Translations under genes and position numbers: made by a program
Shown here: piece after piece, positions 1 through 36,761 of the stretch
Position numbering within the stretch: position 1 is the first letter of the stretch
How the letters are laid out: each line of letters starts with the position of its first letter
The notes under the pieces: model-generated
Told to the model about the DNA's origin: nothing
Databases searched by the model: none
Seen by the model: only the letters and a program-made list of their open reading frames with translations
Assembly (NCBI GenBank): GCA_017532155.1
Contig: JAFXJP010000031.1
Span: 1-36,761 of the forward strand
Reading direction: 5' to 3'
Source: Clostridia bacterium
GTDB lineage: Bacteria > Bacillota > Clostridia > Christensenellales > Aristaeellaceae
DNA: 36,761 nucleotides

Positions 1-1
1 C

Positions 2-184
2 ATAAATGGAGGAAAGGTTAAGGAGAGAAATCAGGAATCTGAAACAGGAGGCTCTGGGCCATGGTTGTATCTGTATTGGAAAGGCGATGGCGGCAAATAT
101 CAAGAATTCTCTTTTTTGACTGTAAACGAAAAAAATTCTTTCGAAAAGTTTTGTGAGGAACTTGTAACAACGCAAACGGAATAG
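2..184 (+). CDS. Unknown protein, C-terminal fragment
   Basis: An open frame runs from the window edge to a TAG at 182-184, giving 60 residues with no in-frame ATG, so the start probably lies outside the window. The peptide is polar, with a Gly-rich patch, an aromatic stretch (PWLYLYWKGDGG) and a charged end with FEKFCEEL. I do not recognise the family. The DNA is visibly richer in A/T than everything after position 340, and the frame stops about 25 bases before the broken spoIVB sequence. It may therefore belong to inserted DNA rather than to the resident chromosome. Moderate confidence that it is coding, because the frame is short. Confidence 0.4.
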   Translation: MNGGKVKERNQESETGGSGPWLYLYWKGDGGKYQEFSFLTVNEKNSFEKFCEELVTTQTE

Positions 185-222
185 TCAGAAATTGTTGTCC
201 CTAATGACAATCACTCGTGTCT
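185..222. other. Junction between foreign-looking DNA and spoIVB
   Basis: The spoIVB reading frame can be followed leftwards only to about position 217. Before that there is an in-frame TGA (205-207) and no spoIVB-like sequence in any frame. Just left of the break is a small inverted repeat, TTGTC and GACAA around CCTAAT (about 195-210). The join falls where family members encode GMSGSP; here the codon before SGSP is GTG rather than ATG. This could be a site-specific attachment junction, a chromosomal rearrangement, or a misassembly. The sequence alone cannot separate these. Confidence 0.45.
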
Positions 223-336
223 GGCAGTCCGATCATTCAGGATGGGAAGCTGATCGGTGCAGTGACCCATGTGCTGGTCAATGATCCGGCCAAGGGATAT
301 GGAATTTTTATTGAGAATATGCTGGAGGCGGGATAA
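208..336 (+). pseudogene. spoIVB: spoIVB 3' fragment (SpoIVB serine peptidase)
   Basis: The frame ending at TAA 334-336 reads [20 protein letters not shown] followed by [18 protein letters not shown]. This matches the C-terminus of the SpoIVB (S55) peptidase, the mother-cell signal that triggers pro-sigma-K processing late in sporulation. The catalytic serine lies in the SGSP motif and is retained. The whole PDZ domain and the rest of the protease domain are absent, because the frame hits a stop at 205-207. Full-length family members have roughly 400 residues; about 40 remain. An intrinsic terminator follows at once, as expected for the natural 3' end. Whether the gene is dead, interrupted by an excisable element, or broken by assembly cannot be told here. 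Confidence 0.8.
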
Positions 337-340
337 CAGC

Positions 341-367
341 GGACAGGTAAAATGCCCTGTCCTTTTT
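341..367 (+). terminator. Intrinsic terminator after spoIVB
   Basis: A 7-bp perfect stem GGACAGG/CCTGTCC (341-347 with 356-362) has an 8-base loop and is followed by five T. It ends the spoIVB transcript 5 bases after the stop. Confidence 0.75.
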
Positions 368-377
368 GCGTGTGGTG

Positions 378-386
378 TGGTATAAT
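378..386 (+). promoter_or_regulatory. Extended -10 promoter
   Basis: TGG directly before TATAAT (381-386) forms an extended -10 element. No good -35 box is present at the right spacing, which is usual for this class. It lies 38 bases before the ATG at 425 and after the spoIVB terminator, so it should start the nifX-like/cyclase transcript. Confidence 0.6.
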
Positions 387-424
387 ATAAATGTCCACGA
401 TATTTCGCGAAGGAGGAAAAAGAT

Positions 425-835
425 ATGAAGATTGCAGTAACGTATCAGAATGGTCAAATTTTTCAGCATTTTGGACACACGGCGCAATTTAAGCTGTATG
501 AGGTAGAGGACGGCAAGATCGTCTATTCGGAAGTGATTGATACCATGGGCAGCGGTCACGGCGCGCTGGCGGGCATGCTGGTGGCGCTGGGGGTGAACGC
601 TGTTATTTGCGGCGGTATTGGCGGCGGCGCGCAGACGGCGCTCAAGGCTTTTGGCATTACGATTTACGGCGGCGTGCAGGGCAGCGCGGATGCGGCGGCT
701 GCGGCGCTGGCGGCGGGCGAGCTTCAGTATGATCCCAACGCCCGGTGCGATCATCATGACCATGAGCATGACGAGGGTCATGTGTGCGGCGAGCATGGAT
801 GCGGCGGCAATTGCGGCGGCTGTGGACATCATTGA
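425..835 (+). CDS. NifX/NifB-like Fe-Mo cluster-binding protein with His/Cys tail
   Basis: This 136-residue protein belongs to the dinitrogenase iron-molybdenum cofactor family (NifX/NifY/NifB C-terminal fold). Residues 1-105 show the family pattern: MKIAVTYQNGQIFQHFGHT at the start, then a Gly-rich segment GVNAVICGGIGGGAQTALK and GITIYGGVQG. The last 30 residues form a striking His/Cys-rich tail (CDHHDHEHDEGHVCGEHGCG) that should bind metal. AGGAGG lies 8 bases before the ATG. No nitrogenase genes are nearby. In anaerobes such stand-alone proteins are common, and their role is thought to be iron-sulfur or molybdenum cluster handling. The downstream cyclase-family gene starts one base after this stop, so the two are probably translated together. 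Confidence 0.85.
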   Translation: MKIAVTYQNGQIFQHFGHTAQFKLYEVEDGKIVYSEVIDTMGSGHGALAGMLVALGVNAVICGGIGGGAQTALKAFGITIYGGVQGSADAAAAALAAGELQYDPNARCDHHDHEHDEGHVCGEHGCGGNCGGCGHH

Positions 836-836
836 T

Positions 837-1415
837 ATGCGGGTGATTGATATTTCGCAGGAGGTGTTTGCCTGCCGGGTGTATCCGGGCGATCCGGTGC
901 CGGCGCGGCAAACGCTGATGAGCATGGAAAACGGAGACGGGTATAACCTCTCCGCTTTTTCCATGTGCGCGCATAACGGCACGCATGTGGATGCGCCGGC
1001 GCATTTTATCCGCGAGGGCAGGACGATTGAGCAAATGCCGCTGGAGGTATTTGTGGGGCCGTGCTATGTATGGCGCGGCTGCGGCGATGTGGGCGCTGCG
1101 GAGGCGGCTGCTGTATTGCAGGCGGCGCAGGGCGTGCAGCGGATTTTGCTGGCGGGCGATGTGACGGTGATGGCGGCAGGCGCCAGGGTATTTGCCGCAG
1201 CGGGGACGAAACTGCTGGGCAATGAAAGCCAGACGGTAGGCCCGGAGGATGCGCCGATGGAGGTGCATCGCATTTTGTTGTCGGCAGGTATATGCCTGCT
1301 GGAGGGCATTGTGCTGACAGGCGTTGAAGCAGGCGAATATCTGCTCAGCGCTGCACCGCTGAACCTGACTGGCTGCGAAGGCGCGCCGTGCCGGGCAATA
1401 CTGATGAAAGAATGA
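837..1415 (+). CDS. Cyclase-family metal-dependent hydrolase (kynurenine formamidase-like)
   Basis: This 192-residue protein has the metal-binding signature HNGTHVDAPAH at residues 46-56 (HxGTHxDxPxH), which defines the cyclase/kynurenine formamidase-like family of Mn- or Zn-dependent amidohydrolases. The length is close to the family norm of about 200. The open frame extends upstream to 618, but that part overlaps the previous gene and is Arg/Ala-rich, so ATG 837 was chosen; it gives MRVIDIS, a typical family start. There is no clear Shine-Dalgarno sequence, and TGA 833-835 is one base away, so translation is probably coupled to the cluster-binding protein. The real substrate is unknown: family members act on N-formylkynurenine, isatin and other cyclic amides. 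Confidence 0.85.
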   Translation: MRVIDISQEVFACRVYPGDPVPARQTLMSMENGDGYNLSAFSMCAHNGTHVDAPAHFIREGRTIEQMPLEVFVGPCYVWRGCGDVGAAEAAAVLQAAQGVQRILLAGDVTVMAAGARVFAAAGTKLLGNESQTVGPEDAPMEVHRILLSAGICLLEGIVLTGVEAGEYLLSAAPLNLTGCEGAPCRAILMKE

Positions 1416-1482
1416 AAAACAGCGCGAAGAAATAATGTTGACAAACAGGAAAATAATGAAAAAATGTCAGATGTTGTAAAGA

Positions 1483-1505
1483 GCAACCTGCGGTTGCGCT
1501 TTTTT
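1483..1505 (+). terminator. Intrinsic terminator after cyclase gene
   Basis: GCAACC/GGTTGC (1483-1488 with 1492-1497) with a 3-base loop, then GCG/C and six T (1500-1505). Ends the 425-1415 transcript. Confidence 0.7.
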
Positions 1506-1523
1506 CAATTGAAGTTGGTAGAC

Positions 1524-1550
1524 TTTACAGTTTTTTAAGGCTAATATAAA
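1524..1550 (+). promoter_or_regulatory. Candidate promoter for the structured leader
   Basis: TTTACA (1524-1529) and TATAAA (1545-1550) are spaced 15 bases apart. An alternative reading is TAGACT (1519-1524) with TAATAT (1542-1547) at 17 bases. Either would start RNA at about 1556, just before the folded region. Confidence 0.45.
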
Positions 1551-1702
1551 GCCCGCAAGAGGGATTGCAGGGACAGCAAAGCGCTTGCATCAGGCACGGT
1601 GCTCCCCACGCACTGGCCGATCAAGCGCCCCTCTCGCTGTAAATACATCCGCAGCTGCGGGAGTGTCGGCGCCCAAAGCTGCGGATATTATCAGTTTTTT
1701 TT
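1551..1702 (+). ncRNA. Structured leader or small RNA before the XRE/mgtC genes
   Basis: About 300 bases (1416-1719) hold no gene, and roughly half of that folds well. Nested stems can be drawn: GGAT 1562-1565 with ATCC 1647-1650; ACAGC 1573-1577 with GCTGT 1636-1640; GCGCTTG 1581-1587 with CAAGCGC 1622-1628; and an inner GTGC/GCAC hairpin near 1599-1613. AGAGGG (1558-1563) can instead pair with CCCTCT (1628-1633). A terminator hairpin follows, and its 5' arm contains the same ATCC used by the outer stem, so the two states exclude each other. That is riboswitch or attenuator architecture. It does not fit the M-box, cobalamin or TPP consensus I know. A 6S-like RNA is another possibility. Confidence 0.45.
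1647..1702 (+). terminator. Attenuator-like terminator hairpin
   Basis: A 10-bp perfect stem ATCCGCAGCT/AGCTGCGGAT (1647-1656 with 1677-1686) has a 20-base GC-rich loop. It is followed by ATTATCAG and eight T (1695-1702). It ends only 17 bases before the ATG of the regulator at 1720 and directly abuts its ribosome binding site, so read-through would decide expression of that gene. Confidence 0.6.
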
Positions 1703-1719
1703 AAAAGGTAGGTATATAT

Positions 1720-2313
1720 ATGAACCTCGGTGAAAATATTTATGGATATCGTGTGCAGAACAATATGTCTCAAATGGACCTGGCCAATGCGCTGGAAGTA
1801 TCCCGGCAGTCGGTTTCCAAGTGGGAAAACAATATGGCACAGCCGGAGCTGGATAAGCTGTGCCGTATGAGTGAATTATTTGATGTGACGCTGGATGAGC
1901 TGGTATATGGCCACCGAACGCAGCCGATCAATACAACGCCAAATGCGATGACGATGACGCTGCGGCAGCTGTTTCCGCTGCGGGTAGTGACGGGAGCTGT
2001 GATGGTGCTGTTTGGGCTGGTTTTCTTGCTGTTGTCCGTGTTTTGGGGAGATCGTCTGCGGATGGGAGAGATAATGGGCGATTTTCTCTCTATCAACATT
2101 GTGCTGCTGGGTTTGGCTTTTATGGAAACGTATAATACAAAGGTACTGGCAAGCTGCGGCGTGGTCTACTTCCTGTGGTCGATAGCATGTAATGGCATTT
2201 TCCATGTTCAGAGTCTGACGAATTATCTGTTTATGGTATTGGCAGGCGTTGTGCTGCTGGTCTGGTTTATCAAATGGGGCATGCATAACGAAAAAGATTT
2301 GCAAACTGTTTAA
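1720..2313 (+). CDS. XRE-family regulator with four membrane segments
   Basis: In this 197-residue protein, residues 1-65 are a Cro/CI-type helix-turn-helix: LGENIYGYRVQNNMSQMDLA, then VSRQSVSKWENN, which is the recognition helix region. This is followed by LDKLCRMSELFDVTLDELVYG. Residues about 85-190 contain four hydrophobic segments (for example VVTGAVMVLFGLVFLLLSVF and YLFMVLAGVVLLVWFI), so the DNA-binding domain is tethered to the membrane on the cytoplasmic side. AGGTAGG precedes the ATG. Such XRE-plus-membrane proteins are common in Clostridia; their signal is mostly unknown. The MgtC-like gene follows after 15 bases and is probably in the same transcript. Expression probably depends on the hairpin just upstream. 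Confidence 0.85.
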   Translation: MNLGENIYGYRVQNNMSQMDLANALEVSRQSVSKWENNMAQPELDKLCRMSELFDVTLDELVYGHRTQPINTTPNAMTMTLRQLFPLRVVTGAVMVLFGLVFLLLSVFWGDRLRMGEIMGDFLSINIVLLGLAFMETYNTKVLASCGVVYFLWSIACNGIFHVQSLTNYLFMVLAGVVLLVWFIKWGMHNEKDLQTV

Positions 2314-2328
2314 GGAAAGGAGCTGGGC

Positions 2329-3006
2329 ATGGAGCACGTGCTTGAACAGCTTCAGGGGTTCAACGTTTATTCTGTGACCTTCCGCATACTGCTGGCGACA
2401 ATTGTCGGCGGCTGCATTGGCTCTGAGCGCGGAAAACATGGGCGCGCTGCGGGCTTGCGCACGCATATTCTGGTGTGCGTGGGCGCAGCGATGACCACGT
2501 TGATCGGCTTGTATGCCACGAATTGCCTGGGTTCCATCGGTGATCCGATGCGCATGGGAGCGCAGGTGGTTTCTGGCATGGGCTTTCTGGGCGCGGGAAC
2601 GATCATGGTGCGCAACCGGTCGCATGTAACGGGATTGACCACTGCTGCTGGGCTGTGGGCGACAGCCTGTCTTGGGCTGGCGATAGGAGCGGGTTTTTAC
2701 ATGGCGGTAATCCCTGCTTTTTTGGTGATTATGGCAACAATCACCGTGTTTATTCATTTGGAGCGTGCAACCAAGCACCGGGATCGCGGCGCATTTTATA
2801 TAGAAATGAATGATGTGCGCAGTGCGCGTGCGTTCTATGAAGAACTGGCGGTGTATATTTCTGAAATTGAAGTGGTGCCGCCGCGCAGCGGTATGGCGGA
2901 GCATGTAGGGCTTGAGCTGGCGGTGGAGACCGCCGAAAACAGCCGCCGGGTGATGCGGCGCGTGAAGGAATGCAAGGATGTTGTGATTGCTATACCGATC
3001 CATTAA
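2329..3006 (+). CDS. MgtC/SapB family membrane protein
   Basis: This 225-residue protein has the MgtC/SapB membrane domain in residues 10-140: FRILLATIVGGCIGSERG, GRAAGLRTHILVCVGAAMT, GMGFLGAGTIMVR and the GLTTAAGLWATACLGLAIGAG segment. A soluble C-terminal domain of about 80 residues follows. MgtC in pathogens modulates the F-type ATP synthase and supports growth in low magnesium; the role of firmicute homologues is less clear and may involve ion or pH homeostasis. AGGAGCTGGGC gives a good ribosome binding site for the ATG. It is co-oriented with the membrane XRE gene 15 bases upstream and ends at a strong bidirectional terminator. Confidence 0.88.
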   Translation: MEHVLEQLQGFNVYSVTFRILLATIVGGCIGSERGKHGRAAGLRTHILVCVGAAMTTLIGLYATNCLGSIGDPMRMGAQVVSGMGFLGAGTIMVRNRSHVTGLTTAAGLWATACLGLAIGAGFYMAVIPAFLVIMATITVFIHLERATKHRDRGAFYIEMNDVRSARAFYEELAVYISEIEVVPPRSGMAEHVGLELAVETAENSRRVMRRVKECKDVVIAIPIH

Positions 3007-3015
3007 TTTTATAGA

Positions 3016-3047
3016 AAAACCGTCCTGCCATGATGCAGGACGGTTTT
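3016..3047. terminator. Bidirectional terminator between mgtC-like and EEP genes
   Basis: A 13-bp perfect stem AAAACCGTCCTGC/GCAGGACGGTTTT with loop CATGAT (3016-3028, 3035-3047). A-runs and T-runs on each side let it serve both converging genes. Confidence 0.85.
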
Positions 3048-3050
3048 AAA

Positions 3051-3806
3051 TTACAGTTCCAGGTCAATTTCCAGTCCGTAGTGATCGCTGGGGTACTTGC
3101 CGTCGAAGGTGTCGCGGATGATCTTCTGATCAACAGGCGCGATCTGATCGTTGATAAAGCAGAAATCAATGTGTGCGCCTGGATGCTTTTCAGGATGATA
3201 GCCGTGGAAGGTGGCCGATAGGTCATTGCGTGTGGCGGCGTTGACGTCGGTAAAATGTTTGCACAGGATGGCGTAGCCCGGCGCGGTGGGGCGCAGATTG
3301 AAATCACCCGTCAGGAAGGTGGGAAGATCGGAAATCACCTTGCTGCGCGCGGCGATCAATTCGCCGCTTTTGATCTGCCCGTCGTCGCCGAAGCCGTAGT
3401 GCGTGTTCATGAAGGTGAAGCGCCTGCCGCTTGCCTTTTCCTCAAGGATCACCCACTCGCAGATGCGGTGGCAGTGGTAGAGTTCGTCCCAGCCGCGGGA
3501 TTCCACTTCCGGCGTGTCCGACAGCCAGAAATAGCCCTTGTCCAGGCAGGTGAATTTCTCCTTTTTCCACAGGATGGGTGCGGATTCGGGCGATTCGGTG
3601 GAGCGGTATTTGTTGAAAATTTCGTAGTCTTTGCCAAAGTATTTTTCGATATGCGCTTCCCAGGCAGGACGATATTCCTGAAGGCCGATCACATCGGGAT
3701 CAATCGGCGCGATGGCGGCGTGCAGACGCGGCGCGCGCTCTGAGATGGCGTGGCCGTCTTTGTCATCGCAGCAGCGGATATTAAAACTGACAACTTTCAA
3801 ATGCAT
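3051..3806 (-). CDS. Endonuclease/exonuclease/phosphatase (EEP) family protein
   Basis: This 251-residue protein is a full-length EEP-fold hydrolase, related to DNase I, sphingomyelinase and inositol phosphatases. Active-site landmarks are in order: SFNIR (Asn9), GLQEY (Glu44), NTHYGFG, LTGDFNLRP (metal-binding Asp and Asn), HIDFCFI, and SDHYGLEIDL with the terminal Asp-His pair. No signal peptide is seen, so it acts in the cytoplasm. The start MHLKVVSFNIR fits the family, and AAGGAAGG precedes it. It is divergently arranged from the PPOX-family gene and has its own strong promoter. The substrate cannot be read from sequence; firmicute relatives are usually annotated only as endonuclease/exonuclease/phosphatase. 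Confidence 0.88.
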   Translation of the reverse strand: MHLKVVSFNIRCCDDKDGHAISERAPRLHAAIAPIDPDVIGLQEYRPAWEAHIEKYFGKDYEIFNKYRSTESPESAPILWKKEKFTCLDKGYFWLSDTPEVESRGWDELYHCHRICEWVILEEKASGRRFTFMNTHYGFGDDGQIKSGELIAARSKVISDLPTFLTGDFNLRPTAPGYAILCKHFTDVNAATRNDLSATFHGYHPEKHPGAHIDFCFINDQIAPVDQKIIRDTFDGKYPSDHYGLEIDLEL

Positions 3807-3830
3807 ACGGACCCTTCCTTTCTGCGTTTT

Positions 3831-3859
3831 ATGATAAGAGGTTTTGTTTTTTGTGTCAA
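3831..3859 (-). promoter_or_regulatory. Promoter for the EEP gene
   Basis: On the minus strand TTGACA (3854-3859) and TATCAT (3831-3836) are separated by 17 bases. It sits 25 bases before the ATG of the EEP gene. Confidence 0.7.
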
Positions 3860-3895
3860 TATGATAAAATGGGAAAAAACGCGGAGGATGACAGA

Positions 3896-4372
3896 ATGTT
3901 TCGTGAAGTGGCGAGGATCAACAAGCGGCTGACCAAAGATGAATGCGTACAGCTGCTCAAAAATGAAAAGCGCGGCGTGCTGAGCCTGCTGGGCGATGAC
4001 GATTACCCCTACGGCGTGCCGCTCAATTACTGGTATAGCAAAGAAGAAAATCGCCTGTATTTTCACGGCGGCAGGAAGGGTCACCGCGTGGACGCCATGC
4101 AAAAGCACGAGAAGGCGTCCTTTTGCGTGTATGATGAAGGCTATAAGGAGGAGGGCGACTGGGCGCTGAATATCAAAAGCGTGATCGCCTTTGGCCGCGT
4201 CAAAGTGGAAACAGATCAGCAGCGCGCCATGGAGGCTGCGCGGCAGCTGAGCCTGAAATTTACGGAGGATACAGCCTACATTGACAAGGAAATCCAGGTG
4301 GAAGGCCCGCATACGCTGTGCTTTTATCTGGAGATTGAGCACATGACGGGGAAGAGAATTAAGGAAGCGTAA
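3896..4372 (+). CDS. Pyridoxamine 5'-phosphate oxidase family flavoprotein
   Basis: This 158-residue protein has the split beta-barrel FMN-binding fold of the PPOX/NimA-like family. It shows RGVLSLLGDDDYPYGVPLNY near residues 25-45, RLYFHGGRKGHRVDAM (the FMN phosphate-contacting stretch), and KASFCVYDEG. These proteins are usually annotated as 5-nitroimidazole reductase-like or general flavin reductases. ATG 3896 was chosen over an upstream in-frame codon at 3851 because GGAGG (3883-3887) lies 8 bases before it and MFREVARINKRLT is the usual family start. It is a single-gene unit, divergent from the EEP gene and ended by a strong hairpin. The actual substrate is unknown. Confidence 0.85.
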   Translation: MFREVARINKRLTKDECVQLLKNEKRGVLSLLGDDDYPYGVPLNYWYSKEENRLYFHGGRKGHRVDAMQKHEKASFCVYDEGYKEEGDWALNIKSVIAFGRVKVETDQQRAMEAARQLSLKFTEDTAYIDKEIQVEGPHTLCFYLEIEHMTGKRIKEA

Positions 4373-4375
4373 ATG

Positions 4376-4408
4376 AACACATCCACCGGTTACGCCGGTG
4401 GATGTGTT
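4376..4408. terminator. Bidirectional terminator between PPOX and methylase genes
   Basis: A 14-bp perfect stem AACACATCCACCGG/CCGGTGGATGTGTT with loop TTACG (4376-4389, 4395-4408). It lies in the 38 bases between two converging genes. Confidence 0.85.
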
Positions 4409-4410
4409 TA

Positions 4411-5211
4411 TTATCTGGCGCGCAGCTCCCAGAAGGCTACTGCGCTGGCAGCGGCGACATTGAGCGAATCCACGCCGTTATACATGGGAATTTTGACGGT
4501 AAAATCGCTCTCCGCAATGGTCGTTTGCGACAGGCCGTCGCCCTCTGTGCCCAGGATCACGCACAGCTTTTCGGCATGCTGCAGGGCGGGATCGTCAATG
4601 GAAATGGCGCGGTCGTCCAGCGCCAGTGCCGCCGTCTGAAAGCCCATTTCACGAAGCGTTTTCATATCGTCCAGATACGTCCACGGCACCTGAAACACCG
4701 TGCCCATGCTCACACGACAGGCGCGGCGATATAAGGGATCACAGCAGGCGGGGGTGAGCAGCACGGCCTCCATGCCAAGCGCGGCGGCCGAGCGGAAAAT
4801 CGCGCCGATGTTGGTGGGATTGACCACGTTTTCAAGCAGCGCAATGCGCCTTTTGTCTGCACAGATTTCTTGTGCGGCGGGCAGGGGCTTGCGCTTCATG
4901 GCGCAGAGCATGGCGCGGGTGAGCGGAAAGCCGGTCAGGTGGTTGAGCACCTGCTTGTCAGATGTGAAAACGGGGATATCGCCGCAGCGGTCGATGACAG
5001 CAGCGTAATCGTCGTGCAGGTGGCCGCTTTCCGCCAGAATGGAGACGGGCTCAAAGCCCGCCTTCAGCGCGCAAGCAATCACCTTGGGGCTTTCGGCGAT
5101 GAACAGGCTTTTTTGCGCGTCCTGGCGAGACAGAAGCTGGGCTTCGGTCAACCGCGCGTATACATCCAGCCGCGGATCGTTAAAGTCGGTAATTTCGATG
5201 AATTGGGGCAT
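4411..5211 (-). CDS. TrmH/SpoU family RNA 2'-O-methyltransferase
   Basis: In this 266-residue protein the N-terminal ~100 residues form the substrate-binding domain. The SPOUT domain with its three motifs follows: NPTNIGAIFRSAAALG (motif 1, with the catalytic Arg), CVILGTEGDGL (motif 2) and IPMYNGVDSLNVAAASAVAF (motif 3). It uses S-adenosylmethionine to methylate a ribose 2'-OH in rRNA or tRNA. The exact target base is not evident; similar firmicute proteins are annotated as 23S rRNA methylases. It is a single-gene unit with a consensus promoter that shares its -35 region with the divergent transporter operon. AAGGAG precedes the ATG. Confidence 0.9.
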   Translation of the reverse strand: MPQFIEITDFNDPRLDVYARLTEAQLLSRQDAQKSLFIAESPKVIACALKAGFEPVSILAESGHLHDDYAAVIDRCGDIPVFTSDKQVLNHLTGFPLTRAMLCAMKRKPLPAAQEICADKRRIALLENVVNPTNIGAIFRSAAALGMEAVLLTPACCDPLYRRACRVSMGTVFQVPWTYLDDMKTLREMGFQTAALALDDRAISIDDPALQHAEKLCVILGTEGDGLSQTTIAESDFTVKIPMYNGVDSLNVAAASAVAFWELRAR

Positions 5212-5239
5212 GGTTTTCTCCTTGCGGAATGATGGATTT

Positions 5240-5269
5240 ATTATATCCGCAAGCGGGTAGGGCTGTCAA
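5240..5269 (-). promoter_or_regulatory. Consensus promoter for the methylase gene
   Basis: Minus strand TTGACA (5264-5269), 18-base spacer, TATAAT (5240-5245). Both boxes are perfect. The -35 box overlaps the -35 box of the plus-strand promoter at 5263. Confidence 0.75.
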
Positions 5270-5292
5270 ATTTCTTTGCGGCGTGCTATAAT
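5263..5292 (+). promoter_or_regulatory. Promoter for the transporter operon
   Basis: CTGTCA (5263-5268), 18 bases, perfect TATAAT (5287-5292). It starts the operon whose first ATG is at 5327. The -35 hexamer is the reverse complement of the methylase -35, shifted by one base. Confidence 0.6.
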
Positions 5293-5326
5293 AAACAGGT
5301 TATCATGTAAGCGAAGGAAGTCGGGT

Positions 5327-6163
5327 ATGATTTATTTGTTGTTGGCGATACTGGCGTCGAGCCTGGTATCCATTGTGATGCGCCTGACGAAGGCGCACGT
5401 TAAGAATGAAACCAGCCTGCTGGCGGTCAATTATCTGACGTGCATTGCGATTGCCGGCGCGTATATGGGCGCGGGCAATACGTTGCCTGGAGCAGGCGGC
5501 GCGTGGCCGCTGGGGCTGGGCGCGGTGACAGGCGCGCTGTATCTGGCGGGGTTCATTCTGCTGCAATGGAGCGTGGGCAAAAATGGCGTGGTGCTGTCCT
5601 CCACCTTCATGAAGCTGGGACTGCTGGTGCCTATCGTATGCTCCATTGTATTTCTGCATGAAACGCCTGCTGCAATGCAGGTAATTGGCTTTGTGCTGGC
5701 GGTGGCGGCGGTACTTCTGATCAACAGCGGTAAAGGCGGGGAGGCAGCGCGCTCACGCGGGGTGCTGATACTGCTGCTGCTTACCTGCGGCACGGGCGAT
5801 TTTATGAGTAAGGTATATGAGGTGCTGGGGCCCAAGGCGCTGAGCGATCAATTCCTGTTTTATACGTTTGTATTTGCGTTTGTGCTGTGCCTGGCGCTGA
5901 TGATCCGCAAAAAGGAAAAGCCGGGGATAAAGGAGCTGTGCTGGGGTGCGGCGCTGGGCTTGCCCAATTATTTTTCGGCGCGGTTTATTCTGGGTGCGCT
6001 GGGACAGGGGATTCCGGCGGTGATAGTGTATCCCACCTTCAGCGTGGCGACGATGGTGGTGCTGACGATTGTGGGCGTGGTGTTCTTTCGTGAAAAGCTT
6101 TCCCGTCGCGAATGGATTGGCCTGGCGATGATCCTGGCAGCGCTGATTTTCCTGAATATATAA
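5327..6163 (+). CDS. EamA/DMT-superfamily transporter, first of three
   Basis: This 278-residue protein has about ten hydrophobic segments arranged as two EamA repeats, as in drug/metabolite transporters. The first half runs from MIYLLLAILASSLVSIVMRL to about residue 135, and the second begins at GVLILLLLTCGTGDFMSK. It ends in the typical FFREKLSRREWIGLAMILAA segment. ATG 5327 was chosen because AAGGAAG lies 9 bases before it; the upstream extension from 5276 is basic and unlike the family. Members export or import small metabolites such as amino acids, nucleosides or nucleotide sugars, and the substrate is not predictable here. First gene of a five-gene operon; the next starts 14 bases on. 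Confidence 0.85.
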   Translation: MIYLLLAILASSLVSIVMRLTKAHVKNETSLLAVNYLTCIAIAGAYMGAGNTLPGAGGAWPLGLGAVTGALYLAGFILLQWSVGKNGVVLSSTFMKLGLLVPIVCSIVFLHETPAAMQVIGFVLAVAAVLLINSGKGGEAARSRGVLILLLLTCGTGDFMSKVYEVLGPKALSDQFLFYTFVFAFVLCLALMIRKKEKPGIKELCWGAALGLPNYFSARFILGALGQGIPAVIVYPTFSVATMVVLTIVGVVFFREKLSRREWIGLAMILAALIFLNI

Positions 6164-6177
6164 CGGGGGTAATAACG

Positions 6178-7512
6178 ATGAAACTGGGCAAGAAATTTTA
6201 TGCGGCGCTGACGCTGCTTGGGCTGATCGGTCAGATTGCCTGGGTAGTGGAGAACATGTATCTGAACGTGTTCATTTACAAGATGTTCAATGCATCGGCT
6301 TCGGATATTTCGATGATGGTGGCGCTCAGCGCTGTGACGGCGACGGCGACGACGCTGCTGATGGGGGCGCTTTCTGACCGCCTGGGCAAAAGAAAGGTGT
6401 TTGTTTGCGGCGGCTATATTGTGTGGGGCGTGAGCATTCTGGGCTTTTCGCTGGTGCGGATGGATGTGCTTTCTCCCCTGTGCGAGACGGCGGCGCAGGC
6501 GATGAGCCTGGGCGTGACGCTGACGATCGCGCTGGACTGCCTGATGACCTTCTTTGGCTCTACGGCCAATGATGCGGCATTTAACGCCTGGCTGACGGAC
6601 ATGGGCGATGAAAACACGCGCGGCAAGATTGAGGGCATTAATGCCATGATGCCGCTGGTGGCGATACTGTGCGTGTTCGGCGGCTTTATGGGCTTTAACC
6701 TGGATGAGGCAGGCAGCTGGCAGACGATCTATCTGATCATCGGTCTGGTGGTGCTGGCGATTGGCGTGGCGGGCATTTTCCTGATGGAGGACAAGGCGCA
6801 AAAGAGCGAGGAATCGTACTGGGGCAACCTGAAGTATTCCTTCCTGCCTTCTACGGTGAAAAGCAACTGGCAGCTGTATGCCGTGCTGATTGCCTTTGCG
6901 GTGTTTGGTATCTCCATTCAGATTTTCATGCCCTATCTGATTTTGTATTATGAAAAGTCGCTGGGGATGGCGGATTATGTATTGATCATGGCGCCGGCGA
7001 TTGTGCTGGCGAGCGTGTTTACGGCGCTGTACGGCAGACTGTATGATACATGGGGATTTAAAAAGAGCATTATGCCCTGCCTGGCGCTGCTGCTGCTGGG
7101 CTATGCTTTCCTGTATTACACGTGGACGACGATTCCGGTGTTTATCGGTTCCTTCCTGATGATGTGCGGCTATTTGTCGGGCATGGCGGTATTTGGCGCG
7201 CGCATCCGTGCGCTGATTCCCGAAAACATGGCGGGCCGCTTCCAGGGCGTGCGCATCATTGGACAGGTGCTGATTCCCGGCGTGATCGGCCCGGCGGTGG
7301 GCGCCTGGGTGCTGCGCAACGCACAGCAGATCCTCAATAACGACGGCACATATTCCTTCCTGCCCAATGAAAATATCTTCCTGGCAGCGGCGGTGGCTGC
7401 TGTGGCGGTGGTAGTGGTGCTGGGCGTGTATTTCCGCTGCCAGCTCAAGCCGGAAAAGAAAGTGACCTATGGCAAAATGCCGCAGCGCAGGGCATACAAG
7501 AAAAAGAAATAA
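6178..7512 (+). CDS. MFS transporter
   Basis: This 444-residue protein has 12 hydrophobic segments. The cytoplasmic loop after the second segment carries the MFS motif A form GALSDRLGKRK (about residues 62-72). SALKDPS-like sugar or peptide signatures are absent; the sequence STANDAAFNAWLTDMGDENTRGKIEG in the first half resembles the SLC45/glycoside-type cation symporter branch, which is only a suggestion. ATG 6178 was chosen from the family-like start MKLGKKFYAALTLLGLIGQI; the longer frame from 6112 lies inside the previous gene. GGGGGT is a modest ribosome binding site. It is the second gene of the operon, with a very basic C-terminus (RRAYKKKK). Confidence 0.85.
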   Translation: MKLGKKFYAALTLLGLIGQIAWVVENMYLNVFIYKMFNASASDISMMVALSAVTATATTLLMGALSDRLGKRKVFVCGGYIVWGVSILGFSLVRMDVLSPLCETAAQAMSLGVTLTIALDCLMTFFGSTANDAAFNAWLTDMGDENTRGKIEGINAMMPLVAILCVFGGFMGFNLDEAGSWQTIYLIIGLVVLAIGVAGIFLMEDKAQKSEESYWGNLKYSFLPSTVKSNWQLYAVLIAFAVFGISIQIFMPYLILYYEKSLGMADYVLIMAPAIVLASVFTALYGRLYDTWGFKKSIMPCLALLLLGYAFLYYTWTTIPVFIGSFLMMCGYLSGMAVFGARIRALIPENMAGRFQGVRIIGQVLIPGVIGPAVGAWVLRNAQQILNNDGTYSFLPNENIFLAAAVAAVAVVVVLGVYFRCQLKPEKKVTYGKMPQRRAYKKKK

Positions 7513-7524
7513 GGAGAAATATAG

Positions 7525-8148
7525 ATGAAAGTGTTGCTTGTTAATGGCAGCCCGCATGAAAAAGGCTGCACCAACCGCGCACTGGTGGAAATTCAGCATA
7601 CGCTGCTGGAGGAAGGCGTTGAAAGCGAAATTCTCTGGCTGGGCAAGGAACCGCTGGGCGGCTGCATTGCCTGCGGCGGCTGCCGGCACAACGATCAGTG
7701 CATTTATGACGACATCCTCAACCGCAGCCGCGAAAAATTCCGCGAGGCGGACGGTTTTGTGTTTGGTTCGCCTGTGCATTATGCGGCGGCCAGCGGAAAC
7801 CTGACGGCGTTTATGGACCGGCTTTTTTATTCGGAGGGCAAGAAGACCTTCTTTATGAAGCCGGCGGCGGCTATCACCTCGGCGCGCCGCGCGGGAACGA
7901 CGGCGACAATGGATCAGCTGAATAAGTATTTTTCCATTTCGCAGATGCCCATCGTGTCTTCGCGCTACTGGAACATGGTGCATGGCTCCACGCCCGAGCA
8001 GGTGGAAGAGGACAGGGAAGGCTTGTGGACGATGCGCGCGCTGGCGCGCAACATGGCGTATCTGCTCAAATGTCAGCAGGCGGCCAGGGCTGCGGGAATT
8101 GAACTGCCGCGGCAGGAAGCGGGCGAATATACCAATTTTGTGCGCTGA
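7525..8148 (+). CDS. Flavodoxin-like NAD(P)H-dependent oxidoreductase
   Basis: This 207-residue protein has the flavodoxin-like FMN fold of the NADPH-dependent FMN reductase/iron-sulfur flavoprotein family. It begins MKVLLVNGSPHEKGCTNRAL, the FMN-phosphate loop, followed by GCIACGGCRHNDQC, a Cys-rich motif near residues 49-62. GFVFGSPVHYAAASGNLTAFMDRLF contacts the flavin ring. The CxxC-GGC pattern resembles iron-sulfur flavoproteins, but only part of a four-cysteine cluster motif is present, so a cluster is uncertain. It is likely a reductase for quinones, nitro or azo compounds. It lies between MFS and EamA genes in one operon, so it may act on the transported compound. Confidence 0.85.
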   Translation: MKVLLVNGSPHEKGCTNRALVEIQHTLLEEGVESEILWLGKEPLGGCIACGGCRHNDQCIYDDILNRSREKFREADGFVFGSPVHYAAASGNLTAFMDRLFYSEGKKTFFMKPAAAITSARRAGTTATMDQLNKYFSISQMPIVSSRYWNMVHGSTPEQVEEDREGLWTMRALARNMAYLLKCQQAARAAGIELPRQEAGEYTNFVR

Positions 8149-8163
8149 AGAGGATAGGGCAGG

Positions 8164-9036
8164 ATGAATCAAAAGATATTCACTCCCCGCGGGAAAATGC
8201 TCTTGTCCATGTTGATTTTCGGCACGGTGGGGCTTTTCGTGCGCTACATTCCGCTGCCGTCTTCGCTGATTGCCTGTGTGCGCGGCGTGATTGGCGCGGC
8301 GTGCATTTATCTGTACATGAAGGCACGGGGAAAGCGCATAGATATGTCTGCGGTGCGCAAAAACGGCCTGACGCTGGTTTTATCCGGCGCGGCGCTGGGA
8401 TTTAACTGGGCATTTTTGTTTGAGGCGTATCGCTACAGCGTGGCGACGGCGACGCTGTGCTATTATCTGGCGCCGACGATCGTGATGCTGATTTCACCGC
8501 TTGTGCTGAGAGAAAAGCTGACGGCAAAGAAGCTGTGCTGCTGTCTGGCGGCGCTGGGCGGCATGGTGCTGGTGTCGGGCGTGATGACTGAAAATGCGCC
8601 GCCGCTGGCGGGCATTTTGTGGGGGCTTGCCGCGGCTGTGCTGTATGCGGCGGTGATGCTGCTGAACAAAAGGATTACGGACGTCAGGAGCGAGGATCGC
8701 ACGGTGGTGCAATTGGCTGTTTCGGCAGCGGTAATGCTCTGCTACGCAGTGCTGACGGAAACGCAGCTGGCGTTTGAATTGACGGCGACATCGGGCATGC
8801 TGCTGGTGACGGTGGGTGTATTGCACACGGGCATCGCGTATCTGTGCTACTTTGGCGCGTTGAAGGATTTGAAGGCGCAAAGCGCGGCGATCCTCAGCTA
8901 TCTGGATCCGGCGCTGGCGCTGCTGCTTTCCTGGCTGGTGCTGGGCGAGCAGCTGGGGATGCACGGCTGGCTGGGTGCGGCGCTGATCCTGGGCGGCGCG
9001 CTGGTGAGTGAAACAGGAGGGAAAAATGAAGAATAA
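8164..9036 (+). CDS. EamA/DMT-superfamily transporter, second of three
   Basis: This 290-residue protein has ten predicted membrane segments as two EamA domains (about residues 10-140 and 150-285). Recognisable stretches are ATLCYYLAPTIVMLISPLVL with REKLTAKK at the end of the first repeat, and LSYLDPALALLLSWLVLGEQ in the second. It starts 15 bases after the flavodoxin-like gene. The next transporter begins inside its 3' end, an 11-base overlap that points to coupled translation. Substrate unknown; the pairing with the next EamA protein might form a heterodimer, but members usually work alone. Confidence 0.85.
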   Translation: MNQKIFTPRGKMLLSMLIFGTVGLFVRYIPLPSSLIACVRGVIGAACIYLYMKARGKRIDMSAVRKNGLTLVLSGAALGFNWAFLFEAYRYSVATATLCYYLAPTIVMLISPLVLREKLTAKKLCCCLAALGGMVLVSGVMTENAPPLAGILWGLAAAVLYAAVMLLNKRITDVRSEDRTVVQLAVSAAVMLCYAVLTETQLAFELTATSGMLLVTVGVLHTGIAYLCYFGALKDLKAQSAAILSYLDPALALLLSWLVLGEQLGMHGWLGAALILGGALVSETGGKNEE

Positions 9037-9904
9037 GCGCATACTGGCGGCGATTTTTGCATTGCTGGCGGCGGCGCTGTATGCGATCAATATTCCTTTT
9101 TCCAAGCTGCTGATGGCGCATGCAGGGGAAAAAATGATGGCAGGCTTTTTATATCTGGGCGCCGGCGCGGGGATGCTTTTGTATCGCACGGGCAGGAAGC
9201 TGGCAGGCCATGCTGACAGGCAGGCGCCGCTGACGCGCAAAGAGCTGCCCTATACTGTGGCCATGATTGTGCTGGATATAGCTGCGCCGATTTTTCTGAT
9301 GTATGGGCTGCGCCGCACGGCGGGAGCGAATGCTTCGCTGCTGAATAATTTTGAAATCGTGGCAACGTCGCTGATCGCGCTGCTGATCTTCAAAGAGAAG
9401 ATTTCCCGGCGGCTGTGGCTGGCAATTATGCTGGTGATTGCATCCAGCGTGATCCTGACCTTTGAGGGCGCGGAGAGCCTGAACTTTAACGCAGGCTCGC
9501 TGTATGTGCTGGCAGCATGCGTGTGCTGGGGTTTTGAAAATAACTGTACGCGCATGCTCAGCCATAAAAACTCGGAGGAGATTGTGGTGATCAAGGGCCT
9601 GTGCTCGGGCGCGGGCGCGCTGGTGATTGCCCTGTGTACGGGCGAAGTGCTGCCGGGGGTCATCTGGATGCTTTTGATCATGCTGCTGGGCTTTGTATCC
9701 TATGGTATGAGCATCAATTTTTATATCATGGCGCAAAAGGATCTGGGTGCTGCCAAGACGAGCGCATATTACGCTGTGGCGCCGTTCCTGGGGGTGCTTT
9801 TCAGTGTGTTGCTGGGCGAAAGGCTGACGGTGCAGTTTTTCCTGGGCTTGGCGGTGATGATTGCAGCAACGGTGCTGCTGGTGCGCGATACAATGGCGGA
9901 ATAA
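9026..9904 (+). CDS. EamA/DMT-superfamily transporter, third of three
   Basis: This 292-residue protein has ten hydrophobic segments and two EamA repeats; LLNNFEIVATSLIALLIFKE closes the first and YYAVAPFLGVLFSVLLGERL the second. ATG 9026 is preceded by AGGAGGG (9016-9022), which also settles the start against an upstream in-frame GTG at 9008. It overlaps the end of the preceding permease gene by 11 bases and is last in the operon, ended by a strong hairpin. It is clearly different in sequence from the neighbouring EamA protein, so this is not a recent duplication. Confidence 0.87.
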   Translation: MKNKRILAAIFALLAAALYAINIPFSKLLMAHAGEKMMAGFLYLGAGAGMLLYRTGRKLAGHADRQAPLTRKELPYTVAMIVLDIAAPIFLMYGLRRTAGANASLLNNFEIVATSLIALLIFKEKISRRLWLAIMLVIASSVILTFEGAESLNFNAGSLYVLAACVCWGFENNCTRMLSHKNSEEIVVIKGLCSGAGALVIALCTGEVLPGVIWMLLIMLLGFVSYGMSINFYIMAQKDLGAAKTSAYYAVAPFLGVLFSVLLGERLTVQFFLGLAVMIAATVLLVRDTMAE

Positions 9905-9914
9905 ACAGACATAA

Positions 9915-9946
9915 AAAAAGAGCTTGCTTTGCAGCAAGCTCTTTTT
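9915..9946. terminator. Bidirectional terminator between transporter operon and pit
   Basis: Stem AAAAAGAGCTTGCT/AGCAAGCTCTTTTT with loop TTGC (9915-9928, 9933-9946). Lies in the 51 bases between converging genes and serves both. Confidence 0.85.
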
Positions 9947-9955
9947 ATGTGCTTC

Positions 9956-11038
9956 TTACTTGAAGTAGCCCTGGGTAGCCAGCGCCACCAGCCAGGTCAG
10001 CAGACCAGCCGCGGTGGGAGAGGAAACCCAAGCGATGGCGATGTTCTTGAACACGCCGAAGTGCACGTGCTTGGCACCCTTGACAAGGCCCGCACCAACA
10101 ACGGCGCCAACAACGGCCTGAGAGGTGGAAACGGGGATACCCATCCAGGTGCCCATGATCACGATGGTCAGAGCCATGGCGATGATCACGACGAAGCCGC
10201 TCACCTCAGTGATGTCAGCAATGGAGGAACCAACGGTCATCATAACGCGCTTGGAGTAGGTCAGAACACCCACGGCGATGGCGATACCGCCGATGGTGGC
10301 GGTCAGCTGCGCGTTGGTCAGCAGGTTCGCGCCCTTGGCGGTGAAGTCATAGTAGAGGGCGGTTACGTTAGCGGAGGAGTTCATGCCGATGCTGAAGGCA
10401 GAGAAAGCACCAGCGCACAGATAACCAAGGGTGATGATCTTCTTGTAGCTCTTGGCCTTGGTGATCTTATCTTCCAGGAACTTGGTGACGAAGAAAACCA
10501 GCACAAAGGAGATGATGCCGGCACCCAGGGGGTTCAGCAGCCAGGTAGAGGCAAACTGGCCCAGCTTGGACAGGGCAACGCCGCGGACAGAGGGATCGCC
10601 GTAGTTGGCATGGAACAGACCCCAGCCGACGATGGCGCCGGTGATGGACTGGTTGGCAGATACGGGGAAGCCCAGGTAGCTCATGATGAACACGGTAACA
10701 GCCGCGCAGGTGAAGACGATAAAGGCCTTCAGAGCGGACTTGAGGCGCAGTTCCTTCATGGCAGTGTCGGTGCCGGAAGCGAGGTCAGCGGCTTCGGCTT
10801 CGGCAACCTTTTCTTCGGAGGCGGATACGTCATTGATGACGGCCAGGTCGTTTACCTTGCCGATATTGCCTTCGCCCATCAGGAAAGCGCCGGCGATAAC
10901 CATCACGGCGATGATGATAACAGCAGTGCGGTACTTGATAACGCCGGTAGATACGGCGGTACCGAAGGCATTGGCGGCGTCATTGGTGCCCAGGGACCAG
11001 CCCATAAACACGCCCGCAAACAGGAGCAAGTAAATCAT
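9956..11038 (-). CDS. pit: PiT-family inorganic phosphate transporter
   Basis: This 360-residue, strongly hydrophobic protein has the two inverted PiT repeats. The family signature GTNDAANAFGTAVSTGVI is near the N-terminus, and a related repeat GMNSSANVTALYYDF lies in the second half, with GIPVSTSQAVVGAVVGAGL. Between them is a short acidic Ala-rich loop (ASEEKVAEAEAADLASG). It imports inorganic phosphate with a cation. ATG 11038 is preceded by a GGGGGG run 9 bases away and gives MIYLLLFAGVFMGWSLGTND; the upstream GTG at 11056 lacks a site. No phoU-like gene is adjacent, unlike many PiT loci. It has a perfect promoter and highly biased codons, which suggests strong expression. Confidence 0.92.
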   Translation of the reverse strand: MIYLLLFAGVFMGWSLGTNDAANAFGTAVSTGVIKYRTAVIIIAVMVIAGAFLMGEGNIGKVNDLAVINDVSASEEKVAEAEAADLASGTDTAMKELRLKSALKAFIVFTCAAVTVFIMSYLGFPVSANQSITGAIVGWGLFHANYGDPSVRGVALSKLGQFASTWLLNPLGAGIISFVLVFFVTKFLEDKITKAKSYKKIITLGYLCAGAFSAFSIGMNSSANVTALYYDFTAKGANLLTNAQLTATIGGIAIAVGVLTYSKRVMMTVGSSIADITEVSGFVVIIAMALTIVIMGTWMGIPVSTSQAVVGAVVGAGLVKGAKHVHFGVFKNIAIAWVSSPTAAGLLTWLVALATQGYFK

Positions 11039-11067
11039 GGTATAAAAACCCCCCACAGATTTTTATG

Positions 11068-11099
11068 ATTTGTGACATCTGGACAGAAAGATCACAAAT
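11068..11099. promoter_or_regulatory. Inverted repeat in the pit leader
   Basis: ATTTGTGA (11068-11075) and TCACAAAT (11092-11099) are perfect inverted repeats 16 bases apart. They lie between the pit promoter and its ATG. It could be a stem-loop in the leader RNA or a two-half-site operator; the half-sites resemble those of Crp/Fnr or Rex proteins, but the spacing fits neither. Confidence 0.4.
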
Positions 11100-11112
11100 T
11101 TAACAAATGTGG

Positions 11113-11141
11113 ATTATACGCTCTTTTTGGAAAATTGTCAA
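11113..11141 (-). promoter_or_regulatory. Perfect sigma-A promoter for pit
   Basis: Minus strand TTGACA (11136-11141), 17 bases, TATAAT (11113-11118). Every position matches consensus. The leader to the ATG at 11038 is about 70 bases. Confidence 0.85.
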
Positions 11142-11237
11142 TAAGTTTTTAGGAAAAAAGAACGTTTTTTTGGAGAAAAACCGGCCTTTTTTTCGGGAAA
11201 TATGCATAAATGACCGGATTTGACGGAAAAAACACTA

Positions 11238-11266
11238 TTGACGTGCCGGAAAAATGCGGATATAGT
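11238..11266 (+). promoter_or_regulatory. Promoter for the YczE/YitT-like gene
   Basis: TTGACG (11238-11243), 17 bases, TATAGT (11261-11266). The leader of about 55 bases before ATG 11326 shows no obvious fold. The rest of the 287-base gap between the divergent genes is AT-rich with T-runs and no other signal I can support. Confidence 0.7.
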
Positions 11267-11325
11267 AACACCTGCAGCGCCTGAAGGACAGATGGGGCGG
11301 CATTCTATATACAAATGAGGTTTGC

Positions 11326-12006
11326 ATGAAAAAAACACTTTACACAGAATGGGCATATGTACTGGGATTGATCGGCCTGGCGCTTGGTACGGCGGGCATG
11401 GAGGCCAGCAACTTCGGCGTAAGCATGGTGGTGGCGCCGGCGTATCTTCTGCACCTGAAGGTCAGCAAGTATTTGCCTTTTTTCTCCTTCGGTATGGCGG
11501 AATACATGCTGCAGGGCGCGCTGCTGCTGCTGACGATTGCCTGCGTGCGCAAGTTCAGGTTCCATTATTTGTTTTCGTTTGTCACGGCGGTGCTGTACGG
11601 TCTGCTGCTGGATGTTAGCATCGGCCTGGTGGCGTATCTGCCCACGCAGGTGATAGCTGTGCGCGTCATCTGCTATGCTGCGGGCTTCCTTTTCTGCACA
11701 GCGGGCGTGTCGCTGATGTTTCATACCTACATTTCCGGCGAAGTGTATGAGCTGTTTGTCATGGAAGTGTCCAAGAAATTCAACAAGGACATCCATAAAT
11801 TCAAAACGGCCTATGATATGGTCAGCTGCGTGGTGGGCATCGCCCTGTCTTTCCTCTTTTTCGGTTTCGGTCACTTTGAGGGCATCAAGTGGGGCACGAT
11901 CATCTGCACGCTGCTCAACGGCTTCCTGGTGAGTCGCTTTACCCTGTTTTTTGAACGATACTTTGTCTTCAAGGATGGCACGTCCCTTAGAAAGTATTTC
12001 AGCTGA
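11326..12006 (+). CDS. YczE/YitT-like integral membrane protein
   Basis: This 226-residue protein has five to six hydrophobic segments. It begins MKKTLYTEWAYVLGLIGLAL followed by GTAGMEASNFGVSMVVAPAYLL, the pattern seen in the YczE/YyaS/YitT-like (DUF6198-type) membrane proteins. Function in this family is unknown. The C-terminal tail is basic and probably cytoplasmic (FERYFVFKDGTSLRKYFS). GAGGT lies 9 bases before the ATG. It is a single-gene unit with its own promoter and a bidirectional terminator shared with the nicotinamide-repair gene. The family assignment rests on general pattern only. Confidence 0.75.
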   Translation: MKKTLYTEWAYVLGLIGLALGTAGMEASNFGVSMVVAPAYLLHLKVSKYLPFFSFGMAEYMLQGALLLLTIACVRKFRFHYLFSFVTAVLYGLLLDVSIGLVAYLPTQVIAVRVICYAAGFLFCTAGVSLMFHTYISGEVYELFVMEVSKKFNKDIHKFKTAYDMVSCVVGIALSFLFFGFGHFEGIKWGTIICTLLNGFLVSRFTLFFERYFVFKDGTSLRKYFS

Positions 12007-12012
12007 ACGCAA

Positions 12013-12040
12013 AAAAGAACGCCTGCGAAGGCGTTCTTTT
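12013..12040. terminator. Bidirectional terminator
   Basis: Stem AAAAGAACGCCT/AGGCGTTCTTTT with a GCGA tetraloop (12013-12024, 12029-12040), between two converging genes. Confidence 0.85.
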
Positions 12041-12043
12041 CAT

Positions 12044-13519
12044 TTACAGATTTTCCATATCCATCAGGCACTTGCCCAACGCATCGGCGACATTGCCCGT
12101 CAGCACGCCGCGGGTGCCAAACTGCCTTTCGGCTTCCCGTCCGGCCATGCCATGCCACAGACAGGCGCCCTGCGCGGCTTCGAAAGGCGGCATGCCGCCG
12201 GCCAGGAGCGTGCCGAGAATGCCGGCCAGCGCATCGCCGCTGCCGCCCTTGGCCAGGGCAGAGGTGCCAATCACATTGAGCGATACGCGCTTGCCGTCGG
12301 TGACCACGGTGGTGGCGGATTTGAGCGCGACAGCGCCGCAGGCGTATTTGCGAACAATTGCCTTTGCAGCGGCGACGGGATCGGCGAGCACCTCTGAGAG
12401 CGTGCAGGATAGCAGGCGGGCAGCCTCGGCCGCATGGGGCGTAAGCACGGCATTTTCGCCCAGCTGCATGGGATGGCGGGACAAAAGATTAAGCGCGCCG
12501 GCATCCCAAACCGAGGGGGTGTTTTCGTTGTGCAGAGAGAGGATGTGCTGCCAGGCGTGATCATCCTCAATGATGCCGCAGCCAAAGACAAAGGCGTCGT
12601 GCAGCGGCACAAATTCGGGCAGACGGTCACGGTCCACGCACATGGCGTTGGGCAGCTGGGTTTGCAAAATAGGCATGACTTCCTTGGGACAGATGACGGT
12701 AGCCAGGCCCGCGCCGGCGCGCAGAGAGGCCAGGCCTGCCATGGCGGCGGCGCCGGACATGCCCATGGAGCCGGCGTAGAGCACCACGCGGCCGCAGGCG
12801 CCTTTGTGCATATCGGTGGTGCGCAGCGGCACCAGATCGACCAGATCACTTTCTTCGGGCACCAGGTAACCGGGCGCATCGTCGCAATCCTGCGGCAGGC
12901 CGATATCCGCCAGCACAATTTGTCCCACGCACGCGCGGCGGCGGGTGAGATACAGGCCGGTTTTTACACGATGGAAGGTGACGGTGCAGTCGGCATGCAC
13001 GCAGGCATTGTCCGTCAGATGGCCCGTCAGCGCATCCATGCCGCTGGGCACGTCGATGGAGAGAACGGGCACGGTTTGCGCGTTGATGTATTCAATGGCA
13101 CTGAGCGCGGCGCCCTCGGGCGTTTGCTTCAGGCCGGTACCGAGCAAGCCGTCCACCACAGCATCGATGAGCAGCTGACCGGCGGGCATTTCGCCCTCGA
13201 CGAGCGTGACACGGGAAAGCAGCTTTAAATAGGATAGATTACTTTGCGCATCGGGCGTTTTGCAGCCCAGGGGCAGCCAGACCGTGGCCTCGCCGCCCAT
13301 TTTGACAAACATCCGGGCGGCAGCCAGCGCATCGCCGCCGTTGTTGCCGCAACCGGCGACAAAAAGCACATGACGGTCATCGCAGCCGTCCAGCATATCT
13401 TCCAGCGTGCAGACAACGGCCTGCGCAGCCTGCTCCATCAAAAGAATGGAGGGAACACCCGCAGAAAAGGCTGTGCGCTCAATGCGCTGCATATCGGCGG
13501 GGGAAATGGTGAGATGCAT
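12044..13519 (-). CDS. nnr: Bifunctional NAD(P)HX epimerase/dehydratase
   Basis: This 491-residue fusion repairs hydrated NADH and NADPH. Residues 1-210 are the YjeF_N epimerase domain, with AGCGNNGGDALAAARMF near 55-71, GLLGTGL and LSIDVPSGMDALTG. Residues about 225-491 are the ADP-dependent NAD(P)HX dehydratase with a ribokinase-like fold: YAGSMGMSGAAAMAGLASLR, NAVLTPHAAEAARLL, and GGSGDALAGILGTLLAG. The start is ATG 13519, with AAGGAG 7 bases before it; an upstream in-frame codon at 13567 lies inside acpS. It follows the acpS stop by one base, so it is in the same transcript. The acpS-nnr order is common in Firmicutes. Confidence 0.93.
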   Translation of the reverse strand: MHLTISPADMQRIERTAFSAGVPSILLMEQAAQAVVCTLEDMLDGCDDRHVLFVAGCGNNGGDALAAARMFVKMGGEATVWLPLGCKTPDAQSNLSYLKLLSRVTLVEGEMPAGQLLIDAVVDGLLGTGLKQTPEGAALSAIEYINAQTVPVLSIDVPSGMDALTGHLTDNACVHADCTVTFHRVKTGLYLTRRRACVGQIVLADIGLPQDCDDAPGYLVPEESDLVDLVPLRTTDMHKGACGRVVLYAGSMGMSGAAAMAGLASLRAGAGLATVICPKEVMPILQTQLPNAMCVDRDRLPEFVPLHDAFVFGCGIIEDDHAWQHILSLHNENTPSVWDAGALNLLSRHPMQLGENAVLTPHAAEAARLLSCTLSEVLADPVAAAKAIVRKYACGAVALKSATTVVTDGKRVSLNVIGTSALAKGGSGDALAGILGTLLAGGMPPFEAAQGACLWHGMAGREAERQFGTRGVLTGNVADALGKCLMDMENL

Positions 13520-13520
13520 G

Positions 13521-13892
13521 TTAATCTCCTTCCAGAACGGCGGTCGCCATGGCGTAATCACCGTCATGTGAAATGGACAGGAAAGCGCGCTGCGCGCCTG
13601 CTCTTTGCAGTATGGCGCAGAGTTTTTCGTTCAATACATAGGCGGGCGCGCCAAGCGGCGTATGCGTGATCTCGATTTGATCCAGCGCAAGGCCCGAAAG
13701 CCCTGTACCCAGCGCTTTGAGCAGCGCTTCCTTGGCGGCGAAAATGCCGGCGGCTGTCTGCGCGGCCTGCACGCGGTCAAGAATATAGGCGCGCTCGTCT
13801 GCGGTAAAATAGCGGCGGAGAAAGCGTCCGTCCTGTAAAATTTCTTCCATGCGCGGTATGGCGCACAGATCACAGCCGATTCCTCTGATCAT
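13521..13892 (-). CDS. acpS: Holo-[acyl-carrier-protein] synthase
   Basis: This 123-residue protein is normal length for AcpS. It moves the 4'-phosphopantetheine group of CoA to the serine of acyl carrier protein. The motifs are GIGCDLCAIPRM, with the magnesium-binding Asp8, and FAAKEALLKALGTG with Glu55. SISHDGDYAMATAV follows near the C-terminus. The ATG overlaps the TGA of the upstream P1-peptidase gene (ATGA, 13889-13892) and there is no strong ribosome binding site, so translation is probably coupled. It is the middle gene of a three-gene minus-strand unit. Confidence 0.93.
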   Translation of the reverse strand: MIRGIGCDLCAIPRMEEILQDGRFLRRYFTADERAYILDRVQAAQTAAGIFAAKEALLKALGTGLSGLALDQIEITHTPLGAPAYVLNEKLCAILQRAGAQRAFLSISHDGDYAMATAVLEGD

Positions 13893-14860
13893 GCGTCAAG
13901 CGAATAGAGGATGGCATTGGCAATGGCGCGGGCCATCACTTCGGAAGCGGCGGCGCAGAGCTTGACAAAATTCACATCCGCGCCTACCTTGCCGGTTGCC
14001 ATGGCGAATACCGTATCGCCGTCCATCTGCGTATGCACGGGGCGGATGGTGCGGGCCAGACCGTCGTGCGCTACGTCCGCCAGGCGGTTCGCCTGTTCCT
14101 TGGTCAGCTTGCAGTCCACGGCGATGACGCCGATGGTGGTGTTGCTGCCGGGGGCGGGAATGCGCATCTGCTGCGGCGCGGGCGCCTGGCCATAGAGCAG
14201 ACCGTCGCAGGGCACGCGTGTGCCGTCCTTGAGGTGCGCGCAGGCGATGCATTCGCCCGTGACAGGGTGATACACGTCGCCGCAGGCATTGACTGCGACG
14301 ACCGCACCGACGGTCACGCCTTCAGGCAGTGTGATGGACGCGCTGCCAACGCCGCCCGCCTGGGGCTGCGCGCCGACCATCAGCTTGCCGACCGTTGCGC
14401 CCGTGCCGGCGCCCACGCGGCCCTGGCTCATGCCCTTGGCGGCGTTCATGCAGGCAGCATAGCCCATGGCGGCGTCAGGCCGGATCTTGCCGTCGCCGAC
14501 CGTCAGATCAAAAAGCACTGCGGCGGGGACGATGGGCACGTGATAGCTGCCCATTTCGATGCCGACCTTATTCTCCTCCAGAAAACGCATTACGCCGTCT
14601 GCTGCGGCAAGGCCATAGGCGCTGCCGCCTGAAAGGACGATGGCATTTGCGTGCTCGACGAGGTTGCCGGGCTTGAGCAAGTCTGTTTCTCTGGTGCCGG
14701 GAGCTGCGCCGCGAACGCTCACGCCGCCCATTGCGCCCGAGGGCGAGGCGAGCACGACGGTTACGCCCGTCTGCGCTTTTTCATTTTGCATCTGGCCTAC
14801 GCGGATGCCGTGCACCTGGGTGATATCGCCCGGGAAGGGACGGTAAATATTATTGGACAT
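13889..14860 (-). CDS. P1 family (DmpA-type) peptidase
   Basis: This 323-residue protein belongs to the DmpA/beta-peptidyl aminopeptidase family of self-cleaving Ntn-type hydrolases. Landmarks are GDITQVHGIRVGQ at the start, NAIVLSGGSAYGLAAADGVM, GRVGAGTGATVGK, and GSNTTIGVIAVDCKLTKEQA. In that last motif the Ser or Thr after Gly would be the processing and catalytic nucleophile, by analogy with DmpA. Similar firmicute proteins are annotated as P1 family peptidases, with substrates rarely known. AGGAGG stands 5 bases before the ATG. It follows the trpS terminator and overlaps acpS by 4 bases. No separate promoter is evident, so it may rely on read-through. Confidence 0.88.
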   Translation of the reverse strand: MSNNIYRPFPGDITQVHGIRVGQMQNEKAQTGVTVVLASPSGAMGGVSVRGAAPGTRETDLLKPGNLVEHANAIVLSGGSAYGLAAADGVMRFLEENKVGIEMGSYHVPIVPAAVLFDLTVGDGKIRPDAAMGYAACMNAAKGMSQGRVGAGTGATVGKLMVGAQPQAGGVGSASITLPEGVTVGAVVAVNACGDVYHPVTGECIACAHLKDGTRVPCDGLLYGQAPAPQQMRIPAPGSNTTIGVIAVDCKLTKEQANRLADVAHDGLARTIRPVHTQMDGDTVFAMATGKVGADVNFVKLCAAASEVMARAIANAILYSLDA

Positions 14861-14873
14861 GCTGACCTCCTAA

Positions 14874-14907
14874 TAAAAGAGCCCGGAATGCACGCAGGCA
14901 TCCCGGG
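14874..14907 (-). terminator. Terminator after trpS
   Basis: CCCGGaATGC pairs with GCATcCCGGG (14882-14891 with 14898-14907; one mismatch), and on the minus strand it is followed by CTCTTTTATT. It stands between trpS and the P1-peptidase gene. Confidence 0.65.
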
Positions 14908-14918
14908 ACACGGTAAAA

Positions 14919-15926
14919 TCAGCCCTGATACAGGCCGACCTTCTTGTATACTTTGCGAAGCGTGCGGTTGGCGAGATAGGATGCGCGCTCGGCGCCGGAC
15001 TTGAGGACGTCGGAAATGTACTGCTTGTCGGAGATCAGGCGCTTGTATTCCTCCTGGATGGGAGAGAGCACGCTGATGACGGCCTCGGCGGTTGCATCCT
15101 TGAGCGCGCCGTAGCCCTTGCCCTGCAGCTCCTGGCACACTTCTTCCGGCGTGCAGCCGCGCATCGCCGCACAGATGGTGATCAGGTTGGTGACGCCGGG
15201 CTTGTTTTCAGGATCGAGGCGGATTTCGCCGTCGCTGTCGGTGACCGCGCGGCGCAATTTCCGGCGGATGGTGTCGGGATCATCTACAACGGAGATGTAG
15301 GAATCCACCTCGCCGGACTTACTCATCTTGCTGGTGGGATCATTGAGGCTCATGATGCGGGCCGCGCTGGTCTTGGCGATATAGGGCTCGGGGATGGTGA
15401 GTACATTGCCGTACACGCCGTTGAAGCGGTTGGCGATATCGCGGCAGATTTCCAGGTGCTGCTTCTGATCGGCGCCTACGGGCACGACGTTGGTCTGATA
15501 CAAAAGAATGTCCGCCGCCATCAGTACGGGATAGGTGAACAGGCCTGCGTTGATGTTATCGGCGTGCTTTAAGGACTTTTCCTTGAACTGCGTCATGCGG
15601 TTGAGCTCGCCCATATAGGTGAAGCAGTTGAGAATCCACGCAAGCTCTGCGTGCTGATGCACATGGCTCTGGGCATAGATGATATTCTTTTCGGGATCCA
15701 GGCCGCAGGCGATATACAGCGCGGCCAGCTCCGCCGTGCGGCGGCGCAGATCGGCGGGATTCTGACGGACGGTCAGGGCATGCAGATCGGCCATGCAGAA
15801 CAGGCAGTCATATTCATCGCTCAGGAGCTTGAAATTGCGGATAGCGCCAATGTAATTGCCGATGGTAATGGTGCCCGAGGGCTGTACGGCAGAATAAAGC
15901 GTAGGCTTATGGACAGTTTCGCTCAT
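14919..15926 (-). CDS. trpS: Tryptophanyl-tRNA synthetase
   Basis: This 335-residue, full-length class I synthetase charges tRNA-Trp. Its HIGH-type motif is PSGTITIGNYIGA (residues 16-28) and its KMSKS motif is at residues 200-204. GADQKQHLEICRDIANRFN (about 151-169) and MAADILLYQTNVVPVG are further family blocks. It has its own promoter, and the leader from there to the ATG is only about 28 bases. There is therefore no room for the Trp T-box leader often found before firmicute trpS genes. A terminator follows the stop. Confidence 0.95.
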   Translation of the reverse strand: MSETVHKPTLYSAVQPSGTITIGNYIGAIRNFKLLSDEYDCLFCMADLHALTVRQNPADLRRRTAELAALYIACGLDPEKNIIYAQSHVHQHAELAWILNCFTYMGELNRMTQFKEKSLKHADNINAGLFTYPVLMAADILLYQTNVVPVGADQKQHLEICRDIANRFNGVYGNVLTIPEPYIAKTSAARIMSLNDPTSKMSKSGEVDSYISVVDDPDTIRRKLRRAVTDSDGEIRLDPENKPGVTNLITICAAMRGCTPEEVCQELQGKGYGALKDATAEAVISVLSPIQEEYKRLISDKQYISDVLKSGAERASYLANRTLRKVYKKVGLYQG

Positions 15927-15960
15927 GGAAAAGGCCTTCTTTCAGGAAATTGATGCAAAT

Positions 15961-15989
15961 AGTATACCAAATGACGGGGGATTGGTCAA
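15961..15989 (-). promoter_or_regulatory. Promoter for trpS
   Basis: Minus strand TTGACC (15984-15989), 17 bases, TATACT (15961-15966). It lies 35 bases before the ATG. Confidence 0.7.
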
Positions 15990-16007
15990 GGAGGGGAAGG
16001 CGGGGCA

Positions 16008-16028
16008 AAGCGGACGCCAAAGCCGCTT
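16008..16028 (-). terminator. Weak hairpin after truA
   Basis: A 6-bp stem AAGCGG/CCGCTT with a 9-base loop lies 14 bases after the truA stop. No T-run follows, so it is at best a weak terminator. Confidence 0.25.
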
Positions 16029-16041
16029 CTCTCATTCGCCT

Positions 16042-16845
16042 TTATCTTAACAAAAGCTCCCGTTCATAATCCTCCATCCGTTCGCCGTCCAGATCATAAA
16101 AAATTCTGGTCAACTCCAGTCCGCTGGGCGGGGCAGTGACGCCAAGAACAAGGCGGTTTTGCGTTTCCAGCGCCTCGGTGAGGCAATCAGGCGACAGGCG
16201 TCCCTGGCCGATGGCAATCAGCGTGCCGGCAATGATGCGCACCATATTATAAAGGAAGGCGTTGCCGCGCACAACCATGGTGATGTCATCGCCCTCGCGG
16301 GTGATATCAATGCCGTGGATGGTGCGGATGGTGCTCTTGGCTGTGCCGCCGGCTGCCTGGAAAGCGCCGAAATCATATGTGCCGACCAGGCGCTGCGCCG
16401 CCTCGCGCATGCGATCCTCATTAATATGCACGGGAATGTGCGTGGTCCAGTTGCGGCGGATGGCGCTGGCATGGCGGTTGTTGAAGATGCGGTAGGTGTA
16501 AATCTTGCCGCGGCAGGAAAAACGCGCGTGCAGCGTTTCGGGCACCGTGCGGCTGGCACGGATGCGCACGTCGGGCGGCAGCATGGTGTTGAGCACGAAG
16601 GCAAAGCGCTCAGCCGGGATGGTGCTGAAATTATGAAAATGCGCGCGCTGGCCTACGGCGCTTACGCCTGTATCCGTACGGCTGGCGCCCCAGATGGTGG
16701 TTTCGCGATGCAGGCATTTGCTCAGCGCTTTTTCCACCTCCAATTGCACAGAGCGGAAATTCTCCTGCCTCTGCCAGCCGTAAAATCCTGATCCGTCATA
16801 TTCGATCGTCAAGAGCACGCGCTCAAAGGGCTCAAACTGCTGCAC
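16042..16845 (-). CDS. truA: tRNA pseudouridine(38-40) synthase TruA
   Basis: This 267-residue enzyme makes pseudouridine at positions 38-40 of the tRNA anticodon arm. The catalytic Asp58 lies in GASRTDTGVSAVGQ. Other family blocks are LLTIEYDGSGFYGWQRQ at the N-terminus and NAFLYNMVRIIAGTLIAIG near the C-terminus. The start is a GTG at 16843-16845, chosen because GGAGG (16852-16856) lies 6 bases before it. A longer reading from TTG 16860 would place that site inside the gene. It has its own promoter and is divergent from the reductase gene. Confidence 0.93.
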   Translation of the reverse strand: MQQFEPFERVLLTIEYDGSGFYGWQRQENFRSVQLEVEKALSKCLHRETTIWGASRTDTGVSAVGQRAHFHNFSTIPAERFAFVLNTMLPPDVRIRASRTVPETLHARFSCRGKIYTYRIFNNRHASAIRRNWTTHIPVHINEDRMREAAQRLVGTYDFGAFQAAGGTAKSTIRTIHGIDITREGDDITMVVRGNAFLYNMVRIIAGTLIAIGQGRLSPDCLTEALETQNRLVLGVTAPPSGLELTRIFYDLDGERMEDYERELLLR

Positions 16846-16880
16846 TTTTCTCCTCCGCAAATAGCTTAGTCATCCTTGGG

Positions 16881-16910
16881 ATTATACCACATACAGCCGG
16901 TTGCTGTAAA
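16881..16910 (-). promoter_or_regulatory. Promoter for truA
   Basis: Minus strand TTTACA (16905-16910), 18 bases, TATAAT (16881-16886). It lies 35 bases before the GTG start. Confidence 0.7.
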
Positions 16911-16938
16911 TTATCTGTAAAACTCATTCTTCAGGGGT

Positions 16939-16966
16939 GTTACAATTTCGTTTCTTGTGTTATAAT
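16939..16966 (+). promoter_or_regulatory. Promoter for the reductase-like gene
   Basis: GTTACA (16939-16944), 16 bases, perfect TATAAT (16961-16966). It lies 32 bases before ATG 16999, divergent from the truA promoter. Confidence 0.6.
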
Positions 16967-16998
16967 AATTCCGTAACAATTATTCCGCGGAGGAATGT

Positions 16999-17847
16999 AT
17001 GAGCAAACACGTACTGATTGTTGGCGCGGGGCCGGCCGGCGTATCTGCTGCGCTGACGCTGCGCATGCGAAATATTGAAGCGACCATCCTGCACTCGGGC
17101 AAGACGGCGCTTCATAAAGCGCATCGGGTGGATAACTACCCCGGTTTGCCGCAGATGTCCGGCAAGGAAATGGAAGATATCTTCCACCGTCAATGCCAGG
17201 AGGCGGGCGTTGCTTATCGCCAGGGCTTGGTGCGCATGATTCAGAAAACGCGCAAGGGCTTTATGGTGCTCTTTGGCGAGGAGATCCTCAGGGCGGATGC
17301 GGTGCTGCTGTGCACGGGCATCGGCCGCCTCAGCCTCATCGAAGGCGAGGAAGCGCTTGTCGGCCAGGGCGTCAGCTATTGCGCGACATGCGACGGCATG
17401 CTCTATCGCGGCGGCAAGGTGGCGGTCATCGCGCAGGATGCTTCCTTCGCTGAGGATGTGCATTTCCTCCAGGGTATTTGCGAGGTGGACTATTATCAGG
17501 AGCGCAAGCATGCTTCGCCCGAGGGTGTGACGGCCTGCGCGGGAAAGCCCAAACGCCTTTCTGCCGCAGCGGACGGCAAGATATTGCTGGCTACCGATCA
17601 GGGCGAAAAGACGTATGATTGCGTATTTATTCTACGGCCTGCTGTGGCGCTGTCGCAGCTATTGCCCTCGCTTGAAACAGATGGCAGCGCCATCCGCGTG
17701 GATGACCATATGCGCACGAACATCGCGGGCGTATTTGCTGCTGGCGATGTGACGGGAGAACCGTATCAGATGGCCCGTGCAGTTGGTCAGGGCAATGTGG
17801 CTGCGCTGGCAATTGCATCCTATTTTGCTGACCTGGAAAAAGAATAA
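16999..17847 (+). CDS. Thioredoxin-reductase-like FAD protein lacking the NADPH motif
   Basis: This 282-residue protein has the thioredoxin reductase layout. It starts with VLIVGAGPAGVSAALTL (FAD-binding GxGxxG, residues 5-21), has the redox pair SYCATCDG with Cys128 and Cys131, and ends in TNIAGVFAAGDVTGEPYQMA. In the central domain the usual GGGDSA nucleotide motif is replaced by VAVIAQDASFAEDVHF (141-156). The HRR phosphate-binding motif is also missing, with DYYQERKHAS in its place. NADPH use is therefore unlikely. Clostridial ferredoxin-dependent flavin thioredoxin reductases show the same loss, and this is my preferred reading. It is a little shorter than the usual ~310 residues. GGAGG precedes the ATG. 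A secreted protein gene follows after 24 bases. Confidence 0.8.
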   Translation: MSKHVLIVGAGPAGVSAALTLRMRNIEATILHSGKTALHKAHRVDNYPGLPQMSGKEMEDIFHRQCQEAGVAYRQGLVRMIQKTRKGFMVLFGEEILRADAVLLCTGIGRLSLIEGEEALVGQGVSYCATCDGMLYRGGKVAVIAQDASFAEDVHFLQGICEVDYYQERKHASPEGVTACAGKPKRLSAAADGKILLATDQGEKTYDCVFILRPAVALSQLLPSLETDGSAIRVDDHMRTNIAGVFAAGDVTGEPYQMARAVGQGNVAALAIASYFADLEKE

Positions 17848-17871
17848 ACGCATGCAAAGGAGAAAAATAAA

Positions 17872-18660
17872 ATGAAGAAGATTCTGTGCCTGCTGCTGTG
17901 CCTCATGCTGCCTCTGACTGCGCTGGCAGCGCCTGTGCGCGACGCGCGCGAGAGCATTTTGAGCGAGAGCGAACTGAAGACCATGCGCGAATGGCTGGAC
18001 AAGACGGTGCGTGAGGCGCTGCCGGTGGAATACGACGGCGATACTTATGTGGGCGCGTATGTATATTCCTGCGTGGAGGATGGCGGCTGCTATGTATTGG
18101 AGTGCGACGTATATCTGGAGGACGGCAGCGATTCCCTGCCCGAGCTGGCGGCCGACGAAGCGCTGACCTGGCTGTGCGATGCGACCATCTGCCTCAAGCG
18201 CGCTGGCGCGGGCTATGAGCTGATCTCCTGCGATGTGGGCGATTACTATGCGGCGCAGGCCTTTGAGATGGTGGAAAACCTGGAGGACGGCTATGCGCTG
18301 ATGCTGCCGGACGTATATGCGGCCAATGACGCGGACGTATATGATTATTCCTACTATGAAGAAGACGGCTCCTTTATTTCCGGCATTACCTATCGCGCGG
18401 AAGGCGCAAACGGCGCATCCATGAAGGATTATGCCGCGGCGCTGGCGGGCGAGAGCGAAGGGGATATGGAGATTACGCTGCACGAAGAGCTGTCGCTGAT
18501 TACGGCGGAAGCGGCCGGCATGTATGTGATTGTATATGCGGCGGGCGATATGTTCTATTCCCTGACGCTGACCTATCCTGAAACGCGCGAGGCAGAGTTT
18601 ACGCTGTATGCGGAGTTCCTGCGCAATTCGTTTGTGGTGTTCAGCTATTCCAACGGCTGA
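17872..18660 (+). CDS. Secreted protein of unknown function
   Basis: This 262-residue protein has a clear signal peptide, MKKILCLLLCLMLPLTALAA, with likely cleavage after TALA. The mature part is very acidic, rich in Tyr, Asp, Glu and Ala, with repeated VYxxDDADVYDYSYYEEDG-like stretches. I do not recognise the family. No lipobox, membrane segment or catalytic motif is visible. The sequence reads like a two-part alpha/beta domain (residues ~40-140 and ~150-262), but that is a guess. It follows the reductase-like gene by 24 bases with AAGGAG before the ATG, so it is probably co-transcribed. A functional link to the reductase is not evident. Confidence 0.75.
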   Translation: MKKILCLLLCLMLPLTALAAPVRDARESILSESELKTMREWLDKTVREALPVEYDGDTYVGAYVYSCVEDGGCYVLECDVYLEDGSDSLPELAADEALTWLCDATICLKRAGAGYELISCDVGDYYAAQAFEMVENLEDGYALMLPDVYAANDADVYDYSYYEEDGSFISGITYRAEGANGASMKDYAAALAGESEGDMEITLHEELSLITAEAAGMYVIVYAAGDMFYSLTLTYPETREAEFTLYAEFLRNSFVVFSYSNG

Positions 18661-18671
18661 TAAAAGCGAGA

Positions 18672-18710
18672 GAAGCTGCTGTCACTGCCAATAGGGACAG
18701 CAGTTTCTTT
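18672..18710 (+). terminator. Hairpin before aroB
   Basis: Stem GAAGCTGCTGTC/GACAGCAGTTTC (18672-18683 with 18696-18707, one G-T pair) with a 12-base loop, then TTTGATTG. The T-run is short, so termination may be partial; no clear promoter is visible between here and aroB. Confidence 0.5.
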
Positions 18711-18736
18711 GATTGAATACGGAAGGACTGCGACGA

Positions 18737-19795
18737 ATGAAAACGGTGCATGTGCAAACAGAAAAAGCATATGACGTGCTGATTGGAAGCGGGCTGATGG
18801 AGCAGGCGGGAGAATGTTTGTCCCGCGTGGCGGCGCCCTGCCGTGCAGCGATCATCACGGATGATACGGTTGACGCACTCTTTGGCGAAAAAGTGCAGCT
18901 ATCCTTGCAAAACGCCGGTTTTTCTGTTTGCCGGATGCATTTTGAACAGGGAGAAAAGAATAAAAACCTGCAAACGTACGCGCAGATTATGACCTTCCTG
19001 GCAGAAAGAGAGATCACTCGCAGCGATATTATCGTGGCGCTGGGCGGCGGTGTGGTGGGCGATACGGCGGGCTTTGCCGCGGCTACCTATCTGCGCGGCA
19101 TTCGCTTTATACAGATGCCCACGACGCTGCTGGCGATGGTGGATTCCTCCGTGGGCGGCAAGACGGCGATTGATTTAGACTGCGGCAAAAACCTGTGCGG
19201 CGCCTTCTGGCAGCCGTCGCTGGTGGTATGCGATACCGATGCATTGCATACGCTGCCGGAAAAAATTTATAAGGATGGCTTGGCGGAGAGCTTCAAGCAC
19301 GGCGTGCTCAGGGATGAAAAGCTGTTTGAACTGCTGGAAAATACGGATGCGCGGATGAATATCAATGAGATTGTGGCGCGCAATGTGCAGATCAAGGCAG
19401 AATATGTGGCGCAGGACGAGCATGACACAGGCCTGCGCCAGCAGCTGAATCTGGGCCATACGCTGGGACATGCGCTGGAAAAGCTCAGCAATTATGCCAT
19501 TACGCATGGTCAGGCGGTGGCGATTGGCATGGTGTATGCAGCGAGGATTGCGCAGAAACTGCAGTTGTGCGATGCTGCTGTTCCCGAACGCATCGCGGCG
19601 GCGCTGCGCAGCGCGGGCCTGCCCACGCAGGCGGCGTTTTCTGCGCAGGAGATTGCGCGCGTGGCGCTGGGGGATAAAAAGCGCAGGGGCAATACGCTGC
19701 GTATGGTGCTGCCAGAGGAAATCGGTCGCTGCAGGATGCAGGATGTGCCTGTTGACGCCTTGCAGGAAGTGATTGCGCTGGGGGTGGAGGCGTGA
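18737..19795 (+). CDS. aroB: 3-dehydroquinate synthase
   Basis: This 352-residue enzyme converts DAHP to 3-dehydroquinate, the second step of the shikimate pathway, using NAD and a divalent metal. Family blocks include ALGGGVVGDTAGFAAATYLR, PTTLLAMVDSSVGGKTAIDL, KNLCGAFWQPSLVVCD, the metal ligand region LAESFKHGVLRD, and LNLGHTLGHALE. ATG 18737 was chosen because GGAAGGA lies 9 bases before it and MKTVHVQ is a typical start; an in-frame TTG at 18713 lacks a site. It is the first gene of the aro operon, and its TGA overlaps the GTG start of aroA. Confidence 0.95.
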   Translation: MKTVHVQTEKAYDVLIGSGLMEQAGECLSRVAAPCRAAIITDDTVDALFGEKVQLSLQNAGFSVCRMHFEQGEKNKNLQTYAQIMTFLAEREITRSDIIVALGGGVVGDTAGFAAATYLRGIRFIQMPTTLLAMVDSSVGGKTAIDLDCGKNLCGAFWQPSLVVCDTDALHTLPEKIYKDGLAESFKHGVLRDEKLFELLENTDARMNINEIVARNVQIKAEYVAQDEHDTGLRQQLNLGHTLGHALEKLSNYAITHGQAVAIGMVYAARIAQKLQLCDAAVPERIAAALRSAGLPTQAAFSAQEIARVALGDKKRRGNTLRMVLPEEIGRCRMQDVPVDALQEVIALGVEA

Positions 19796-20991
19796 ACGTC
19801 GTCATTACGCCGGGCCGGCTGCAGGGCACCGTGATGGCGCCGCCCTCCAAGAGTGAGGCGCATCGGCTGCTGATTGCAATGGCGCTGGCAGACAAGCCCT
19901 CCCGCTTGCACTTGACGGCATGCAATGCGGATGTTGCCGCCACGATGCGCTGCCTTGAGGCGCTGGGTGCGCAGATAAAAGAAAAAGACGGCTGCGTATG
20001 GGTGCAGCCGATTAAAGCGGCCAGACAGAATGCGCTGTGCGACTGCGGAGAGAGCGGCTCGACGCTGCGCTTTATTACGCCGGTGGCGGCTGCGCTGGGC
20101 GGCGCTGCGCTGCGGGGCTGCGGCAGGCTAGCTGAAAGGCCCATGGAACCGCTTTTATCGCTCCTGCGCGGGCATGGCTGCGCTGTATCAGAGGAAGGGC
20201 TGCCGCTGAAGGTATCGGGCGGATTGAAAAGCGGCGCATATGCGCTGCGGGGAGATATTTCTTCGCAGTATGTGACGGGGCTTTTATACGCGCTGCCGCT
20301 GCTGGAGGGCGACAGTGAGATTGTGCTTACCACGCCTTTGCAGAGCCGCGGCTATGTGAAAATGACGCTCCAGGTACTCAGACGCTTTGGCATTGCGATA
20401 CAGGAGCGCGAAAATGCATTTATGATTCCCGGTCGCCAGCGCTATACAGTCCCCGGCGAGGAACTGACGGCGGAGGGGGATTGGTCGGGCGCGGCATTCT
20501 GGTACGGCGCTAATTTTGCGGGCGGCGATGTGCGGATAGAAGGCTTGCGGGCGGATTCTGCGCAGGGCGATAAGGTTATAGCGCAGCTGACGCAGATGCT
20601 GCCGGATGTGATGGATGTGGGCGATATTCCCGATCTTTTGCCGGTTTTGAGCGTTATGGCCTGCAAAAAACAGGGAGATACGCGATTTGTGAATGCATAT
20701 CGGCTGCGCAGCAAGGAAAGCGACCGGCTGGAGGCTGGCAGGCGGATGATTCAGGCGCTGGGCGGCAGCGCGGAAACAACGCAGGATACGATGACGGTGC
20801 ACGGCACGGGCTGCCTTGCGGGCGGCGTAGTGGACGGCATGAACGATCATCGCATCGTGATGAGCGCGGCGATTGCTGCGTGCCTGTGTGAAAAAGAAGT
20901 GACGATTCTCGGGGCGGAGACAGCGAATAAATCCTATCCCGCCTTTTGGAAAGACTTTGAGCAGCTGGGAGGAAAGGCACATGTCCTCTGA
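19792..20991 (+). CDS. aroA: 3-phosphoshikimate 1-carboxyvinyltransferase (EPSP synthase)
   Basis: This 399-residue enzyme joins phosphoenolpyruvate to shikimate-3-phosphate. The motifs in order are APPSKSEAHRLLIAMAL, with the substrate-binding Lys near residue 16, GESGSTLRFITPVAA, RPMEPLLSLL, SSQYVTGLLYALPLL, RLRSKESDRLEAG and DGMNDHRIVMSAAIA. It is slightly shorter than the typical 420-430 residues, but every key block is present. It starts at a GTG (19792-19794) that overlaps the aroB stop, which indicates coupled translation. The 3' end overlaps aroC by 11 bases. Confidence 0.95.
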   Translation: MNVVITPGRLQGTVMAPPSKSEAHRLLIAMALADKPSRLHLTACNADVAATMRCLEALGAQIKEKDGCVWVQPIKAARQNALCDCGESGSTLRFITPVAAALGGAALRGCGRLAERPMEPLLSLLRGHGCAVSEEGLPLKVSGGLKSGAYALRGDISSQYVTGLLYALPLLEGDSEIVLTTPLQSRGYVKMTLQVLRRFGIAIQERENAFMIPGRQRYTVPGEELTAEGDWSGAAFWYGANFAGGDVRIEGLRADSAQGDKVIAQLTQMLPDVMDVGDIPDLLPVLSVMACKKQGDTRFVNAYRLRSKESDRLEAGRRMIQALGGSAETTQDTMTVHGTGCLAGGVVDGMNDHRIVMSAAIAACLCEKEVTILGAETANKSYPAFWKDFEQLGGKAHVL

Positions 20992-22072
20992 ATTTGGGCG
21001 CATCATTCGCGTGAGCATCTTTGGCCAGTCGCATGGAGAGGCCATTGGCGCGGTGATAGACGGCCTGCCTGCAGGCGAGAAAATAGATCTGGAGCGGATC
21101 GACGCGTTCATGGCGCGCCGGGCGCCGGGCGGCGCAGGCGCAACGCAGCGCAGGGAAAAGGATCAGGTGCGCATTGTCAGCGGTCTGGTGGATGGCTACA
21201 CCTGCGGCGCACCGCTGTGCGGCATCATTGAAAATACAGATGCAAAAAGCGCTGATTACAAGGCGATGGCTGATATTCCGCGCCCCATGCATGCCGATTA
21301 TCCGGCGCATGTTCGGCATAAAGGCTATAACGATGTGCGCGGCGGCGGGCATTTTTCGGCCCGGCTGACAGCGCCCCTGTGCTTTGCGGGCGCAGTGTGC
21401 CAGCAGCTGCTGGAAAAGCAGGGCATTTATCTGGGCGGGCATTTGTTGTCGGCGGGGGATGTGCAGGATACGCCCTTTGATCCGATGAATGAGGATCCGG
21501 CGGTGCTTGCACCGCTGACACAGCGTGTACCGCCGGTGATGGATGCGCAGGCGGCAGAAAAAATGCTGGCAGCGATTGATCTGGCACGCAGTGCGGGTGA
21601 CAGCATAGGCGGCAGCGTAGAATTATGCGTGCTGGGCCTGCCGACCGGACTGGGCGAGCCGCCCTTTGACGGCGTGGAGAATCGCCTGTCACAGGCGCTG
21701 TATGCAGTGCCCGCCATTAAGTGCATTGAATTTGGCGCGGGCTGCGCGGTATCGCGCATGCGCGGCAGCGAGCATAATGATCCTTATGTGCTGCAGGATG
21801 ATCGCATCAGGACGGCCTCCAACCGTCATGGCGGCATTCTGGGTGGCTTGACAACGGGCATGCCGCTGCTGCTGACGTGTCATTTTAAACCTACGCCCTC
21901 CATTGCACAGGAGCAAAAATCGGTCAGCCTGTCGCAAATGCAGGAAGCGACGCTTGCCGTGCGCGGCCGGCATGATCCCTGCGTGGCGCTGCGCGCCGTT
22001 CCCTGTGTGGAGGCTGCGGCGGCGATTGCGCTGTATGACCTGTATCTGGAGGCAAAAGCGCATGGATATTAA
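20981..22072 (+). CDS. aroC: Chorismate synthase
   Basis: This 363-residue, FMN-dependent enzyme makes chorismate from EPSP. Signatures are IFGQSHGEAIGAVIDG near the N-terminus, GGGHFSARLTAPLCFAGAV, GAGCAVSRMRGSEHND, SNRHGGILGGLTTGMPL, and RHDPCVALRAVPCVEAAAAI. The start at 20981 follows GGAGG and excludes an earlier in-frame codon at 20957. It overlaps aroA by 11 bases upstream and the fusion gene by 11 bases downstream. It needs reduced FMN, supplied in the cell by a separate flavin reductase since this enzyme type is usually monofunctional in bacteria. Confidence 0.95.
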   Translation: MSSEFGRIIRVSIFGQSHGEAIGAVIDGLPAGEKIDLERIDAFMARRAPGGAGATQRREKDQVRIVSGLVDGYTCGAPLCGIIENTDAKSADYKAMADIPRPMHADYPAHVRHKGYNDVRGGGHFSARLTAPLCFAGAVCQQLLEKQGIYLGGHLLSAGDVQDTPFDPMNEDPAVLAPLTQRVPPVMDAQAAEKMLAAIDLARSAGDSIGGSVELCVLGLPTGLGEPPFDGVENRLSQALYAVPAIKCIEFGAGCAVSRMRGSEHNDPYVLQDDRIRTASNRHGGILGGLTTGMPLLLTCHFKPTPSIAQEQKSVSLSQMQEATLAVRGRHDPCVALRAVPCVEAAAAIALYDLYLEAKAHGY

Positions 22073-23552
22073 GGAGCTGCGCGAGAAAATCAATCAGATT
22101 GACGATGTGCTGACCGATGCATTCAAGCGGCGTATGGAAGTTGCGCTGGAGATTGCAAAGTATAAGCAGGAAAAAGGCTTGCCGGTGTATGATCCCCAAA
22201 GAGAGCAGGCAGTCATTGCGCGATTGACGGAAGGCTGCGATGAGACAATTGCAGATTCCATGAAGACGCTGTATAATACGCTGTTTGCGCTGAGCCGGGA
22301 GTATCAGCAGCGCTATATGCGCAAGGCGGAAGCTCGCTTTGGTCTGATTGGACATCCGCTTTCGCACAGCTGCTCGCCGCGCGTGCATCAGCTGCTGGGC
22401 GGCGAAGGGTATCAATTGTGGGATGTGGCGCCTGAAGCGCTGGAAGCTTTTTTGCGCGAGCGTGCGTTTGACGGCATCAATGTGACTATCCCGCATAAGC
22501 AGGCGGTGATGCCTTTTTGCGATGCGCTGAGCGATACGGCGCGCAGGATTGGCAGTGTAAATACGATCGTAAAGCGAAAAGACGGCACGCTCTTTGGCGA
22601 TAATACCGACGCTTATGGCTTTGAGTGCATGGCGCAGCGCGCGGGCATTGATTTTAAGGGGAAAAAGGTGCTCGTGCTCGGCAGCGGCGGCACCAGCCAT
22701 ACGGCCTGCGCGGTAATAGGCGCGGCTGGCGGCCGGGCGGTTGTGGTTTCACGCAGCGGCGAAAATCACTATGAGAATCTGCATTTGCATATGGATGCGG
22801 ATGTGATTGTCAATACAACGCCGGTGGGCATGTACCCGCAGGTGGATGAGCAGATTGTGGATTTGGCGGCGTTTCCGAGGCTGACGGGCGTGCTGGATGT
22901 GATTTATAATCCGCTGCGCACACGGCTTTTGCAGCAGGCGGAGAAACTGCATATTCCCTGCGGCGGCGGTCTGTATATGCTTTGCGCACAGGCTGCGCGG
23001 GCGCGCGAACTGTTTACGGGCGAGAAAATCAGCGAAACTGTCCTGGAAAAAGCGTATCAGACGCTTTTGCATGAGCGGCAGAGCATTGTGCTGATTGGCA
23101 TGCCGGGCTGCGGCAAAACGACGATTGCGCAGGCGCTGAGTGAAAAACTGCAGTTGCCGATGGTCGACACGGACGCGGAGATTGTTCGTCGCGCCGGGCG
23201 ATCAATTCCGGAGATTTTTGCGCAGGACGGGGAAAAAGCATTCCGCGAGCTGGAAGCAAGCGTAATTGCTGATGTATGCGCCACAGGAGGATGCATTCTA
23301 TCGACGGGCGGCGGTGCTGTGCTGAAGGAAGAAAACCGGCGGCATCTGCGCATGAATGCCCGGGTTATCTGGCTGCAGCGTGATCTGGATAAGCTGCCCT
23401 GCGACGGACGACCGCTTTCAAAGAACCACGACGCCATCGAGCAGATGTACGCATTGCGCGCGCCGCTGTATGCAGACTGCGCAGATGTGACGGTGAAAAA
23501 TGATGATACGGTGGAGCATGCGATACATGGGGTTTTGTACAGCGACCTGTAA
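22062..23552 (+). CDS. Trifunctional chorismate mutase / shikimate dehydrogenase / shikimate kinase
   Basis: One 496-residue protein holds three domains. Residues 1-88 are an AroQ-type chorismate mutase, with Arg7, Arg23/24, Lys34/36 and the DPQRE block at Asp44-Glu48. Residues 92-335 are shikimate dehydrogenase: GLIGHPLSHSCSP, NVTIPHKQAV with catalytic Lys146, GDNTDAYGF with Asp183, and the NADP loop VLGSGGTSHTA (206-215). Residues 340-496 are shikimate kinase: P-loop GMPGCGKTT (346-354), Asp369/Asp371, FRELE with Arg395, STGGGAV (414-420), and DGRPLS with Arg450. All domains look intact. It supplies the steps before and after aroA and aroC. GGAGG lies 9 bases before ATG 22062, inside the end of aroC. 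It is the last gene of the operon. Confidence 0.93.
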   Translation: MDIKELREKINQIDDVLTDAFKRRMEVALEIAKYKQEKGLPVYDPQREQAVIARLTEGCDETIADSMKTLYNTLFALSREYQQRYMRKAEARFGLIGHPLSHSCSPRVHQLLGGEGYQLWDVAPEALEAFLRERAFDGINVTIPHKQAVMPFCDALSDTARRIGSVNTIVKRKDGTLFGDNTDAYGFECMAQRAGIDFKGKKVLVLGSGGTSHTACAVIGAAGGRAVVVSRSGENHYENLHLHMDADVIVNTTPVGMYPQVDEQIVDLAAFPRLTGVLDVIYNPLRTRLLQQAEKLHIPCGGGLYMLCAQAARARELFTGEKISETVLEKAYQTLLHERQSIVLIGMPGCGKTTIAQALSEKLQLPMVDTDAEIVRRAGRSIPEIFAQDGEKAFRELEASVIADVCATGGCILSTGGGAVLKEENRRHLRMNARVIWLQRDLDKLPCDGRPLSKNHDAIEQMYALRAPLYADCADVTVKNDDTVEHAIHGVLYSDL

Positions 23553-23555
23553 GCA

Positions 23556-23584
23556 TTGTATTTTCATTCCCAATATGCTATAAT
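23556..23584 (+). promoter_or_regulatory. Promoter for the MATE leader
   Basis: TTGTAT (23556-23561), 17 bases, perfect TATAAT (23579-23584). It predicts an RNA start near 23591 and a leader of about 95 bases before the MATE ATG. Confidence 0.65.
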
Positions 23585-23590
23585 ATTCCC

Positions 23591-23676
23591 GCTTGCTCGG
23601 AGGCAAGTCATTCGCTGGAAATGACGCGCCGGATAAGGCACAGGCTGAGATGCCTGCTCCTTATCCGGCGTTTTTT
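23591..23676 (+). promoter_or_regulatory. Attenuator-like leader of the MATE gene
   Basis: Directly after the promoter come two small hairpins that share a base: CTTGC/GCAAG (23592-23596 with 23603-23607) and GTCATT/AATGAC (23607-23612 with 23620-23625). They are followed by a full intrinsic terminator ending 4 bases before the AGGAG site of the MATE gene. A promoter, small folded region and terminator ahead of a start codon is the layout of a riboswitch or transcription attenuator, here possibly sensing the exported compound. I cannot match it to a known class. Confidence 0.45.
23627..23676 (+). terminator. Terminator hairpin directly before the MATE ribosome binding site
   Basis: A 12-bp perfect stem CGCCGGATAAGG/CCTTATCCGGCG (23627-23638, 23659-23670) is followed by six T. 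Its loop holds a second hairpin CAGGC/GCCTG around TGAGAT. It would also stop read-through from the aro operon. Confidence 0.75.
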
Positions 23677-23685
23677 GGAGGAGCT

Positions 23686-25002
23686 ATGGACGTTCTGCAT
23701 GGAAAAATCAAGCCGCTGTATATTCATTATCTGGTTGCGGCGTCGGGCAGTGCGCTGGTTGCATCGATATTCGGGCTGATAGACGCTATGATGGTAGGCC
23801 GCTATCATGGCCCCAGCGGCAATGCGGCGCTGGCAGTTTTCAATCCTTTGTGGAGCATTATTTATTGCCTGGGCCTGTTGGCGGGCATTGGCGGCTCGGT
23901 GCTGTTTGCCAATAACCGCGGCAGCGGCAAGGAGGAAAATGCGCAGCAGTATTTTACGCTGTCCGTGTTTTATGGTGCGGCGTTGTCTGTGATGGCCTTG
24001 CTGGGCATTGGATTTTTTAAGGAAGAGATGTTCCGCTTTTTCGGGGCGGATGATGAATTGCTTTCCCTGGCTTTGCGTTATCTTAAACCCGTTTATTTTG
24101 CAATTCCCTGCTGCATTTTCAGCCAGATTCTTTCCGCTGCGCTGCGCAATGACGGCAATCCCGGCCTTGCAACCAAGGCTGTGATTATCGGCGGCGTATT
24201 TAATGCCATCGGCGATTATCTGTGTGTGTTCGTGCTGGATCTGGGCATTTTCGGGGCAGGGCTTGCGACTGCCATTGGTCAGTATATTGGCATTGCCATC
24301 ATGCTTTCACATTTCTTTGGCAAGAAAAACACGCTTCGTTTTGTCCGTCCGGTACGCATATTGCACAAGATCGGCAGGATTTCGCTCACCGGCTTTTCCA
24401 CAGCCATCAGCGATCTTTCGATGGGCATTATCGGCATCCTGTTCAACCGTCAGATCATGCGCTTTCTGAATGCCGATGCGCTGGCGGTGTATGGCATTAT
24501 CACGCAGATAACGGCCTTTGCGCAATGCCTTGCTTATGGTATCGGCCAGGCTGCACAGCCTATTATCTCGCAGAATTACGGCGCCAGGCAATACGGCCGC
24601 ATCCGTCAATGCCTGCGTTATGCGCTCTTTACCAGCGCCGGGATGGGCCTGTTCTGGATGCTGCTGATGCAGCTTTGCCCGCAGCTGTTCCTCTATGCAT
24701 TTATGTCGCCCACGCCTCAGGTAGCCGTCATGGCGCCGGGAATTTTGCGGGCATACGGCCTGTCATATCTGCTGCTGCCCTTCAACATCTTTGCCACTTA
24801 TTATTTCCAGGCCATGATGAAGCCGCAGCTTTCCACCGTTGCATCGCTGGCGCGCGGCGTTGTGATCAGCGGCGGCATGATTTTGCTGCTGCCGCTGCTG
24901 CTGGGCGCAAACAGCCTCTGGTATACCATGCTGATTACCGAAATGCTGGTGACTGTTTACAGCGTGTATCATACCATTCGCTGCACAAAAAAACTGATAT
25001 AA
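23686..25002 (+). CDS. MATE-family efflux transporter
   Basis: This 438-residue protein has 12 hydrophobic segments in two similar halves, the multidrug and toxin extrusion fold. Typical stretches are SIFGLIDAMMVGRYHGPSG in the first segment, FSQILSAALRNDGNPGLATK, FNAIGDYLCVFVLDLGIFGAG, and YGIGQAAQPIISQNYGARQY in the second half. It probably uses a Na+ or H+ gradient to export drugs or metabolites. The start ATG 23686 follows GGAGGAG with 5 bases between. It is a single-gene unit with a strong promoter but a terminator-like hairpin in the leader, so expression is likely conditional. Confidence 0.9.
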   Translation: MDVLHGKIKPLYIHYLVAASGSALVASIFGLIDAMMVGRYHGPSGNAALAVFNPLWSIIYCLGLLAGIGGSVLFANNRGSGKEENAQQYFTLSVFYGAALSVMALLGIGFFKEEMFRFFGADDELLSLALRYLKPVYFAIPCCIFSQILSAALRNDGNPGLATKAVIIGGVFNAIGDYLCVFVLDLGIFGAGLATAIGQYIGIAIMLSHFFGKKNTLRFVRPVRILHKIGRISLTGFSTAISDLSMGIIGILFNRQIMRFLNADALAVYGIITQITAFAQCLAYGIGQAAQPIISQNYGARQYGRIRQCLRYALFTSAGMGLFWMLLMQLCPQLFLYAFMSPTPQVAVMAPGILRAYGLSYLLLPFNIFATYYFQAMMKPQLSTVASLARGVVISGGMILLLPLLLGANSLWYTMLITEMLVTVYSVYHTIRCTKKLI

Positions 25003-25005
25003 AAG

Positions 25006-25030
25006 AAAGGCCGGAATTAATCCGGCCTTT
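25006..25030. terminator. Bidirectional terminator between MATE and rluD-type genes
   Basis: Stem AAAGGCCGGA/TCCGGCCTTT with loop ATTAA (25006-25015, 25021-25030), in the 32 bases between converging genes. Confidence 0.8.
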
Positions 25031-25034
25031 ATCA

Positions 25035-25910
25035 TCAGGGGGCTTTGAAGCTTTCCTCCGGCGGCGCGATGAAATGCATTTCTTCGCCTGTCTTTGGATG
25101 CGTGAATCTCAGCGAATAAGCATGCAGCATCAGCCGCTTGGCGTGCGGCATGTTCTTTACACCATAAATCGGATCGCCGAGCACGGGATGGTGAATAGAG
25201 GCCATATGCACGCGAATCTGATGCGTGCGGCCTGTGATCAGATGAACGTCGAGCAGCGCTCTGTCCTTTTCCTGCCAGACAACCTGCCATTCTGTGCGAG
25301 ATGGACGGCCTTCGGGATCGATTGCCATCTTTTTGCGATCGTGCTTGGAGCGGGCGATGGGTGCGTCAATCACGCCGGACTGCTCCTTCATGACGCCTGC
25401 CACCACGGCATAATAGTGCTTTTCCATCGTGCGCTCGCTCAATTGCAGCGAAAGCGCGTTGTGCGTTTCATCATCCTTGGCGACCATCAAAAGACCGCTG
25501 GTATCCTTGTCCAGGCGGTGCACAATACCAGGACGCATTTCGCCGCCGATGCCGGACAGCTGATCCAGATGATACATCAGCGCGTTCACCAGCGTGCCGT
25601 CAGGATTACCGGCTGCGGGATGCACTACCATGCCGCAGGGCTTGACTACTACTGCCAGATGCGCATCCTGATAGAGGATTTCCAGGGGAATATCCTGTGC
25701 CTCGGCCTGTGAAGGCTTCAGATCCGGCATTGTCAAGATTACTTTTGCGCCTGCGACCGCCTTGGCGGACGGCTTTACTTCCACTTTGCCGTCAACCGTC
25801 ACCGCGCCTTCGCGGATCAGATCCGCCGCCCGCGAGCGCGACAGCGTGCCGTCGCGGCTGAGCAGCACATCCAGCCTGGCGCCATCCGCCGTAAATTCAA
25901 GCAGCTCCAT
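25035..25910 (-). CDS. RluA/RluD-family 23S rRNA pseudouridine synthase
   Basis: In this 291-residue protein residues 1-60 form an S4 RNA-binding domain (SRSRAADLIREGAVTVDGK). The RluA-type catalytic domain follows, with HRLDKDTSGLLMVAK around catalytic Asp134 and the conserved TGRTHQIRVHMASI block. It makes pseudouridine in 23S rRNA, most like firmicute YlyB or RluD. The start ATG 25910 gives MELLEF; AAGGAAG lies 8 bases ahead. It overlaps lspA by 14 bases, the same lspA-ylyB order seen in Bacillus and many Clostridia. The downstream terminator is shared with the MATE gene. Confidence 0.92.
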   Translation of the reverse strand: MELLEFTADGARLDVLLSRDGTLSRSRAADLIREGAVTVDGKVEVKPSAKAVAGAKVILTMPDLKPSQAEAQDIPLEILYQDAHLAVVVKPCGMVVHPAAGNPDGTLVNALMYHLDQLSGIGGEMRPGIVHRLDKDTSGLLMVAKDDETHNALSLQLSERTMEKHYYAVVAGVMKEQSGVIDAPIARSKHDRKKMAIDPEGRPSRTEWQVVWQEKDRALLDVHLITGRTHQIRVHMASIHHPVLGDPIYGVKNMPHAKRLMLHAYSLRFTHPKTGEEMHFIAPPEESFKAP

Positions 25911-26349
25911 CTTTGGTTTCTTCCTTTCCGAACAAAAGCGCAATGATCAGCAGCGCCGCGCCGATGGTGATGCCGGCGTCTGCGATATTGAAGATAAACA
26001 GGTTCATGAACAGCGGCTCGAGCATGTCAATCACATAGCCGTAAACAATTCGATCAATCAGATTGCCCAGCGCGCCGCCTGTAAGCAGGGACAGCCCCAG
26101 CGCTTCCAGCTTATTGACGGGGTGCTTTTTGATATATACAAACACACCGATAAGCACCAGCACCGAAATTGCCGCCAGCAAAAGCGGATTGCCCGAAAGC
26201 ATCCCGAAGGCCATGCCGGTGTTGCGGGTGCCATGCACGCCCAGCACTTGTGGAATCAGCGTAAAATGGCTGTCCGCCCACAGGATTTTCGTCAGCCGGT
26301 CCGCCAATAGCAAAAGCAAAAGCGGGATGTAAAAGCGTTTTTGTTTCAT
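25897..26349 (-). CDS. lspA: Lipoprotein signal peptidase (signal peptidase II)
   Basis: This 150-residue protein has four membrane segments. The catalytic aspartates are Asp108 in YGYVIDML and Asp124 in FNIADAGI. The conserved NTGMAFGM and GGALGNLIDRI blocks are also present. It cleaves the signal peptide of prolipoproteins after diacylglycerol is attached to the Cys; one such lipoprotein is encoded in this window at 28956. Its ATG overlaps the stop of the small membrane-protein gene (ATGA, 26346-26349), and the rluD-type gene overlaps its end, so the three are translated as a tight unit. Confidence 0.94.
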   Translation of the reverse strand: MKQKRFYIPLLLLLLADRLTKILWADSHFTLIPQVLGVHGTRNTGMAFGMLSGNPLLLAAISVLVLIGVFVYIKKHPVNKLEALGLSLLTGGALGNLIDRIVYGYVIDMLEPLFMNLFIFNIADAGITIGAALLIIALLFGKEETKDGAA

Positions 26350-26594
26350 TGAATCCTCATGCGCACCATCGTGACCACCTCAGCCAGAAAGTCGCTGATG
26401 ACGGGCAGATTGCGCTCTGCCAGATATTGCAGTATCCACACGCCCACCGTGCCCATGAGCGCAAAGCCGAGCATTGCGCCTATGCCGCGCAATATGCCGC
26501 CGATAAAGGCTTCTATCCGCTGGCTTTTGCGATCAGCCTGCCTTGCATCGATGCGCCCTACCACTTCCAGCAGGGCAAAGAGCAGCTTTTCCAT
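26346..26594 (-). CDS. Small membrane protein upstream of lspA
   Basis: This 82-residue protein starts at ATG 26594, chosen because GGAGGA lies 7 bases before it. Residues 1-30 are amphipathic and charged (MEKLLFALLEVVGRIDARQA), residues about 32-58 form one membrane segment with a GILRGIGAMLGFALMGTVGV start, and the tail is LPVISDFLAEVVTMVRMRIQ. I do not recognise the family. It overlaps lspA by 4 bases and is the first gene of the operon, behind a good promoter. Its position suggests a link with lipoprotein processing or simply a shared transcript. Confidence 0.7.
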   Translation of the reverse strand: MEKLLFALLEVVGRIDARQADRKSQRIEAFIGGILRGIGAMLGFALMGTVGVWILQYLAERNLPVISDFLAEVVTMVRMRIQ

Positions 26595-26655
26595 GTCATG
26601 TCCTCCCGGAATCAGCATGGTGCAAAAAGCCATTTCTCATGCATGCGTGTTTATT

Positions 26656-26684
26656 ATTATAAGGAAAAATGGGGAAAATGTAAA
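26656..26684 (-). promoter_or_regulatory. Promoter for the lspA operon
   Basis: Minus strand TTTACA (26679-26684), 17 bases, perfect TATAAT (26656-26661). It lies about 60 bases before ATG 26594. Confidence 0.7.
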
Positions 26685-26729
26685 GGACAGGCGCACGCCA
26701 GAGCGTTGGCGCATAAAATGGCTTTACAT

Positions 26730-26758
26730 TGACATGGAACAGGAAAAGATATACAATA
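26730..26758 (+). promoter_or_regulatory. Promoter for the aspartate kinase operon
   Basis: TTGACA (26730-26735), 17 bases, TACAAT (26753-26758). The predicted RNA starts at about 26765, leaving a leader of roughly 30 bases; there is no room for a lysine riboswitch. Confidence 0.7.
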
Positions 26759-26766
26759 TATCTGTT

Positions 26767-26782
26767 ATTCACATTTGTGAAT
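26767..26782. promoter_or_regulatory. Perfect palindrome at the aspartate kinase start site
   Basis: ATTCACATTTGTGAAT is a 16-base palindrome (7-base arms around TT) lying at the predicted RNA start and directly before the GGGGAGG ribosome binding site. It could be a repressor operator. A hairpin with a 2-base loop is less likely. Confidence 0.4.
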
Positions 26783-26796
26783 GGGGAGGTATCACT

Positions 26797-28107
26797 ATGC
26801 TGGTTTGCAAATTTGGCGGCAGTTCCCTGGCTGACGCAAAGCAATTTGAAAAGGTCAAGGACATCATTCGCCGTGATCCGCAGCGCCGCTTTATCGTGCC
26901 CAGCGCCCCCGGCAAGCGCGGCCCCGGTGATGAAAAAATCACTGATCTGCTGTATGCCTGCCAGAGCGCGGCCGCTGCAGGACGTAATTTCAAGCATATT
27001 TTTGAGCGCATTGCTTTCCGATACACTGAAATTGCCGAGGAGCTGCAGGTGGATTTCCCGCAGGAATGGCTGGATGAGGTGTGCGAGCAGATTGCTGACG
27101 GCGCTTCGCCCATGCTGGCTGCCAGCCGCGGCGAATACCTGAGCGGCAAGCTGCTGGCCCGCTATCTTGGCATCACCTTTGTTGACGCCGCCGAGGTTAT
27201 CCGCTTTACGCGGGACGGCCATCTGGATGAAGAAACGACCAATGCGCTGCTCTCTGCCCGCCTGATGCCGCTGGAACGCGCTGTTGTGCCCGGTTTCTAT
27301 GGCGCAGATGAAGACGGCAGGATCATTACCTTCTCCCGCGGCGGCAGCGACGTTTCCGGCGCTTTGGTTGCCCGTGCCGTCAATGCTGATGTATACGAAA
27401 ACTGGACGGACGTATCGGGCTTCCGCATGGCAGATCCTCGCATCGTGCCCGACGCCAAGCATATATCCACCCTCACCTACCGCGAATTGCGCGAGCTTTC
27501 CTACATGGGCGCGACCGTCCTGCATGAGGAGGCCGTGTTCCCTGTGCGCAAGGCGGGCATTCCTACCAACATCCGCAACACCAACGATCCGCTGCATCCC
27601 GGCACCATGATCCACGACGTTGCCGAGCGCGATCCGAACGGCTGCGTTATCACAGGCATTGCCGGTCATAAGGGCTTTACCATCATCTCGGTGGAAAAGG
27701 ATATGATGAACGCCGAGCTGGGCTTTGGCCGCCGCGTGCTGCAGGCTGTGGAGGAGGCAGGCGTCAACTTTGAGCACCTGCCCACCGGCATTGACACCAT
27801 GTGCGTGGTTGTTTCCGAAAAGGAGCTTTCCGGCAAGCGTGATCAGGTGATTGACCGCATCCGTGAATTGACCCATCCCGATACCATCTCTGTACACGAG
27901 CATCTGGCGCTGATTGCCACCGTTGGCCGCGGCATGGTGCATGCCTTTGGTACGGCGGCGCGCCTTTTCACCGCCATTTCCACCCAGGGCGTTTCTATCC
28001 GTACCATCGATCAGGGCTCGAGCGAAATCAGCATCATCGTGGGCGTGGATGAACAGGACTTTGAAAAGACCATCAGTGCCATTTACGATACCTTTGTGAG
28101 AACCTAA
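26797..28107 (+). CDS. Aspartate kinase
   Basis: This 436-residue enzyme phosphorylates aspartate, the first step towards lysine, threonine, methionine and diaminopimelate. The kinase domain (about 1-280) has KFGGSSLADAKQFEKV at the start, MLAASRGEYLSGKLLARYLG, and FSRGGSDVSGALVARAVNAD. The C-terminal ~140 residues form two ACT domains that usually bind lysine or threonine as feedback inhibitors, with TVGRGMVHAFGTAARLFTAI and IRTIDQGSSEISIIVGV. ATG 26797 follows GGGGAGG; the long upstream frame belongs to other genes. No lysine riboswitch fits in the leader, so control may act through the palindrome and by feedback. The next gene follows after 14 bases. Confidence 0.93.
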   Translation: MLVCKFGGSSLADAKQFEKVKDIIRRDPQRRFIVPSAPGKRGPGDEKITDLLYACQSAAAAGRNFKHIFERIAFRYTEIAEELQVDFPQEWLDEVCEQIADGASPMLAASRGEYLSGKLLARYLGITFVDAAEVIRFTRDGHLDEETTNALLSARLMPLERAVVPGFYGADEDGRIITFSRGGSDVSGALVARAVNADVYENWTDVSGFRMADPRIVPDAKHISTLTYRELRELSYMGATVLHEEAVFPVRKAGIPTNIRNTNDPLHPGTMIHDVAERDPNGCVITGIAGHKGFTIISVEKDMMNAELGFGRRVLQAVEEAGVNFEHLPTGIDTMCVVVSEKELSGKRDQVIDRIRELTHPDTISVHEHLALIATVGRGMVHAFGTAARLFTAISTQGVSIRTIDQGSSEISIIVGVDEQDFEKTISAIYDTFVRT

Positions 28108-28121
28108 AAGGAGAAATACCG

Positions 28122-28907
28122 ATGCTGCACGTCCTCATTTTCATCGTATGTCTGCTTTCCTCCACTGCCGGCGGCATTTGCGGCATTGGCGGCGGAGTGA
28201 TTATCAAGCCCGTTGTGGATGCGCTGGGCGTGCTCTCTGTCAGCGCGCTGAGCTTCCTTTCGGGCCTTACGGTGCTGTCCATGAGCTGCATTTCGGTATA
28301 TAAGCAGCGTAAGCGCCGCCTAGTGGACATGAAGACGGGGACGCCGCTGGCCCTTGGCGCCGCTGTTGGCGGCCTGGCCGGCAAAGCGATCTTTGACGTG
28401 ATCAAAACCTCTGTCGGCGAAGCGCCGGTAGGCTTAATCCAGTCCATCGCGCTGGGCATTATTACACTGCTGACGCTGCTGTACATGATGCACCGTGCGA
28501 AAATTACCACGCACAATGTCAAAAGCCCCGTGCTTTGCGCGGTTATCGGCCTGCTGCTGGGTGTGATGAGCTCCTTCCTTGGAATCGGCGGCGGTCCGAT
28601 CAATCTGTGCGTATTGTATTTCTTTTTCTCGATGGACACCAAAAAAGCGGCTGCGAACAGCCTGTATGTGATCCTCTTTTCACAGGCAGCCAGCGCGCTG
28701 AGCACTGTTGCGCAGGGGAAAATTCCCGAATTTTCCTGGCTGCTGCTGATCCTGATGGTAGCCGGCGGCGTGCTGGGCGGCATGCTGGGCCATAAACTGA
28801 ACGAAAAGCTCAGCGCCAAACAGGTGGATAAGCTGTTCGTCGCTCTGCTGGTGTTGATCATCCTGATCTGCGTGTATAATGCTTTCCGCTTTGCGGGGAT
28901 GATGTAA
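28122..28907 (+). CDS. TauE/SafE family (sulfite/organosulfur exporter-type) membrane protein
   Basis: This 261-residue protein has about eight hydrophobic segments. The two repeats of the family are visible as AGGICGIGGGVIIKPVVDAL near the N-terminus and SSFLGIGGGPINLCVLYFFF in the second half. Family members move sulfite, sulfoacetate or other organic anions outward. The substrate here is unknown. AAGGAG lies 8 bases before the ATG, and the gene is 14 bases after the aspartate kinase gene. Sharing that operon makes an amino-acid-related or sulfur-related anion a fair guess, but only a guess. Confidence 0.87.
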   Translation: MLHVLIFIVCLLSSTAGGICGIGGGVIIKPVVDALGVLSVSALSFLSGLTVLSMSCISVYKQRKRRLVDMKTGTPLALGAAVGGLAGKAIFDVIKTSVGEAPVGLIQSIALGIITLLTLLYMMHRAKITTHNVKSPVLCAVIGLLLGVMSSFLGIGGGPINLCVLYFFFSMDTKKAAANSLYVILFSQAASALSTVAQGKIPEFSWLLLILMVAGGVLGGMLGHKLNEKLSAKQVDKLFVALLVLIILICVYNAFRFAGMM

Positions 28908-28928
28908 AACGAGCAATAAAATGGAAAG

Positions 28929-28961
28929 CCCCCGGCCTGCAGGCCGGGGGTAATTTTATTT
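28929..28961. terminator. Terminator between tauE-type and lipoprotein genes
   Basis: A 9-bp perfect stem CCCCCGGCC/GGCCGGGGG with loop TGCA (28929-28950) is followed by TAATTTTATTTT. It serves the plus-strand operon and perhaps the converging lipoprotein gene. Confidence 0.8.
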
Positions 28962-30059
28962 TGCCAGAGCGGGCAGGGTGAAGGCGGCGCCTTCGCTGTA
29001 GCCGTTGCTGGGATTGACGCCGGAACCGACGTAAGGATCGGCGGTATAGCCGTATCTGGCGCTGGCGGCGGCGTCAAGCAGGAAGCGATTGTGATTGTAG
29101 GAGGCGGCGAGGTCATCGGCGTCCACATCCACCAGATACCATTGCCCGTCGTCGAGCTTGACATAATTCCAGGCGTGACTGGGAATTTCTTTCGTGCCGC
29201 CGGAAATGTGGAGGGCCTCAATGCCAAATTCTTCACACAGGATTTGGAAAGCGCTGGCATAGCCTTCGCACACGGGCTCATAAGCGTCACCGGGGATAAT
29301 GGCGCTGTAAGCGGAGTGCGCTGCCAGATAGGCAAAGGCTACGGGGTCGCTGTCCTTTTTGTGACTGGTGGTCTGCTGGGAGTTATAGCTGTTATTCTTG
29401 CACAGCCAGTCATGGATGGCCTTGACGGTATCGCGGGAAGAGGCGTTGGCGGGCAGCGATTTTTCAATCTGCGCCACGGCCTTGGGAATGGCGGCGAGGA
29501 AGGTTTCCTGCAGGGAGGCAAGCGTTTGCCCCTGCGGGAATTGGAGCGCGCCCATATGCGCTACAACGCCAGTTTCATAGCGCAGGCGGCCGTTGGTATC
29601 GATCCAGTCGATCCAGAAAATGCGCGGATTGTCCAGCTTGATCATGGGCCCCAGCGCTTGACGGCGCGTGTCACGGGGAGATACGGGAGACTGATTGGGA
29701 TAAAGCAGCACGTTGCGGATAACGACCTCCCAGGCCTGCTTGTGCTGCGCGGATAATTGCTGATAATAATACTGATTTTTAGACAGCCAGAGGGGCTTCA
29801 GATCGGCCAGCGGATCGGCGACCGGAGTGATGACGGCGTTATTCTGACTGGAAACGATCACCACGTTTGACGTGGCGCTTTCAATCACTTCATTTCTGCT
29901 GTCGGCGGAAGAGGGGGCGTTTCCCTGATCCTCGATTTCATTGGTGGGAGCGGATGCGGGCGAGGCGGTGGGCCTGCCCTTTTCCATGATATCTTCGGCG
30001 CATGCCATCAGCGAGCAGCAGAGAAGAAGCAGAGTGAGCAGGCAGATAAAATGTTTCAT
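28956..30059 (-). CDS. Lipoprotein with transglutaminase-like domain
   Basis: This 367-residue protein has a lipoprotein signal MKHFICLLTLLLLCCSLMAC with the lipidated Cys at residue 20. A disordered Ser/Pro/Ala-rich linker runs to about 65. The C-terminal half is a transglutaminase-like fold with the Cys-His-Asp triad: PVCEGYASAFQ (Cys264), PSHAWNYV (His295) and YLVDVDADD (Asp311 or 313). Such proteins may crosslink or cleave proteins or cell-wall peptides, or simply bind them. The ATG at 30059 is preceded by AGGA 10 bases away; the upstream GTG at 30068 would be too close. A terminator separates it from the propeller genes, so it may form its own unit. Confidence 0.87.
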   Translation of the reverse strand: MKHFICLLTLLLLCCSLMACAEDIMEKGRPTASPASAPTNEIEDQGNAPSSADSRNEVIESATSNVVIVSSQNNAVITPVADPLADLKPLWLSKNQYYYQQLSAQHKQAWEVVIRNVLLYPNQSPVSPRDTRRQALGPMIKLDNPRIFWIDWIDTNGRLRYETGVVAHMGALQFPQGQTLASLQETFLAAIPKAVAQIEKSLPANASSRDTVKAIHDWLCKNNSYNSQQTTSHKKDSDPVAFAYLAAHSAYSAIIPGDAYEPVCEGYASAFQILCEEFGIEALHISGGTKEIPSHAWNYVKLDDGQWYLVDVDADDLAASYNHNRFLLDAAASARYGYTADPYVGSGVNPSNGYSEGAAFTLPALAK

Positions 30060-30090
30060 AGAAGGCACATCCTAATCAAAAGAATTGAGC

Positions 30091-30121
30091 AAGAAAAGGC
30101 AGCCTGTCTTTTGACAGGCTG
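30091..30121 (-). terminator. Terminator after propeller gene 3
   Basis: Stem CAGCCTGTC/GACAGGCTG with loop TTTT (30100-30121), then CCTTTTCTTG on the minus strand. It follows the propeller gene 30130-30930 and ends before the lipoprotein gene. Confidence 0.75.
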
Positions 30122-30129
30122 TTTAGGTA

Positions 30130-30930
30130 TTACACCTCGGAGAGGATGGCTTGATACACGGTGCAGCCGTTGTCGTAGAAGTTGAGGTAGATTTCACCGT
30201 CAGCATGGATGATGCTTTCGATTTCTACCCAGTAATCCACCTTGATGTTATTGATGAAGTTGCCTTCCCAGTCATACACGACGACATAGTTCTTATATTT
30301 CTGGTGATCCCACTGAACAAAGTAAATGTACTTGTCGTCGCATTCCATGCCCTGGCGGACAAGGCCGGTGTCAACGCCGGGGAGCGTCTTGATGTAGTTG
30401 AATTCGCCGTCTGTAACAACGATGTCATAACCACCGCCCAGACCGAAGACGTACTGATCGCGCGTTTCGTTATAGGCCATGGCATAAGTGCCGAAATCCA
30501 GCGTGACCTGCTGCTCGATCGCCAGCGTGGCGGGGTCAAGCTGCGTGAGGGTCTTGCTGTCGGGATCATCCAGATTGACGACATAGAGCTTGTTGGTTTT
30601 CGTGTTGACGGTGGCGTCATTGCCGTGGCCCAGCGGCAGAGCGTATTCCATCTGCTCAACGCTCCAGTCGCTGAGGTTCACACGCCACACGGCGTCCTGA
30701 TTGTTGGCTTTATTGTGCGTCACAAAATAGCCGTGCTCGCCATCGGTCGCGCAGCCCTGGGCAATATAATACTGCGCGGCAGGGCCTTTGGGATCAAGGT
30801 AGATCTTCTTTTCCAGACGGATGATGTATTCCTTGCCGGGTTCGATATCTGTAAACTTGAGACCATCTGCAAGTACGGCGCAGGGGATCAGCAGGCACAA
30901 AAGCAGCAGGCAGGCAATCAGCTTTTTCAT
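30130..30930 (-). CDS. Secreted beta-propeller-like protein, paralogue 3
   Basis: This 266-residue protein has a signal peptide MKKLIACLLLLCLLIPCAVLA. The mature part reads as five repeats of about 43-47 residues, each ending in a strand plus a D-loop, the pattern of a five-bladed propeller. The blades begin near YIAQGCATDGEHGYF, GHGNDATVNTKTNKLYVV, GTYAMAYNETRDQY, GLVRQGMECDDKYIYF and EIESIIHADGEIYL. Blocks shared with its two neighbours include GKEY, GCATDG, GHGNDA, YNETRDQY and YDWEGN. I do not recognise a named family, and the propeller reading is my inference. ATG 30930 is preceded by AAAGGAG; an upstream TTG was rejected. A -10 TATAAT upstream may start it separately. Confidence 0.75.
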   Translation of the reverse strand: MKKLIACLLLLCLLIPCAVLADGLKFTDIEPGKEYIIRLEKKIYLDPKGPAAQYYIAQGCATDGEHGYFVTHNKANNQDAVWRVNLSDWSVEQMEYALPLGHGNDATVNTKTNKLYVVNLDDPDSKTLTQLDPATLAIEQQVTLDFGTYAMAYNETRDQYVFGLGGGYDIVVTDGEFNYIKTLPGVDTGLVRQGMECDDKYIYFVQWDHQKYKNYVVVYDWEGNFINNIKVDYWVEIESIIHADGEIYLNFYDNGCTVYQAILSEV

Positions 30931-30957
30931 ATGCAACTCCTTTACGGCTTTTTTGTT

Positions 30958-30963
30958 ATTATA
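30958..30963 (-). promoter_or_regulatory. -10 box before propeller gene 3
   Basis: Minus strand TATAAT sits 27 bases before the ATG at 30930. The -35 region is T-rich without a clear hexamer, so this is only a candidate. The remaining ~90 bases up to 31055 show no other signal. Confidence 0.4.
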
Positions 30964-31054
30964 TCAGGAAAAAAGGAAAAATAAAAGACCTTTCTTGAAG
31001 ATTGAGATAGGATTTACCGTCAGAATCTGATAGGTTCAGTCTGCTTTCCGTCAG

Positions 31055-31083
31055 CGCAAAAAACGCCTGCCATACGACAGGCG
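31055..31083 (-). terminator. Terminator after propeller gene 2
   Basis: Stem CGCCTG/CAGGCG (31064-31069 with 31078-31083), followed on the minus strand by six T. It ends the paralogue 2 transcript 8 bases after the stop. Confidence 0.7.
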
Positions 31084-31090
31084 AAAATGT

Positions 31091-31894
31091 TTATTGCTCT
31101 ACAAGCGTGGCTTTATAAATTCTTGGATAATTGCTCAGGAAAGTGATGTAATAGTCATCGCCGATGTGGAACATGCTTTCTACTTCTATGTAATTGTTGA
31201 TTTTGATGGTGTTAATGTGATGGCCGTCCCAGTCGTATACCATCATCTGGCTTTTGTGATTTTTCGAGTCCCAGTGCAGAAAATAGAGGTATTTGTCATC
31301 GCAGTCCATTCCCTGACGGGCCAGGCCGGTATTTACGCCCGGGAGGAGCTTGAGATAGTTAAAATCACCGTCGGTCAGGACAATGGTATAGCCGCCGCCC
31401 CGACCAAAGGCATACTGATCGCGCGTTTCATTGTAGGAAACGGCATAGAAGGGGAAGCTCAATTCAACCTCGCCGTTGATTTCCAGCGTATCGGGATCGA
31501 TGCGCACCAGCTTTTGGCTATGAGGCCGATCAAGATAGACGGCGTACAGCTCGTTTTTCTTTGTGTTGAAAACCAGATCGTTGGCATGGCCGAAGTCGAG
31601 GCCATACACCATGTTGACAACCGACCAGTCCTTCAAATCCACTTTAAACAAGCCGCCGTTCACATTGCGTCTGAGTGCGGCAACGTAGGCGTATTTGCCG
31701 TCGGTTGCGGAACCTTGCGCCAGTCGATAAAACAGGCTTTCATAGTCGCTGCCTTTCAGCTCAGTTACTTTCTTCAGATTGATGGCGTATTCTTTACCCG
31801 GCTCAATATCGGTGAATTTGATGCCTTCTGCACCGGCAGAGACAGCCAGACAAAACAGCAGGAGAAAACATAAAAAACGCAGGAAATATTTCAT
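31091..31894 (-). CDS. Secreted beta-propeller-like protein, paralogue 2
   Basis: This 267-residue protein has a signal peptide MKYFLRFLCFLLLFCLAVSAGA, likely cleaved before EGIKF. It lines up end to end with its two neighbours: IKFTDIEPGKEYAINL, LAQGSATDGKYAYV, GHANDLVFNTKKNELYAV, YNETRDQYAFGRGGGY, RQGMDCDDKYLYF and YDWDGHHIN. It is the most divergent of the three; the HGND motif reads HAND, and the C-terminus ends YKATLVEQ. Start ATG 31894 with AGAGGT before it was preferred to the upstream 31957 codon, which falls in the promoter. It has its own consensus-like promoter and terminator, so it can be expressed apart from the transporter operon. Confidence 0.75.
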   Translation of the reverse strand: MKYFLRFLCFLLLFCLAVSAGAEGIKFTDIEPGKEYAINLKKVTELKGSDYESLFYRLAQGSATDGKYAYVAALRRNVNGGLFKVDLKDWSVVNMVYGLDFGHANDLVFNTKKNELYAVYLDRPHSQKLVRIDPDTLEINGEVELSFPFYAVSYNETRDQYAFGRGGGYTIVLTDGDFNYLKLLPGVNTGLARQGMDCDDKYLYFLHWDSKNHKSQMMVYDWDGHHINTIKINNYIEVESMFHIGDDYYITFLSNYPRIYKATLVEQ

Positions 31895-31928
31895 CTCAGC
31901 ACCTCTGGTATAACGGCTTTTTGCCCTG

Positions 31929-31957
31929 ATTATAGCGGAGAGGAGGATCTTCGTCAA
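31929..31957 (-). promoter_or_regulatory. Promoter for propeller gene 2
   Basis: Minus strand TTGACG (31952-31957), 17 bases, perfect TATAAT (31929-31934). It starts just after the terminator of paralogue 1. Confidence 0.7.
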
Positions 31958-31960
31958 GAA

Positions 31961-31988
31961 AAACCGCCTGTCAAATAACAGGCGGTTT
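31961..31988 (-). terminator. Terminator after propeller gene 1
   Basis: An 11-bp perfect stem AAACCGCCTGT/ACAGGCGGTTT with loop CAAATA (31961-31988), followed on the minus strand by a T-rich stretch. The CGCCTGTC core recurs in the other two propeller-gene terminators. Confidence 0.75.
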
Positions 31989-31993
31989 GTGCG

Positions 31994-32794
31994 TTATTTT
32001 TCTTTGATGACGCCGTGATACACTTTGCAGCCGGTGCCGGCGAAGGCGATGTAGATTTCACCGTCTACATTGAACATGCTCTCGATCTCCAGGGTGGAGT
32101 TCACTGTCAGGCAGTTGACGTAATTGCCGTCCCAGTCGTAGACCATGATGTAGTTGTTATCCTTGTCGCTGTCCCACTGCGGGAAGTAGATGTAGGTATC
32201 ATCGCTGTCCATGCCCTGCTTGGTGATGCCGGTATCAATGCCGGGGATGCGCTTGACGATGTTGAAATCACTGTCGGTGATGTAGGAGTCAAACGAACCG
32301 CTGATACCAATCAGGTACTGATCGCGCGTTTCATTGTAAGAGATGGCGTAGGCCTTGTAGGGCAGTTTCACCTGCTCGATCTCTTCCAGCGTATCGGGAT
32401 TGACAATCGACAGGATATCCTTGTTGGGATCATTATGCACGATCACCAGCTGATGCTTTTTGCTGTTATAGGCAGCGTCGTTGCCGTGATCCAGCGGCAG
32501 ACCGTACATGGTGTTTTCGATTGTCCAGTCGCTCAGCTTCACCTTCCAGATGGCGCCCTTGTAGACTGCCTTATAGAGGGTGATGAAGTAGCCGTATTCG
32601 CCGTCCGTGGCGCAGCCCTGGGCGGTGTAGTACATGCGCTTGCCCTTTTCGGACGGGGGATAGAGATGAATCTTCTGCTCAAGCTCGACTTCATACTTCT
32701 TATCGGGCTGCACTTCGGCGATTTTTATACTTTCCGCAAAGGCGCAGGAGCAGAGTGTCATCAGCAGCATCAGCCAAACAATCAGCTTTTTCAT
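31994..32794 (-). CDS. Secreted beta-propeller-like protein, paralogue 1
   Basis: This 266-residue protein has a signal peptide MKKLIVWLMLLMTLCSCAFA, cleaved before ESIKI. It carries the same five-repeat pattern as its two neighbours, with GCATDGEYGYF, DHGNDAAYNSKKHQLVIV, YNETRDQYLIGISGSF, KQGMDSDDTYIYFPQWDS and YDWDGNYVN. The blade boundaries line up with the same conserved motifs, and the most constant are HGND, YNETRDQY and YDWDGN. It begins 10 bases after the permease stop and is probably the last gene of the ABC transporter transcript, which is ended by the hairpin at 31961. No known function; a substrate-capturing or glycan-binding partner of the importer is a reasonable guess. Confidence 0.75.
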   Translation of the reverse strand: MKKLIVWLMLLMTLCSCAFAESIKIAEVQPDKKYEVELEQKIHLYPPSEKGKRMYYTAQGCATDGEYGYFITLYKAVYKGAIWKVKLSDWTIENTMYGLPLDHGNDAAYNSKKHQLVIVHNDPNKDILSIVNPDTLEEIEQVKLPYKAYAISYNETRDQYLIGISGSFDSYITDSDFNIVKRIPGIDTGITKQGMDSDDTYIYFPQWDSDKDNNYIMVYDWDGNYVNCLTVNSTLEIESMFNVDGEIYIAFAGTGCKVYHGVIKEK

Positions 32795-32804
32795 CAGATA
32801 CTCC

Positions 32805-33650
32805 TTACTTCACGCCATTGTAGGTGAAGGCCTGGATGATCTTCTGGCTGGCAAACAGATAAATGACCAGCACGGGACCGACCAGCAGTACGTTGGCCGC
32901 CATGACCTGGTTCCACTTGTTGCCAACGTCGGCGTCCTGAACGCGCTCGATATACATCGTCAGAGGACGATACTTATCGTTGTTGGTCATAACCAGGGGC
33001 CAGAAGTAGCTGTTCCACGTGCCGATGAAGGAGAACAGGCAGATGGTGATCAGCGCGGCCTTGGCCATGGGCAGCATAATACGGCAGACGATCTGCAGCT
33101 CGGTGGCGCTGTCAAGACGGGCGGATTCCAGCAGCTCGTCAGGCACCTGCTTGAAGGCCTGGCGCAGCATGAAAATGCCAAATACGTTGCAGCCGTGGGG
33201 GATGATCTGCGGCCAGAGAGAGGGAATCAGACCGGCCTTGGCCATGACCATGTAGATCGGCACGTAGGTACAGGTGCCGGGGATCATCAGCGCGCTGATG
33301 ACAATAGCCCAGGCAATGCCCTTGCCGACAAACTGGCGCTTGGCGAAGGAATAGGCCGCGGGGATCATAACGAGGCACTGCAGGATGATAACGCCGGCAG
33401 TGACGATCACGCTGTTCTGGGCATACTGCCAGAAATTGATGCCCATGTTGTAGATGTTGGAGTAAGCGATGAAGGTAAAGTTCTTGGGCCACAGTGTGGG
33501 CGGCACCTGGATGGCTTCACCGTAGGTTTTGAAGGAGGTGATGATCATCCAGTAGAAGGGGAAAACGAAAACGACAACACAGATGAGTTTGAGAATATCG
33601 CTGAACAGATTGGGCAGATAATTGACGAAACGACGCTTAAGCTGATACAT
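32805..33650 (-). CDS. Carbohydrate ABC transporter permease (MalG/UgpE type)
   Basis: This 281-residue protein has six hydrophobic segments, with the MalG-type start FVNYLPNLFSDILKLICVVV. The cytoplasmic EAA loop reads ELLESARLDSATELQIVCRI with the conserved Gly replaced by Ser or Thr at one position but an otherwise regular layout. It is one of the two membrane subunits of the importer. AGGAGGGGG lies 6 bases before the ATG. It follows the other permease by 18 bases, and paralogue 1 of the propeller family starts 10 bases after its stop. The transported sugar or glycoside is not predictable from the permease. Confidence 0.92.
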   Translation of the reverse strand: MYQLKRRFVNYLPNLFSDILKLICVVVFVFPFYWMIITSFKTYGEAIQVPPTLWPKNFTFIAYSNIYNMGINFWQYAQNSVIVTAGVIILQCLVMIPAAYSFAKRQFVGKGIAWAIVISALMIPGTCTYVPIYMVMAKAGLIPSLWPQIIPHGCNVFGIFMLRQAFKQVPDELLESARLDSATELQIVCRIMLPMAKAALITICLFSFIGTWNSYFWPLVMTNNDKYRPLTMYIERVQDADVGNKWNQVMAANVLLVGPVLVIYLFASQKIIQAFTYNGVK

Positions 33651-33668
33651 ATTGTTCCCCCTCCTTTC

Positions 33669-34598
33669 TTACTGATAATGAACTTTCTTTTCCAGGCCCT
33701 TGAAGTCAAGCAGGGTGATGAGCATCAGGATGATGGTCAGCACGATACTGGAAGCGCCCGCCAGACCCAGGGTGTTGTTGGTTTCAAAGGCATTGTCATA
33801 GATGAACATACACACCGTCTTGGTGGAAATGCCAGGGCCGCCGCCTGTCATCTGACGCACGGACTCGAAGATCTTGAAGGAGTTCGTGGTCATGGTGATG
33901 AGCATCAGGAAAATCTGGGGAGAGAGCAGGGGCAGCGTGATCTTAAAGAAGGTCTTGACGGCGCTGGAGGAGTCCAGCTCGGCAGCCTCATACACTTCGC
34001 CGGGGATAGATTTGAGGGCGGAGAGGAAGATCAGCGCATGGTGACCGATGGACGCCCAGGTGTTCATGATCATAACGCAGACCATGGCCGTGGACGAAGA
34101 GCCCAGCCAGTTGTGCGTGTTGAAGCCGAATACTTTGATAATGCCGTTAGCAATACCGCTGGATTCGGGGCTGAAGATCCAGCTCCACATGAAGGCGCTG
34201 GAAATGGTGGCGACCAGATGCGGCGCGAAGAAGCAGGTCTGCGCGAAGTTATTGATCTTGCGCGCTTTCTGCAGCCATACGGCAAAGATAACCGACAGCG
34301 ACAGACAGATAGGCACGTACATGCATACATACAGCGCCGTGTTCTTCAGCGTGGTCATGAACTGCGGACGTCTTACCAGGATGTCCAGATAGTTTTCAAT
34401 GCCACGGAAGGTTTTATAGGGGTTGGTGATGTTGCCGCGGTACAGGCTCAGATGAACGAGGTTGCCCATCGGATAGAAGGTGAACAGGCACAGAAAGAGA
34501 ATGGCAGGCAGCACCAGCGCCCAGGAGAAAACCTGGTTGCGGATAAACTTGCCGTTCAGCTTACGTTTGGCCTGGCGTTGAAGCGTCAAATCAGACAT
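33669..34598 (-). CDS. Carbohydrate ABC transporter permease (MalF/UgpA type)
   Basis: This 309-residue protein has six hydrophobic segments. The EAA loop is EVYEAAELDSSSAVKTFFKI. The N-terminus carries a basic stretch (QRQAKRKLNGKFIRNQVFSW) typical of UgpA-type subunits, followed by the first membrane helix. Its ATG overlaps the end of the ATPase gene by 8 bases with GGAGGA 8 bases upstream, so translation is coupled. It forms the membrane channel with the partner encoded next door at 32805. Confidence 0.92.
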   Translation of the reverse strand: MSDLTLQRQAKRKLNGKFIRNQVFSWALVLPAILFLCLFTFYPMGNLVHLSLYRGNITNPYKTFRGIENYLDILVRRPQFMTTLKNTALYVCMYVPICLSLSVIFAVWLQKARKINNFAQTCFFAPHLVATISSAFMWSWIFSPESSGIANGIIKVFGFNTHNWLGSSSTAMVCVMIMNTWASIGHHALIFLSALKSIPGEVYEAAELDSSSAVKTFFKITLPLLSPQIFLMLITMTTNSFKIFESVRQMTGGGPGISTKTVCMFIYDNAFETNNTLGLAGASSIVLTIILMLITLLDFKGLEKKVHYQ

Positions 34599-35646
34599 TG
34601 CTCATTCCTCCGGCATTCTGCAGCAGCTGCGCATACTGATTCTCGCCATCGGTCTTGCGGATACGCTGGCCTTCGGCGTCGAAGAAGTACAGGTGCTCAT
34701 TGGCAACATGGATGAATACCTTTTCGCCCATGGCGAAGTCGGGCTTGTCGGTCTTGACCATGAAGGTATATTCGCCGCAGTCGATCTTGTACAGCGTTTC
34801 GCTGCCCAGCATTTCGCGGGTGAGGATTTCGCCCTTGTGGCAGTAGCAGCCCTGTACGGGAACGTCGGACATTTTCACCTTTTCGGGACGGAAGCCCATC
34901 TTGTTGCCGTCGGGCATGTCAACGATGTTCATGGGCGGGGTGCCGATGAACTGCGCGGTGAACACATTGTTGGGATCGTTGTAAATGTCTTCGGGGGAGG
35001 CTTCCTGCATGATCTGGCCCTTGTTCATCAGCACGATGACGTCGGCCATGGACATGGCTTCCACCTGGTCATGGGTAACGTAAACGAAGGTGGTCTTCAG
35101 TCTGTTGTGCAGCTCGATCAATTCGGTACGCATCTGCACGCGCAGCTTGGCGTCCAGGTTGGAAAGCGGTTCGTCCATCAGGAAGACGGCGGGCTTTTTC
35201 ACCATCGCGCGGGCGAGGGCAATACGCTGGCGCTGGCCGCCGGACAGTGTGCCGGGCTTGCGGTCCAGGTACTCCGTCAGGCCGACGATCTCGGCGTATT
35301 CCTTGATCAGCGCTTCACGTTCGGCCTTGGGCACTTTCTTATTCTTCAGGCCGAATTCGATGTTCTCGCGCACGGTCATGGTGGGGTAGATGGCGTAGTT
35401 CTGGAACACCATGGCGATATCGCGCTTGGAAGGAGCTACGTCGGTGATCTCCTTGCCGTCCATGTAGATGTGGCCGCTGGTGGCGGGGCCGATACCGGCG
35501 ATCATGCGCAGCAGGGTGGTCTTACCGCAGCCGGAAGCACCAACCAGAACAGTGAACTTGCCGTCCTGGATCGTCAGATCCAGATCTTCGATGATGCGGG
35601 CCTTATCGAAGAATTTGCACACTTTTTCAAAACGAATCTCAGCCAT
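34591..35646 (-). CDS. ABC transporter ATP-binding protein (MsmX/UgpC type)
   Basis: This 351-residue ATPase has Walker A GASGCGKTT (36-44), the signature LSGGQRQRIALARAM, Walker B VFLMDEPLSNLDAKLR and the H-loop VTHDQVEAMSMAD. A C-terminal regulatory TOBE/MalK-like domain covers about residues 235-351. It powers the two permeases encoded next to it. ATG 35646 was chosen: GGAG lies 10 bases before it and MAEIRFEKV is the normal start, while the upstream GTG at 35655 sits too close to that site. Having a dedicated ATPase in the operon is less common than the shared MsmX arrangement of Bacillus. It overlaps the permease gene by 8 bases. Confidence 0.94.
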   Translation of the reverse strand: MAEIRFEKVCKFFDKARIIEDLDLTIQDGKFTVLVGASGCGKTTLLRMIAGIGPATSGHIYMDGKEITDVAPSKRDIAMVFQNYAIYPTMTVRENIEFGLKNKKVPKAEREALIKEYAEIVGLTEYLDRKPGTLSGGQRQRIALARAMVKKPAVFLMDEPLSNLDAKLRVQMRTELIELHNRLKTTFVYVTHDQVEAMSMADVIVLMNKGQIMQEASPEDIYNDPNNVFTAQFIGTPPMNIVDMPDGNKMGFRPEKVKMSDVPVQGCYCHKGEILTREMLGSETLYKIDCGEYTFMVKTDKPDFAMGEKVFIHVANEHLYFFDAEGQRIRKTDGENQYAQLLQNAGGMSNV

Positions 35647-35679
35647 GTGTCTCACGCTCCAAATGTATTTGTTGGTTTA

Positions 35680-35725
35680 CATTGCTTAAGTCAGATGCAG
35701 CGCACTGCATTTGATTTAAACAATG
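35680..35725. repeat. 20-bp near-perfect inverted repeat between binding protein and ATPase
   Basis: CATTGCTTAAGTCAGATGCA (35680-35699) is matched in reverse by TGCATTTGATTTAAACAATG (35706-35725) with three mismatches and a 6-base gap. All three differences are transitions. It lies in the leader of the ATPase gene, 34 bases before its ATG. It may be an operator for a sugar-responsive regulator or a structured RNA element. Confidence 0.5.
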
Positions 35726-35743
35726 CGCATCGTCAATTGAAGG

Positions 35744-35777
35744 TGTCCGGATGCAGCCCGAAGGCTGCATCCGGACA
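35744..35777 (-). promoter_or_regulatory. Strong stem-loop without T-run after the binding protein
   Basis: A 15-bp perfect stem TGTCCGGATGCAGCC/GGCTGCATCCGGACA with a CGAA/TTCG tetraloop. On the minus strand it is followed by CCTTCAATTG, not a T-run. Such hairpins between a binding-protein gene and its permease genes often protect the upstream mRNA and lower downstream expression. The stretch 35656-35812 otherwise holds no gene. Confidence 0.55.
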
Positions 35778-35812
35778 GGATTATTCCGTAATTATTTCCG
35801 ATTTGTCAGTAA

Positions 35813-36761
35813 TTACAGGATGTGAGCGTTGTCGTCCAGCATCTTCTGGATGGCTTCTTCAACGGTCATGTTGCGCTCGGTCACGAGTTCGCCAACGATG
35901 TTCTGAACGTTGGTCTTGTACTCGGTCAGGTCAACCCAGAAGGGAGACTCTTCGGTGGTACCCCAGGCCAGCTGATCGTAAGCCAGCTTGAAGCCGGGAT
36001 TCTCGGCCCAGTAAGCCTGCATGACGGGGCTGTCAACAACGGTCTTGGTGGAGGGCAGGTAACCGGAAGCGCAGGTTTCAGCGATGATGCGCTCGTCGGA
36101 GAGCAGATACATCATGAATTCCCAACCAGCCTGCTTAACTTCGTCGGTGTTGTTATCCAGCAGAACGATGCAGCCGCCGCCGATGGAGCAAGCGGGCTTC
36201 TCAGCGTCATACACGGGGAAGTAGGCAACGCCCAGTTCGATGTTCATTTCTTCGCAAGCGGGAACCAGGTTACCCAGGGTAGCGCAGGAGCCAACGAAGC
36301 AGCCCAGCATGCCCTGAGCCAGACGCTCGGTGCAGCCCAGAGCTTCCTGAGTGGGAACGCGGCACCAGCCCTCGTCCATCCAGCGGGTCCAGTCGCCCAG
36401 AACCTTCGCCATGGCGCCATCGGTCAGGCAGGCAGCTTCGCCGCCACCGCCCAGGGAGGAACCCAGCTGATACAGCAGGGAGCCCTGCAGGTAGCAGATG
36501 TCGTTGGTCAGTTCGAAGCCGTAGGTCAGCACTTCGCCGTTGGCATCAACGGTGTGCAGAGCCTTGGCGAACTCTTCCATCTCAGCGATGGTGCGGGGAG
36601 CCTTCAGGCCCTTCGCATCAGCCATGGTCTTGTTGTAGAAGAACAGGGGAGTGGAGCGGATGTAGGGCAGAGAGTAGACGTGGCCGTCTTCGTTGCCGGC
36701 GGTGTAGAAGATACCATCGAAGAAGCGGCTGGTATCCCAGTTGGAAGCGGCAATGTAGGGA
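35813..36761 (-). CDS. ABC transporter solute-binding protein (family 1), N-terminus cut by window
   Basis: The frame runs from the stop at 35813-35815 to the window edge, about 315 residues, so it is the C-terminal part of a protein of usually 420-450 residues. It lacks its signal peptide and lipobox, which lie outside. Typical type 1 carbohydrate-binding protein blocks are HVYSLPYIRSTPLFFYNKTM, APRTIAEMEEFAKALHTVD, YFPVYDAEKPACSIGGGC and AGWEFMMYLLSDERIIAETC. It would catch the substrate outside the membrane for the permeases. Codons are strongly biased to C-ending, suggesting high expression, as for many binding proteins. A stable hairpin follows before the ATPase gene. Confidence 0.9.
   Translation of the reverse strand, partial: PYIAASNWDTSRFFDGIFYTAGNEDGHVYSLPYIRSTPLFFYNKTMADAKGLKAPRTIAEMEEFAKALHTVDANGEVLTYGFELTNDICYLQGSLLYQLGSSLGGGGEAACLTDGAMAKVLGDWTRWMDEGWCRVPTQEALGCTERLAQGMLGCFVGSCATLGNLVPACEEMNIELGVAYFPVYDAEKPACSIGGGCIVLLDNNTDEVKQAGWEFMMYLLSDERIIAETCASGYLPSTKTVVDSPVMQAYWAENPGFKLAYDQLAWGTTEESPFWVDLTEYKTNVQNIVGELVTERNMTVEEAIQKMLDDNAHIL

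What the first reader, a model, noticed from the sequence alone, without database searches (positions are those of the whole stretch)
185..336. spoIVB is broken exactly at its catalytic serine by unrelated DNA
What is seen: the SpoIVB C-terminus is intact from SGSPIIQ to its stop and natural terminator, but nothing SpoIVB-like precedes it, and the upstream DNA is AT-richer with a different gene end. Known: sporulation genes such as sigK and spsM are split by prophage-like elements (skin, SPbeta) in some Bacillota and rejoined during sporulation. Inference: this may be the right edge of such an element, inserted in the most conserved codons of spoIVB. SpoIVB acts just before sigma-K, so a switchable break there would be a new control point. 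A dead gene in a non-sporulating strain, or a misassembly, are the simpler options.
Basis: partly seen in the sequence, partly recalled or inferred. Interest (0 to 1): 0.75.

Follow-up and report, generated by a model that had tools for sequence, protein, structure and literature searches.

The report
Mobile gene cassettes parked in spoIVB
The stray end of a spore gene is the displaced leftover from a row of small mobile gene cassettes that insert exactly at that gene's active-site codon and each bring a new end that keeps the gene whole, an unfamiliar way for gut bacteria to swap genes.

Summary
Window base 1 is a contig edge. The same genome has an uninterrupted spoIVB on contig C16, followed by a cargo gene, a second partial spoIVB 3' end and the start of a second cassette. 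The window opens inside the end of that second cassette; about 311 bp are missing between the contigs. So spoIVB is not broken here: window 220-336 is its displaced 3' end.

A 27-bp element end (193-219) precedes partial 3' ends in 105 genome stretches. Where a full spoIVB was in view it came first, 39 of 39. Cassettes are short with varied cargo; one occurs in genomes whose SpoIVB N-parts are 39% identical.

Larger elements with this end carry three tandem large serine recombinases. An att-blind search gave two hits, both beside the end, both in one genus. In four trio genomes spoIVB itself is cut, with inverted-repeat ends around TG.

Best reading: serine-recombinase elements at spoIVB plus integron-like arrays of gene-restoring cassettes. 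How cassettes move is inferred.

The parts
2..184 (+). 3' end of the cargo gene of the second cassette (its 192-aa homologue in L119 has no Pfam match); cut by the contig edge
   Evidence: Window 1-200 is 96% identical to L119 612-811 and L117 4476-4675; shorter stretches at the edges of L138, L079, L080, L089 and L131 match at 90-96%; homologue without Pfam family
193..219 (+). Right end of the cassette (P arm, 27 bp); crossover dinucleotide TG at 218-219
   Evidence: Conserved motif in the hits; mean information 1.47 bits per position against 0.22 for the 33 bases upstream (partly selected by the search pattern); scores over 5 bits before 19 of 28 partial copies not selected by the pattern
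220..336 (+). Displaced 3' end of spoIVB (SGSPIIQDG... to stop), last copy of the array
   Evidence: TIGR02860 positions 361-397, E 3.3e-18; frame and stop
341..367 (+). Terminator-like inverted repeat and T-run after the spoIVB stop; similar ones follow the other two copies on C16
   Evidence: Read by eye from the sequence
425..835 (+). First gene after the array: dinitrogenase iron-molybdenum cofactor (NifX/NifB-like) family protein
   Evidence: PF02579, E 1.4e-19

Best explanation
spoIVB is the insertion site of a family of mobile elements in gut Clostridia. Elements with three tandem large serine recombinases have ends P and P' (inverted repeats around TG) that join the codons of spoIVB just before SGSP; in the genomes seen, spoIVB is cut there (shown from sequence; that the two ends on different contigs belong to one element is inferred). 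Alongside them live short cassettes in which no recombinase was noticed. Each has a copy of the spoIVB 3' end (B') at its left, one to a few cargo genes, and the P arm at its right (shown). The recombinase trio most likely moves cassettes in trans by swapping right half-sites at TG, helped by homologous exchange inside B' (inferred). The window is the far right junction of a two-cassette array: end of cassette 2, P arm, last spoIVB 3' end.
For: Uninterrupted spoIVB, cassette 1 (Acyl_transf_3 gene) and a P|B' junction on C16. C16 and C12 ends match the two parts of one cassette known complete elsewhere, gap about 311 bp. 105 stretches with the junction; 107 of 119 pattern matches in loci L057-L168 read into a SpoIVB-like C-terminus (a few sites fetched twice). 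Where a full copy is present it is first in 39 of 39 stretches. Right end of cassette 2 in eight genomes: 96.2% mean identity over the 60 bp before TG, 74.7% in the 60 bp after, 26.9% beyond the stop (28 pairs). L100/L126: 93.7% over 873 bp, from 37 bp before the first junction to about 5 bp after the second; SpoIVB N-parts 87 of 228 identical. Trios beside the right end in L166 (=L167), L168, L208, L201, and one gene away in L200; identity 42-73% within a triplet position, 28-30% between positions. Att-blind profile search of 391 genomes: 2 hits at E<=1e-120, same genus, both with the right end plus spoIVB 3' end about 80 bp on. Cut spoIVB with a shared left end in 4 of 4 trio genomes examined; P against P' 16-17 of 25 identical, shuffle means about 7.
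Against: Only 2 of the 53 array-bearing genomes searched have a clear orthologue of recombinase 3 (65-72%; 27 of 53 have some serine recombinase at E<=1e-40), so most arrays have no visible mover. Within one cassette the first 60 bp of B' are only 82-87% identical while the cargo is about 92-99%, and in L100/L126 identity jumps in mid-B', so not all exchange is at TG. Serine integrases are described as not recombining pairings other than attP x attB without a helper factor (PMC3783163, start of abstract seen in the listing), so P|B' x B|B' would be unusual. No excised circle was seen. GC3 of the 3' part does not differ from the 5' part (lower in 18 of 39 arrays). The window's 3' end is not clearly closer to relatives than the other copies. 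One partial copy (L150 5940) has no P arm at all.
Confidence: 0.8

Rival explanations
1. Cassettes spread by homologous recombination through the ~117-bp spoIVB 3' end they carry; the P arm is only a relic of the recombinase-bearing elements.
For: B' arms have a different history from cargo; in L100/L126 the identity jump lies inside B'. Only 2 of 53 array genomes searched have a trio orthologue.
Against: The P arm stays conserved across unrelated cargo. The same cassette changes neighbours at TG, being next to the B arm in L117 and the P arm in L119 and G000.
Confidence: 0.3
2. One reading: an element interrupts spoIVB in this genome and leaves during sporulation, as skin leaves sigK.
For: Element edge at conserved codons; serine recombinases in related elements; cut spoIVB in G365, G347, G577, G696 in genomes with intact SpoIVA.
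Against: spoIVB is uninterrupted on C16 in this genome and the array joins C16 to C12.
Confidence: 0.05
3. Misassembly or chimera at the contig edge.
For: The junction is 219 bp from a contig end in a fragmented assembly.
Against: The same junction type recurs in 105 stretches, including records titled as strains: Fusibacillus kribbianus YH-rum2234, Faecalicatena contorta ET55 and Anaerostipes sp. 992a, the last in a 1.5-Mb contig. The end of the window's cassette recurs before TG in seven other records.
Confidence: 0.02
4. Dead gene: decay of spoIVB in a non-sporulating lineage.
For: A lone 3' fragment is what decay can leave.
Against: Uninterrupted spoIVB and intact spoIVA in the same genome; the fragment keeps frame, stop and terminator.
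Confidence: 0.02

Closest known systems
gin element of Bacillus cereus in gerE (PMC5595907: abstract, outline and passages seen)
   Same: Non-phage element with three serine recombinase genes splitting a sporulation gene; the recombinase-bearing spoIVB elements resemble this.
   Different: Another gene. In gin girA and girB form an operon with girC apart, whereas here the three are adjacent. No arrays of gene-restoring cassettes are described in the passages seen. Developmental excision is untested here.
Streptococcus ICEs with a triplet of serine integrases (PMC4701971: passages and section 23 read)
   Same: Three serine integrases in one orientation near the target gene, clustering by position in the triplet, 2-8 bp repeats, sometimes CDSs between triplet and target.
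   Different: Targets mutT, traG, hsdM, described as disrupted. Here the target is spoIVB, there are small cassettes in which no recombinase was noticed, and these keep the gene whole. A conjugation module was not searched for here.
Staphylococcal / Enterococcus cassette chromosome (PMC6222049: passages seen)
   Same: Large serine recombinases, insertion in the 3' part of a conserved gene, variable cargo.
   Different: Two recombinases (ccrAB), rlmH target, ECC elements of 21-78 kb. Here a trio, a site just before the SGSP codons (38 codons from the stop in the window copy), about 1-kb cassettes in tandem.
Integrons (PMC8618304: passages seen)
   Same: Tandem arrays of short one- or two-gene cassettes at one fixed site; movement in trans is the likely common feature.
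   Different: Integrons use a tyrosine recombinase, attI and attC. Here the site lies inside a protein gene, each cassette carries a copy of the gene's end, and serine recombinases are implicated.
skin / SPbeta / yin intervening elements (PMC10747680 passages; PMC4191935 and PMC5025042 search listing only)
   Same: Serine-recombinase elements in sporulation genes.
   Different: Described as prophage or prophage-like, one element per gene, gene broken until excision.

Membership tests
Serine-integrase-triplet elements (ICE type) | Three adjacent large serine recombinases, same orientation, near the target gene | tested here: met
   L166, L168, L208, L201, L200, L218, L219; Pfam scan only of the six proteins of L166 and L168: PF00239+PF07508+PF13408 in each, one PF13408 hit under its cut-off. 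Not shown for the short cassettes.
Serine-integrase-triplet elements (ICE type) | Recombinases cluster by position in the triplet | tested here: met
   Five elements: 42-73% within a position; within L168 28-30% between positions; L168's three are at most 36% identical to 14 other serine recombinases of array genomes. No tree was built.
Serine-integrase-triplet elements (ICE type) | Conjugation module (relaxase, coupling protein, VirB4) | not tested
gin/skin-type sporulation intervening element | Element splits a sporulation gene | tested here: met
   Met for G365, G347, G577, G696, with left and right pieces on different contigs; not met for the window's genome, whose spoIVB is uninterrupted
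gin/skin-type sporulation intervening element | Excision during sporulation rejoins the gene | not testable with these tools
   No reads or expression data
Integron | Tandem array of short gene cassettes at one site | tested here: met
   89 intervals, median 1172 bp; 39 of 39 stretches with a full spoIVB start with it
Integron | IntI tyrosine recombinase | not tested
   No IntI search was made; no phage-integrase family among the 25 of 126 Pfam families shown for 148 cargo proteins
Integron | attC sites | tested here: inconclusive
   Junctions carry a 27-bp arm plus spoIVB coding DNA; compared with attC only by eye against a recalled consensus
SCC / cassette chromosome | Insertion in rlmH | tested here: not met
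   Target is spoIVB
SCC / cassette chromosome | ccr-type recombinases | not tested
   Large serine recombinases are present; no comparison with ccr was made

The most novel reading that the evidence does not exclude
A serine-recombinase counterpart of the integron: non-autonomous gene cassettes that carry a spare 3' end of a key sporulation gene insert at its active-site codon, regenerate both the gene and the insertion site each time, and so build arrays that shuffle defence, toxin-antitoxin and metabolic genes among gut spore-formers while never costing the host its sporulation.
Probability: 0.5. Interest if true: 0.92.

Novelty: new variant of a known kind. Interest (0 to 1): 0.86.

Why it matters
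It would be a cassette-capture system outside the tyrosine-recombinase integron, present in many gut Clostridia, with a built-in way of sparing the host: every insertion swaps the C-terminus of SpoIVB (a key sporulation protease, recalled) without breaking it. It offers a catalogue of movable single-operon cargo, including Septu-like defence genes, Fic and RhuM families and sugar enzymes. It also makes two questions testable: can serine integrases work on sites that share one half, and is spoIVB another sporulation gene held open by an element and rejoined in development?

Tried and rejected
Broken gene, non-sporulator and misassembly were considered and rejected. Xer/dif-like, integron-attC-like, IS110-like and tyrosine-integrase readings of the 27-bp end were considered by eye only and set aside once serine recombinase trios appeared beside it.

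Negative or inconclusive results: a motif scan for recombinases over all loci did not even flag the trios, so its silence about cassettes counts for nothing; the GC3 test for a foreign 3' part; the test whether the window's 3' end is closest to relatives; no viral contig with the left end or with the second junction type; recombinase 3 as query found only its own contig among viral contigs; G000 itself has no trio orthologue at E<=1e-40, but its assembly is 82.5% complete. G141 has a left end and a cut spoIVB but no element genes recognised after it, probably a remnant. Of three plasmid-collection hits, two were looked at and look chromosomal. Of ten phage-collection hits nine were full spoIVB genes; only MT836038.1 has a partial copy, with a trio. 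A search for recombinase 3 in the plasmid collection found 8 records, none above 37%; in the phage collection MT836038.1 at 52%, the other seven rows shown (of 10 records) at 34% or less.

Not resolved: how the first B'-cargo-P cassette arose, since the recombinase-bearing elements end in P' on the left.

Parts of what I had: recombinase 3 was sought in 53 genomes reached by 55 handles (50 of the 105 stretches and 5 G genomes). 149 cargo proteins of at least 110 aa were selected and 148 scanned; one of 1454 aa was left out. Some intervals (96 and 161 bp) are artefacts of split hits.

Full report
1. The observation. Window 217-336 encodes the C-terminal end of SpoIVB with stop (E 3.3e-18), directly preceded by unrelated, AT-richer DNA in which another frame ends at 184.

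2. The rest of the locus. The same genome has an uninterrupted spoIVB on C16:68568-69467 (376 bits). After its stop come a terminator-like repeat, an acyltransferase gene (PF01757) and a second partial spoIVB 3' end, 162 bp from the end of C16. The partial copies on C16 and C12 share 84% over 139 bp, including 27 bp before the Ser codon that are not spoIVB. Window 1-200 is 96% identical to the right part of a cassette that is complete in two other genomes (L119, L117), and the last 300 bp of C16 are 92% identical to the left part of the same cassette. C16 and C12 therefore flank one cassette, with about 311 bp missing. Five more records match its right end at their contig edges, which probably explains why the assembly broke there. 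The array reads: spoIVB, cassette 1, junction, cassette 2, junction, displaced 3' end, NifX-like gene. Synteny fits in part: homologues of window 3051-3806 and 4411-5211 (79% and 82% identical) lie downstream of spoIVB in same-genus genome G007, though 11-17 kb away, and the window genes at 425-835, 1720-2313 and 2329-3006 had no match there.

3. It is a family. In 60 relatives several genomes have a full spoIVB plus partial copies. A strict-motif search found 3 of 297 genomes of the order (own genome included), with no control hits. A looser pattern, including the SGSP codons, found 105 stretches in a collection of one genome for each of 84,980 species. By tblastn 104 of 105 hold SpoIVB-like pieces; 39 hold a full copy, which is first in all 39, followed by 1, 2, 3 or 4 partial copies in 29, 7, 2 and 1. 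Thirty-six of the 39 full copies lie in an open frame of at least 272 aa; no such frame was found for three. Of 28 partial copies not selected by the pattern, 19 score over 5 bits for the 27-bp arm, against -18.9 for the 99.9th percentile of 21,000 randomly drawn 27-mers (the highest of which, 46.1, must be a true site); the other nine score from 0.7 down to -67.5. The 89 intervals between pieces have a median of 1172 bp.

4. The unit is mobile. L100 and L126 share one cassette: 93.7% over 873 bp, from 37 bp before the first junction, in conserved codons, to about 5 bp after the second, while their SpoIVB N-parts share 87 of 228 residues. Cassette 2 of the window's genome is next to the B arm in L117 and the P arm in L119 and G000; the SpoIVB N-parts of L117 and G000 share 107 of 273 residues. 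For eight genomes with the right end of this cassette, mean pairwise identity is 96.2% in the 60 bp before TG, 74.7% in the 60 bp after, and 26.9% beyond the spoIVB stop. Against a purely TG-centred exchange, the B' part of shared cassettes diverges more than the cargo, and in L100/L126 the jump lies inside B'.

5. Cargo. Of 148 proteins, the most frequent Pfam families were AraC-type and other helix-turn-helix regulators, Fic, GDPD and EamA, with GH127, RhuM, PARG-type and others in two proteins each. PADLOC models, including PtuA (2 members) and candidate systems, also hit. G011 carries an ATPase-HNH pair, which I read as Septu-like. No recombinase was noticed in cassettes, but only 25 of 126 matching Pfam families were displayed.

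6. The recombinases. Three IMG/VR contigs with the right end (the only three found) carry three tandem large serine recombinases just before it; L166 and L167 are the same there (recombinase 3 identical). A human-faeces record, MT836038.1, has another trio ending about 45 bp before the crossover. Two of 53 array-bearing genomes searched have orthologues at 65-72%: contig G365:C16 ends 5 bp after the right end, and in G347:C55 an ATPase gene lies between trio and end. Identity is 42-73% within a triplet position. A profile of recombinase 3, which contains no att sequence, found two genomes in 391 at E<=1e-120, both of one genus and so not independent; both have the right end and a spoIVB 3' end about 80 bp downstream. 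In many genomes that search scored only three candidates.

7. The other end. In G365, G347, G577 and G696 the only long spoIVB piece stops at model position 361-364 and continues into a shared left end, ATG|NNN[AG]TGNG[AT]TATAATAGGGACAACA. Read from the outside, left and right ends agree at 16-17 of 25 positions (shuffle means about 7, maxima 15-17 in 2000 shuffles each). This is what a serine-integrase attP with a central TG would look like (inference). A ParA-like frame (G577) and a ParB-like frame (G365) lie near left ends. SpoIVA is intact in 6 of 6 genomes tested, these four among them. In these genomes spoIVB looks truly split, so a gin-like switch is possible but untested. Left and right ends are on different contigs in all four. 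A left-end search found one further genome, G141, in 347 of the order.

8. Mechanism. Call the spoIVB halves B and B' and the element halves P and P'. The recombinase-bearing element would do B|B' x P|P' to B|P' + P|B' and break the gene. A cassette with P|B' would do B|B' x P|B' to B|B' + P|B', so gene and site are both regenerated. That explains why the full copy is first, why the copies face one way, and why arrays grow. That the trio catalyses this second reaction is inference, and goes against the usual pairing rule of serine integrases (PMC3783163, start of abstract in the listing); homologous exchange in B' is a real alternative or partner.

9. What is known. Triplets of serine integrases on Streptococcus ICEs cluster by position, leave 2-8 bp repeats and disrupt mutT, traG or hsdM (PMC4701971, section 23 read). 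The gin element splits gerE with three serine recombinases and is excised in sporulation (PMC5595907, abstract and passages). SCC/ECC elements use ccrAB in rlmH (PMC6222049, passages). Integrons use a tyrosine recombinase with attI and attC (PMC8618304, passages). Seven searches of the open-licence library listed no paper whose title or abstract start describes spoIVB as an insertion site or serine-recombinase cassette arrays. Those listings are partial and no preprints are held.

10. Verdict. The fragment is real and is the right-hand junction of a mobile-cassette array, not a broken gene. The recombinase-bearing elements are a new variant of a known kind. The gene-restoring cassette arrays are the surprising part.

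Noticed in passing
L039, L041, L042, L047, L242 (G004, G003, G002, G022): A second junction type: partial spoIVB 3' ends starting about 15 codons later (before THV), preceded by GGTATCAT or close to it plus 6 bp, behind different cargo; a full spoIVB lies upstream in L039, L041, L042 and L047. A separate element family seems to use another site in the same gene; its recombinase was not found.
   Followed up: partly
L048 (G053:C47) 2966: A partial 3' end after a full spoIVB whose preceding bases fit neither junction type well.
   Followed up: no
L237 5274 (G141:C13:25249): spoIVB cut at the same codon with the left-end motif, but no element genes recognised after it; a 94% complete genome with intact spoIVA, perhaps a remnant.
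   Followed up: partly
L168 5177-5437; G347:C55 14556-14789: A small DUF6870 protein precedes the recombinase trio in two elements; worth testing as an accessory or directionality factor.
   Followed up: no
G347:C55 19991-21274: An AAA_14/DUF4143 ATPase gene sits between the recombinase trio and the right end, opposite in orientation.
   Followed up: no
L166, L167, L168; MT836038.1: Records filed as viral or phage hold these elements and spoIVB ends; I recognised no phage genes among their frames, though only five non-recombinase frames (all of L168) were scanned with Pfam.
   Followed up: partly
L117, L119, L005 after the spoIVB copies: Terminator-like repeat plus TATAAT-like box right after the spoIVB stop is shared along with the cassette, as if each cassette brings its own insulator and promoter (read by eye).
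   Followed up: no
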